Assembly: GCA_021800365.1 (NCBI GenBank)
Contig: JAJYZA010000002.1
Coordinates: forward strand, 97,187-144,315
Reading direction: 5' to 3'
DNA: 47,129 bases
Source: Nanobdellota archaeon
GTDB taxonomy: Archaea; Nanobdellota; Nanobdellia; Parvarchaeales; Parvarchaeaceae
Shown one piece after another: positions 1 through 47,129 of this stretch. Each line of letters opens with the position of its first letter. Within the stretch, counting starts at the first letter, position 1. The position numbers were made by a program, and so were the translations under genes. The notes beneath the pieces are model-generated. The model was not told the origin of the DNA, ran no database searches, and saw only the letters and a program-made list of their open reading frames with translations.

Positions 1-1039
1 AGGATACCTCCAAGAATTCAAAGACATCGCCTCTTTTCAGCTTTCTAAACGCTATAAGGTTTGCAAGAGAGGCTATTATTGTACCGTCTCCACCAATATT
101 TGCACCCCAGAGAAGGGGAAGAAATGACACCTTGCCGGTAAGCAGCACGGTGGTCGGCACGTTACTTATTACCTGTGACAGGAGCGCGGCCACAAGCAGA
201 CCGAACGCAGTGCCACTCACGCTAAAACTTATCACCGATTTTATGGAATTTATCACTAGAAATATCATCACGAAAGTAAAGATAAGAAAGAAGTCGATCC
301 TAAATAGAGTCTCTTTTCCCCCGTAGGCAGGTGGTCTGAAAAAGAGCAGTACGGATATCCCGACAAGCGACGTGATAAAGAAGAATACGTAATCAAGTCC
401 CAGAAAAAGACCGCCTATATCGATTATAAATAAAATCAAGGAAAGGAACAGAAGATTGCTCTCATAGGTTATATTACCACTGACAGGTTTTACAGTGCCT
501 TTTTTTAGGAGCAAAAATGCGAAGGTCATCAGCACAGCTAGCATAACCATGAATATCGGCGCGCTTGCTTCGATAAAACCCAGTAAGCTAATCCCGTAAG
601 CTTTGAAGAGTATTATGTTCTGTGGATTACCGAATGGAGCTAGCGTAGAACCCACGTTAGCCGCCAATGCTTCGAATATTATCGTTCTTGTCATCGAATT
701 TCCGCTGAGCTTGCCTATGCTTATCGTGATTGGTATTAAGACTATCAGCGAGGCATCATTGGTTATAAACATAGATACCACTAGTGTCAAAAGTATCGCA
801 GCTATTGAGATACTTCTTGCGTCTTTGAATCCAGCGATGACCCTGCGAGCCAAAAGATCTGTGCCTCCGGAGATGAATATACCGGTGTTGATTATTATCA
901 GGGAAGCGATGATCGCCACGGTATTCCATTCCACGAGGCTTGGGTTCAAAAAACGCGGGTTATAAACTACCAATGCAGCGTACACTACAAGAAGAACGAA
1001 GAAAAACCCTTCATTCAGTACAATCTTTTTAAGCGCCAT
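1..1039 (-). CDS. Ion transporter superfamily (ArsB/NhaD/CitT-like) membrane protein, 3' end cut off
   Basis: Reading the minus strand from an ATG at 1039 gives an open frame that runs off the window at base 1, about 346 residues, so the C-terminus is missing. It begins MALKKIVLNEGFFFVLLVVY and continues as alternating hydrophobic helices. Two stretches are typical of the ion transporter (IT) superfamily, which includes ArsB, NhaD and the SLC13/CitT group: SMFITNDASLIVLIPITI near residue 100 and ANVGSTLAPFGNPQNIILF near residue 140. The asparagine/glycine-rich re-entrant hairpins in these families form the substrate site. The substrate cannot be told from sequence: arsenite, sodium/proton exchange and dicarboxylates are all possible. 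It has no close neighbour on its strand inside the window. The family call is firm, the substrate unknown. Confidence 0.8.
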   Translation of the reverse strand, partial: MALKKIVLNEGFFFVLLVVYAALVVYNPRFLNPSLVEWNTVAIIASLIIINTGIFISGGTDLLARRVIAGFKDARSISIAAILLTLVVSMFITNDASLIVLIPITISIGKLSGNSMTRTIIFEALAANVGSTLAPFGNPQNIILFKAYGISLLGFIEASAPIFMVMLAVLMTFAFLLLKKGTVKPVSGNITYESNLLFLSLILFIIDIGGLFLGLDYVFFFITSLVGISVLLFFRPPAYGGKETLFRIDFFLIFTFVMIFLVINSIKSVISFSVSGTAFGLLVAALLSQVISNVPTTVLLTGKVSFLPLLWGANIGGDGTIIASLANLIAFRKLKRGDVFEFLEVS

Positions 1040-1496
1040 ATAAATTATTCGTAAATCTAAGTTAAATATTGCTGTTCTGTGACGTGCCTAAGGAGCGCCT
1101 ATCAAACTAAATATGTCATAAATTTAAATAAAAAACCTACTTTAAAGACTAGCTTTTATCATCGGCATTTTTTGATTAAATCTAATGACACTTTTGTAGA
1201 TGCTTATCTACGTAAACCACAACCCGCGGCCAAATAGAAGCGTTTTGTGAGTTTCATTGGCGGAATTGTACTTGTTTATTTACTGCTATGGTTATGGCAG
1301 ATGTTAGAAATCAAGCATTAGAAGTTGCTATAATTTTATATATAAAAATTAATACTAGCGACCAGAAATTTTATTTATACTACTAGTAATATTTATCCTA
1401 CTTTATAAAATATTGTCTTTTAAGATTATTTAAAAATGTTAGTTATTACGTGAGCAAATAATATGCTTTTATAACACTTATTTTAATATAAACTAA
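1040..1496. other. AT-rich gene-free stretch upstream of the transporter
   Basis: No supportable gene was found here on either strand. The segment holds the promoter side of the minus-strand transporter and a perfect 6-bp hairpin with a 4-base loop at 1196-1211 (GTAGAT, loop GCTT, ATCTAC). It contains many short T and A runs. A 33-codon plus-strand frame at 1288-1389 exists but has no recognisable motif. Together with the two broken acetyltransferase genes that follow, the segment looks like decaying sequence. Confidence 0.5.
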
Positions 1497-1721
1497 CCTC
1501 AGTTTACGATTCATGATTATATTAAGTTATATAAAGAAAATAGGAGAAAAAAGGTAGGAAAAAGGCTTGTAGACGCCGCACTAAAGTTTCTTGGTAAAAA
1601 CTCGATCGCAGTATTCATAAGCACAGGTGATGAAATGAAAGATGCACAGCACTTTTACGAATCAATAGGGTTCACAATTTGTAAAGGTCCATGGTATGTC
1701 GCAGTACCTAAAAAGAGTTAA
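1497..1721 (+). pseudogene. GNAT acetyltransferase remnant (C-terminal half only)
   Basis: The plus frame is open from after a stop at 1494 to the TAA at 1719-1721, with no in-frame ATG before the conserved part. It reads RRKKVGKRLVDAALKFLGKN, which resembles GNAT motif A (the acetyl-CoA pyrophosphate loop, usually R/Q-x-x-G-x-G/A). It then reads KDAQHFYESIGFTICKGPWY, which resembles the motif B region where a Phe-Tyr and a Gly-Phe close the fold. The whole N-terminal half of a GNAT domain is absent and no start codon fits. I therefore read it as the tail of a dead gene. A second, frameshifted GNAT starts only 25 bases later. Confidence 0.65.
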
Positions 1722-1746
1722 AAATAAGGTTTGATAAAAGAAGGAT

Positions 1747-2251
1747 ATGATAGATGACGTTAAGATTTATATCAAACCTATAAGAAAGATAGACATTAAT
1801 GACCTTCTACGTCTTGAAGCGGAATTCGATGGGTATCTAAAACGGCTTTCTAAAAAATCAAGGAAACCTTTTTCACTTAAAAGACAGGCCAAGCGAATAC
1901 TTAAAGACGGTTTTGGTAAAAATAGGGCGTTCCAAGGATTCATTGCCAAGAAGGGAAATGAGGCCGTTGGGTACATTCTTTATCATACGGGTTACGATCC
2001 AGACGAAATGCAGGGCCGCGTGCTCTATATAATAGACCTCTTTGTAACAGATAGGTCACGTGGACTCGGTGTAGGCTCACGTTTGATGAAAGCCGTCGCA
2101 GCCGAATGCAGGAAAATCGGCGGGCATCGATATCTATTTTGGAGTGTGGCTAAAGAATAAATCGGCAATCAAATTTTATAAGAAACTTGGAGCGGATTGG
2201 GCCAAAGAAGTACCTTTCATGCACTGGGATAAAAGCCGCTGGAAAATCTAA
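1747..2251 (+). pseudogene. GNAT family N-acetyltransferase, frameshifted near 2150
   Basis: The first 137 codons (1747-2160) give a GNAT domain. YIIDLFVTDRSRGLGVGSRL near residues 100-120 carries the acetyl-CoA loop R-G-L-G-V-G. The frame stops at TAA right after FWSVAKE. In the frame shifted by one base the protein continues through WLKNKSAIKFYKKLGADWAK to a TAA at 2249-2251. That is exactly the motif B tail expected after a W-S-V strand in this family. The reading frame is therefore broken around 2145-2155. The cause could be a real inactivating indel, a sequencing error or, less likely, recoding. With the GNAT tail just upstream, it fits a zone of gene decay. Confidence 0.75.
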
Positions 2252-2256
2252 AAAGT

Positions 2257-2354
2257 GCCATTCTCCTTTTAGGAGAAAGTACATGGGTTTCACTCGCCTA
2301 TTTTCTAGGTACCCTACAAAAGGTAACCTCGACGAATGATGGGGATGAAACGCC
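2257..2354. other. Structured non-coding segment with nested inverted repeats
   Basis: Two adjacent structures are visible. First is a hairpin at 2261-2277 (TTCTCC, loop TTTTA, GGAGAA). Then comes a two-tier stem: outer arms GTTTCA (2287-2292) and TGAAAC (2346-2351), inner arms AGGTACC (2307-2313) and GGTAACCT (2322-2329) with one bulged base. The internal loop contains GACGAATGATGGGGA. The segment follows directly on the broken GNAT gene. It could be a small RNA, a transcription end, or the end of a lost IS200/IS605-type element, whose termini carry such structures. No transposase is present, so the assignment is open. Confidence 0.35.
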
Positions 2355-2561
2355 ACCTTTATCTTATTTCAAGTCTTATTTATCCTTGTAAAGGGTACCG
2401 AGACGGCTAAAATCGATTATCTAGTTCACGTTGAATATGGTATTAGTTACTCTTTAATAAGGTACTGTCTAAAGCTAAAAATGACAATTTTCGCAATTTT
2501 ATGGGCTTTTCTTCTTTGATTATAAAGAGTACGTTAAGTTTTATGAGATATTATAGTGGTA
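2355..2561. other. Gene-free spacer between decayed GNAT zone and membrane protein
   Basis: No open frame with recognisable features is present on either strand. The stretch is moderately AT-rich and lies downstream of both the plus-strand broken acetyltransferase and the minus-strand membrane-protein gene. It is therefore a convergent spacer. I see no repeat or RNA gene in it. Confidence 0.4.
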
Positions 2562-3080
2562 TTATTTTCTAAGCCTGACGTAAATCCTACGATATATAAG
2601 GATAACCGACGCAATAAGTGCTGCGATCACTACAAAATACAAATAGAAAAACGGTGAGTTAGTCTGATTCCTGATACTCGAGCCTATCGACACTGTTAAA
2701 AGCAGGCTCATCAGGCCCAGAAAAGCTATTACAAGCGAATGGACTGTAAAGATCATGTTAAATGCAGTACTTTGCTTCTTTGTATCTTTCCGTTCCCCAA
2801 GATGATAGAATATCGAAGGGAGGTTCATGAGATATGGGTATTTTTCGAACAGCGTATACCTGTATTTTATCACCAAAAGAAGTGTGGCGGCTACGGCAGT
2901 GAATATAATCGGTATCGATAGCAGAGCAAGGCCGCCTTTTGTTGTGGGATTTACAATGAGATAATAGGTTGCCATTATCCAGGAAATCAGAATAAGCAGC
3001 AATCCCACAACGATAAGTATCTTAGCAGCTTTCTCTAATCCGTATCTTTTAAGTTTTTTGTCGGGCATATGTTTATTCAT
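2562..3080 (-). CDS. Small four-helix membrane protein of unknown function
   Basis: The 172-residue product has a basic N-terminus (MNKHMPDKKLKRYGLEKAAK) followed by about four membrane segments: residues 20-42, 50-72, 108-130 and 140-163. A charged loop around residues 90-105 (GERKDTKKQ) separates the two hairpins, and the C-terminus RRIYVRLRK is strongly basic. By the positive-inside rule both ends are probably cytoplasmic. I do not recognise the family. It stands alone, with gene-free DNA on both sides. An alternative start at the second Met (residue 5) is equally possible. Confidence 0.65.
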   Translation of the reverse strand: MNKHMPDKKLKRYGLEKAAKILIVVGLLLILISWIMATYYLIVNPTTKGGLALLSIPIIFTAVAATLLLVIKYRYTLFEKYPYLMNLPSIFYHLGERKDTKKQSTAFNMIFTVHSLVIAFLGLMSLLLTVSIGSSIRNQTNSPFFYLYFVVIAALIASVILIYRRIYVRLRK

Positions 3081-3505
3081 GAAATACTATTATTTATACT
3101 TTGAGAAAAGCTCCCGATTATAGTAATCAGATATCAAAGTACTCATACTTGCAAAAATGAGGAAACATTTAATAATATCAAACTAAGTATTATAAAAACA
3201 TATTATTCGCTACTAAAATTATATCGAATTTATTGATATATAAGCAAATTATTCGCATATAAAATTATTTAAATTTTATACAATATTTATTTATTCTTCT
3301 ACTGAAAACATTGCAAATAAATTCAATCAAGTACACTAATCTATGTAAAATCATACTAGTAGGATAAGTAAGATAATTAAAAACTAAGTCCATTAATGGA
3401 TTATATAATCCATTAAGTATATACTAGAAAAAAGAACCTAATTACAACTATATATATGGCTATCAGAGTTTATATATCTATTAGGATTATGGAGTATTAG
3501 TTATC
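3081..3505. other. AT-rich intergenic region with palindrome and short direct repeat
   Basis: No gene can be supported here. Visible structure includes an imperfect 20-base direct repeat (3203-3222 and 3249-3268, 17 of 20 identical, beginning TTATTCGC) and the 24-base perfect palindrome listed separately. Otherwise it is A/T runs, including probable promoter sequence for the minus-strand membrane protein and the transcript end of cytochrome b. Confidence 0.5.
3393..3416. promoter_or_regulatory. Perfect 24-base palindrome
   Basis: The half-site TTAATGGATTAT is followed immediately by its exact reverse complement ATAATCCATTAA, with no spacer. It lies about 90 bases beyond the stop of the minus-strand cytochrome b gene and about 310 bases before the start of the next minus-strand gene. 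A perfect two-fold site of this length suits a dimeric regulator; as RNA it could also form a hairpin ending the cytochrome b transcript. No T-run follows on the minus strand, so a terminator role is not clear. Confidence 0.45.
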
Positions 3506-4978
3506 TCATCTTTTATTTTTTTTCTTTAATTCTGGTATTGTAAATCTATTCCAAAAGATCTTGTATAACTTTAATTTGTCCGGTAGTTTTTTCAGACCAG
3601 GGATAAATGGCAGTAACAACAAGACCAAGAAAGCTACAAAGGCGACTAATCCGTTTTCAAGGTCACCCCACCAAGATATATTAGAAGTGACTATCTCCAT
3701 TATGTTATATGGCAAAAGCCAGTACTGAAATGACCATGGTGACGCACCTACGAGTAACATCCCATATTGCGGAACTCCTAGTCCATTTTGTTGAGCCGAT
3801 ATATTTAGAGAACCACTGTCTACAAGAAATCTTAATACGTAAGTATTGTCCAAACCGCTTGTCTCTTCGCTCTGTAGGAATGGCTGATAAGTTCCCATCT
3901 GTGCCATCAAAGTAAGGCGCGATGCTAATACAATTGCAGGGTTAGAGGAATTAAGACCAGCGCTAATTGATCCACCATTATTGAAGTATTGGTATGCTTC
4001 AGAGAGCAGGGTGTTTTGCTCAGATAGGTTATACGCAAGAAGAGAGGCTTCATAATTCTTCGAGCCAGTTAAGTTTACGTAGTCTCCATAGGGTCTGGAT
4101 ACATAAACGGTTCTAGTATTAAACAAATATGGGTTTATAGAATCGGAATATGTAGCTGTTCCAGAAGAAAAGTTGAATTCGTTTAAGAACGTGATTGCGA
4201 TATTGGAAGGTTGTGAATTTGCTGCCTGACTTATCGTAAGTGGTGGGATATATGGCGAACTAAAAATCACAGAAAAAATTAGAACGGCGGCTAAGATATA
4301 AGCCATGCGCCTGTACATACTATTGTGATTTGCACGTACCATTTTGTATGGTATGTCTTTTCTATATGGCGTATTTAAACCGCGTCGCCTGACTATGGTG
4401 TAGTGTAATAGAATCAAGCCGACTAAGAGTATCGGCACTATTGCAACGTGCCAGCCCAGTACTGCGCCTTGATTCATTGGATTCACCCAGAACCCGAGTC
4501 CTAGCCCATTCCATAAATCAGCTGCCGCTTGGTCATTGACTTGAGAAACCAATCCACCTTCTAGACCGATTCCAAACGCAAATTGTAACAGTACTAATAA
4601 TAACATAATACTGCCGATTATCCACATGAGTTTTTTCTTCCTAAACGCAGAGGTGGATAAATTCACAGCCAAATGTATAAACATCAATGTCACGAAGGCT
4701 TCGGCCGCCCACAGGTGAACGCTCCTAATAAAAGTCCCAGTAGTTGTAGTATCCCACCAGTACGGGCCGAAGATCAGCATTATCATACCAGTCACAGCCA
4801 AAATCGCAAAAAGCTCAAGAAGATATACTCCTATTGTAAAGAAAAAGCTATTTCCATAGGATGGCACAACATGAATCATTTGTCCTTTAACAATGCTTTT
4901 TATTGGAGCCAGTATGGACTGCCCGGATTTTCTTTCAGACCCATCGTAATCGATACGAACTCGTTTTGCCATATTCAA
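3506..4978 (-). CDS. Cytochrome b (bc/b6-type, archaeal), di-heme membrane subunit
   Basis: This 490-residue protein is the quinol-oxidising core subunit type of cytochrome bc/b6 complexes. Four heme-ligand histidines are visible: H88 and H102 in the helix SVHLWAAEAFVTLMFIH (14 apart), and H177 and H192 in GWHVAIVPILLVGLILLH (15 apart, the b6-like spacing). About four helices in residues 50-200 form the heme bundle. After one helix near 225-245 there is a long hydrophilic Asn/Ser-rich domain (about 250-420), then a final membrane segment near 440-460 and a Lys-rich tail. That external domain is unusually large and has no CxxCH heme site. No Rieske protein or other complex III subunit is adjacent. 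Start: M1 or M3; MAKRVRIDYDG at 4972 is equally good. Confidence 0.85.
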   Translation of the reverse strand: MNMAKRVRIDYDGSERKSGQSILAPIKSIVKGQMIHVVPSYGNSFFFTIGVYLLELFAILAVTGMIMLIFGPYWWDTTTTGTFIRSVHLWAAEAFVTLMFIHLAVNLSTSAFRKKKLMWIIGSIMLLLVLLQFAFGIGLEGGLVSQVNDQAAADLWNGLGLGFWVNPMNQGAVLGWHVAIVPILLVGLILLHYTIVRRRGLNTPYRKDIPYKMVRANHNSMYRRMAYILAAVLIFSVIFSSPYIPPLTISQAANSQPSNIAITFLNEFNFSSGTATYSDSINPYLFNTRTVYVSRPYGDYVNLTGSKNYEASLLAYNLSEQNTLLSEAYQYFNNGGSISAGLNSSNPAIVLASRLTLMAQMGTYQPFLQSEETSGLDNTYVLRFLVDSGSLNISAQQNGLGVPQYGMLLVGASPWSFQYWLLPYNIMEIVTSNISWWGDLENGLVAFVAFLVLLLLPFIPGLKKLPDKLKLYKIFWNRFTIPELKKKNKR

Positions 4979-5375
4979 TTAATATTAAAAGATTGTTTTA
5001 ATATAACGATTAACTATTCCAGATATTTTAAACTTTAATCCAAGTCAAGAATTTATTCGAACTGCCGTTTTACAGGCGAATTCATTTTAATAACAAACTA
5101 AAAATATATTTATTATAATTACGCAAGTACCACAATTATTATGTTAGCGATTATACACAATTTTATATAGGATAGCTAAAATGGTTATTAAATTTAAATC
5201 TCTTAAGACAAAATAGTTATGCTAACAAAAAGGTATAGGCACCGATGCGGTTAAGTCAGTTTCATGCCAAAACCAATTTTTAACATCCTTATATACCCGG
5301 TGCTCTCTTAAGAGATATAGCATCGATGGATGTTCTCGCGTCACAGCGTAACACAACAGATTATTGAGTTTTGAT
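4979..5375. other. Divergent intergenic region between cytochrome b and a GNAT gene
   Basis: No gene is supported. It must hold two divergent promoters. A 12-base perfect palindrome TCTCTTAAGAGA sits at 5304-5315, and a related CTCTTAAGA box at 5200-5208. Arms GCACCG (5239-5244) and CGGTGC (5298-5303) could pair across 53 bases. The part from 5231 to 5345 is visibly richer in G+C than the flanks, so a small RNA or regulatory leader is possible but unproven. The track-length frame could begin at a TTG at 5364, but ATG at 5376 fits the paralogue better. Confidence 0.4.
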
Positions 5376-5648
5376 ATGATGAAAGTTATACACACTGCTG
5401 GGAGATTCTCTATTATGACTATGAATGGTGAATCTGAGCTACTTTACATAAATAGGGACAACACTGCTATAAGGATATATCGTACTTTCACGCCAGATCT
5501 CGACGAGCGAAATGGAATCGCGGAAAGACTCACCATCGCAGCTTTTAATTTTGCGAGAAAAAATAAATTAAAAGTAAGGCCGGATTGCCCGTTTGTAATA
5601 ACTTTTCTCGAAAAAAACAAGAGATTCGAAAAGTTGCTAGTCAAATAA
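5376..5648 (+). CDS. Small GNAT-like acetyltransferase (YjdJ/Acetyltransf_CG type)
   Basis: The 90-residue product carries the short GNAT fold of the YjdJ group (Pfam Acetyltransf_CG). It has a strand pair ending in ESELLYINRD, then YRTFTPDLDERNGIAERLTI, where the acetyl-CoA loop residues follow T-P-D-x-D. VRPDCPFVITFLEKNKRFEK closes the domain. The family's conserved cysteine is present in RPDCPF. It is a clear paralogue of the gene at 31176-31448, which has YHTFTPDEDRGHGIAEKLAK and RPDCPY. Here the usual R-G-x-G loop is E-R-N-G, a slight change. The substrate is not known for the family. I chose ATG 5376 over an upstream TTG because it matches the paralogue's N-terminus. Confidence 0.8.
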   Translation: MMKVIHTAGRFSIMTMNGESELLYINRDNTAIRIYRTFTPDLDERNGIAERLTIAAFNFARKNKLKVRPDCPFVITFLEKNKRFEKLLVK

Positions 5649-5800
5649 AAATCTATATTAATTTTATATAGTTTTAGCTTACAACGCATTCTTCTTCGCG
5701 TACCTTATACGTCCCATGATACTTGGGAAGGGGGGGCGAAACATATAATCTGTCATTGTGGCAAGCCAAAGTTAGCATTTTTTGTTATATGGTAAAATAT
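5649..5800. other. Spacer with a G-run
   Basis: Nothing coding is supported. It contains a run of seven G at about 5731-5737, unusual for this AT-rich genome, and lies between the plus-strand GNAT gene and the minus-strand GNAT stub, so it is a convergent spacer. Confidence 0.35.
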
Positions 5801-5908
5801 CTATGCCATACGATAATTATTTGTATAAGCTTTTTGATACGTTTTCTGCAATAGATCAGTATACGCTTTTAAATCGCTAATTTTAGCGGGTTTGATTTGT
5901 AATCTCAT
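5801..5908 (-). pseudogene. GNAT acetyltransferase stub (N-terminal 35 residues)
   Basis: The minus-strand frame from ATG 5908 encodes MRLQIKPAKISDLKAYTDLL followed by QKTYQKAYTNNYRMA and a stop. The beginning is the classic GNAT start: a first strand with I-x-P-A, then a D-L helix and a Y-x-x-x-Y-T-N turn. The protein stops where helix 2 should begin. None of the downstream frames continues the fold. It is therefore either a truncated remnant or a chance look-alike. It is the third broken GNAT in the first 6 kb. The frame extends further upstream to 5989, but that part has no similarity I can see. Confidence 0.4.
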
Positions 5909-5955
5909 ATTATTTTTAAATGAACTATATTGCCAACGATGGCCTATATTGAAAT

Positions 5956-6531
5956 TCATCTGAATCTGGCTTTCTTCATTGCAGACCATACTTCTTCTAT
6001 GTTTGTGCCATCATATCTTATTACCTGTGGATGTACAAAATTTTTGTTTCGCTTATTAGCCGACATTATAACTAGTCCCCTCGGTCTGTGTTTGAGCCAG
6101 CTTTCAATGTACGGGGGAAAATCATCTACTAAGACTCTTCCATAGACAAGCCCCTTGTCTTGAGTTAATATCACATCCGTATCATATCCAAGATTTTTAT
6201 CTATCCATTTTTTCTTACCGGAATAGGCAACCGGATTTCTTCTAGGTCCTTTCGAAAGGATTATAATCTTGAAGTCAAGTTTTTTGGCTACTTTAAGTAT
6301 GTTCCATCCAAGTTGCAATTTTGGCAGGTTCACCCACCAGTCTTCCTCTCTTCTTATTAGGTTCATTCTTTGTTCCAAGTAATAAGGAATTTGTTCTCCG
6401 TTTCCATATAGACGAGTTTTTGGTTCTTTTGGAGATCTAAGTTTCTCAAGGCTTTCGAACATCGCTCCGCCGTAATCGCATAGGGTGTCGTCAAGATCAA
6501 ATAACGCTATTGGCCATTCTGATTCCTTCAT
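5956..6531 (-). CDS. HAD-superfamily phosphatase, 5'(3')-deoxyribonucleotidase-like
   Basis: The 191-residue protein starts with HAD motif I, ALFDLDDTLCDYGGAMFES, giving the nucleophile and acid/base aspartates. Motif II is the serine in KIIILSKGPRR, and VLVDDFPPYIESWLKHRP near residues 134-152 supplies motif IV acids. The D-D-x-P-x-x-I-x-x-W-L pattern and the overall length match the NT5C-type 5'(3')-deoxyribonucleotidases, which dephosphorylate dNMPs. Other small HAD phosphatases cannot be excluded. It stands alone on the minus strand, 96 bases beyond the start of the TSUP gene's 3' end. Confidence 0.75.
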   Translation of the reverse strand: MKESEWPIALFDLDDTLCDYGGAMFESLEKLRSPKEPKTRLYGNGEQIPYYLEQRMNLIRREEDWWVNLPKLQLGWNILKVAKKLDFKIIILSKGPRRNPVAYSGKKKWIDKNLGYDTDVILTQDKGLVYGRVLVDDFPPYIESWLKHRPRGLVIMSANKRNKNFVHPQVIRYDGTNIEEVWSAMKKARFR

Positions 6532-6627
6532 ATATAACTAATTATTGTTTTATCCTTTTTATACGTAGACTTAATGTGGCTGTTTTTTAATAGATACCAA
6601 AAATCAATTTTTTAGTCCAAAATCCCG

Positions 6628-7470
6628 TCAAATAATTTTTAGTGCAGATAAAAGCGTCAAAAGACCAAGCACAATGATTAAGACCGCCATCCCACGCAGA
6701 TTATTGCCTGCTTTTTCTTGTCGTGTTATACGTGGACCTATATTGCTACCCAAAACCGCACCAATACTAAGATACAGACTAATTGCGTAATCTGAAATGC
6801 TTCCAGAGATAAGATAAAGTAAAAAACCTACAAGATTTATAATTGCGATGGAAAATATAGTTATTCCCACACTCTTTTTTATTTTTTGACCAATCGTTAA
6901 AAGTCCGCCAGTTGAAACTGGACCATATCCACCGCCGCTTATTGCCTTATTGAAGCCACCGATTATACTTAATATATAAAGTTTGGTCCAAGAAAAAGTC
7001 GCTCTCTTTTTAAGTAATATTACGATCCCTATTGAAACAACAAGCAATCCAATATACATGTTGATATATTCACCGGAAAGCCTCATAGCAAGCCACACTG
7101 CAATCAGTGCACCAGCAATTCCAAACGCTATCATAGTCAAAGCCATTTTTGCGTCTTTTCCTTTTAAGTCCAATACGTTTGTATTCTTATATCTTCTATG
7201 TTGTATGCTACCAATACTTGCCGCGAATAACTGTGAAATTAAAATCGCAGGAACTACATTTTTAGATGAGAATCCAGCAATCAAAAGAATCGGTGTTCCC
7301 ATCGTACCGTATCCCATACCGATTCCAGTGTCGATTGTAGCAAGTATAAATCCAAGAATTACAAGTAAAGAGTTACTTAGACTAGAAGTATACAAATATG
7401 TCGTACCGGCAAAAGCAACCGCAAGAACGCTCAATAATACGGAAATGTGTGAGAATCTCCCTATGTACAT
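6628..7470 (-). CDS. TauE/SafE (TSUP) family membrane transporter
   Basis: The 280-residue protein has about eight membrane helices. It shows the duplicated TSUP layout: an N-terminal half with GMGYGTMGTPILLIAGFSSK, and a C-terminal half with IGGFNKAISGGGYGPVSTGG near residues 170-190. The glycine-rich loop G-G-G-Y-G-P-V is the family's second signature. Members export sulfite, sulfoacetate or other small organic anions, or import sulfur compounds; substrate cannot be read from sequence. The window also encodes a phosphosulfolactate synthase homologue, an enzyme type that uses sulfite, but it is 19 kb away, so any link is speculative. Confidence 0.85.
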   Translation of the reverse strand: MYIGRFSHISVLLSVLAVAFAGTTYLYTSSLSNSLLVILGFILATIDTGIGMGYGTMGTPILLIAGFSSKNVVPAILISQLFAASIGSIQHRRYKNTNVLDLKGKDAKMALTMIAFGIAGALIAVWLAMRLSGEYINMYIGLLVVSIGIVILLKKRATFSWTKLYILSIIGGFNKAISGGGYGPVSTGGLLTIGQKIKKSVGITIFSIAIINLVGFLLYLISGSISDYAISLYLSIGAVLGSNIGPRITRQEKAGNNLRGMAVLIIVLGLLTLLSALKII

Positions 7471-7680
7471 TGTATTAATATAATCATTTTAGTCTTTTAA
7501 ATGCTAAGACACCTTTCTAGATTAAACCCTATTTTGTAGAGGTGGGTGGTGCAATTGCGCTACCATTAGAAGGGTTATAAATAAAATTAATTTGGCGTAT
7601 CTATAGATTGCGATAGATTTTTAGGTTCTAAACAACATACCTGCATATGGTTTTTATAGGCGAGGTGCCATAATTTTAAT

Positions 7681-8193
7681 ATGTTAATTAGTTTCAAGGA
7701 TAAAAGTCCGCATATCGATCCATCGGTATACGTAGCAAAGACCGCTGAAATAATAGGGGATATCGAAATAGGTGAAAATTCCAGTATATGGAACGGTGCA
7801 GTTTTACGGGGCGATATGAATTACATAAAACTAGGAAAAAATGTGAACGTACAGGATAATGCGGTGATACACGGGACATTTCTTAAGTATCCTACTATTA
7901 TAGGAAACAATGTATCCATAGGTCATGCCGCTATAGTACATGGTTGTACAATTAAAAATGATTGCATAATAGGCATGGGTGCAAAGGTATTGGAAGGCGC
8001 AGAAATCGGCGCATGGTGTATGGTGGGTGCCGGTGCAGTTATTACTGAAGGAATGAAAATCCCAGACGGGAGCCTTGTGCTAGGGGTTCCGGCTAAAATC
8101 GTTAAGGAATTAACCGATGAACAAAAAGAACGAATAACCGCAAATTGGCAAAGTTATATTATTTTAAAAGAAAATTATATCAAAGCAACTTAA
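7681..8193 (+). CDS. Gamma-class carbonic anhydrase / hexapeptide-repeat protein
   Basis: The 170-residue protein is built of hexapeptide repeats ([LIV]-G-x4) that form a left-handed beta-helix trimer. Three histidines sit where gamma-carbonic anhydrases bind metal: H64 in QDNAVIHG, H82 and H87 in IGHAAIVHGC. The supporting R43 and D45 (LRGD) and Q58 are also present. Enzymes of this class interconvert CO2 and bicarbonate; the short YrdA/PaaY-like versions, which lack the acidic loop of the methanogen Cam enzyme, are often of uncertain activity. This one is of the short type. It ends convergent to the DUF998 gene. Confidence 0.85.
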   Translation: MLISFKDKSPHIDPSVYVAKTAEIIGDIEIGENSSIWNGAVLRGDMNYIKLGKNVNVQDNAVIHGTFLKYPTIIGNNVSIGHAAIVHGCTIKNDCIIGMGAKVLEGAEIGAWCMVGAGAVITEGMKIPDGSLVLGVPAKIVKELTDEQKERITANWQSYIILKENYIKAT

Positions 8194-8224
8194 TTTTCTG
8201 TGAAAAATACAGTTGTTTGTTAAA

Positions 8225-8285
8225 ACTTTAAGGAGAGTTATGTCACTGCAGTTGTCTAATTTATTACTTCAGACTCTCCCAAAGT
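8225..8285. repeat. Long inverted repeat in a convergent spacer
   Basis: Arms at 8225-8238 (ACTTTAAGGAGAGT) and 8273-8285 (ACTCTCCCAAAGT) are nearly exact reverse complements, with 7 plus 5 pairs around one small internal loop. The loop of about 34 bases contains the palindrome ACTGCAGT. A CAGTTGT heptamer occurs at 8210-8216 and again at 8249-8255. The element sits between the 3' ends of two convergent genes. It may be a two-way transcription end, a small RNA or a miniature mobile-element scar. Confidence 0.45.
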
Positions 8286-8314
8286 AAAAATATAAAATGT
8301 TTTTATCGAGATAT

Positions 8315-8896
8315 TTAATTTTTGTGCCGAGAATTACCTATTGTTTTAAGCGTAAGTAGAGACCCAGAGAACAGTATGGCCCAAAGCAAAGTAGGATAAA
8401 CTATCATTCTCTCCATACCGCCGGGTCCTAATCCCATATATACGCCTGATTCTAGCAATGCCGTCGCACTCAAGCTAATAACACCAAGTACAATCGAAGG
8501 ATAGCGCAACGGTGTATTCCATTTTATTCCAAAGTATATCGCTGCAATAGATCCCGCAACAAAAACCGCAGCAGATACTAAAATATGTATAACCCCAAAA
8601 CTTTCATTAAACATGCCGACCCCCATAGCACCCGCGCCAGCGATAAAGACTAAAGCTGTAAATATCTTATCGCGTAGTTCAAGATAAAGGAAATAAGATC
8701 CAATCGTTATAAGCACACCGAGAAGGTCTATAGAGGAGTTAAACAGCCATGCAGATGGCCCCACACCGAGGTCGCTTATGTAGTTGTTGGATATGCTATA
8801 ACCTGGATACAAAGCCTCAGACAGCATCATAGCAACTATAAAATACAGTGCCCCCAACCCTATAAGCAAACCTGCAATTTTTAGATTGTTTTTCAT
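8315..8896 (-). CDS. DUF998 family membrane protein
   Basis: This 193-residue protein has about six hydrophobic helices. The loop after helix 1 reads LYPGYSISNNYISDLGVGPS, the signature of DUF998: a short N-x-I-S-D-L-G motif on the outer face. Conserved glycines near AGAMGVGMFNES and a C-terminal GPGGMERMIVYP stretch also match family layout. No biochemical role is established for DUF998. The gene is divergent from the thioesterase at 8972, with only 75 bases between the starts, so the two promoters must overlap or abut. Confidence 0.75.
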   Translation of the reverse strand: MKNNLKIAGLLIGLGALYFIVAMMLSEALYPGYSISNNYISDLGVGPSAWLFNSSIDLLGVLITIGSYFLYLELRDKIFTALVFIAGAGAMGVGMFNESFGVIHILVSAAVFVAGSIAAIYFGIKWNTPLRYPSIVLGVISLSATALLESGVYMGLGPGGMERMIVYPTLLWAILFSGSLLTLKTIGNSRHKN

Positions 8897-8971
8897 ATCC
8901 TTTCTTTACATTAGTATTATTTAACGATTATCTTTTATATCGTTTATTAATAAAGAGATGCATACATTCTC

Positions 8972-9376
8972 ATGGAAAACAATGCTATAAAAAAGATAAT
9001 CGAAGAGGACCCATTTCTAAAATATGTTGGTATAAAAGTACTTTCTTTAAACGGGGGACACTGTAAACTTTCTATAGACTTCAGACAGAATCTAACTAGG
9101 CTCGGCGGCATGCTTAACGGCGGTGCGATAGCTACACTGGCAGATGCGGCTGGGGGATGTTCAGTGCTTACGCTTAATAATGGTAGCAATCAAGTCACAG
9201 TGAAACTAGACGTCTCTTTTTTAAAGCCGATAAATAGCGGTCCAGTTGTTGCAGAGGCGAAAGTTAAAAAATCTGGAAAGAATCTTTCCTTTGCTGATAT
9301 AGAAATATTTGATGGCGACGGAGTACTTTGTGCAACGGCTAGTGGCATTTGGTTCTTTATAGGGGATCTCAAATAA
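8972..9376 (+). CDS. Hotdog-fold thioesterase, PaaI type
   Basis: At 134 residues it is a single hotdog domain. The PaaI core motif appears as LNGGAIATLADAAGGCSVLT: the acidic residue in ATLAD and the two glycines that bind acyl-CoA are kept. Most PaaI proteins have H-G-G at the start of this motif; here it is N-G-G, an unusual substitution. Such enzymes cleave acyl-CoA thioesters, often clearing dead-end CoA esters. It is followed after 62 bases by acyl-CoA dehydrogenase on the same strand, and so fits the lipid catabolism block. Confidence 0.8.
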   Translation: MENNAIKKIIEEDPFLKYVGIKVLSLNGGHCKLSIDFRQNLTRLGGMLNGGAIATLADAAGGCSVLTLNNGSNQVTVKLDVSFLKPINSGPVVAEAKVKKSGKNLSFADIEIFDGDGVLCATASGIWFFIGDLK

Positions 9377-9438
9377 TCAGCAACCAACGGGCGCTACAAA
9401 GCAATAATAGTTAAATAATTAGACTGTATTCATCTTTC

Positions 9439-10656
9439 ATGGAAAAATCATTTTCTGAAACGGTAGATTCTCTTAAGACAATATATAATTTTTCAGCAGA
9501 GGACTTGCAGATCCTTGAAAGGGTTGATGCTGCAGCAGAGGAATTAGTAACCTCTGAATTTGATCATTATCTTAAGAGAGAACTAAATACCGACGCCCCA
9601 AAAATAGCTAAGAAACATGGAATTCTTGGTCTTCCAATCGATAAAAAATACGGCGGCCTCGGCGCAAATCCGCTCGTTAGTGTACTTGCCGGTGAGAGAT
9701 TTGGTCAGGTTGGACTAGGATTCTCTACTTTTTTTGGAGCCAATGTAATGCTGGGGCAAATGTCTATTCAGATGTGGGGAAGCGATGAACAGAAAGAGCG
9801 CTACCTTAGACCAGCCGCCGCAGGCGACGTTATAATGGCATTCGGCCTCACAGAACCGGAAGCGGGAAGCGATCCGCTTTCGATGAAGACGAGTTATGAA
9901 AAAAAAGGTAAAAATTTTGTAATAAACGGATCCAAATATTTTATATCAAACGGTTCAATAGCCAAAGCGATGGTACTATTCGCAAAGTCAAAAGAAAATT
10001 CAAATGAAATTTCAGCTTTTCTAATAGACACAGATAAGAACGGATTTAACGTAGATATGGAGCTTAAAGAGAAGATAGGCCTTTTTACTTCAGATACTGC
10101 CATGCTGAGTTTCCATGATCTTGAGGTACCGGAGGAAAATCTTCTTGGCACCTTAGGCGGCGGTATGTATGTGGCATATTCATCTATACTTAATGGGAGG
10201 ATGGGGGTGGCTTCTGCATGTACTGGGGTCATACAAGACTGCCTTAATTCTACTGTAAATAGGGCAAGGGAAAGGATACAATTCGGAAAAGAGATAGGTA
10301 AACACCAGCTTGTGCAGGAACATATCTCTGAGATAGTGCAGAATCTAGAAAAAGCGAGATGGCCAGTGTATATAACCGCTCTTAAGGCGCTAGAATACAA
10401 TAAGAACCCTACAAATGAACTAGTTAGAGAGCTAGACCAAAGAAGTGCAATAGCAAAGAAGATTGCATCTAGAGCTGCATGGGAATCCGCGGATCACGCA
10501 GTACAAGTTTTCGGCGGTTTTGGATATTCACTTTTGTCTCCTGTCGGAAGGCACTACTGCGATACTCGTGTAACACGAATATATGAGGGCACGGACGAGA
10601 TAATGGAACTAAAAATAGCGGGGCATGTGTTAGGAAAGGGATTCAGAGCATTTTAG
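9439..10656 (+). CDS. Acyl-CoA dehydrogenase
   Basis: This is a 405-residue flavoprotein of standard length, catalysing alpha,beta-dehydrogenation of acyl-CoA, the first step of beta-oxidation, with electrons passed to ETF. The FAD-binding motif FGLTEPEAGSDPLSMKT is near residues 134-150. The C-terminal helix RIYEGTDEIMELKIAG carries the catalytic base, E383 in the Y-E-G-T position used by medium- and short-chain enzymes. RIQFGKEIGKHQLVQEH is the expected C-terminal domain start. No ETF gene is in the window. It is followed after two bases by the CoxG-like gene, so they are cotranscribed. Confidence 0.92.
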   Translation: MEKSFSETVDSLKTIYNFSAEDLQILERVDAAAEELVTSEFDHYLKRELNTDAPKIAKKHGILGLPIDKKYGGLGANPLVSVLAGERFGQVGLGFSTFFGANVMLGQMSIQMWGSDEQKERYLRPAAAGDVIMAFGLTEPEAGSDPLSMKTSYEKKGKNFVINGSKYFISNGSIAKAMVLFAKSKENSNEISAFLIDTDKNGFNVDMELKEKIGLFTSDTAMLSFHDLEVPEENLLGTLGGGMYVAYSSILNGRMGVASACTGVIQDCLNSTVNRARERIQFGKEIGKHQLVQEHISEIVQNLEKARWPVYITALKALEYNKNPTNELVRELDQRSAIAKKIASRAAWESADHAVQVFGGFGYSLLSPVGRHYCDTRVTRIYEGTDEIMELKIAGHVLGKGFRAF

Positions 10657-10658
10657 AT

Positions 10659-11102
10659 ATGAAAATAAATCTAAATGGATCCTTCGACATTGATAGTAGC
10701 CTTTCGAATGCTTTTGCTTTTCTTACCGATCCCAAAAGATTAAGTACATGCGTATCGGATCTAAAAGAAACGAAGTTTATAGATAGTCATACATTCGAAA
10801 CGAGCCTGATAGTAAAGATCGGACCGATAAATGGTAATTTCTACTCAAAGTGTAATATAAGTTCAGCGGCGCCGGATACAGTAAATATAAAAATTGATGG
10901 TACTGGAACTGCAAGTACAATGCATCTTGTGATTTCGCTTAAATTAAATAAGAAAACCGAAAATGTTACTAGCGTATCATGGGAAGCCAACGCAGAGATA
11001 ACCGGGCTTGTTAGTGGTTTAGGAGAAACTATCCTCAGAGAACTAAGTAATTCAAAAATCGCAGAGATAATAAATGCATTGAAAAATAATATAACTAAAT
11101 GA
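10659..11102 (+). CDS. SRPBCC-fold protein, CoxG-like
   Basis: The 147-residue product has the START/Bet v1-like pattern of the CO dehydrogenase subunit G (CoxG) family. It runs GSFDIDSSLSNAFAFLTDPK, then an L-x-x-C-x-x-D turn, antiparallel strands including INGNFYSKCNIS, and a long C-terminal helix. CoxG was named for a CO dehydrogenase accessory role, but many members have other tasks. No CO dehydrogenase gene is near. Here it lies two bases behind acyl-CoA dehydrogenase, suggesting it binds a hydrophobic ligand, a flavoprotein or a membrane surface in lipid catabolism. That role is inferred from position only. Confidence 0.75.
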   Translation: MKINLNGSFDIDSSLSNAFAFLTDPKRLSTCVSDLKETKFIDSHTFETSLIVKIGPINGNFYSKCNISSAAPDTVNIKIDGTGTASTMHLVISLKLNKKTENVTSVSWEANAEITGLVSGLGETILRELSNSKIAEIINALKNNITK

Positions 11103-11131
11103 TAAGGATATACTCTTTTTCAAGGAATTGA

Positions 11132-12316
11132 CTAAACGCGCTCAATTACTACAGAAAAGCCTTGCCCGCCACCAACACAAAGCGTGGCTACACCGGTATT
11201 TTTCTTCTCATCGTTAAGTATCCTTGAAAGTGTACCTATTAACCTGGATCCAGTCGCTCCAAGAGGATGTCCTATAGATATTGCACCACCGTGTATATTT
11301 ACTTTACTTCGTTCAATTCCAAGTTCCCTCATAGCATACAAGACTACGACTGCAAAAGCCTCATTTATCTCCCAATAATCAATATCTTCTACTTTTAATC
11401 CTGCTCTTTCCAATGCCTTTTTAGTGGCGGGTACGGGACCTTTTCCCATTACTGCAGGGTCTACACCCGCCCACGCCATCGAACGGATTTTAGCAAGTGG
11501 CTTTAATCCATATTTTTTAATCGCATTTTCTGAAGCTAGCATTACGAGAGATGCACCTGCATTAAGTGGAGACGAGTTTCCTACGGTTATTACGCCTCCG
11601 GATTTAAAAGCAGGCGGAAGGTTTTTTATTTGTTCAAGCGTAGTGTCTGCTCTTATACTTTGATCCTTATCCACTATCAGCTTCTGACCATTGAATTCTA
11701 CTTCGATAGGCATTATCTCCTTGTTAATCCATCCAGAATTGAGTGCTTTTGTTGCGAGCGTGTGGCTTTCAAGAGAGAATTTATCCATGTCATCTTTCTT
11801 TATGCCGCTCTCTTCCGAAAGCTGTTCTGCAGTTAAGCCCATATTATAGCCTATCCCCATTCTGTACTTAGCATATTCCGGCATAGTCAATAGCTTGTAA
11901 TTTGGTATTATGAATGGGTTGTCTCCTATAGGTAAGTGTGTCATATGCTCCATGCCACCAGCTAGTACAATATCCGAGTTTCCAGTCATTATTTCCATAG
12001 TACCTGTACTTATTGACATCATTGATGAAGAACATGCCCTGTCTATAGACATACCGGGGACTTCGAATGGTAAGCCGGCTAGTAGCACGGGATGTCTGCC
12101 ACCGTAAAGCCAGTTCTCTCCTGCTTGGAAGGCGCATCCGGTTATTACGTCTCCTATATCTAGCGGGTTTATCTTAGTTCTTTTTACTAGCTGTTTTATC
12201 AACATACTGAGCGCTTCATCCATTCTTATCGAATTAAAAACATCTCTTTCCGGTTCCTTTGGTCGGGATCTTGAAAACGCCGTTCGTAAATAATCCACTA
12301 TGTATACGTTATTCAT
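11132..12316 (-). CDS. Thiolase (acetyl-CoA/3-ketoacyl-CoA acyltransferase)
   Basis: At 394 residues it is a standard thiolase I/II-type enzyme. The acyl-accepting cysteine is C95 in SIDRACSSSMMS. The second active-site histidine lies in GGAISIGHPLGATGS (about H350), and the proton-donor cysteine in LCVGGGQG (about C380). INEAFAV, another family signature, is present. It would cleave 3-ketoacyl-CoA to acetyl-CoA in the last step of beta-oxidation. It is the last gene of a four-gene minus-strand operon, one base after the fused dehydrogenase/hydratase. Chain-length preference cannot be told. Confidence 0.93.
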   Translation of the reverse strand: MNNVYIVDYLRTAFSRSRPKEPERDVFNSIRMDEALSMLIKQLVKRTKINPLDIGDVITGCAFQAGENWLYGGRHPVLLAGLPFEVPGMSIDRACSSSMMSISTGTMEIMTGNSDIVLAGGMEHMTHLPIGDNPFIIPNYKLLTMPEYAKYRMGIGYNMGLTAEQLSEESGIKKDDMDKFSLESHTLATKALNSGWINKEIMPIEVEFNGQKLIVDKDQSIRADTTLEQIKNLPPAFKSGGVITVGNSSPLNAGASLVMLASENAIKKYGLKPLAKIRSMAWAGVDPAVMGKGPVPATKKALERAGLKVEDIDYWEINEAFAVVVLYAMRELGIERSKVNIHGGAISIGHPLGATGSRLIGTLSRILNDEKKNTGVATLCVGGGQGFSVVIERV

Positions 12317-12317
12317 A

Positions 12318-14285
12318 TTATTTTCCTTTAAATTCAGGTTTTCTTTTCTGTAGAAAGGAGGATAGGCCTTCCTTCAAGTCTTCCGAACTAAAGACGATAC
12401 CACCAGCAGCAGCCTCTAATTCTAAACCAGTTTCTAACGGCGTTTCAATACCTTTATTTATCAAAATTTTAGATAGCATCACCGAGACCGGCGCAGAATT
12501 TTCCGCAATGTCGTGTGCATATTCTAAAGCCGCTGAATCTATGTCTCCAGTTATCAGTTTTGAAACAAGCCCTTTCTCAAAGGCTTCCTTTCCACTTATC
12601 TTCTCTCCGGTTAGTATTAGGCGAGATGCAACGGCTGTGCCTACCAGTTTTGAGACTCTTTGCGATCCCCCCCATAGCGGTACAAGCCCTCTATTAATTT
12701 CTGGGAATCCAAGCACGGCATCCTCTGTCGATAATCTTATATCGCATGCAAGTGCAAGTTCTAAACCACCGCCAAGAACATAACCTTGCAGCTGTGCTAT
12801 AGTTATCTTTGGTATATCTGAAAACTTCCGCATTGTTTCTTGCCCTCTCTTTGAAAATTCTACGAATTGTAATTCGTTTGGGAAGAACATCGAAAGGTCC
12901 GCACCCGCTGAAAAGACCTCGCTGTTGCCGCGTATAAGGATAACGTTTGTTTCTTGATCATTCCATAGGTTATTCATTACCCGATTCAAATCCTCCAGAA
13001 TGTCGTTATTTATCAGGTTTAATTTGGGACGATTAAGTGTTATGCGTGAGACTTTTTTCCCGATTTTTTCTACAATTACAGAACTTAGTCCACCTGTTTT
13101 TACACCACTACTTTTTTGTTGTTGGGGGTTATCTTTTATAATCTCTCTCATTTTACCGGACTTTATGCTTTCAGAAGGTGCAAATACGCTAACGCCAAAA
13201 TCTTTTGCAAGTTTTTCTAGTCTACTCTCTACTTCAGAATTGTCAAGCCCAGCAGCTACCGAGATTGGTCCAAACGGCCTGTTAAGTCCATACTTTACTG
13301 CAGTTTCTATATCTTTTGGTGTGGCTACTCCATTTTCGATGAGTTTTGTCGCTTCGTTTATTTCAAGTGCAAATATATCAAGTAACTGAAGCTTATTCGT
13401 TGCCTTCGCCGAATCGATTATTTTTGGTTTGCCGGAACTCCAATCATAAAACCCTATCCCTGCTTTCTTTCCTAAACGCTTATTCTTGACGAGATCTGAA
13501 TATACGTTTACTTTTGAATAATCCGATGAGAGAGATTTTGCGAAATACAGCAAAGAGTCATTAACAATGTCAATACCAACAAAATCAAATAACTCGTAAG
13601 GCCCCATTGGAAGACCTTGTGCTCTTATAAAGGCGTCTACTTCTTCAGGTTTTGCGATTTTTCTGTCCACTAAAATACCGAAGAAAAGTATTTCCGGGGC
13701 GTTTATTCGATTGACAATAAATCCGGGAGTATCTTTATTTACACTTATAGGTATCTTACCTATCGAGTTGATAAGATTAAAGGTGGATTCAAATACAGAA
13801 TCACTCGTCTTTTCACCACGTATAATTTCTACCAATTTCATAACGACGGGTGGATTGAAGAAATGCGTGCCTATAACTCTCTCTGGATTCTTAGTCTGCG
13901 CCGCTATATCTGTTATCCTTATGTTTGAGGTATTAGAGCATAATATTGTGTTTTCTCCAGCCAAATCCCCGAGTTGTTTGAATATTTTCGTCTTTAAATC
14001 AATATTTTCTGGTACGGCTTCTATAACGAAATCAACCGTTTTTACTCCATCGCCAATATTAGTGTATGTCGAAATTTTACCAATAGAGTCTTTTACCTGT
14101 TGCGCAGTTATGGTTCCCTTTGTAAATAGTTTATTGAGACTATCAGATACTTTAGTCATTGCCGCATTTAGCGCATCATTATTTATATCTATGAGGTTTA
14201 CAGAAAATCCAGAAATTGCAAACACTTCTGCTATACCATGCCCCATTTCACCGGCCCCGACTACAGCTATCTTTTGTGCGTTCAT
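12318..14285 (-). CDS. Bifunctional 3-hydroxyacyl-CoA dehydrogenase / enoyl-CoA hydratase
   Basis: The 655-residue protein joins two beta-oxidation enzymes. Residues 5-190 are the NAD-binding 3-hydroxyacyl-CoA dehydrogenase domain: GAGEMGHGIAEVF, with catalytic H141 in GTHFFNPP. Residues 190-390 hold two C-terminal dehydrogenase domains (NRINAPEILFFGILVDR and a second copy near 305-345). A linker rich in Q/S precedes the crotonase domain at 405-655. There the oxyanion-hole segment is SAGADLSMFF, and the two catalytic glutamates are E509 in GGGLELALACD and E529 in GFPEINRG. Both activities therefore look intact. The dehydrogenase-first order is the archaeal arrangement, opposite to bacterial FadB. 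It sits between SCP2 and thiolase genes in the operon. Confidence 0.93.
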   Translation of the reverse strand: MNAQKIAVVGAGEMGHGIAEVFAISGFSVNLIDINNDALNAAMTKVSDSLNKLFTKGTITAQQVKDSIGKISTYTNIGDGVKTVDFVIEAVPENIDLKTKIFKQLGDLAGENTILCSNTSNIRITDIAAQTKNPERVIGTHFFNPPVVMKLVEIIRGEKTSDSVFESTFNLINSIGKIPISVNKDTPGFIVNRINAPEILFFGILVDRKIAKPEEVDAFIRAQGLPMGPYELFDFVGIDIVNDSLLYFAKSLSSDYSKVNVYSDLVKNKRLGKKAGIGFYDWSSGKPKIIDSAKATNKLQLLDIFALEINEATKLIENGVATPKDIETAVKYGLNRPFGPISVAAGLDNSEVESRLEKLAKDFGVSVFAPSESIKSGKMREIIKDNPQQQKSSGVKTGGLSSVIVEKIGKKVSRITLNRPKLNLINNDILEDLNRVMNNLWNDQETNVILIRGNSEVFSAGADLSMFFPNELQFVEFSKRGQETMRKFSDIPKITIAQLQGYVLGGGLELALACDIRLSTEDAVLGFPEINRGLVPLWGGSQRVSKLVGTAVASRLILTGEKISGKEAFEKGLVSKLITGDIDSAALEYAHDIAENSAPVSVMLSKILINKGIETPLETGLELEAAAGGIVFSSEDLKEGLSSFLQKRKPEFKGK

Positions 14286-14302
14286 AACAAGAAAATGTTA
14301 TT

Positions 14303-14641
14303 TTAGCCGGCTTTTTTAAGCAATGCCACCAGTTTTTGCGCGGAGGCTAAATCACCAGAAACCTTCAATTTCCCAAATAAAAATGCCTTTACCCCATCCA
14401 GTTTACCATTAAGTATATCATCAAGAACCTGATCTGTCGCAAGGAATACGTCTTTTGCATCCGTCGTTTCTCCATCACTTAAGGAGATTGTTCCATCTTC
14501 TCCGAATTGGATATAAAAAGCCGCGGTATCGGATGACTTAAATTGAAATTTTAACCCTTTCCAGCTCTTTCCTTCTTCCTTCAATTCCGGTTTTACATTA
14601 AAGCGATCTATGATTGCTTTCATTGCATCATGTGCTGCCAT
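14303..14641 (-). CDS. SCP2 sterol-carrier-like domain protein
   Basis: This 112-residue protein is a single SCP2 domain. It has an N-terminal helix, a five-strand sheet including LKFQFKSSDTAAFYIQFGED, the ATDQVLDDILNGKLDGVKAF segment, and LFGKLKVSGDLASAQKLVAL near the end, which is the domain's G-x-L-x-x-x-G-D signature. SCP2 domains bind acyl chains, acyl-CoAs or other lipids in a hydrophobic tunnel. Eukaryotic SCP2 is often fused to peroxisomal beta-oxidation enzymes. Here it stands as a separate gene, 17 bases before the dehydrogenase/hydratase fusion and 36 after the ligase. A substrate carrier role within the pathway is therefore a strong inference. Confidence 0.88.
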   Translation of the reverse strand: MAAHDAMKAIIDRFNVKPELKEEGKSWKGLKFQFKSSDTAAFYIQFGEDGTISLSDGETTDAKDVFLATDQVLDDILNGKLDGVKAFLFGKLKVSGDLASAQKLVALLKKAG

Positions 14642-14677
14642 AGTTATTATTGTATCTTAAAGCTAATAAAGGTTGCG

Positions 14678-16300
14678 CTATTTGGAAGCTCCCTCTTTAA
14701 GTAGCGTACCTCTTAATTCTTTTTTATCGGCTTTCCCAGTGCTTGTCTTAGGAATTGAGTCTATAAAGATTACTTTATCCGGTATCCACCACTTTTCTAT
14801 CCTGTGGTTACCAACATATTTTTGTAGGTGGGTTATTATATCTTCCTGATTTACTTCTCCTTTCTTAACAACAAATGCGACTGGTCTTTCCCCCCACTTT
14901 TCACTAGGCATAGCGACAACCGCGACCTCCCCGACTTTTTCATACTCGCTTATTACGTCTTCAAGTATCAGTGTAGGTATAAATTCTCCGCCACTTTTTA
15001 CGACATCTTTCTCCCTATCCGCAACGTGCAAATATCCATAATTATCAATATAACCAAGATCTCCCGTATGTAGCCATCCACCATGCCACAATTCTGCCGT
15101 CTTTTCCGGATCTTTGTAGTATTCCTTTGTAACCCACGGTGCCCTAGCAACTATTTCTCCGAGAGTCTTATTATCTTTTGGAACTTCTTTCATGTTACTA
15201 TCAACGATTTTAAGATCTACCAGAGGTATAGGAAGACCGGCGCTGAGCTGTAAATCAAATCTTTCATTCTCATCTAAAGAAGCTGCCGCATCGTTAATAG
15301 AAGAAATAGCTAGAACCGGCCCAGTCTCGGATAGTCCATACCCCCCTATAATAATTATTCCTAATTCTTTTGCCTTAAGTGCAAGGCCTCTGGTAATGGC
15401 CGCGCCTCCGATTATTACCTTCCAACCTTTTAGATATTCCGTATACTCATCTATTTTTGGCGAATTCAATATCATATAAAGTATAGCAGGCACCATTGCA
15501 GAAAATGTGACTTTCTCTTTCTTTATGAGTTCTAGCATTGTATCAACGTCATATCTACCGGCTAGTACATACTTATTTCCGCCAAGCAATCCTGCATATG
15601 GCATTCCCCACTGATGTACATGAAAAAGTGGCACCGCTGTCATGAAAACATCCTTATCCGTAAGATTAATCGGGGGAGAACGCACGGCAGAAGAAACTGC
15701 CAGAGCATGCAGAACTAAATCACGGTGTGTAAATGTTACGCCCTTCGGCATACCAGTCGTTGCAGACGTATAAAATATAGTAGCAGTGGTTTCTTCATCT
15801 AAATCTGGCGGAGCATATTCGGAATTTGTCATAAGGTCATCATAATTGTAGAAAGGCGAGAGCGTTGTCTCTATTTTTCCATGGTCCTCACGATATATTA
15901 TCCATCCTTTTATAAAATTGAAAAGCTCTTTATTCTGTTCTAGTATAGGAACGAAATCTTCCCTTACAATGACATACTTGTCTTCAGCGTGATTCATCGT
16001 ATAATATATAAGCTCCGGAGTATAGCGTATATTTACCGTGTGGAGTATCGCACCCATCATCGGTACTGAGAAGTAAGCTTCAAGGTACCTATTTGTATCC
16101 CAATCCAGAACGCTCACTATATCTCCTTTTTTTACGCCGATGCGCTCCAAACCGGCTGATAGATTTTTAACCCGTTCAAAAAATGTTTTAAATGTATATT
16201 TCTCCTTATCCGCATATAAAATCTCTCTATCAGGGAAATTTTTTACAGTGTTTATAAACAAGTTCTTTAAGGTTAATTCAGAATTGTGATAGCCTTCCAT
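14678..16300 (-). CDS. AMP-forming acyl-CoA synthetase (fatty acid-CoA ligase)
   Basis: The 540-residue enzyme belongs to the ANL adenylating superfamily, medium/long-chain acyl-CoA ligase branch. Motifs in order: YTSATTGMPKG (phosphate loop, residues 177-187), GGYGLSETGPVL (A5), HTGDLGYID (A7), DREKDVVKSGGE (the A8 hinge) and IPKTSTGKADKKEL with the A10 lysine needed for adenylation. It activates a fatty acid to acyl-CoA, feeding the dehydrogenase. It is first in the four-gene minus-strand operon. The promoter lies in the 156 bases upstream. Chain-length specificity is not visible from sequence. Confidence 0.92.
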   Translation of the reverse strand: MEGYHNSELTLKNLFINTVKNFPDREILYADKEKYTFKTFFERVKNLSAGLERIGVKKGDIVSVLDWDTNRYLEAYFSVPMMGAILHTVNIRYTPELIYYTMNHAEDKYVIVREDFVPILEQNKELFNFIKGWIIYREDHGKIETTLSPFYNYDDLMTNSEYAPPDLDEETTATIFYTSATTGMPKGVTFTHRDLVLHALAVSSAVRSPPINLTDKDVFMTAVPLFHVHQWGMPYAGLLGGNKYVLAGRYDVDTMLELIKKEKVTFSAMVPAILYMILNSPKIDEYTEYLKGWKVIIGGAAITRGLALKAKELGIIIIGGYGLSETGPVLAISSINDAAASLDENERFDLQLSAGLPIPLVDLKIVDSNMKEVPKDNKTLGEIVARAPWVTKEYYKDPEKTAELWHGGWLHTGDLGYIDNYGYLHVADREKDVVKSGGEFIPTLILEDVISEYEKVGEVAVVAMPSEKWGERPVAFVVKKGEVNQEDIITHLQKYVGNHRIEKWWIPDKVIFIDSIPKTSTGKADKKELRGTLLKEGASK

Positions 16301-16456
16301 AGTGATAAATTAATGTGCTCTTTTATAAATCTTACGCAAAAGAGTCAAAGTGCGTCTTCATCGTTCCACAGCTAAAAACTGAGAAGATCGGCTTCTTTAA
16401 TCTGGGTAATCTCTCTGCAAAAAATTACAATGTTAATTTACCCTCTTATCAAAAAT

Positions 16457-18004
16457 TTATTTTATTTCGCCACCATGCACGGCTTCTATCAATAAAATAC
16501 GTATTTTATTACCTTGTCTTAATTTGATTTCGTAAATTGGTATAAGAACCCGCTCACACTCAAATAAAATCGAAGAGGGGAATATGGTTTTAGCCCAATC
16601 TTTTTCGATTCGCTCGTCTATACGACGGTTAATAATAAGAGATACCGGTACATTTAACTGGACTAATGCTGGTTTATTTTGCATGAGAAATCTCTCATAA
16701 TTTATTAACGAAACATTCTTGCCGTCAAAATAGACTAGTTTCCTGCTTTTTAAGCGGTTTATAGAATTATGCGTGGCTCTAATCCCCATACCCAATTCTT
16801 TGTCTATACTGCTAATGCTTTCTTTTCGTTTCTTTGCAAGCTCCGATAAGACATCGTAATCTTCTTTAAGGAGTCTGCTTTCGCCCATTATCGGTCCCTG
16901 TGAAATAGATAATTCGTCATTTAGCACAATAAAATGTATCTTATCATCAAGCATTACATATGCCTCCTTATACTCCCCGTCATGTCTTAGGGGCAGTCTC
17001 AGTCCAATAAGTACAACGCTAATAAACTTTTCTGTTATGGCATCTATAGATTCGATTCTCTTACCGAATAATATGAACTCTTTCTTTTCCTTTTTGCCGG
17101 CGTAATCTCTAATGTGGTCTTCATCTATTCCCTTAAGCAGAGCGTATGTATTAACAGTCACTTGTTTTTCATTGTTATTTTTTACGGTAGCGACTATTAT
17201 TTTTTGTTTTAGTTCCTGCAGAACTTTACTAAGTTTTTCGCCCGGTAAAGGTTTTTTAAGAGTCGGCGTCGCCCCTCCATGTACTGTTATCATGCGTTTT
17301 ACGTGAATAGTACCGTCAAATCCAAGACCAAAAGATGAAAATTCGCCGGATTTATATGCTGCAATACTTCTAAGCGTTGATCGTGAGAAGAAGAGACTTA
17401 TTGCATTGATATCATTCTCTATCGCAAGTTTGCCTATAAAACCGTAAGCACATTGAGCTAATATGTTTTTATCGATATTAGCTGGTCTTTGCGATATTAT
17501 AAGTAAGCCTATGCCTCTTTTGCGACCCCTTACTGCTAATTCTTCTAGCATGCCTGGGACATGATGCGTCTGTGGCGCAAATTTATCTGCTTCTTCTACA
17601 AGAAGTAAGTAAGGGCAACTTAACTCTTCTTCTAACTTATATAGCTCAGATAGAGCTTTATTTAAAATTTCTGTCTTCTGCAGGGTTTCGGACAAATCAA
17701 GTATAATCGGCAGGTTGTTTTGTATACTGCGTTTAAATAGCATATAAAAATCTACTTCTAGCCCAACATCGCCCTTATCGCCCCCCACAATAATTACCTG
17801 AAAGGCAGTTCTTAGCGGATAATATTCTCCTTCTGTATCCACAACACAGAAAGGTAGTTTTAGTCTGCAAAGCTCTTCTAAGATTATACCTGCTAGGTAA
17901 GATTTACCGGAGCCACTCTGACCCAAAATACAACCCCTATTGGTCATAATGGTCTGCGCAGAAAGGTTCACGTCCTTTGCGATATTAATTTTTACGTCGC
18001 GCAT
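16457..18004 (-). CDS. HerA/FtsK-like DUF87 ATPase with C-terminal winged helix
   Basis: The 515-residue ATPase has Walker A GQSGSGKS at residues 28-35, Walker B LLLVEEAD at 133-140 and the SQRPANIDK segment at 171-179. These are typical of HerA-type DNA-translocating hexamers. The ATPase core starts only 15 residues from the N-terminus, so the HAS-barrel domain of true HerA is missing. After a middle domain of unknown fold (about 265-375), residues 385-440 look like a winged helix (SSIDKELGMGIRATHNSINR, then LKSRKLVYF). No NurA nuclease is adjacent. It may serve in DNA repair, conjugation-like transfer or defence; I cannot tell. The gene is monocistronic. Confidence 0.8.
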   Translation of the reverse strand: MRDVKINIAKDVNLSAQTIMTNRGCILGQSGSGKSYLAGIILEELCRLKLPFCVVDTEGEYYPLRTAFQVIIVGGDKGDVGLEVDFYMLFKRSIQNNLPIILDLSETLQKTEILNKALSELYKLEEELSCPYLLLVEEADKFAPQTHHVPGMLEELAVRGRKRGIGLLIISQRPANIDKNILAQCAYGFIGKLAIENDINAISLFFSRSTLRSIAAYKSGEFSSFGLGFDGTIHVKRMITVHGGATPTLKKPLPGEKLSKVLQELKQKIIVATVKNNNEKQVTVNTYALLKGIDEDHIRDYAGKKEKKEFILFGKRIESIDAITEKFISVVLIGLRLPLRHDGEYKEAYVMLDDKIHFIVLNDELSISQGPIMGESRLLKEDYDVLSELAKKRKESISSIDKELGMGIRATHNSINRLKSRKLVYFDGKNVSLINYERFLMQNKPALVQLNVPVSLIINRRIDERIEKDWAKTIFPSSILFECERVLIPIYEIKLRQGNKIRILLIEAVHGGEIK

Positions 18005-18179
18005 ATATTATTAAACAGCGAGTAAATTAAATAGTATTTGATACCGCCATTAATCCAAGATGGATGTCTAAAACTGTAAACAAGATATAGGTATTGATTT
18101 ATGTGAGACCCGACAGCTAGGTGTGATAAAGAACGTTATTTTAAATAATTATTAAATTTTGACTTGCGGATTAATCTAT

Positions 18180-18764
18180 TTAGTAATCACTGAAGGTTAT
18201 TTGCACGTCTCTCATCTTTTTGTAAAATTCCTCCTCTGCAACGTCTTCTTTAGATTTAATAAGTAAACGATCAAAACCCGCCCATATACTGTACCAGCTG
18301 GCTGGCGTTAATATTAGCCCAATAGCATCGGTGAATATGGCACTAAGATTAAATGTTGCTGGCGTTGAAAGCGTTAAAGCGTCTATAAGTCCTATAACGA
18401 TTCCGATTACTATAAGGAAAATCGCCTGCTTTCTGCGGTTTTTATCTTCAGTTTTTATTGCCTTATAGTGCTTTCTAAAATGATCTTTCAATCGTTGCTT
18501 TATTAATTCTTCCTGTGGTAAGTTTCTAACCGTCTTCGGAACCAAAAAACGAAGCTCTAAACCGGTCCCCTTGTCACGTGCAGCACGCTTTGCGGCAATT
18601 AATAGGTCCTCTGAGATAGAACGTTGATTATATGGTCTAGGATCAAAGTCTGAAAAGATATCATCATACGTATCCAAAATCAAACCAATCTCTGTCTCAT
18701 TAATAAAATTTTTAATTTTATCATTATCTTTCGTTTCTATATAATCATTTGGTGCGGATAACAT
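18180..18764 (-). CDS. Conserved protein of unknown function with two membrane segments
   Basis: The 194-residue protein has a soluble N-terminal half with SDFDPRPYNQRSISEDLL and a helical basic segment (RLKDHFRKHYKAIKTEDKNR). Two membrane segments follow (about 114-132 and 142-162) and it ends in YKKMRDVQITFSDY. The F-D-P-R-P-Y-x-x-R-x-x-S-x-D-(F/L)-L opening, the H-F-x-x-H helix and the closing I-x-F-x-x-Y recur in a family I recall from bacteria and archaea, without known function. The mid-chain SWYSIWAGFDRLL is also typical. It is 40 bases from the start of its TspO-like upstream neighbour's end, so they may be cotranscribed. Confidence 0.7.
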   Translation of the reverse strand: MLSAPNDYIETKDNDKIKNFINETEIGLILDTYDDIFSDFDPRPYNQRSISEDLLIAAKRAARDKGTGLELRFLVPKTVRNLPQEELIKQRLKDHFRKHYKAIKTEDKNRRKQAIFLIVIGIVIGLIDALTLSTPATFNLSAIFTDAIGLILTPASWYSIWAGFDRLLIKSKEDVAEEEFYKKMRDVQITFSDY

Positions 18765-18804
18765 TTAAATTTGTTGACAAGCGTTTAACATTGGTTCATT
18801 AACT

Positions 18805-19566
18805 CTAAAGTGCATCTTTTACTTCGATTATAGCTATTGAAGCTACTATCATTATAGAAACTAGGCTGGCAGAGACCATAACAGTATAATTTTGTTCCGT
18901 ATTAAATGCCACTCCCGTTAGAGCTAACAAGATTACAAGTGCGTATACAACTTCACTTTTTTTTAGCATTAAAAACAGAGTGAACGTAAATAGGATCAGA
19001 GTAGCGACTATGATTAGTGCTTCTGCAAATACGCCAAAACCATTTAGACCAAACGATACAAAAACGGCAGCTATATTGGCCAGTGTCACCACGCTTATCC
19101 ATCCAAAATAAATTGTAAATGGGACTTTTACCGAGAGCCATTCAGTTAAGCGAGTCCTTGAGATGTCTCTACTCAGTCTAAAATAAATTGTACCCGATGA
19201 GATTAGAAGTAGCAGCATCGGTATAATCGAAAGCGCTATAAAGGAATTCTGCCACAGGAAAAGCCAGGCCATGTTTAAGACGCTACTAAAAATAAACAAA
19301 TAACTTATATCCTTATGAAATTTCCGTTTTCTGTACGCTGGAAGGACTTGAAACACGATAAAAACCCCGAGAAGAGCGTATGTTACGCCCAATATTGCAA
19401 ATATGTAACCGGGCGGTGTTAAAAAGGAAGCATATTGAGTAGACACTTGCGCGGTGGTCTTGCCGCCGATAATTGTTGTACCCTCTGCTAAAGCATCGAC
19501 TATTAACGTAGAGATAAATGCTACAATATTTAGCCATATAAGAAGGGATTTCTTTTGTTCTTGCAT
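18805..19566 (-). CDS. TspO/MBR-related tryptophan-rich membrane protein
   Basis: The 253-residue protein has about seven hydrophobic helices. The loop TPPGYIFAILGVTYALLGVF, the NMAWLFLWQ motif and PFTIYFGWISVVTLAN resemble TspO/MBR-like 'tryptophan-rich' proteins in their longer, seven-helix form. TspO proteins bind porphyrins and are stress-related; the role of the long form is not established. The gene lies upstream of the DUF-type protein at 18180, same strand, 40 bases apart. The N-terminus (MQEQKKSLL) has no signal peptide beyond the first helix. Confidence 0.72.
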   Translation of the reverse strand: MQEQKKSLLIWLNIVAFISTLIVDALAEGTTIIGGKTTAQVSTQYASFLTPPGYIFAILGVTYALLGVFIVFQVLPAYRKRKFHKDISYLFIFSSVLNMAWLFLWQNSFIALSIIPMLLLLISSGTIYFRLSRDISRTRLTEWLSVKVPFTIYFGWISVVTLANIAAVFVSFGLNGFGVFAEALIIVATLILFTFTLFLMLKKSEVVYALVILLALTGVAFNTEQNYTVMVSASLVSIMIVASIAIIEVKDAL

Positions 19567-19797
19567 ATATTATAAAAATACTGCACTACATTTAAACTTG
19601 TCACGATATCCCAAAGTTTAAAATTCCATCTAACCTCTCTTCTATAAATTGCGTATAACGTGCTGACACTATTGCGCCGGGCAATTCGAGAATAAACTAC
19701 ATAGTGCTATTAATTACACTGGAAGTTAAACTTAGTTATATCTTTTGAAGTTTTTTGTAAAAATAATGAGAATAATCCGAAGTGTGAGGAACCATGC
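19567..19797. other. Spacer without a recognised gene
   Basis: About 230 bases between the start of the TspO-like gene and the end of the parvulin gene. It is AT-rich with a mild G+C patch around 19660-19690. I looked for tRNA arms and C/D-box motifs and found none that hold. Confidence 0.4.
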
Positions 19798-20073
19798 TTA
19801 TTCTAGTCGTTTTATAAGATGATAGCCGAATTGAGTCTTTACAATTCCAGAAATTTGACCTTTTTGAAGCACAAAGGCCGTCTTTTCAAATTCTTTTACC
19901 ATCATACCACGTCCAAAGAAGCCTAAATCACCACCATGCTTTCGCGAGCCATCTAGTGAGTATTGTTCCGCTAATTTTGAGAAACTTTCTCCTTTATTTA
20001 GTCTATCGAGTATTTCTTTTGCTAAGCTTTCTTGTTTCACTAATATATGCGCACATCTTATCTTATCTACCAT
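19798..20073 (-). CDS. Parvulin-type peptidyl-prolyl isomerase
   Basis: At 91 residues this is one bare parvulin domain. It starts VDKIRCAHILVKQESLAKEI, with the active-site histidine of the A-(S/R)-H-I-L-V motif. The middle has FSKLAEQYSLDGSRKHGGDL and GFFGRGMMVKEFEKTAF, and it ends in KTQFGYHLIKRLE with the second conserved histidine. Such enzymes catalyse cis-trans isomerisation of peptidyl-prolyl bonds. There is no signal peptide, so it acts in the cytosol. It begins 16 bases after the stop of the proline-rich surface protein at 20090-21877 and is probably cotranscribed with it. The substrate link to that proline-rich neighbour is only suggestive. Confidence 0.92.
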   Translation of the reverse strand: MVDKIRCAHILVKQESLAKEILDRLNKGESFSKLAEQYSLDGSRKHGGDLGFFGRGMMVKEFEKTAFVLQKGQISGIVKTQFGYHLIKRLE

Positions 20074-20089
20074 TTATTTAAATAAGGTA

Positions 20090-21877
20090 TTAACTTGCAG
20101 TAATTTGCGTCTCTGCATGCGCACCCATTTTACCTAGTAGATTTATTGTATATACATCTCCAGATATAAGCACCGCAAATGGAGGTTGTATCATTTGAGT
20201 AGCAGAAGCGGCATTAGCCGAAAGTTGCGGAGTAGGCCCTAACGTAAGCAAACCATCCAAGGTTAAAGTAACTGAGGCGCCCGCAGCAAGCATGTAACCT
20301 TTTGGTATAGCACTGACCGGTATATTAATTGATAAATTTGATGCACCTTCAGTAACGGCGTTTGAAGTTCCTTCATTTACTTGACTTGTTACCGTTCCTT
20401 GAGCACCCTGAACAGAATTAGGTTGTTGTCCCATAGATACGTTTAAAGACATCGGCGGAAATCCAAGTGAGCCATTAGAGAGTATCATACGGCCTATTAT
20501 CATATCTTGTGTTTCTGCTGAAGAGGGTGCAGTAGGCAGTTTTGGCACTGGCATCCCGGATGGAAATTGAATATATAATGTAGTTCCAGCAGGAAGCTGT
20601 ATTATAGTGGCTCCGGGCGGTATAGTCATATTAGATGGTCCAGTTTGTCCTGTAGCATTCATTTGTGGCGGTTGTGGAATGGTAGTTGTTTTTGCCACAG
20701 TATCTCCACTTATATTTAGTAAAGCACCGCTAGAGTTAAGTGATATGGCATACGCAGTATGCGCCAAATCAAGGAGGTAAAATGTACCCGACATGCCTGG
20801 CGGAACACCACTCCCATTACTAACGTTGGTTGATGGAGGAAATGTTTGATTAATCGATTGAGGTTGTGTGAAAAAGGAAGTAGTATTTAGGACGGTCCCA
20901 TTTGGATAAGTTATGATCATCTTAGGGGGAAGAGGCTCTCCTTGCGGTAATGATAGTCCGCTTGGCGGCATTATAGGTAACATTAGAATCATCGGCGGCA
21001 TATGAAAGAATAAATTTACCGGCGGCGGAGGGAAATAAACCTTCTTTGAACCACTTATCATTACTCCATTTAATTCTACACTGCTATTACCAGTATTTTG
21101 TACTGTCATACTAAAATCCGTATCATTACCATTGACAGTTATCGATGCCGTCGTAATTTTGATTGTAGGTGTGACAGAACTAAATAATTTTGTAAGATTC
21201 ACATTAGAAGAGAAATTGATATGCGAACCTATTTGTGGAGGTTGCTGTTGACCTCCAGATGGCACATTTGAGGATTGTCCCGCAAAGACACTTGGGGGTG
21301 TTATTACTGCCCTTACACTAGCGGTTAAAACATATACCGTCTTATCTACAGTTTCTATGGCCGTTACTGAAGGCACTAAATCTACAAGTCCATTTCGTTC
21401 GCCAGAGATAGAATTATTTGTCGTTATGTTTATTGTCAAGGTTTCTTCACCAATTACCACTGTGTTATTTTTTCCATTTATCGTTATGACTGCATTAGAG
21501 ATATTTACCTTTATCTGCGTTACCTTTGAACCATTTGGAACATTTACAGCAGCTAACACGATGGATGAATTCTGAAGCGCAAGTACATTTACAGTTCCAC
21601 TTCCCGGCAATGCTTGGGTGCTTACGCTGCCATTATGAGAAACAGAAAGTTGTAAAGCAGAATAAGTTACATACAAGGCAGTTGTCCCTACCGGTACAGT
21701 TGCTGGGTCAGTAAGAGATAAAAAGAAATTTTTTGTCGTAGCTGCATTATTATTTGGAGTAGACGCTACTGGGAGAATGAAACTGAATATCGCGTATCCC
21801 GCAATCAATGCGACAACTACGCCAATGACCGCATAAGTAAGATAACCGCTACCAGCACCTTTTTTATCCCCACGCAT
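20090..21877 (-). CDS. DUF4382-type surface protein with Pro/Met-rich middle
   Basis: The 595-residue protein has a basic N-terminus and one membrane helix at 12-34, then a large exterior part with many N-x-S/T glycosylation sequons. Residues 50-190 form a DUF4382 domain: LSLTDPATVPVGTTALYVTY, then NVLALQNSSIVLAAVNVP, ending YVLTASVRAV. A beta-rich segment follows at 235-280. Residues 283-455 are proline/methionine-rich (FPPPPVNLFFHMPPMILMLP), and the end (515-595) is another beta domain. It shares both end modules with the 495-residue protein at 38247-39734 but differs in the middle. Function is unknown; cell-surface or S-layer-associated roles are likely. The parvulin gene follows 16 bases later. 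Confidence 0.78.
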   Translation of the reverse strand: MRGDKKGAGSGYLTYAVIGVVVALIAGYAIFSFILPVASTPNNNAATTKNFFLSLTDPATVPVGTTALYVTYSALQLSVSHNGSVSTQALPGSGTVNVLALQNSSIVLAAVNVPNGSKVTQIKVNISNAVITINGKNNTVVIGEETLTINITTNNSISGERNGLVDLVPSVTAIETVDKTVYVLTASVRAVITPPSVFAGQSSNVPSGGQQQPPQIGSHINFSSNVNLTKLFSSVTPTIKITTASITVNGNDTDFSMTVQNTGNSSVELNGVMISGSKKVYFPPPPVNLFFHMPPMILMLPIMPPSGLSLPQGEPLPPKMIITYPNGTVLNTTSFFTQPQSINQTFPPSTNVSNGSGVPPGMSGTFYLLDLAHTAYAISLNSSGALLNISGDTVAKTTTIPQPPQMNATGQTGPSNMTIPPGATIIQLPAGTTLYIQFPSGMPVPKLPTAPSSAETQDMIIGRMILSNGSLGFPPMSLNVSMGQQPNSVQGAQGTVTSQVNEGTSNAVTEGASNLSINIPVSAIPKGYMLAAGASVTLTLDGLLTLGPTPQLSANAASATQMIQPPFAVLISGDVYTINLLGKMGAHAETQITAS

Positions 21878-22025
21878 AAAAAAACAAACAACTTTAAGTA
21901 TATAAAACTACCGTTTTTAAGTTTATATCTTAAGGCGTTGCCGACAAATTTAAGCTTATAAAAGAAGGGGTCTTCTAAGTAAATGGTATTGAAGAGTTAA
22001 TTAGTTACTTTTATACTAATGTTTT

Positions 22026-23378
22026 ATGAGTGAATTTAAAATGATGGGCCTAAATCAAAGGCTATTGCAGGCATTAGAAAAGATGGGGTTTAATACCCCT
22101 ACAGAGGTTCAAAAAGAAACGATACCAATAGCGCTATCCGGAAAAGATATAATAGTAAGGTCAAAAACCGGGAGTGGAAAAACCGCCGCTTTCCTAGTAC
22201 CGATAATAAATTCTATCGGAAAAGATGATCTAAACGCGGCACTTATAATAGCACCGACACGCGAACTCGCTATTCAAGTTTCATCTGTTGCAGAAAAGAT
22301 GGTAAAGGAATCGGAATTAAGCATAGTTACTGTTTATGGAGGCTCCTCTATGAATCTCCAGATAAGCCGCATACGGCGTAAAGTTAACATAATAATTGGT
22401 ACTCCCGGTAGAATTATAGATTTGATGAAACAAGGGGAATTATCCTTAAACAAAGTAAAGTTTTTGGTTTTAGATGAAGCAGATACTATGCTAGACATGG
22501 GGTTCATAGAAGACATAGCTTTCATCATCTCAAAATTGCCGCTTAATAGACAAACAATGTTGTTCTCAGCAACAATACCAAGCGGCATAATAAATATTGC
22601 AAATAAATACATGAAGAATCCACTTAAGATAACAGTTGGAAAAGAGGAGGAGATTACAGTGAATACGATTACACACCTCTATACAATAGCAGACGGTAAC
22701 AAGCGCTTACCGACACTTTTGGCGTATATAAATTACTATCAGCCTAAAAAAGCCATAATATTCGTAGGCACACAGCATGGAGCAGATAGGATTTATTGGG
22801 CACTGAAGAAAAATGGTTTTGATGTCACAGTTATTCACGGCGGTTTAACACAAAAAAGGAGGGAGTACTCTCTCTCCGATTTTAGGAGAGGAACGCGGTT
22901 CCTTGTAGCTACAAATGTAGCTGCTCGTGGGATAGACATAAATGATATAACTGATGTAATCAATGTAGACGTTGGCGAAAATCCAGATATTTATGTACAT
23001 CGAGTTGGAAGGTCGGCTAGGATGGGGGCGGAAGGCCGTGCATTTAGTATCTTTCCTAGACGAGACAGCTATTTAGTAAGTGATATAGAACGCTCTGCAA
23101 ATATTAAGATGACAAAAATCGAACTTGATATCAGTAAATATATCAGTACTACTAGTGTGGAAGAAGTGGACCCAAGTCAGCTATTAATGCGAGGTAATCT
23201 TCATGGATCTGCAACATATGAAAATCGGCAGCGTAGACCATTTAAAGATAGTTACAACGGATCAAATTATCATAGTAATTTCTCATCTGGAAGACGATAT
23301 AATCGATTCAATAGTTCAAAAAGAAATGGACGATTTAGAACAAGGGGAAATTACAGTGGCGACAAAGGATTTGCGTAA
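22026..23378 (+). CDS. DEAD-box ATP-dependent RNA helicase
   Basis: All helicase motifs are present in 450 residues. They are the Q-motif region (FNTPTEVQKETIP), Walker A SKTGSGKT at 46-53, PTRELA, GTPGR, DEAD (VLDEADTMLD), SAT, and in domain 2 VATNVAARGIDI and HRVGRSARMG. After residue 380 comes a low-complexity tail rich in Arg, Asn, Ser and Gly (GSNYHSNFSSGRRYNRFN), typical of RNA-annealing RGG-like tails. It should unwind structured RNA during ribosome assembly or mRNA turnover. It is monocistronic, with a TATA-like stretch shortly upstream, and ends convergent to the gene at 23390 with only 11 bases between. Confidence 0.93.
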   Translation: MSEFKMMGLNQRLLQALEKMGFNTPTEVQKETIPIALSGKDIIVRSKTGSGKTAAFLVPIINSIGKDDLNAALIIAPTRELAIQVSSVAEKMVKESELSIVTVYGGSSMNLQISRIRRKVNIIIGTPGRIIDLMKQGELSLNKVKFLVLDEADTMLDMGFIEDIAFIISKLPLNRQTMLFSATIPSGIINIANKYMKNPLKITVGKEEEITVNTITHLYTIADGNKRLPTLLAYINYYQPKKAIIFVGTQHGADRIYWALKKNGFDVTVIHGGLTQKRREYSLSDFRRGTRFLVATNVAARGIDINDITDVINVDVGENPDIYVHRVGRSARMGAEGRAFSIFPRRDSYLVSDIERSANIKMTKIELDISKYISTTSVEEVDPSQLLMRGNLHGSATYENRQRRPFKDSYNGSNYHSNFSSGRRYNRFNSSKRNGRFRTRGNYSGDKGFA

Positions 23379-23389
23379 TAATTATAAAT

Positions 23390-24445
23390 TTAATTAGATA
23401 GTTTTTTATTCTTGTTTAATCTGGATAATATTGATTTTATTTTTTTTAGTTCTTTCGTCGCGATATTTTTCTGCCAGACCTCATAACTAGATATTTCTCG
23501 CAGATTCTCAATAAATTTAGCGCTTCTTATTAAGTGCTTTTTTATATCACCTTTTTCATAACCCCTGCCCGTAAAGAGTAGCGATTGTCGCGAGGACCAA
23601 TCACCAGGTTGATCACACCCAGGGATGAACCACGGTAGATATTTTTGGAGGGTCGTTTTATCGATTATGCTTCTTAGCTTTCTCTTCTTTTTGTATTTTG
23701 AGAAGTAGCTTTCATCTATGCCGTATACAGTCATATCATAGTTGTTAAATGCAAGTTCAGTTACATTTTCTATTGAAAAAGCATGCAATTTTATTCCGTG
23801 GTTCGCTGAGACCTCTTTGAGTAGTTTTAATGCTGAAATAGAAATGAATCCGTATAGGATAATATCAGTTATTTTTGAATCACGTTTTTTGCTCTCTATT
23901 ATTGCGCTTTCTATCGCTAACTTTCCGGATACACCAGTAGCTTCTGTATCGGGTTTTATCAGTATTAGCTTGCTTTTTCTAGGCAGCATAGAAAAATCCT
24001 TGTACACTGCTTTCAATACCCTTCTTCTGTGATTTCTATAGGATGCCATCACATATTTTGGCCTTATAAAAGTTTCTCGGATATCGGTATGTGGCAAGGC
24101 GCGTCTAAGCGCAGGAAGTAATTTGTACCCGGGCGCAGCTCGTAGGACATTTTCAAAAACTAATTTACAACCACCGGACTCCTTATCATTTAAAACTAGC
24201 AGTCGTATCGCTTTTGCCGCTTCAATCGCGGCGGAAAAGGCCAATTTGTCTAAGTTTTTCCCGACTATATGTGGATGCATTGATATGCTCCTTCCGGCGG
24301 GAGTATCAATGATATATAATTCCTTAGGCAGACCTTTTTTTGCTACCTTGAAAACATGCGTAGACCTGTCTAGACCCTCTATTTTAAGCGCGTTTGTATG
24401 TTGCGTATCCAGGCTATACTCTTTGATTATATCATTAATGTTCAT
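23390..24445 (-). CDS. Unrecognised protein with a phosphoribosyltransferase-like core
   Basis: I do not recognise this 351-residue protein as a named family. Its middle resembles type I phosphoribosyltransferases. A strand enters a loop at LILIKPDTEATGVSGKLAIE (about 170-190), close to the PRPP-binding D-x-x-A-T-G-x-(S/T) loop. Before it, RLLVLNDKESGG fits the first core strand, and after it come ITDIILYGFISISALKLL and NYDMTVYGIDES strands. The C-terminus (about 270-350) is helical and Lys-rich, with WFIPGCDQPGDWSSRQSLLF. PRPP synthase is also encoded in the window, though not adjacent. It could be a PRPP-binding regulator or a base salvage enzyme; neither is shown. Confidence 0.6.
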   Translation of the reverse strand: MNINDIIKEYSLDTQHTNALKIEGLDRSTHVFKVAKKGLPKELYIIDTPAGRSISMHPHIVGKNLDKLAFSAAIEAAKAIRLLVLNDKESGGCKLVFENVLRAAPGYKLLPALRRALPHTDIRETFIRPKYVMASYRNHRRRVLKAVYKDFSMLPRKSKLILIKPDTEATGVSGKLAIESAIIESKKRDSKITDIILYGFISISALKLLKEVSANHGIKLHAFSIENVTELAFNNYDMTVYGIDESYFSKYKKKRKLRSIIDKTTLQKYLPWFIPGCDQPGDWSSRQSLLFTGRGYEKGDIKKHLIRSAKFIENLREISSYEVWQKNIATKELKKIKSILSRLNKNKKLSN

Positions 24446-24479
24446 CTAAAACAATTAGATACCGTTTTCCTAGAAATAC

Positions 24480-25262
24480 CTATCTTTTTAATTCAAAATA
24501 TAGAATCATTGGAAGATGATCGGATATTTCGATATTCCTTACCTTGAAGCCTTTAACTTTTATTTCATTTGAAACTAACATATGGTCTGTTATCTCTTTG
24601 CCATGCGTATAACTCGCGTGCTTAAGATAAGATTCACTTCGAGTATTCGTAATTCCGTACATAACTACTAGATTTTTTAATACGTTGCTTAGCATTTTCA
24701 TTGTTATTGTTTCCGGGGGCAGATTGAAGTCACCGCAGAGTATCTTGGCCCCCTTCAATTTTGATAGTTGAGATAGTATACGTTTAGATTGCATTATACG
24801 CTGTGGCGTATCCTCTCTCCATTTATTTGGGACCAGCAGGCCATGCGTAGTGCAAATCCAAAATGTTTCTTTACCATCTGTTACTCGTACGCACAGCAGT
24901 CGTGGTCGTGTGGTTAAACCAAATATCCTTATTGGATTCGTTAAGACTTTATCGTTACTTGCTGTAGAACTGAGGCCATGTTTTATAAATACCGCAAGAA
25001 AAGCGCCTTCCGATATATATTTTTTTGATCTATAAGCCGTAAACTTTGGAAGCACCAGTTTTATCGCTGAATAAACCCGTTTTTCCCACAAAACTTTTAA
25101 GGCTTTGTGTCGACCTCTCCTAATGGACATGTGTCTTTGTTTTTTCAGATTGCTTACTTCTTGAAAAACAAAAATATCGGTAGTTTTTGCATTGTTTGCT
25201 ATAAACTTTATTAATTCTTTAAGAAGTGCACCGTGCCAAATGTTAAGCGAAATTAACTTCAT
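24480..25262 (-). CDS. Endonuclease/exonuclease/phosphatase (EEP) family protein
   Basis: The 260-residue protein has the EEP fold markers. The first strand is KLISLNIWHG with the metal-site asparagine; FQEVSN has the metal-binding glutamate; KILCGDFNLPPETI has the Asp-x-Asn pair; and the last strand IEISDHLPMILYFE has the catalytic Asp-His. Enzymes of this superfamily cleave phosphodiester bonds in DNA, RNA, lipids or nucleotides, so the substrate stays open. It has a Lys/Arg-rich loop (KKQRHMSIRRGRHKALKVLW) that would suit nucleic acid binding. It starts 34 bases before the PRTase-like gene on the same strand and may share its transcript. Confidence 0.85.
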   Translation of the reverse strand: MKLISLNIWHGALLKELIKFIANNAKTTDIFVFQEVSNLKKQRHMSIRRGRHKALKVLWEKRVYSAIKLVLPKFTAYRSKKYISEGAFLAVFIKHGLSSTASNDKVLTNPIRIFGLTTRPRLLCVRVTDGKETFWICTTHGLLVPNKWREDTPQRIMQSKRILSQLSKLKGAKILCGDFNLPPETITMKMLSNVLKNLVVMYGITNTRSESYLKHASYTHGKEITDHMLVSNEIKVKGFKVRNIEISDHLPMILYFELKR

Positions 25263-25373
25263 ACTTAAATATTATTTTATTAAAAGCATATAAATTTACG
25301 CTAAGTCATAGTCATCATCTGTCCAATAGTACTAACTCTAATTCAAATTATATTAGCACCTAAGTTTTGAATC

Positions 25374-26213
25374 TTATTTTTGATGCAGGCTTCTGTCTAA
25401 TATTTGATAATCTGAATAATTTATAGTATTATATTGGCTGTCTCGATTCATGAGCTCATTTAATATATCTTTTTGTGTGCCTTTTTCGTATAGCTCTTTT
25501 AGCGATTTCTCCATTGCTTTAGCCCCCGCACGAAATACTGTTACAGGAAATATGACGTATTTGTACCCTAAATTTTGAAAAGTCTTAGCGTCCATATAAG
25601 GCGTCTTTCCAAATTCAGTCATATTAGCAAGAAGCGGTACAGAAATTTTTCTAGCAAATTTTGCAAATTCGTCCTTTGATTCTAATGCCTCCGGGAACAC
25701 TATGTCTGCACCTGCTTTTACGTACGCTTCTGCTCGTTTTAGTGCATCATCTAATCCCATTATCGAACGTGCATCTGTTCTTGCTATTATCAAGGCATTT
25801 TTACTTGCTTTCTTGGCAGCCATTATTTTTTCAACCATCTCGATAGGATTAATGACTTCTTTTCCGTCGAGATGCCCGCATCTTTTTGGCAGCTTCTGAT
25901 CCTCTATCTGTATAGCGTCTGCTCCTGCGGCTTCCAATGTTTTTATTGACCGATATACACTCAAAGGTCCGCCAAAGCCGGTATCTGCATCCACTATCAA
26001 AGGTAGATCAACAGCAGCTTTAATGTTAGAAATAGCGTTCGCCACTTCTGTCAATGTTATAAGTCCAATATCTGGCAGCCCTAGTGAGGAGGTCAATGCA
26101 CTCCCAGATAAATAAATCGCTTTGAAACCTGCCTTTTTTGCCAGCATCGCTGAAAATGCGTTAAATATCCCAGGGACTACAAAAAAATCTCCTTTCCATA
26201 CCGAACTTTGCAT
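25374..26213 (-). CDS. prpB: Isocitrate lyase superfamily, methylisocitrate lyase (PrpB)-like
   Basis: At 279 residues this matches the short isocitrate lyase/PEP mutase superfamily. Visible motifs are the SGSALTSS loop at 36-43, metal-binding DADTGFGG at 75-82, IEDQKLPKRCGHLDGK at 103-118 with the catalytic cysteine in K-R-C-G-H, and IARTDAR. K-R-C-G-H is shared by isocitrate and methylisocitrate lyases and separates them from PEP mutase. The length favours methylisocitrate lyase, which splits 2-methylisocitrate to pyruvate and succinate. An MmgE/PrpD homologue, the preceding pathway step, is 1 kb away. No methylcitrate synthase is in the window. Confidence 0.85.
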   Translation of the reverse strand: MQSSVWKGDFFVVPGIFNAFSAMLAKKAGFKAIYLSGSALTSSLGLPDIGLITLTEVANAISNIKAAVDLPLIVDADTGFGGPLSVYRSIKTLEAAGADAIQIEDQKLPKRCGHLDGKEVINPIEMVEKIMAAKKASKNALIIARTDARSIMGLDDALKRAEAYVKAGADIVFPEALESKDEFAKFARKISVPLLANMTEFGKTPYMDAKTFQNLGYKYVIFPVTVFRAGAKAMEKSLKELYEKGTQKDILNELMNRDSQYNTINYSDYQILDRSLHQK

Positions 26214-26314
26214 ATAAAATTATATCCTCTATTCTATTTAATTATTCTCTTGGAGTCTTGAGAATTTTGCTGCCGTTGCAACAAGCTTTTATTTATTAGT
26301 TACCTCTGTAATAT

Positions 26315-27169
26315 ATGGAGTTAAGTGGCTCAAGAAGAATATTTGATTTTGTGTCTACTGGTCACCCTAAGCCTAAACCGCGAGAGACTGGGGTTATAGA
26401 AGTACGTGGACCGTACTATTCGGCTGTAACGAGCGATTACTTAAACGCACTTTTAGACGATTGGGGAGAATACATCGATGGTCTTAAGTTCGCCGGTGGC
26501 TCGTTTAGTCTTCTTACTGAAAAGAAACTAAAGGAGTATATAAAAATCTGTCATGAACACGGCATATTTGTCGATACTGGCGGTTGGGTAGAGCGCGTAT
26601 TAGTCGATGGAAAAGAAGCTGTTGACAAGTATATTGAGGAATGTAAACGCTTTGGTATAGATATAGTTGAAGTTTCTAGCGGCATGGCTCCAGAGGTCAT
26701 GAATATGCCTATTGAAGACAAAGTTAAAATAGTAAAAAAGATAAAGATGGCGGGTTTGAAGCCAAAACCAGAGGTATCTATGATGATAGGTGCTGGTGCG
26801 GGTACTCATATAAGCGGATATGAAGAGGAAATAAAGTATAGGGACATAGAAGATTTTATAAAAGAAACGCGGGCGTATCTTGATGCAGGCGCTCACTTAA
26901 TAATGATTGAATCTGAAGGATTAACTGAAGATCTTCCACCTGAAAAGTGGAGGCTAGATGTTATTAAAAGATTGCTGGATGAATTTGGGTATGAGAAGTT
27001 AATGTTCGAATCGTCGGACCCACCCGTTTTCAAGTGGTATCTAAAGAACGTAAGTAAGGATGTAAATCTATTTATAGATCACTCACAGATTGTCGAATTC
27101 ACGGCGTGGAAATATGGCCTATGGGGAGATCCAGACATTTGGAAAGGTAAAAAAATCTCTTACAGCTAA
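26315..27169 (+). CDS. comA: Phosphosulfolactate synthase (ComA) family protein
   Basis: The 284-residue TIM-barrel protein matches the ComA family. WGEYIDGLKFAGGSFSLLTE corresponds to the conserved Y-I-D-x-x-K-F-x-x-G-(T/S) substrate segment, followed by FVDTGGWVERVL, FGIDIVEVSSG, DAGAHLIMIESEG and LMFESSDPPV. ComA joins sulfite to phosphoenolpyruvate, the first step of the classic coenzyme M route. Nothing else here suggests methanogenesis, so this is either a sulfolactate-type pathway or a family member with a new task; plant HSA32 is a non-enzymatic example. The N-terminus is longer than in the methanogen protein. It is divergent from prpB, with a TATA-like box 24 bases before its start. 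Confidence 0.8.
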   Translation: MELSGSRRIFDFVSTGHPKPKPRETGVIEVRGPYYSAVTSDYLNALLDDWGEYIDGLKFAGGSFSLLTEKKLKEYIKICHEHGIFVDTGGWVERVLVDGKEAVDKYIEECKRFGIDIVEVSSGMAPEVMNMPIEDKVKIVKKIKMAGLKPKPEVSMMIGAGAGTHISGYEEEIKYRDIEDFIKETRAYLDAGAHLIMIESEGLTEDLPPEKWRLDVIKRLLDEFGYEKLMFESSDPPVFKWYLKNVSKDVNLFIDHSQIVEFTAWKYGLWGDPDIWKGKKISYS

Positions 27170-27254
27170 TTTTTACTTTTATATTCGATGGGCGTTCGCC
27201 GTTAACACAATTACTTTAATTATAATAGTAAAAGTTAAATGGTTTATTGACCAC

Positions 27255-28622
27255 TTATAGAGAAAGTAGATTTACAAGCTTATTCATATCTTTCAAAGTT
27301 TCTAGAGACAAAACCGCATTTATCAACGCCTTTCTTTTTGATTGATTTAGCATACTTTTTGCCAAAGTATTGAACTTTCTTTCTATCTCTATTTCAGTCA
27401 TGGGATTATACGGGTGTCCTTTTGGATCATTTACTTGTTCGGATAAAATTTTTCCTGACTTAAGTTTAAGTGTAATTCTATTAGCGACTCTTTTTGGATA
27501 CATTTTGGTTATTTCTTGATCATTTATGACGGTTATTTTTTTCATGAAATTCAGTATACCTCTATCCCTAAACTTCTTTTTTGTGTATGTGTCGTTGTTT
27601 ATATTGCCATCCCAAAGTGTCCTCGCCACTATGTACGGTAAACTATGATCTGCAGTTTCTTTTGTTTCTGGATTCCATTTCGAAGTATCGTTTCCTAAAA
27701 TAGTAAATCCGGCTTCCTGAGAAGCAATCTCCACATTTTCTATATCGGATATATTGCCGATTTCATCTCGAAGTTTTAACGCTGCCCATATTGCACTTTG
27801 CGAATGGTACTCTGCTGGAAAGTATTTTATGCTCGTATCATTTATCTTAAAACGATTTTTCCTATTGCCAAATGTTTTGATGTCTAGATCAAAAGATCCA
27901 GAGACTTGTTTCCAGAACCCCATGTCTCCCTCAAAGATTGGAGAGGGCCCAGTCATTCCATTTTTCGCAAGTAACGTGGAAAATACTGCATTCCTTGCAC
28001 TTTCTGCAAAGGAACATCCTTTCCACATAGATAATTCGCCAGATCGAACCTGTCGCATCGTTATATGCGAGTTAAGAGATAAGTTTATCGCTTGCACGAG
28101 TTGCTTTTTAGTAAGACCGAGCAACTTACCGACAGCAAGTGCAACAGACACTAATCCGTAGCAAACGTGATCCCATCCTCGATGTCGTAGGTCCGCAGCA
28201 TCTGCTAATCTACACTGGACCTCGTATGCAAGGGCAACAGCGGTTATAAGTGCCTTGCCATTGGTTTTACTTGCTTCCGCTGCGGCTATACACGAGGGTA
28301 TGTTATCACTCGGATGAGCGGGTTCTTTTGATAAGTATGTATCGTTATAATCAAAATAACGAACCACGATACTATTTACAAAAGAAGCTAACGGAATCGC
28401 TGTTTTCTTCTCGCTGCCCCAAAGAGTAGCTGCAATATTTGATTTTGAAGTTATGTTCATAGCATATTCTCTAGCTATCAATGCTGGTTCTACATTTAAT
28501 CCGGCTATTGCACAGCCAAGTGCATCTAAAATCCTCTTTTTTGTTTCGGTTACTGTTTCACTCGGCAGATCATTATAACTCAAAGAATATGAATACTCCG
28601 CTAAATCCTCTGCCAATGTCAT
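27255..28622 (-). CDS. MmgE/PrpD family protein (2-methylcitrate dehydratase-like)
   Basis: The 455-residue product has the MmgE/PrpD layout. An all-helical N-terminal domain begins SLSYNDLPSETVTETKKRIL and continues DALGCAIAGLNVEPA. The characteristic YFDYNDTYLSKEPAHPSDNI active-site stretch lies near residue 90. WDHVCYGLVSVALAVGKLLG and IKYFPAEYHSQSAIWAALKL follow, and the C-terminal domain has DPKGHPYNPMTEIEIERKFN. The family includes 2-methylcitrate dehydratase and cis-aconitate decarboxylase. With the PrpB-like gene nearby, the first is favoured, which would give part of a propionate-degrading methylcitrate route. Substrate cannot be settled from sequence alone. Confidence 0.88.
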   Translation of the reverse strand: MTLAEDLAEYSYSLSYNDLPSETVTETKKRILDALGCAIAGLNVEPALIAREYAMNITSKSNIAATLWGSEKKTAIPLASFVNSIVVRYFDYNDTYLSKEPAHPSDNIPSCIAAAEASKTNGKALITAVALAYEVQCRLADAADLRHRGWDHVCYGLVSVALAVGKLLGLTKKQLVQAINLSLNSHITMRQVRSGELSMWKGCSFAESARNAVFSTLLAKNGMTGPSPIFEGDMGFWKQVSGSFDLDIKTFGNRKNRFKINDTSIKYFPAEYHSQSAIWAALKLRDEIGNISDIENVEIASQEAGFTILGNDTSKWNPETKETADHSLPYIVARTLWDGNINNDTYTKKKFRDRGILNFMKKITVINDQEITKMYPKRVANRITLKLKSGKILSEQVNDPKGHPYNPMTEIEIERKFNTLAKSMLNQSKRKALINAVLSLETLKDMNKLVNLLSL

Positions 28623-28716
28623 AGAGTCCTTAATAAATAATTAAGTAGCCATGAGTAGATATAAGTATTACTTTGCATAAACAATCAATAAATATTAGAA
28701 CGTTTCAATTAAAAGA

Positions 28717-30204
28717 ATGATCTTAGATGCCATATTAGAACAAAAGAGACCAATAAGAAAATTTACTTATCCCATACACATAGCCGGTTATAGGTCCAAC
28801 TGGGGAGAGTGGGACGTAATAAGAGAACTTTTATCAAACGCAATAGACGCAGAAAATGGCGACTGGAACAAGGTAAAACTATCCGATGTAGCTGATTCTC
28901 TAACTATACATAATATAACCCGGCCATTAACAATAAACGATTTCTATTTTGGATTTAGTTCACAAGGAAAAGGACTTTATACCGATTATAACGGAAGATT
29001 CAATGAAGGAATGAAATTAGCACTGATGGTTGCAGTAAGAGAAGGATATAAAACTGAGGTATATTTTGATAAGTATGTCGCAATACCATCCGCTATAGAA
29101 ACAAAAGATAAGATAAAAATACTTGAGATAAAAATCTTTAATCTCGATAAAAAAATTCCTGGAACCAAGATAATAATAAGTAAAATAGGAAACAATGGAC
29201 ACGAGCTAATCACTAAAAATGTGATATTTCCGGACGATACGCGAATTTTATTAAGAACAACTGCTGGCATTGGCAGTATGTTTTATTCGCCGCAGATTGA
29301 TGAAACTTCTTTAGTCGTGACCAAGAATAAGCTGGAGGCGCTTACAATCGGAGGCGTATTCGTTGGTGGAATGTTCGTATCTGAACTTAAGGATTACGCG
29401 TGGGGATACAATGTTTCACCGTCACTAATAAAAATATCAGAAGGCAGGAACTTTATAGATACCTACGATTTAAACTCTCTCATAAAAACAGCTATGCTTA
29501 AAATCGACAAAAAGGCGTATTGGTTCAAAATTTTTATGTCTATAAAAAATAATTTACCTGTTACAGAAAGTAAAATAACGCCGTATGCGCCATTCCTCTC
29601 GCCTATACTTGGTAATGTTAAGAACGCTATACTAGAGACATGGACCGAAGTGTTTGGAGATAAGGCGGTTGTAGAGGATCCTCTCGCGCGAGAAGTGGAA
29701 TATCGTGGTGGGGAGGTAATAAAGGGAATTCCACTCCTAAAAAAACTAGCTGAGTATTCTATATTACCAACTGGCGCTGACTTTCTGCAAAGCTACGCTA
29801 AAGTCGATAGAATAATCTATGATCTGAATACTTTACCTGAGATAGAACGTCGTGCATACGATATAATTCATGAAATAGTTTCGAAGTATGTGAATAGGCC
29901 AATTAAACTTATTGTATATGATTCGATCCCAGCAAAAGATGCTGCGGAGGGATTTTATAGCAGAAAAGACGATATTATTGGCATAAATCGACCAAGTTTT
30001 AAAGGTCCTGAGGAGTTATTTGATACTCTCGAAGAAGAGCTGGTTCATGCAATTTTTAATACTAATGATATGTCGAGAAACCACACAGACAAGCTACGGC
30101 AATTATCAGTAATACTCCTATTTGACGATTTTGTTATTGATAGAATAAATAAACTTAAAGAGTTGTATTCAAATGAAACTTTACTGGCAGCAAAAACCTC
30201 ATAA
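28717..30204 (+). CDS. GHKL (Hsp90-like) ATPase fused to a degenerate zincin-like domain
   Basis: I know no named family for this 495-residue protein. The N-terminal third looks like a Bergerat-fold ATPase. The N-box is WDVIRELLSNAIDAE (E37, N41). A strand SLTIHNITRPL stands where D-x-G-x-G normally is, and NGRFNEGMKLALMVAVREGY (92-111) fits the G2/ATP-lid glycine motif. The C-terminal part (about 360-495) looks like a small metallopeptidase fold: FDTLEEELVHAIFNTNDMSR near 434-454. The usual H-E-x-x-H there is E440-E441-L-V-H444, so the first metal ligand is changed. The two ends suggest an ATP-gated sensor with an inactive or altered peptidase. It stands alone. The ATPase is moderately sure, the peptidase-like part less so. 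Confidence 0.65.
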   Translation: MILDAILEQKRPIRKFTYPIHIAGYRSNWGEWDVIRELLSNAIDAENGDWNKVKLSDVADSLTIHNITRPLTINDFYFGFSSQGKGLYTDYNGRFNEGMKLALMVAVREGYKTEVYFDKYVAIPSAIETKDKIKILEIKIFNLDKKIPGTKIIISKIGNNGHELITKNVIFPDDTRILLRTTAGIGSMFYSPQIDETSLVVTKNKLEALTIGGVFVGGMFVSELKDYAWGYNVSPSLIKISEGRNFIDTYDLNSLIKTAMLKIDKKAYWFKIFMSIKNNLPVTESKITPYAPFLSPILGNVKNAILETWTEVFGDKAVVEDPLAREVEYRGGEVIKGIPLLKKLAEYSILPTGADFLQSYAKVDRIIYDLNTLPEIERRAYDIIHEIVSKYVNRPIKLIVYDSIPAKDAAEGFYSRKDDIIGINRPSFKGPEELFDTLEEELVHAIFNTNDMSRNHTDKLRQLSVILLFDDFVIDRINKLKELYSNETLLAAKTS

Positions 30205-30267
30205 ACCCAACACAAGTTTCTTCTTAAGGTACATCGTAGATTTAATACTGCTCTGATTATAAATATT

Positions 30268-31167
30268 ATGGTTAGCGCAGTAATCATCGACGGTACAGCT
30301 TCAAATGGGATAGGAAAAGCTCTTGCAAATGAGATGAAGCTACAGCTGATAAATATAGAAGCAAAGGATTTGCCGGATGGGGAATCGTACGTAAGGATAC
30401 CAAAAGCCATTTCAAATAAAATTGCTGTGATCGTTCAATCGCTATATCCTCCTCAGAATAAGCATATAGTAGAGTTACTTCTTATAATCGATGCGGTAAA
30501 AAGTCTTAATCCGAACAAAATAGTTTTGATTATTCCATACTTGGCATATGCGCGTCAAAATAAGCGTTTTATGACCGGCGAACCGGCAAGTATCCAATTA
30601 TTATTAAGATTATTTAAATGTGCTGGTGCTCACGCATTAATAACAATAGATCCCCACAAACCAAAGTCACTAACGATGTTTAAAGGCAAAGTTCTAGCAA
30701 TAGAACCAATCCGACTTTTTTCAGATGCACTGTCAGCTTACAAAGGAAAGGCCGTAATACTTGCGCCGGATGTGGGGGCACTTTCAAAAGCGAAAGCACT
30801 TGCTTCTTTAATGGAAAATAAATTTACTTTCTTAGAAAAAGACCGCGATAAAAAAACCGGCATGATTAGTCTAAAGGCCGGGCAAAATTTTAATTTTGAA
30901 AAATTACCGGTTATTATAATAGATGATGTAATAAGCACTGGAAGTACCGTCATACAGGCAACTAGATTTGCAAAGTCGCACGATGCTTCTAAAGTTATTG
31001 TTGTTGCTTCACATTTGATAATGGCCGGTGATTGTTACAAGCGCATGAAAACCGCAGGGATATCCAAAATTATTGGCACGAATACAATACCAAATTCAAA
31101 GGCATTAGTGCAGGACGTATCTAAATTAATCGCGGAAAATTTAAAAACGATTTTAGATAGTTTATAA
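30268..31167 (+). CDS. prs: Ribose-phosphate pyrophosphokinase (PRPP synthase)
   Basis: The 299-residue protein makes PRPP from ribose 5-phosphate and ATP for nucleotide, histidine and related synthesis. It has the archaeal-type order: KDLPDGESYVRIPKAI, YLAYARQNKRFMTGEPASIQ (the ATP-binding flexible loop), ALITIDPHKP (catalytic histidine region), LAPDVGALSKAKALAS and the PRPP loop VIIIDDVISTGSTVIQA near residue 215. The length fits class III archaeal enzymes, slightly shorter than bacterial ones. A TATA-like TTTAATAC lies about 25 bases before the ATG, implying a leaderless message. It is convergent with the GNAT gene at 31176, only eight bases away. Confidence 0.94.
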   Translation: MVSAVIIDGTASNGIGKALANEMKLQLINIEAKDLPDGESYVRIPKAISNKIAVIVQSLYPPQNKHIVELLLIIDAVKSLNPNKIVLIIPYLAYARQNKRFMTGEPASIQLLLRLFKCAGAHALITIDPHKPKSLTMFKGKVLAIEPIRLFSDALSAYKGKAVILAPDVGALSKAKALASLMENKFTFLEKDRDKKTGMISLKAGQNFNFEKLPVIIIDDVISTGSTVIQATRFAKSHDASKVIVVASHLIMAGDCYKRMKTAGISKIIGTNTIPNSKALVQDVSKLIAENLKTILDSL

Positions 31168-31175
31168 GATGTCAC

Positions 31176-31448
31176 TTATGATTTGAGGAGATATTTTGCG
31201 TAAATCTTATTTTTCTGCACAAAGTATAGTATGTACGGACAGTCTGGTCTAACCAATAAACCTCGCTTTTCTGCAAAAGTGAACGCCGTCTTTGCAAGTT
31301 TTTCGGCTATGCCATGCCCCCTATCTTCATCTGGTGTAAAGGTGTGGTATATACTCATGACCTTACCTTCTATCTTATAGAGAAGTTCTGCTTCTCCGTG
31401 TTTGGTTTTAATGTATATTCTTCCAATATTGTCATTTTTTATTTCCAA
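31176..31448 (-). CDS. Small GNAT-like acetyltransferase (YjdJ/Acetyltransf_CG type)
   Basis: The 90-residue protein is the better conserved paralogue of the gene at 5376-5648. KHGEAELLYKIEGKVMSIYH leads into TFTPDEDRGHGIAEKLAKTA, which holds the acetyl-CoA loop R-G-H-G. It ends with VRPDCPYILYFVQKNKIYAK, carrying the family's invariant cysteine. Substrates are unknown; one view is that members act on small metabolites or protein termini. The gene is monocistronic and convergent to PRPP synthase. Its start has no upstream alternative. Confidence 0.86.
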   Translation of the reverse strand: MEIKNDNIGRIYIKTKHGEAELLYKIEGKVMSIYHTFTPDEDRGHGIAEKLAKTAFTFAEKRGLLVRPDCPYILYFVQKNKIYAKYLLKS

Positions 31449-31509
31449 GGTGTTTTTAATATTATATAATAAGAGTAGTTATTTTTAAATCTGCTATTTT
31501 CTTTTAAAT

Positions 31510-32397
31510 TTAGTCTTTAAGCAGTTTCCAGGACAGTATTATACTTACAGTACCAAGTAGCGCGGCAAAAACTCCCAAATATAGGAACGCACTGCCTAAA
31601 GAAATTGTGGGTGTTATACCGAGAAGTGTACTTCTTCCGATGGCTATGGTAAAACTTACTGGGTTTACATTCGCAATCGCTTGTAACCAGGAGGGCATTG
31701 CAGAAATCGGGAAGAACGCATTGCTCATAAAAAGAAGTGGTAAGCTTAATAGGTTCGCTATCGCCATCTGTGTTTGCCAATCCTTTGAGTGTAAGGCTAA
31801 CAATACAAAAAGCGAAGACATACCAAACGCCAACAAAAATAACGCCCCAAAAGCAATAAGTATGCCGCCTACCGAAAAGTATGCGGTGTTCATACTTAAA
31901 AGTACTGCTATGACAAGAACAATAAGCGCCTGCGCCAGCGACCTTACTACTCCGTTTAAAATCTTTCCTATTACTATAGAAGCGCGGGGAATCGGAGTTG
32001 TTAGAAGCTTATCAAGAAATCCAAATCTCCTGTCCCAGACTATCGACATGCCGCTCATCATAGATGTAAAAACTACTATAAATGCAAGCATACCAACCGC
32101 CAGAAATGAAAAATAGCTAGTAGTGCCAAATGTATTTGTTAGTAAAGTATTCCCTATGGTATTTAATACGCTTGCTGGTAAATTTAATCCAGGTATATTA
32201 AATGAGGCATTTGTAAATATTCCGGCAAAGTTAAAAGCTTTCCCAAAAAGAGCTAGCCACACCACTGGCTGAATGAGAGAGATAAACAGTAGAACCGGCG
32301 CTAGGTACCACTTCTTTAAGTCTCTGTTTGTAATCGACCATAAACTTCTTGCAAGATAAGAAATTGAATGTATGCCTTTAGATTCTGTTTGTGTCAT
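31510..32397 (-). CDS. ABC-2 type transporter permease
   Basis: The 295-residue permease has about six membrane helices arranged as in the ABC2 membrane family used by DrrB-like exporters. An amphipathic start (SLWSITNRDLKKWYLAP) leads to a first helix, then a 45-residue outer loop. TPIPRASIVIGKILNGVVRS is the cytoplasmic coupling helix that contacts the ATPase, and LPLLFMSNAFFPISAMPSWL is the family signature before the last helix pair. It pairs with the ATPase gene one base upstream and with the PadR gene before that. Likely a lipid, drug or polyketide-like exporter; the cargo is unknown. Confidence 0.9.
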   Translation of the reverse strand: MTQTESKGIHSISYLARSLWSITNRDLKKWYLAPVLLFISLIQPVVWLALFGKAFNFAGIFTNASFNIPGLNLPASVLNTIGNTLLTNTFGTTSYFSFLAVGMLAFIVVFTSMMSGMSIVWDRRFGFLDKLLTTPIPRASIVIGKILNGVVRSLAQALIVLVIAVLLSMNTAYFSVGGILIAFGALFLLAFGMSSLFVLLALHSKDWQTQMAIANLLSLPLLFMSNAFFPISAMPSWLQAIANVNPVSFTIAIGRSTLLGITPTISLGSAFLYLGVFAALLGTVSIILSWKLLKD

Positions 32398-32398
32398 A

Positions 32399-33403
32399 TT
32401 AACTCCTACTCAATCTTTGTGTTCTACGCATAGACATTATATCCAAACTATTAGACTGTTCCTCTCTAAGTGACCTGCCAGTATATTCGAGGTATACCTC
32501 ATCTAGAGTCGGTTTAGAAAGCGACAATTTTGTGACCTTGTGACCCTTAGACGTTAGCATTGTTATAAGCTTGGGGGCGAGGGTTTCTGCAGATTTTACC
32601 TTTAGTCTATATTCTACTCCATTTTTTTTGACATTCTTAACACCAGTTATTTTTTTTAGTAGATCACTTACATTTGTTCTTTCATTTTCTATTTTTAGCT
32701 CTATTATGTCCCCACCCAAACTGTCTTTCAGATTTTTAGGCGTATCTATTTTTATTATTTTTCCGTGATCGATTATTGCGACTCGATCACACAATGAATC
32801 AGCTTCGTCTAGGTAGTGAGTTGTCATAAAAATGGTCATTTTGTACTCCTTTTTAAGTTTCTCAATATATGTCCACACCGCGGCCCTAGTCTGCACATCA
32901 AGACCCAATGTCGGCTCATCCAAAAATAATACTTTTGGGTGGTTTACCAAGCCTATCGCTAATTCGAGTCTTCGCCGCATTCCACCAGAGTAGGTATTTA
33001 CCTTTCTTTTGGCCGCATTGCTTAATTCGACTAGGCTCAATAATTCCACTATTCTTGTTTTTGCTATAGTACGTGATACTCCATATAAATCAGCCATAAG
33101 CAGCATGTTATCATATGCTGTTAAGTCTTCATCGGCAGTAAACTCTTGTGGTACAACACCCACTGAAGCTCTTACGGCAGACGCAGATTTATTTATACTA
33201 AAATCGAATATTTTCGCGTCACCGGATGTTGGAGAAATTAATGTAGTTAGCATTTTTATTGTGGTGGTTTTTCCGGCGCCATTTGGCCCAAGAAACCCAA
33301 ATATCTCTCCTTGCCTTACATCAAACGTTATACCATCAACAGCTCTAAGACTATTATCGAATACCTTAGAAAGTTTTCTTACATTTATGATATTTTTAAC
33401 CAT
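32399..33403 (-). CDS. ABC transporter ATP-binding protein, DrrA type
   Basis: This is a 334-residue ATPase. Walker A is FLGPNGAGKTTTIKML near residues 35-50, the ABC signature is YSGGMRRRLELAI near 138, Walker B is LFLDEPTLGLD near 163 and the switch histidine is in MTTHYLDEAD. A C-terminal extension of about 100 residues (DUF4162-like, ending DEVYLEYTGRSLREE) is typical of daunorubicin-resistance-type ATPases. It energises the permease encoded next. The gene lies eight bases behind padR, so the three form one operon under the PadR palindrome. Confidence 0.93.
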   Translation of the reverse strand: MVKNIINVRKLSKVFDNSLRAVDGITFDVRQGEIFGFLGPNGAGKTTTIKMLTTLISPTSGDAKIFDFSINKSASAVRASVGVVPQEFTADEDLTAYDNMLLMADLYGVSRTIAKTRIVELLSLVELSNAAKRKVNTYSGGMRRRLELAIGLVNHPKVLFLDEPTLGLDVQTRAAVWTYIEKLKKEYKMTIFMTTHYLDEADSLCDRVAIIDHGKIIKIDTPKNLKDSLGGDIIELKIENERTNVSDLLKKITGVKNVKKNGVEYRLKVKSAETLAPKLITMLTSKGHKVTKLSLSKPTLDEVYLEYTGRSLREEQSNSLDIMSMRRTQRLSRS

Positions 33404-33411
33404 AATCCACG

Positions 33412-33846
33412 TTATTTTTTAGTTTTTAATAGTATTTCTAATTCTTTTATTAATTCTATTATATCGCGTTTATTCTCTTTTATTTCTGAAGGATCTTCTC
33501 TAGCAACGTCTTCAAGATAAGCTGCGTAACCCTGCATTTCTTTTAGTACTTCTGTAGTAGAAGTAGGCCTAGACATGTCGGTACCGGACATCCAGCCTAT
33601 CTCATCTGCTCCTTTTTTTGTAAGTTCATATTTTCCATCTTCTTTTTTAGTTATAATCCCTTCGGATGCCAACTCCTTAAGTGCAGGATATATGGAGCCT
33701 GGTGATGGACGCCAATACCCCCAACTAAGATCTTCAAGCTTGTCCATTAATTCAGATCCGCTTCTTGGGCCTCGTTTTAAGAGTACAAGTATGATATGCC
33801 GAAGACCGCCTCTTCGCCCAAAACCAGCTAACTTACCAAACATCAT
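33412..33846 (-). CDS. PadR family transcriptional regulator
   Basis: The 144-residue protein is a PadR-type winged-helix repressor. RHIILVLLKRGPRSGSELMD forms the first helices, and WRPSPGSIYPALKELASEGI is the recognition helix with the hallmark P-(S/G)-x-(I/V)-Y-P-x-L. KEDGKYELTKKGADE is the wing. A C-terminal helical stretch (residues 85-144) serves dimerisation. PadR proteins commonly repress a linked multidrug exporter and release on ligand binding, which fits the ABC genes just behind. A perfect palindrome lies 9 bases before its start codon. Either of two adjacent ATG codons could be used. Confidence 0.92.
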   Translation of the reverse strand: MMFGKLAGFGRRGGLRHIILVLLKRGPRSGSELMDKLEDLSWGYWRPSPGSIYPALKELASEGIITKKEDGKYELTKKGADEIGWMSGTDMSRPTSTTEVLKEMQGYAAYLEDVAREDPSEIKENKRDIIELIKELEILLKTKK

Positions 33847-33854
33847 AAACTATC

Positions 33855-33874
33855 GATATCGGATATCCGATATC
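33855..33874. promoter_or_regulatory. Perfect 20-base palindrome, likely PadR operator
   Basis: GATATCGGAT is followed directly by its reverse complement ATCCGATATC, upstream of the minus-strand padR-ABC operon (start at 33846). An A/T-rich TATA-like stretch lies at about 33876-33892, so the palindrome falls between the TATA element and the start codon, over the expected transcription start. That is where an autoregulating repressor would act. It also reads as three spaced GATATC/GGATATC units. Binding by this PadR is inferred from position. Confidence 0.6.
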
Positions 33875-33996
33875 AGATTAATAAAATAAATTTAGTAGTT
33901 AAATACTTTTCACGAGTGGCGCCCGTCTTTTCGAAAACAAATCGATTTTTATAAGTCGACTAAACACAATTTTATATGAATTGTCTAGTCATAAAT

Positions 33997-34875
33997 TTAT
34001 GTAAATTCTTTTCTTTCAAATAAAATCGGACCAATTATAATTGTAACCAAGAAATAAGCTGCTAAGATCATTAAACCTTCAAATATACTCGCGTTGTAGG
34101 TAGTTATAGAGATGGCCTTGCTAGAAGCAATAGAACCGGCGGCAGAATGAACACTGGTCGTACTTACATGAGGCGGGTATGGGTTCATTAGTACATTACT
34201 TATTATTTGCGCACCGTAGGTTATTATGAACCAAGGTTCTACGTGTGCAAGATTGGCGACAAGTGCTTGTATAAGCGAAAAAGCAAATAACAAAAGTATT
34301 ACAGTCGTAAGGATAGCTACTGTACTGCTTTTAAACATTGAGCTAAAAAAGAAGGTTAAACCAAGCGCAGAAACCATATAAAATATTGAAAACAGAAGCG
34401 CCTCTAAAAACTGGCTTGGCAATCCGGATAAGCCAAAATAGTATAATCCATTTCCTATGGTTATCAAAGCAAATACACCAAGAATTGCAAGAGATGCCAT
34501 AAGTGCAGCCAGCCACTTTCCTATGTAAATAGCAGACCGCCGTATCGGGTTTCCGATAAGGAAATAACCGGTCTTGTTTTGGAATTCTCCTGATATTGCG
34601 TCACCCCCAAAGAATACGGCCGATAAAATTATCACAAGTGTACTACTTTCTCCCCACCAATTACTATAAAATGAAAGTGGAGACGCTAAGGAATCAGCTG
34701 GTCTAAAGTATGCCATCACTGCAGTAAGCATAATGGCGATTATGGCCACGATTATAAGTAAAACGAAGAATCTCCTAGATCCCACATAATCCAGCAGAGA
34801 ATACTTAAGCATCGTTAGTACCTGTTTAATGCTATTTGGTACGATATTTTTATGGCCAAGATTTAATTTTTCCAT
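33997..34875 (-). CDS. ABC-2 type transporter permease (NosY/CcmB-like)
   Basis: The 292-residue protein has about six membrane helices. After a cytoplasmic N-terminus (residues 1-25), the first helix (RRFFVLLIIVAIIAIMLTAV) leads to an outer loop. FFGGDAISGEFQNKTGYFLI and GNPIRRSAIYIGKWLAALMA carry the E-x-x-x-(K/R)-T/G coupling motif usual for ABC-2 permeases. The C-terminus ends FERKEFT. It starts one base after the ATPase gene at 34877. Cargo is unknown. Confidence 0.88.
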   Translation of the reverse strand: MEKLNLGHKNIVPNSIKQVLTMLKYSLLDYVGSRRFFVLLIIVAIIAIMLTAVMAYFRPADSLASPLSFYSNWWGESSTLVIILSAVFFGGDAISGEFQNKTGYFLIGNPIRRSAIYIGKWLAALMASLAILGVFALITIGNGLYYFGLSGLPSQFLEALLFSIFYMVSALGLTFFFSSMFKSSTVAILTTVILLLFAFSLIQALVANLAHVEPWFIITYGAQIISNVLMNPYPPHVSTTSVHSAAGSIASSKAISITTYNASIFEGLMILAAYFLVTIIIGPILFERKEFT

Positions 34876-34876
34876 T

Positions 34877-35824
34877 TTATACCGTTTCTTTGAACACGCT
34901 AAGGTAAGTTTCTTCCAATGCCGATGCGGACGGCTTAAAACTGATTACCCCTATTCTTAGTTTTACTAAAGATTCTAACAACTTTTGTTGCGCATCAATT
35001 CCGCCGAAAAGTCTCAAATTGAATCTTTTTGTATCTAAAATATCCACGCCTCTTACACCGTTAATTTTTCTTATTCTTTTTATAACACTTGACTGTAAAG
35101 GCCTTATTGTAGATACCTCAATTATTGCAGTCCTGCCGTTAGAAAACCTCGAAGTCACTTCATTTATCGGTCCATACGCCATCAATTTTCCGTGATTTAT
35201 AAGAGCGACTTCGTCGCATATTTCTGATACCTCGCTTAGAAGATGAGAACTCATAAAAATCAGCTTTTTTTCCTTTTTCAGGTCCTTTATAATCTCTCTT
35301 ACTTCACTCATCCCTCGAGGATCAAGACCCGAAGTGGGTTCATCTAACAAAATTATATCTGGGTCTCCTAAAAGGGCCGCGGCTATATTTATTCTCTGTT
35401 TCATTCCTTTTGACATTTTGCCTACCTTTTGATCCAGCCACCGCTTCATCTTTACCTTGTTAACAACTTCCTTTACGCTTCTCTCCAAAAATTTGTGCGG
35501 TACCCCTTTTATCTCCGCTATCATAAACAAGGCTTCTTTCTCTGTCAGTGAGGGATATACCTCTGGCGTTTCAATTAAAGTTCCCACCATCGAAAGCGCG
35601 ATTTTCTTATTTTTGTGGACATCGACTCCGTTTATCAAAGCATGCCCATAAGTTGGGCGTATCATATCTGTGAAGAGTTTTAAAGTTGTCGTCTTCCCTG
35701 CCCCATTTGGCCCTAAAAAACCGACACATTTAGGACCTACAATTTTTATATTTAGGTTAGATAATGCAGTAAACTGTCCATACCTCTTTGTTAGATTAAT
35801 CGCTTGCAATAACGGATTCGCCAT
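34877..35824 (-). CDS. ABC transporter ATP-binding protein
   Basis: The 315-residue ATPase has Walker A FLGPNGAGKTTTLKLF near residues 35-50, signature MSKGMKQRINIAAALL near 135-150, Walker B IILLDEPTSGLDPRGM and the switch histidine in MSSHLLSEVSEI. In the ABC signature the usual S-G-G is S-K-G, a variant common in this exporter branch. A 90-residue C-terminal regulatory domain ends with SALEETYLSVFKE. It forms a two-gene unit with the permease one base downstream, and lies 48 bases before the GH15 gene's end. It is separate from the PadR-controlled transporter. Confidence 0.92.
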   Translation of the reverse strand: MANPLLQAINLTKRYGQFTALSNLNIKIVGPKCVGFLGPNGAGKTTTLKLFTDMIRPTYGHALINGVDVHKNKKIALSMVGTLIETPEVYPSLTEKEALFMIAEIKGVPHKFLERSVKEVVNKVKMKRWLDQKVGKMSKGMKQRINIAAALLGDPDIILLDEPTSGLDPRGMSEVREIIKDLKKEKKLIFMSSHLLSEVSEICDEVALINHGKLMAYGPINEVTSRFSNGRTAIIEVSTIRPLQSSVIKRIRKINGVRGVDILDTKRFNLRLFGGIDAQQKLLESLVKLRIGVISFKPSASALEETYLSVFKETV

Positions 35825-35872
35825 TAAACCTCTAAATTATAATTAAAGCAATACTCCCGCCGAATTTATAAA

Positions 35873-37681
35873 TTAAGTTCCTTTAAACTCGGGGAGGGAG
35901 ACTTTCTTATATTCGTTTAACCTTAATATTGTAGATATAAGCCCAACGTGAGATAATGCTTGCGGGTAATTGCCTAGGTAATATTTATCTTTAAAATCTA
36001 TCTCTTCTGAGAGAAGATGCAAATCATTAAAGAGAGCAAGAAGCTTTTCTAAACCTTCCTTTGCCATTTTTATTTTGTTCATTTGTATTAAATCTTCTAT
36101 GTACCAAAAAGAGACAAGCAAAAAGGCATTGTCACTATGCTCTGCGTCGAGTTTAGTTTCGTATCTATCAAATAAAAAAGCCCCACGCATTAATCTTTTT
36201 TCTATTTCGGCTAGGGTATTAATAAAAGTCTTGCTATCCGCATCACAAAAACCTATCAATGGAAGCCGCAATAGGGCGCAGTCTACTAAATCAGATCCAA
36301 AATACTGAACATAATACCTTCCAGTCGGATCTTTTCCTTTTTCTTCCACCTCTCTTTTTATCTCGTCTGCTGTGTTTCTTAAGAGATTTATTTCTTCCGG
36401 AGTCTCTAAATCTTTCAAAAGCAAGATTGCATTGTTTAGTGCCTCCCAAGCGACGGCTTTTGAATATACATAATGTCTATCCCCACTTCGAATTTCCCAA
36501 ATCGATCTATCTGGTTCCTTCCACCTTTTAATTAATGTGTGTGAAGTTTCTTTGACCAGTTCAAGCATTTCGGTGGTTATTGCCGCACCGTATTTTTTAG
36601 CAGTGCTTATTGCATTTATTAATGAGCCGTATTGGTCTAATTGGAATTGTTCAACCGCAGCGTTGCCGAATCTCACTGGCTTTGAGTTTAAATAACCTTC
36701 TAAGTCTATTTGTCGTTCTATTATTGCTTCCGGATTGGAGATAGGGTAAATCGATTTTATTTGTCCTCCATCATTATGTATTTGATTCATTAAACTGTAG
36801 AAGAATTTCATGGCTTCTTCTAAATAACCGAGACTCGCAAGTGTATCTATCACGTAGGCGGTATCCCTTATCCACATAAACCGATAATCCCAATTTTTTG
36901 ATCCACCAGCTACTTCTGGCAATGAAGCAGTCGGGGCTGCCGCCATAAAATAATTTGGATCGAAAAAAAGCCCTCGCAAAACCAGTAGAGATCTTTTTAC
37001 CCATTCCGAATATGGACCGGAATAATTAGATTTGGATATCCAATCTCTCCAAAAAAGTGTCGTTTCGAATTGTCTTGTTTCACTTTCAAACGCCTTTAAA
37101 TCATGTGCCTCGCTGGCTCCATAAGCAGTTACAAACCACTTTGTTTCGCCCCGGTGCATAGAAAAGGTACCTTTGAGGCCATTACCTACCCGTTCCAGAA
37201 ATACATCAGTAGAAATACTTTGTGTTCTTGTACCTGATTTTATTATATACCCAGTTTCTCCGCTTTGTTTTATCTCATTTTCTTGTTGCGTATAAAATGG
37301 AAAAAATTCTACGGTTATAAGTAATTTTTCCTCTAGACATTCTACTTTTCTATGTATCTCCGGCAGTAGAACTCGAGCCTGCCCTAGCATTGGTAAAAAA
37401 TCGGATATCCTCATAACTAATTTATCTCCATAAAAAAATTGAGTTAATAATATGTTTGTGTCTTCTATGTAGTATTGAATAGAAGAATAATGATTAATCG
37501 CTGGCGCTATCGTAAAATAACCTCCTTTCTCCTTATCTAATATAGAAAAGAAAACTGGATCCGAATCAAAATTTGGAAAACACGCCCAGTCTATTTCACC
37601 GAACTTAGACACTAATGCAGCACTTCTATTATTGAATAAAACCCCATGGTCCTCTATTTTTATAAATTTTTGTGTTGACAT
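35873..37681 (-). CDS. Glycoside hydrolase family 15 (glucoamylase/trehalase-like)
   Basis: Taken from ATG 37681 this is 602 residues: an N-terminal beta-sandwich (1-250, HGVLFNNRSAALVSKFGEID) and a C-terminal (alpha/alpha)6 barrel. Barrel motifs include WDYRFMWIRDTAYVIDTLAS, KPVRFGNAAVEQFQLDQYGS, and DRSIWEIRSGDRHYVYSKAV with the catalytic acid in W-E-I-R. The catalytic base is normally the glutamate of E-E-G-x-F; here the place reads EHSDNAFLLVSFWYIEDL, so the base looks replaced. Archaeal GH15 enzymes act on maltooligosaccharides or trehalose. A longer form from a TTG at 37720 is possible, but ATG is preferred. No signal peptide is seen, so it is cytosolic. Confidence 0.85.
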   Translation of the reverse strand: MSTQKFIKIEDHGVLFNNRSAALVSKFGEIDWACFPNFDSDPVFFSILDKEKGGYFTIAPAINHYSSIQYYIEDTNILLTQFFYGDKLVMRISDFLPMLGQARVLLPEIHRKVECLEEKLLITVEFFPFYTQQENEIKQSGETGYIIKSGTRTQSISTDVFLERVGNGLKGTFSMHRGETKWFVTAYGASEAHDLKAFESETRQFETTLFWRDWISKSNYSGPYSEWVKRSLLVLRGLFFDPNYFMAAAPTASLPEVAGGSKNWDYRFMWIRDTAYVIDTLASLGYLEEAMKFFYSLMNQIHNDGGQIKSIYPISNPEAIIERQIDLEGYLNSKPVRFGNAAVEQFQLDQYGSLINAISTAKKYGAAITTEMLELVKETSHTLIKRWKEPDRSIWEIRSGDRHYVYSKAVAWEALNNAILLLKDLETPEEINLLRNTADEIKREVEEKGKDPTGRYYVQYFGSDLVDCALLRLPLIGFCDADSKTFINTLAEIEKRLMRGAFLFDRYETKLDAEHSDNAFLLVSFWYIEDLIQMNKIKMAKEGLEKLLALFNDLHLLSEEIDFKDKYYLGNYPQALSHVGLISTILRLNEYKKVSLPEFKGT

Positions 37682-37906
37682 GTAAACGCCCGAAGGTTGA
37701 AGTAAACTATGTATTATCAACCTAAGCCTTATATTAACGTATACAATTAAATGAATTTAACTTTTTAGTTTTAATCTGCTATCTAACTATCAATTCACAT
37801 ACTTTCTATATACAAATTTTAAGGATAATTCGTGACTATATAATGTGTATTTAAAATTTAGAGTTAAATTGTAAAAGAATATAAAGTACCATTTATAATT
37901 TAACAT

Positions 37907-38218
37907 ATGGCATTAATAAAATTAGAAGAGATAATAGGTAAAGCGTTGCTCGAATCGCATGATAAAACAGTAAAGTTATACGGTATTACATCTACTGGAA
38001 GAAAAATCGATTTACATGGATATGTGATGAGTGAAACATCTAAGAACTACTTTCATAAGGTTAGTGCGGAGTATGAGCCGGCATCAAAGAATTTAATCTA
38101 TGGGAATTGTGATTGTGAAGCGTACGTATATTTTGGCAGCCCTTGTAAGCATATAATAAAATTAAGAAACGTATACGAGAGAAACGAAGAAAAAATAAAT
38201 AAAAATTCAGTGCAATAA
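37907..38218 (+). CDS. Stand-alone SWIM zinc-finger protein
   Basis: The 103-residue protein ends with NCDCEAYVYFGSPCKHIIKL: C-x-C, ten residues, then C-x-H, the SWIM zinc-finger signature. The N-terminal 60 residues form a short helix (LEEIIGKALLESHDKTVKLY) and strands, also typical of small SWIM proteins. SWIM domains bind DNA or protein partners, e.g. with Shu-complex recombination proteins or SWI2/SNF2 ATPases. No such partner is adjacent; upstream is the GH15 gene in divergent orientation. A TATA-like AATTTAAAG-type stretch precedes it. The zinc finger is sure, the role unknown. Confidence 0.82.
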   Translation: MALIKLEEIIGKALLESHDKTVKLYGITSTGRKIDLHGYVMSETSKNYFHKVSAEYEPASKNLIYGNCDCEAYVYFGSPCKHIIKLRNVYERNEEKINKNSVQ

Positions 38219-38246
38219 ATTTTTATCTCTAGCGCACATCAAAAAT

Positions 38247-39734
38247 TTAACTGCTAACATTTCCGATATATGATGCACGTGCACCGACTGTTCCCTGCAA
38301 GGTCAGCAAATACTTTGTACCCGGAGCAAGCGATATAGTTATGAGACCATTCCCGAGCGCAATCTTTCCGTTAAATTCCAATGTTACAGATGAGAATGGG
38401 GCGAGAGTATAACCCAAATTAAATGGTATATGGAACGAAGAATTAGATACCTCCTGTGATACATCTGTACCGGTATAATTTAAAGCGGCTGACGTACTAT
38501 TAGTCGTATTGATCGAATAATTAAACCTAGGTGTAAAATTAGTAAGCTCAGTGCCGGAAAAGGGGAGAAAAAGCGTCGCATTGCTTAAGACTAGAAAATT
38601 TAGATTCTTATCATATGCCATGTTCTTTAGAATATTTATCCTCTCGCGAGTCACGTTTAGCACTTCATTGAATTTTGAGGTAACCTTAGCTTCCTCAACA
38701 GATAATTTTTGTTCTGTCTCGTTAATTCGTTCATTTATCCTATTTACAACGGATCTGACAGATTCATTTTCTCTTGAGGCGCTATCGCTGAGGTTATATA
38801 GCCGGAATAAACTTGTATTTACGTCATCTAATCTTGAAGTTATCCTCGTTGTAAGGTTATTTTCGACTTCTCTGAGATTATTGAGCGCATCATTTAATCT
38901 GTTATTTAATTTATCTAAACTCCTATTGAGATAATCTTCAGAATTGTTCAAGGTGTAACTTAAGTTATTTGCGTATACTAAATCTCCTTCTCTTAATCTG
39001 AGTCCGACATGCTGTAAAACCACACTTTGATTTGAGTTATCTTTAACTGTCACACTTATTGAAGTGGAATTTCCTACAGAGGTTACAATCGCACTCGTTA
39101 TAGTGATATTTGGTCTTACGGCATCTAAGCTGCGCAGCGTAGTATTATTCAAATGAGTTATGTCTCCAATAGTTCTTTTAATAACCTTATCTGTTACTGC
39201 TCTTATCGAAGGTACTAATATGTATTGTGTATAATTTGATGAGTACACAGTTATTATTGTGGGCGTAAAATCCAATATCAAACCTGTCGATGAGTTTATT
39301 CTTGAAAATGCCTCCGGTATATCGGCAGTTATCTTATTATTTGGAATAACTACAGGATAAATACTCCCATTTATGGTTATATTTGCAGAAGTAATATTGA
39401 ATTGTACTAAAATAACAGAAACATTAACCGGTAAGTTTGCTTCTGCTAATACCTCAGAGGAATTAATTAACGAAAGCAGATTGAGATTTCCAGATGTTGT
39501 AACATCTATATTTTGAGTAGCAGACCCGGTGTTATTTTTATAAACTATACGGAAAGAGGAATAACTTATTTCCAGATTTGTAGTTCCATTAGGTACTACT
39601 GCCGGATCTGTCATGGCAATTGGAGTTCCTGTCGATACAGTTGAGTTTAATGGTAAATTGGTATAGTAGTCGTAGAATATGCCTGCTACAAGCAGCACTA
39701 TTAAAATCATCACAGCATACATGGCTTTTTGCAT
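38247..39734 (-). CDS. DUF4382-type surface protein with coiled-coil middle
   Basis: The 495-residue product has a membrane helix at 5-22 and then an exterior part dense in N-x-S/T sequons. Residues 38-180 form the DUF4382 domain (MTDPAVVPNGTTNLEISYSS, LNLLSLINSSEVLAEANLPV, YILVPSIRAV). Residues 207-250 match the beta segment of the paralogue at 20090-21877. Then, instead of that protein's Pro/Met-rich stretch, there is a predicted coiled coil at about 262-372, with heptad-like Leu/Ile/Val spacing in DKLNNRLNDALNNLREVE. The C-terminal beta module (435-490) again matches. It is likely a cell-surface stalk-like protein. No neighbour suggests a partner. Confidence 0.78.
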   Translation of the reverse strand: MQKAMYAVMILIVLLVAGIFYDYYTNLPLNSTVSTGTPIAMTDPAVVPNGTTNLEISYSSFRIVYKNNTGSATQNIDVTTSGNLNLLSLINSSEVLAEANLPVNVSVILVQFNITSANITINGSIYPVVIPNNKITADIPEAFSRINSSTGLILDFTPTIITVYSSNYTQYILVPSIRAVTDKVIKRTIGDITHLNNTTLRSLDAVRPNITITSAIVTSVGNSTSISVTVKDNSNQSVVLQHVGLRLREGDLVYANNLSYTLNNSEDYLNRSLDKLNNRLNDALNNLREVENNLTTRITSRLDDVNTSLFRLYNLSDSASRENESVRSVVNRINERINETEQKLSVEEAKVTSKFNEVLNVTRERINILKNMAYDKNLNFLVLSNATLFLPFSGTELTNFTPRFNYSINTTNSTSAALNYTGTDVSQEVSNSSFHIPFNLGYTLAPFSSVTLEFNGKIALGNGLITISLAPGTKYLLTLQGTVGARASYIGNVSS

Positions 39735-39822
39735 ACGCTTTTAAGTCTTAACGGGTATTTAAAGATTATTATTTATATAAGGTAAATGGTATAAATGGAG
39801 AGAATATGGGCGGCGGGGCGTT

Positions 39823-40116
39823 ATGGTAAATTATACATTAATAAGCGGCTTTCAAATATTCTTATCATTAGTCTATCTTGTGTTTGCATCTTTTATTACG
39901 ATTCTATTTACAGCGAGCTCTGTGATAACTGACTTTGCGCTTGTACTTATTATAACAAATCTTTTATCACTCATACTAGCGCTAGAACTCCTTGCAGAAA
40001 AAAAACATATAAAACTATTTTTAATCGCGTTTGGGCTTCTTGATATAATCTCTATACCATTTGGAACTATCTTAGGAATCTATATGGTTCTATGTGGTAT
40101 TAAAAGTAAAACATAA
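39823..40116 (+). CDS. Small membrane protein, three helices, unknown function
   Basis: This 97-residue protein has about three hydrophobic helices: residues 8-30, 36-54 and 64-92. Short basic stretches lie between (AEKKHIKLF) and at the end (CGIKSKT). It has no recognisable motif. Its start ATG lies about 90 bases before the divergent DUF4382 gene's start, and 78 bases separate its end from the aminopeptidase on the same strand. It could be a small accessory membrane subunit; nothing in the sequence says of what. Confidence 0.6.
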   Translation: MVNYTLISGFQIFLSLVYLVFASFITILFTASSVITDFALVLIITNLLSLILALELLAEKKHIKLFLIAFGLLDIISIPFGTILGIYMVLCGIKSKT

Positions 40117-40194
40117 ATTGCTGCTATTTCCAATCAATAAACGCTAGGTAGTATTCTCAATAATAATTTAAAAACCAGGTGTTTATATTATTAT

Positions 40195-42711
40195 ATGAAA
40201 AGACCGTCTTATAAAACTTTGGACCATAATTTTATACCCAAAAAGTACAACCTGTTTTTTGAAACAGATTTTAAATCATTTAAAACATATTGTGAAGAAG
40301 AGCTTTATGGAATCGTTAAAACCCATACTAATATTTTAAAACTCAACTATAAAGAGTTAGATATAAAAAAAGCGTTTATAACTTGTAATAAAAAAGTCCA
40401 AACTGCAGAATTACATTTAATGCCAGATAAACAGATTTTTGAACTAAAAACACCGAAAAAAATAATCGGAGATATAAAAATAAAGATAATTTTTACTATA
40501 AAAAACAATGAGGGGGCATATGGATTTTACAGAAGTAGATATCAATATTCTAAAAACGAAGAATCTATTTTAACTACTCAATTTGAATCTACTAATGCGA
40601 GGGCGGCTTTTCCATGCATAGATGAACCGGAATCAAAGGCTACTTTTGATGTTTCTTTAAGAATAAACAAGGACTTAGACGCAATATCAAATATGCCGAA
40701 AAAAGAGGAGATTATCGACAAAGATAAAAAATTGATAATGTTTGAGACTACGCCGAAGATGTCTACTTACCTTTTGTATATCGGTGTAGGCAAATTTGAA
40801 GTCTTAACTAAGCGCGGCGGGAAACCGCGAATTTCTATTATTACTGTTCCTGGAAAAATAAAATATGCTAAAGTTGCCTTAAATTATGCCTATAAATTTC
40901 TAAAGTTCTTCGAAAGTTACTTTGGCATAAAATATCCCTTGTCAAAACTTGATTTAATAGCAATTCCAGATTTTGCAGTTGGTGCGATGGAAAATTGGGG
41001 CGCAATAACGTTTAGAGAAACTGCGCTTCTTCTTGATGAAGCGGGGGGCATTAATCAAAAAAGACGGATTGCCGAAGTCATCGCACATGAATTAGCTCAC
41101 CAGTGGTTTGGAGATTTAGTAACGATGTCGTGGTGGAATGACCTTTGGCTAAATGAAAGCTTTGCAACTTTTATGGCATTTAAAGCGATGGAGGCAGTAT
41201 TCCCAACTTGGAGGGTGGATTTACAATATTTATTAGATGTTTTTAACCCTGCTTTTGTGATTGATGCCTTACACGCTACTCACCCAATAAGTGTGTATGT
41301 AAAAAATGAAGATGAAGTATCGAGTATGTTCGATATAATAAGTTATGAAAAAGGCGGAAGTGTCCTTCAAATGCTCGAAGATTATACTGGAAAAGAAATT
41401 TTTAGAAATGGGTTAAGACTATATTTGAACACGCATGCATATGAAAACGCGACAAAGAACGACCTCTGGAAGGCAATAAATGAATCTGCGCAAAGCACTG
41501 GCAAAAAACTAAGCGTAGAAAGGATGATAGAAAAATGGATTAACAATTCTGGCTATCCTCTGATACATATCTCTAGGAGTAAAGACGGATTTACACTTAA
41601 GCAGGCGCGTTTTTTATTTTTGGGGGAGATGCAGGGCGATTGGCGAGTTCCAATACGCTATAAGACCGATAAACACAACGGGTTATTTTTAATGGAAAAA
41701 AAGACTAGTTTTTTGAAAGAAAATGCAAAATGGATAAAACTAAATTTTGGACAAAAAAGTTTTTACATTGTTTCTTATGAAAACCGGCTATTAAAAGGGA
41801 TTATAGAAGCAATAAAACAAAGAAAGCTTGATGAGAGAGACTTGTGGGGATTAGAAAACGACTTATTCTTACTCACACGTTGTGGAAAGATCAGATTTGA
41901 CAATTATATTAATTTTATAAGTATTCTCTTAACTAAATCTAGTTATCCTACAACAAATAATCTTCTAAATCATCTGAGTTTCTTGTATAAACTCAGCAAA
42001 AAGCCAGCTGCAGTTAATAAAATAAAAATGCTAGGTACCATTATGGCTAAAAAAATATTAAAAAATTTGGGCTGGGACGACAAAATTAATGAGCGAGATT
42101 CGGACAGGCTTGAAAGAAATGCTGCAATAACTTTCTTGGGAGAGGTAGGCGAACCAAAAACTACAAAAAAGATACTGAAGATATTCAAAAAACTACTGAA
42201 AGGCGCGGCTCCAAAAAATAAAGACCTAATCCAAATAGCCTATAAAATATCCGCTATAACTGGTGGCGCAAACAACTTAAATAAACTTATAACTCGTTAC
42301 AGTGTATCAAAGTCCCAAAATGAGAGGGTTTTTATCCTTGCTGCACTCGGAAACTTCAAGAATAGTGCACTTATAAAAAAGGCTCTCGACTTTTCTGCAT
42401 CGGAAAATGTAAGATTACAAGATTCTGATACCGTCGCAATTTCTGCTGCCATGAATAATAAGGCACATAGGGTCCTTTTCTTATGGATTAAAGAACGATG
42501 GGGAGAAATTCTTAAAAAATCGGATCCTTCGACGATGTTCGCAAATAAATACATAGAGTCTTTAGCGTTTGTACACGACAAAAAACTAAGAGATGAAATA
42601 GTTAAATTTTTTAATTTAAAGGAAAACTTAAGGGATGATTTAAAATTCTCCTTAGCTCAAACAATTGAAAGAATAGATATAAATCTGCGCTACTTAAACG
42701 CAAATCGTTGA
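40195..42711 (+). CDS. M1 family aminopeptidase (tricorn-factor F2/F3-like)
   Basis: The 838-residue enzyme has the M1 order. An N-terminal beta-saddle carries the substrate-anchoring GAMENWGAITF at 263-273. The catalytic domain holds HELAHQWFGD (zinc-binding H298 and H302, catalytic E299) and the distal zinc ligand E321 in NDLWLNES. A helical C-terminal domain (about 480-838) follows. Length and layout resemble the archaeal tricorn-interacting factors F2/F3, which trim peptides left by the proteasome. No signal peptide is present, so it is cytosolic. A TATA-like TTTAAAAA at 40167-40174 lies about 25 bases before the ATG. Confidence 0.93.
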   Translation: MKRPSYKTLDHNFIPKKYNLFFETDFKSFKTYCEEELYGIVKTHTNILKLNYKELDIKKAFITCNKKVQTAELHLMPDKQIFELKTPKKIIGDIKIKIIFTIKNNEGAYGFYRSRYQYSKNEESILTTQFESTNARAAFPCIDEPESKATFDVSLRINKDLDAISNMPKKEEIIDKDKKLIMFETTPKMSTYLLYIGVGKFEVLTKRGGKPRISIITVPGKIKYAKVALNYAYKFLKFFESYFGIKYPLSKLDLIAIPDFAVGAMENWGAITFRETALLLDEAGGINQKRRIAEVIAHELAHQWFGDLVTMSWWNDLWLNESFATFMAFKAMEAVFPTWRVDLQYLLDVFNPAFVIDALHATHPISVYVKNEDEVSSMFDIISYEKGGSVLQMLEDYTGKEIFRNGLRLYLNTHAYENATKNDLWKAINESAQSTGKKLSVERMIEKWINNSGYPLIHISRSKDGFTLKQARFLFLGEMQGDWRVPIRYKTDKHNGLFLMEKKTSFLKENAKWIKLNFGQKSFYIVSYENRLLKGIIEAIKQRKLDERDLWGLENDLFLLTRCGKIRFDNYINFISILLTKSSYPTTNNLLNHLSFLYKLSKKPAAVNKIKMLGTIMAKKILKNLGWDDKINERDSDRLERNAAITFLGEVGEPKTTKKILKIFKKLLKGAAPKNKDLIQIAYKISAITGGANNLNKLITRYSVSKSQNERVFILAALGNFKNSALIKKALDFSASENVRLQDSDTVAISAAMNNKAHRVLFLWIKERWGEILKKSDPSTMFANKYIESLAFVHDKKLRDEIVKFFNLKENLRDDLKFSLAQTIERIDINLRYLNANR

Positions 42712-42722
42712 TGTCGGTTATT

Positions 42723-43364
42723 TTATTGCGCTGCGTTCTTGCTAGTCACTAATTTAGTAAGCTCATCCAGGCGGCATATTACATGGTCAGCAGAACAAAT
42801 AGGGACGCCGCTCCTAACAATCAGTACGTTTTCGATGCCTGCGGTTCTTGCAGCAGTGATATCGCTTTCGCCGTCTCCAACAACTAATCCGTTTTCCTTA
42901 GAGACCCCCATTAATTTAAAGGCCTTAATAAAAACATCCGGCGCAGGTTTACCTGCTGCCACTTCATCGGCGCTTACTATAGTATCCATAAGCTCCGATA
43001 GATGTGTTTTCTTCAGGAATATCTGTAGCAATTCTCCTCCAAGTCCGGTAGCTATCCCCGTCTTTAAGCCTAGTTTCCTTAGCTTTCTTAAGGTAATATT
43101 TGTTTCGGGAAAAACTTTCAGTCTTTCAATGCGTTCCTGCACCAACTCTTTTCTTCGTTGACGCAGAGCTTTTATTGTATCCTTATCGGTTTTCCCAAAG
43201 AATGCCTTTGTTATATCCTTTATCGACATACCATTGAACTTTACCAATTCTGAGGGAGTTATAATTAAACCCCTTTCCGCAAAAGCCGCGCATTCGGCTT
43301 CTTTCAAGAGTTCAGTGTCATCTATTAATGTACCATCTAAATCAAACGCTATCCCTTTTATCAT
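42723..43364 (-). CDS. HAD-superfamily hydrolase (phosphoglycolate phosphatase/beta-PGM-like)
   Basis: At 213 residues it has motif I IAFDLDGTLIDDTE at 5-18, an alpha-helical cap with LIITPSELVKFNGMSIKDIT (residues 34-53), motif II in GLKTGIATGLGG, the motif III lysine in VAAGKPAPDVFIKA and motif IV VVGDGESDITAARTAG. This layout fits small-molecule HAD phosphatases such as phosphoglycolate phosphatase. Substrate is not decidable from sequence. It starts 86 bases from tyrS in divergent orientation and ends convergent with the aminopeptidase 11 bases away. Confidence 0.88.
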   Translation of the reverse strand: MIKGIAFDLDGTLIDDTELLKEAECAAFAERGLIITPSELVKFNGMSIKDITKAFFGKTDKDTIKALRQRRKELVQERIERLKVFPETNITLRKLRKLGLKTGIATGLGGELLQIFLKKTHLSELMDTIVSADEVAAGKPAPDVFIKAFKLMGVSKENGLVVGDGESDITAARTAGIENVLIVRSGVPICSADHVICRLDELTKLVTSKNAAQ

Positions 43365-43450
43365 TACTATAAACTATTGGGCGCTTGTTAAATAAATACA
43401 TTGTTTAGAACCAAAGTAAACTTTATCTATAATAAATGTAATTTACCACT

Positions 43451-44479
43451 ATGGTTAATCTGGCGGAAAATGTATCTAATTTGGATTTAGTAAAACGAAA
43501 TACGGCTGATATAATAACCGAAGAAGACTTAAAACATCTTCTTGAGCAAAAAAAGGACATTTCTGCTTACATAGGCAGAGCTACGACGGGACCATTGCAT
43601 ATAGGTCACTTAGTCGCTTTAGGCAAAATATTCGACTTGCAAAATGCAGGCATAAAAGTAAAGGTGCTTCTGGCAGATATACATGCTGCGCTTGATGATT
43701 TAAAAGCCAACTGGGCGGATTTGGATAATAGGGTAGAATATACCCAAAAATGCATCGAGCTGGCATTTAACTGGCCCGAAAAAATTGAATTCATAAGGGG
43801 TTCTAATTTTCAACTTGAAAAGAACTACGCGAACGATGTTTTGAAACTTTCTACTGTGACGACTGTAGAGAGAGCGACAAGAGCGGCATCTGAGGTCACA
43901 CGAATGAAGAACCCAAAAGTAAGCGAATTAATCTATCCAATAATGCAGGCGCTAGACGAACAGTACCTGGATGTAGATATACAATTTGGGGGTTTGGACC
44001 AGAGGCATATACTGGCATATGCTCGTGAGGTGCTTCCAAGGCTTGGCTATCGCAAACGCATAGAGATAATGACCCCCCTTATTTCCTCATTGAATGGCCC
44101 TGGAACTAAGATGAGTTCTTCTATTCCCGGAAGCCATATAAAAGTATACGATTCTGAGGAGTCTATAAGAAAAAAGATAAAGGATGCATACTGTCCTGTA
44201 GGCGTAATTGAAGACAATCTTATCCTCCAAATAGCAAAACTCCTCGTCTTTCCGTCAGAAAATAGATTGGTCATACAGAGAGATGAAAAATTTGGAGGTG
44301 ACGTGGAAATAGATACATATGCGCACCTCGAGATGCTATTTAAAGAAAAAGGTCTGCATCCAGTCGATCTAAAGAATGCCATTGCCGATTTTCTAGTCCG
44401 TAAGCTTGCACGAGCGAGAGAGTATTTCGACAAGCATACAGATTTATTAAAAGAATTGGGAGAGGAGTTCCTTCCATAA
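43451..44479 (+). CDS. tyrS: Tyrosyl-tRNA synthetase
   Basis: The 342-residue class I synthetase has HIGH as HIGH at 50-53 (TTGPLHIGHLVALGKI) and KMSSS at 220-224 (GPGTKMSSSIPGSHIKV). Tyrosine-site features are DLQNAGIKVKVLLADIHAAL and GGLDQRHILAYAREVLPRLG, which match archaeal/eukaryal TyrRS, not TrpRS. The C-terminus (KKIKDAYCPVGVIEDN, then LHPVDLKNAIADFLVRKLAR) is the short archaeal anticodon-recognising form. It charges tRNA-Tyr. It is followed after about 50 bases by the charged mini-protein gene on the same strand. Confidence 0.92.
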   Translation: MVNLAENVSNLDLVKRNTADIITEEDLKHLLEQKKDISAYIGRATTGPLHIGHLVALGKIFDLQNAGIKVKVLLADIHAALDDLKANWADLDNRVEYTQKCIELAFNWPEKIEFIRGSNFQLEKNYANDVLKLSTVTTVERATRAASEVTRMKNPKVSELIYPIMQALDEQYLDVDIQFGGLDQRHILAYAREVLPRLGYRKRIEIMTPLISSLNGPGTKMSSSIPGSHIKVYDSEESIRKKIKDAYCPVGVIEDNLILQIAKLLVFPSENRLVIQRDEKFGGDVEIDTYAHLEMLFKEKGLHPVDLKNAIADFLVRKLARAREYFDKHTDLLKELGEEFLP

Positions 44480-44530
44480 GCCTTCTTTGAAGACAAAAAG
44501 CCTTTTATTTGATGCATAATAGATATTACT

Positions 44531-44716
44531 ATGAAAAAAGACGTAAAAAAGAAGGCAAAACATAAAAAACGGGTCGTTGAAGAACTTGAGCCGGAACCCT
44601 CTGATAAAGAAGAACTTCAGGACGAAATCCATGGTCTTGAAGAGGATAAAGAAGAGGAACAGGAATTCGAAGAAAATGAAGAAGAGATAGAAAAAGAAGA
44701 AGAGCAGAATCAATAA
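44531..44716 (+). CDS. Small highly charged protein (basic head, acidic tail)
   Basis: The 61-residue product splits cleanly by charge. Residues 1-15 (MKKDVKKKAKHKKRV) are almost all basic; residues 16-61 are rich in Glu and Asp (EEDKEEEQEFEENEEEIEKE). It is almost certainly disordered or a single charged helix. No family is recognised. Such dipolar proteins can bind RNA or ribosomes with the basic end, but that is a guess. A long minus-strand hydrophobic frame over the same bases is a mirror of the Glu/Lys codons and is not counted. It lies 51 bases after tyrS. Confidence 0.55.
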   Translation: MKKDVKKKAKHKKRVVEELEPEPSDKEELQDEIHGLEEDKEEEQEFEENEEEIEKEEEQNQ

Positions 44717-44875
44717 CTTATAGGCGCCCGCCAATTGCTTTAATGCCCCGGCTATAAATTTTGTGCGTTTACCGGACCAGTGCTTCCCAATAAACGACGT
44801 ATCTCGATGAAGCGGGCAGACGAATAATTTTAGCTTACTATTTCGTATTTAAATATTAGATTTATTTATCATTTT
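44717..44875. other. GC-richer spacer with pairing arms, possible non-coding RNA
   Basis: No frame is supported. Bases 44722-44822 are clearly richer in G+C than other spacers. Arms GCCCGC (44726-44731) and GCGGGC (44812-44817) could close a domain of about 80 bases. Short CCGG-type elements lie inside. No tRNA T-arm consensus is present. A TATA-like TTTAAATA at 44848-44855 belongs to the nth gene, 25 bases before its ATG. Confidence 0.4.
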
Positions 44876-45556
44876 ATGGATGCGAAGGCGAGGGGAACAA
44901 AAAACTTTATTTTGCTATCCCCAGATCGCGCAAGAATGGCGCTATATGCCCTTGAGAATAAGTACCATGATCAAAAGTATTATCTTAATTTCTCTAATCC
45001 CCTAGAATTGCTAGTCGCTGCAATTCTATCTGCACAAACAAAGGATACCGTAGTTAATGCGCTGACTCCCCCTCTGTTTAAGAGATATCCAAATGCAAAT
45101 AGTTATGCTGATGCAAAGGAATCCGATCTTCTCAGATATATTAATAAGGTATCTTTCGCTGGCAATAAAGCCAAGCATATAATAGATACGTGTAAGATTC
45201 TTATAGAAAGACACAACGGAAATGTACCGAAGACAATGGACGAGTTGCTAAAGCTTCCTGGAGTTGGTAGAAAAACCGCAAATACAATACTGATAAACGC
45301 TTATAATATAATCGAAGGGATCCCTGTGGATACGTGGGTAATAAAACTGTCGTATAGGATAGGATTAAGCGGCAGCAAAAGACCAGATGACATAGAAAAG
45401 GACCTGATGAAACTAGTAGAAAAACCCAATTGGAAAAATATAGCCTACATATTAAAGGCGCATGGACACGATACGTGCCACTCTACATCTCCACTGTGCA
45501 GCACGTGCACTATAAAGGACATCTGCCCAAAAAACGGCGTAGTAAACTCAAAATAA
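44876..45556 (+). CDS. nth: Endonuclease III (DNA glycosylase/AP lyase)
   Basis: The 226-residue enzyme removes oxidised pyrimidines and cuts at abasic sites. It shows LLVAAILSAQTKDTVVNALT, and the helix-hairpin-helix KLPGVGRKTANTILINAY with the catalytic lysine (R-K-T-A). The catalytic aspartate is in IPVDTWVIKLSYRIGL. The [4Fe-4S] motif C-x6-C-x2-C-x5-C at the end reads CHSTSPLCSTCTIKDIC. All catalytic residues are intact, so it should be active. It is leaderless, to judge from the TATA spacing, and converges on the Rieske gene with only three bases between. Confidence 0.94.
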   Translation: MDAKARGTKNFILLSPDRARMALYALENKYHDQKYYLNFSNPLELLVAAILSAQTKDTVVNALTPPLFKRYPNANSYADAKESDLLRYINKVSFAGNKAKHIIDTCKILIERHNGNVPKTMDELLKLPGVGRKTANTILINAYNIIEGIPVDTWVIKLSYRIGLSGSKRPDDIEKDLMKLVEKPNWKNIAYILKAHGHDTCHSTSPLCSTCTIKDICPKNGVVNSK

Positions 45557-45559
45557 CTT

Positions 45560-45868
45560 TTATACGCTAATAAAAACGTCGTCTTTTTCGACTTTTACTT
45601 TAAACTGCTTTAATGAAGCCGTAGCTGGACCTTTTACTACCTTACCGCTGATTAAATCAAATTCAGAACCATGCCATGGGCATGTAACTATTTCACCATT
45701 CAATGGGCCCTTGTCTAAAGGACCGCCGCGGTGTGTGCAGATAGAGCTGACGGCAGAGAATTTTCCACCCTTAAGAAAAAGTATAACCTTCTCTTTACCG
45801 GTAATAACCACTTTTATTTGCCCTTCTTTGATTTCAGAGACATTAGCTACTTTTACAAAATTTTCCAT
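45560..45868 (-). CDS. Rieske-type [2Fe-2S] ferredoxin
   Basis: The 102-residue soluble protein has the two Rieske motifs. CTHRGGPL (residues 43-50) and CPWHGSEFDL (residues 63-72) give the Cys-x-His plus Cys-x2-His ligand set. It lacks a membrane anchor and the disulfide cysteines of complex III Rieske proteins, so it is a ferredoxin of the NirD/dioxygenase-ferredoxin type. It probably carries electrons to an oxygenase or reductase not in the window. It should not be taken as the missing partner of the cytochrome b at 3506-4978. Confidence 0.9.
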   Translation of the reverse strand: MENFVKVANVSEIKEGQIKVVITGKEKVILFLKGGKFSAVSSICTHRGGPLDKGPLNGEIVTCPWHGSEFDLISGKVVKGPATASLKQFKVKVEKDDVFISV

Positions 45869-45935
45869 ACATACCTTAAAACCGTCTTATTATTTAAATC
45901 CTACCAGAGTTATCACGAGATTTTTATTTAAAAAG

Positions 45936-45944
45936 ATATATAAG
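45936..45944 (+). promoter_or_regulatory. TATA box of the micro-ORF locus
   Basis: ATATATAAG lies at 45936-45944. An archaeal transcript from it should start near 45965-45968. That is just before the ATG at 45972 and about 25 bases before the ATG at 45991. The presence of this clear box is the main reason to treat the micro-ORF region as expressed. Confidence 0.55.
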
Positions 45945-45971
45945 TAAGTTCCTTTCTATTAATTATTAGGT

Positions 45972-46091
45972 ATGAACTGGAGACACGGATATGGATGCGA
46001 CTATTTTTGCGGGAATGGTAGTGGCCTATCTTATTGTGGTGTTTGCCTTAATTTTAAGGAACAATTGGCTAGCAGCCAAGAGCTAAGATAA
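45972..46091 (+). CDS. Alternative overlapping micro-ORF, cysteine-rich (39 aa)
   Basis: Starting at ATG 45972 in another frame, the DNA gives MNWRHGYGCDYFCGNGSGLS, then YCGVCLNFKEQLASSQELR and a stop. Four cysteines are spaced C-x3-C-x8-C-x2-C, a possible small metal-binding knuckle. Its ATG is only six or so bases after the expected transcription start, as in leaderless archaeal genes. It overlaps the hydrophobic frame almost completely. Only one may be real; both are listed because the sequence does not decide. Confidence 0.25.
   Translation: MNWRHGYGCDYFCGNGSGLSYCGVCLNFKEQLASSQELR
45991..46086 (+). CDS. Single-helix membrane micro-protein (31 aa)
   Basis: The frame reads MDATIFAGMVVAYLIVVFAL, then ILRNNWLAAKS and a TAA. 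Residues 5-22 are one hydrophobic helix, with a polar basic tail. It has a Shine-Dalgarno-like GGAG at 45979-45982, eight bases before the ATG, and a TATA box upstream. Tiny one-helix proteins are often subunits of membrane complexes. It lies between the Rieske ferredoxin and the Ni-SOD maturation protease. A second start at 45972 in another frame opens a different short protein over the same DNA. I favour the 31-residue frame, but this is unproven. Confidence 0.45.
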   Translation: MDATIFAGMVVAYLIVVFALILRNNWLAAKS

Positions 46092-46143
46092 GATAGAATA
46101 CGCCAAAAAGGGATCCGAGTTCTTATTCTTATTTGTGAAACTT

Positions 46144-46446
46144 TCATCTTATTTTTAGAATCACACGTCCAACTATATTCTTTAGGTCTATTGGACCGAA
46201 TTTTCTGCTGTCAATGCTGTTGTTTTTATTATCACCGATTACAAAATATTTATTTGCCGATAAGACTCGTTCTATCCTCTTGATTATAAACGGTCCGTTA
46301 TGTGGTAATTTTATTATAATAACCTCGTTTGCCCTCGGCAGTCTAAAAATATAAGAGAAGGTACTTACCAGAACATAGTCATTTGGCAAAAATGTTGGTG
46401 CCATACTATAGTCTTCTACCCTAAAACGTTTTATCGGGAACTGCAT
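46144..46446 (-). CDS. sodX: S26 family peptidase, Ni-SOD maturation type
   Basis: The 100-residue peptidase resembles signal peptidase I but is short and lacks a membrane anchor. The catalytic serine lies in VEDYSMAPTFLPNDYVLV, the catalytic lysine in PFIIKRIERV, and the GDNKNNSIDSRKFGPI box closes the site. Proteins of this type (SodX/CbiM-neighbouring 'nickel-type SOD maturation protease') remove the N-terminal extension of Ni-SOD to free the nickel-binding histidine. The Ni-SOD gene is directly upstream on the same strand, 53 bases away, which makes the assignment strong. Confidence 0.88.
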   Translation of the reverse strand: MQFPIKRFRVEDYSMAPTFLPNDYVLVSTFSYIFRLPRANEVIIIKLPHNGPFIIKRIERVLSANKYFVIGDNKNNSIDSRKFGPIDLKNIVGRVILKIR

Positions 46447-46499
46447 AAGCCTATTCTAAATATACTTTGACTACTAATAAATTGCTCCTAATACCGGCA

Positions 46500-47021
46500 T
46501 TAGTCGAGCTTCGGTAGCACAATATCATGTTCAGTCGGATATGGCGCTTTTACCCTGTTTGTTTCTATCCCTTTTGTTTTCCAGAAGATTTCCGCAATCT
46601 TATTTACCGTATTAAGTAGCTCTTCTGCCGCCCGCATGTTTATTTCTTGTTTGGCTTTGGAAGCGTCTTTCATCGACTTCCAAAAAAGCTCATGTAATTC
46701 TGGGAATTTTTGCACGTGTTCTGGTTTAAAATAATCTCCCCAAAGGATTCTTAGTTCTTGTTTGCACAGTTCTGAATGTTTTTCTTTTATGTCTGTATAA
46801 CGGATTAGCTTATGATTATAATCATTGATTTCCTCGGCTTTTGATCCGGTTGAGAGTGGTTTCAGTTGACTAATTAACATATTCATACGAATTACCGTAT
46901 GTGCTGAGACCTGAGCAAGGTGTGGATCGTATATCCCGCAGGGAATATCACAGTGTGCGTATACTTTCTTTGCCGGGATAAAGAACTCTAAAAAATTAAA
47001 CACTTCTTTTAAAAGTGACAT
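46500..47021 (-). CDS. sodN: Nickel superoxide dismutase
   Basis: The 173-residue precursor has a 22-residue leader (MSLLKEVFNFLEFFIPAKKV, then Y-A) followed by the nickel hook HCDIPCGIYDP. In mature Ni-SOD the histidine (H23 here) and two cysteines (C24, C28) bind nickel, so cleavage before H23 is required. The linked S26 peptidase fits that job. The rest is a four-helix bundle as in the hexameric enzyme (AHTVIRMNMLISQLKPL, AEELLNTVNKIAEIFWKTKG). It converts superoxide to oxygen and hydrogen peroxide. TATA-like TTTATAAA (47043-47050) about 25 bases upstream suggests a leaderless message. Confidence 0.95.
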   Translation of the reverse strand: MSLLKEVFNFLEFFIPAKKVYAHCDIPCGIYDPHLAQVSAHTVIRMNMLISQLKPLSTGSKAEEINDYNHKLIRYTDIKEKHSELCKQELRILWGDYFKPEHVQKFPELHELFWKSMKDASKAKQEINMRAAEELLNTVNKIAEIFWKTKGIETNRVKAPYPTEHDIVLPKLD

Positions 47022-47042
47022 AAAATGTATAACAGTGTAATG

Positions 47043-47050
47043 TTTATAAA
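47043..47050 (-). promoter_or_regulatory. TATA box of sodN
   Basis: TTTATAAA is centred about 25 bases before the sodN start codon on the minus strand. With archaeal spacing, transcription would begin at or next to the ATG. No nickel-regulator operator such as a NikR-type repeat is visible in the short upstream stretch left in the window. Confidence 0.55.
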
Positions 47051-47129
47051 GTTTTGCATTAGCGTTTTTCAGTCACGCGTATTATCCCTCAACACGAAGA
47101 AACCGATTGACTTGAAAATGACACGGACT

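Follow-up and report, generated by a model that had tools for sequence, protein, structure and literature searches.

The window, a stretch of 47,129 nucleotides from a Nanobdellota archaeon, contains at positions 28717-30204 of the plus strand (as are all features below unless stated otherwise) an open reading frame with an ATG start for a 495-aa protein. As judged from its sequence motifs and predicted structure, the protein joins a Bergerat-fold (GHKL) N-terminus to a zincin C-terminus with an altered HExxH motif. An earlier note had proposed this combination, and motifs, profiles and models now agree on it. The same two-domain build occurs with an unaltered HExxH in phages and elsewhere among the archaea of the class; the change in the motif is a derived trait of one genus. 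What is new is a zincin-bearing family of phage GHKL proteins with an apparently domesticated archaeal branch that conserves E-E-x-x-H, whereas phage GHKL/rIIA-type proteins as such are known.

Pfam gave no match to the whole fusion protein, even at an E-value of 10, and NCBIfam gave only sub-threshold matches of the sacsin-type ATP-binding kind. The profile of PHROG 6077 (phrog_6077) matches residues 23-321 (E 2.6e-33); this family consists of phage proteins with no assigned function, and the labels given to similar phage proteins include 'RIIA lysis inhibitor' and 'sacsin-beta sandwich', each once. A full-length alignment of the fusion protein with phage proteins was also obtained. An AlphaFold2 model of the 495-aa protein, built with 37 homologues, has a mean pLDDT of 84.9 and a pTM of 0.69. 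Structure prediction of the two halves, the check on which the earlier note had staked its proposal, gave a Bergerat fold for the N-terminal and a zincin fold for the C-terminal half. Motifs were compared in an alignment of 38 proteins, 18 zincin-bearing relatives among them.

The GHKL ATPase domain with a transducer-like region occupies about residues 13-250 (28753-29466; the extent, taken from Foldseek and profile matches, is approximate). Against the PDB, a profile of the family matches Hsp90-class ATPases (E 2.4e-5), and Foldseek searches with the AlphaFold2 model retrieved TRAP1 (E 3.5e-5), MORC2, topoisomerase II and Hsp90. The N-box ELLSNAIDAE (residues 37-46, 28825-28854) and the glycine lid GRFNEGMKLAL (residues 93-103, 28993-29025), both pointed out previously, are indeed present with key residues that are invariant or nearly so: R36, E37, D44, G93, E97, G98 and R244 do not vary across the 38 aligned proteins, N41 is found in 36 of them and K100 in 37. 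Within the N-box of GHKL proteins, E37 corresponds to the catalytic Glu and N41 to the Mg-site residue. R244 lies in EGRN (residues 242-245, 29440-29451), the counterpart of a viral R-D-R motif. The D-x-G-x-G box is lost, as had been noticed; in the alignments its position reads HNITR (residues 65-69, 28909-28923), and YNKSR in the orthologue of the congeneric genome G324. At the first D of the box (residue 66) the window protein has N, and its zincin-bearing relatives have D or N; family-wide N or S is commoner than D and the box is degenerate in many phage relatives, so that the archaeal genus is not alone in having lost it. Because this box is lost (E37, N41 and the lid remain), ATP binding by the fusion protein is uncertain, and by its predicted fold and its descent the protein is a GHKL homologue, a label that carries no claim of ATPase activity.

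The C-terminal domain, similar to minigluzincins in model, Foldseek and profile matches, covers about residues 362-475 (29800-30141). Modelled alone, the C-terminal part reached a pLDDT of 80.7, with values above 90 over most of the domain, and Foldseek placed it with projannalysin, proabylysin and selecase (E from 3e-3, the top matches having a probability of 0.97-1.00). A profile of the family's C-termini matches Wss1 (E 6e-5), proabylysin (E 1e-4) and, weakly, SPRTN; of 12 members compared with the SprT-like Pfam model, 4 match it weakly (best 0.0011), and the window member does not match. At the place of HExxH the window protein reads EELVH (residues 440-444, 30034-30048), as first noticed in the earlier note, whose proposed profile search for homologues with the true motif returned relatives that carry an intact HExxH...D. 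The 18 zincin-bearing relatives in the alignment, almost all of them viral, uniformly have H440, E441, H444 and D451; the window protein has E440 instead of the His and keeps E441 (the catalytic Glu), H444 (the second His) and D451. One detail needs correction: the N-x-x-x-x-H described downstream is not the conserved element, since the residue invariant in the 18 relatives is D451 (30067-30069), the first residue of D-x-x-x-x-H456 and probably the third metal ligand of the family, and position 456 is His or Phe among relatives. From its sequence the protein is homologous to zincin peptidases and, with EELVH, is not classed as an active one. That it cannot cut is not thereby proven, because Glu can ligate metals.

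Among 28 genomes of the genus, the fusion gene is clearly present in three and perhaps in four, one copy (G011) having its start at a contig edge. Genome G324 carries an intact orthologue of 474 aa with 43% identity to the window protein (phrog_6077 E 2e-35). In the G015 copy (L012:8572-10032) the internal blocks stand in the order A-C-B-D with broken frames, the frame shifting and then returning; this is either a real rearrangement, in which case the gene may be dispensable there, or a misassembly. The G324 and G015 orthologues both read EELTH...D. Over residues 435-458 the window protein and its G324 orthologue reach 71% identity, as against 43% along the whole protein, a value that 3.8% of windows of that size match or surpass, and E440, E441, H444, D451, R454 and H456 are all kept. 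The codons of E440, E441 and H444 differ synonymously among the three species, and a comparison of G324 with G015 gives a dN/dS of 0.10 in the N-terminal block and of 0.08 in the C-terminal one, both rough because dS is high. The high identity of the motif region, the retained residues, the synonymous codon differences and the low dN/dS indicate that the altered motif is maintained by constraint and is not decaying. A motif change under selection in at least three species suggests an enzyme that has been repurposed and not broken. Another member of the genus, G020, encodes a stand-alone 189-aa zincin-like protein (L162:4021-4590) that resembles the C-terminal domain of the fusion and has an intact HEEAH.

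A tblastn search found relatives in 72 phage records, the best matches listed covering the N-terminal half. The protein of Moorella phage MTATph1 (L008) aligns over residues 25-468, with DDGPG and HETLH intact. An IMG/VR scan queried by alignment gave 148 relatives, four of which matched over most of the length (L014, L015, L024 and L030), and a second scan gave further relatives with HExxH; when the window protein or the Moorella phage protein served singly as query, peptide-pattern scans of IMG/VR returned no relatives. The best viral structural match to the window model is A0A3G3BWI8 (437 aa, E 1.3e-23), which, from its equal length, we infer to be the protein of Exiguobacterium phage vB_EalM-132 (L184), which reads HETIH...ND. 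In six annotated phages, helicase, ligase, primase, exonuclease or SSB genes lie within about 6 kb, and this setting, amid or close to replication genes, fits an early or middle role in the phage. The viral loci L120 and L122 encode a large protein of one shared PHROG; that of L122 has relatives in Bacillus, Enterocloster and other phages, some annotated as RNA polymerase, and the donor lineage therefore need not be an archaeal virus. A 595-aa protein of an archaeal virus, Sulfolobales Beppu filamentous phage 1 (BFVD A0A3Q8Q6V3), also matches the window model (E 5.9e-15). A distant bacterial relative in a Melainabacteria MAG (L116, ORF from 6105) has 1060 aa, two GHKL-like units and a zincin reading EEKAH...D, by its sequence an independent change of H to E with the Asp kept.

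A maximum-likelihood tree was built from about 320 N-terminal residues (44 rows, midpoint root). In it the genus forms a clade (100) that joins L119, L015 and L024 inside the viral rows with an SH-aLRT support of 89, short of 95, and homologues from the rest of the class group in a clade of their own (SH-aLRT 100). On this sequence evidence the gene was apparently acquired by the archaeon from a virus; since the tree is midpoint-rooted, the direction of transfer is inferred. The source genome (0.9 Mb, 98% complete) has beta-oxidation and methylcitrate-type genes, a profile that would suit a DPANN archaeon of the ARMAN-4/5 (Parvarchaeum) type. The fusion gene lies between an MmgE/PrpD gene and a downstream PRPP synthetase gene (30268), its surroundings are metabolic, and base composition is flat and ordinary across it. 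Insertion beside a tRNA was discarded, as the window contains none.

As to defence, which the earlier note advised looking for in the gene neighbourhood, PADLOC 2.0.0 had no anti-phage defence model matching the fusion protein, and the gene sits among metabolic genes. A fixed operon with PRPP synthetase, which occurs in 8 of the 28 genomes, is ruled out by the 1.5 kb flanks of five further copies, which hold no fusion gene. The HerA-like gene (16457-18004) adjoins the fusion gene in G015, and its occurrence in 5 of the 28 genomes and absence from G324 rule it out as a fixed partner. An uncharacterised gene on the minus strand (23390-24445) encodes a 351-aa protein with no match in Pfam, NCBIfam or PHROG; its orthologues, about 60% identical, are immediate same-strand neighbours of the fusion gene in G324 and G015 (L161 and L012), whereas in the window the distance is 4.3 kb. 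It is present in 4 of the 28 genomes, three of which carry the fusion gene and one of which (G019) does not, and its association with the fusion gene is tentative. To speak of an undescribed system, as the earlier note did, is thus too strong, there being no strictly conserved partner gene and no matching defence model; a literature search covering mainly openly available papers found no description of a GHKL-zincin fusion.

The best of the earlier guesses is that of a phage rIIA-like factor. It holds in that the protein belongs with the phage GHKL family phrog_6077 and its model matches many RIIA models of other phages in BFVD, and it fails in that the protein is not RIIA proper. T4 RIIA shares a GHKL N-terminus and differs in its length of 725 aa and in its C-terminus; T4 rIIA and the fusion protein align over 73 columns of ATPase motifs (probability 51%; BLASTP E 0.025). 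Membership of the T4 type was rejected on the grounds that the similarity is confined to these columns, which makes the fusion protein a relative. Likeness to PHROG 6077 extends over the GHKL domain and the region following it, but most of the viral loci found end without a zincin, and the window protein is chromosomal in an archaeon and has no D-x-G-x-G. Within this family the window protein belongs to a zincin-bearing branch, whose phage members (L008, L184 and the IMG/VR loci L119, L120, L121, L122 and L135) have the same domain order, similar lengths (437-464 aa) and a conserved E-x-x-H...D; they differ from the window protein in being viral and in their intact HExxH, and several also have an intact D-x-G-x-G. 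Minigluzincins (abylysin, jannalysin/selecase) and Wss1/SprT share the minimal zincin fold, and the HExxH with relatives of the fusion, but are stand-alone or otherwise fused proteins without GHKL; in the window protein the motif is EExxH. In the literature, phage GHKL proteins whose C-termini vary have been treated as rIIA orthologues and called poorly understood (PMC7824862). RIIA-type GHKL proteins occur widely in phages and their function is largely obscure; one of their C-terminal domains can now be assigned, from sequence and models, as a probable minigluzincin; its intact active site in phages leads to the concrete proposal of an ATP-gated peptidase. The archaeal copies are natural variants, through which a single family could show what the H-to-E change does to metal binding, cleavage and the holding of clients.

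We tentatively favour the view that this is a chromosomal gene derived from a tailed-virus lineage and kept, and that its product may be an ATP-gated clamp that holds a client without cutting it, i.e. a pseudopeptidase. After capture and retention in the archaeal chromosome, the GHKL half would act as a nucleotide-gated dimeric clamp like Hsp90, MORC or MutL, as its class suggests, and would close on its client, either a protein or a complex of protein with DNA. The zincin of the phage proteins would then cut this client, probably during genome replication or host take-over; in the archaeal genus, where the first zinc-binding His is lost and the rest of the cleft kept, it may have become a client-binding or regulatory module, and the clamp would hold. 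FtsHi pseudoproteases similarly consist of an ATPase joined to a zinc-peptidase domain with its motif lost and are kept for work other than cutting (PMC11266112, PMC8197885), but they are chloroplast proteins with an AAA+ ATPase, unrelated by descent. An anti-virus role, e.g. sequestering the viral protein's own target, would be a plausible though unsupported extension, and we consider it improbable that a reduced-genome archaeon has domesticated a member of a not yet described class of viral ATP-gated, protein-cutting clamps, and that this host-owned clamp with the conserved E/H/D site, by holding or with another metal, counters viruses that have the active version.

Several other accounts have to be weighed against the holding clamp. 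The protein could be a metal-shifted, ATP-gated peptidase in which a metal, perhaps other than zinc, is bound by E440, H444 and D451, with E441 serving as general base; the identity of E440 in the three readable congeners, the conservation of the whole cleft region and the independent EEKAH...D of the Melainabacteria protein speak for this, but H is invariant in the 18 other aligned zincin relatives, and in a survey of metallopeptidase homologues replaced motif residues are marks of inactivity (PMC11266112), so that we regard it as rather unlikely. Slow decay of a captured viral gene with no present function would account for the alteration of both signature motifs, the swapped blocks and broken frames of the G015 copy and the patchy presence in the genus, yet it has little probability in view of intact frames of 495 and 474 aa at 43% identity, a dN/dS of about 0.1, i.e. 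well below 1, and the strong conservation of ATPase and zincin motifs. It is also doubtful that we are dealing with a DNA repair factor, a MORC-like clamp that brings a Wss1/SprT-like protease domain to DNA-protein crosslinks and is binding-only in its archaeal form: the matches of the C-terminal profile to Wss1 and SPRTN, the SprT-like Pfam matches of some members, the resemblance of the N-terminus to MORC2 and the place of the phage genes among replication genes are in its favour, but minigluzincin folds are common to unrelated peptidases, the closest fold matches are of the selecase/abylysin type and not Wss1, and no DNA-binding element was identified in the protein. A stress or virus sensor within a host antiviral system, as the earlier note envisaged, has only a slight chance of being correct. 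The literature treats GHKL proteins of varying C-terminus in the context of phage-host conflict (PMC7824862), and the uncharacterised neighbour co-occurs with the fusion in three of its four genomes; against this stand the empty PADLOC result, the metabolic surroundings and the 4.3 kb that separate the neighbour from the fusion gene.

Elsewhere in the class the GHKL-zincin architecture was found in 10 of 374 genomes (E 1e-8), mostly with intact HExxH. The homologues outside the genus (G114, G089, G091, G106, G117 and others) are a separate family; they share both domains, the GHKL lid and the C-terminal E-x-x-H...D with the window protein, and differ in their separate clade, in their length of about 490-970 aa and in their mostly intact motif. 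In G114 two GHKL-zincin genes stand in tandem (L165:5209-8782), the second without HExxH (ITRLGEYVTG), which suggests from sequence an active/inactive pair. GHKL-zincin homologues with in-frame TAG codons occur in G106 (L188), G129 (L191) and G085 (L190); the G106 genome is a single contig, and one of the TAG codons sits where relatives have Gln. These codons could reflect TAG recoding or decay; pyrrolysine was discarded as their cause, no PylS scoring above the cut-off. A truncated GHKL-zincin gene in G062 (L163:3846-5582), reading HETAH, adjoins a BRO-N gene, a typical viral neighbour.
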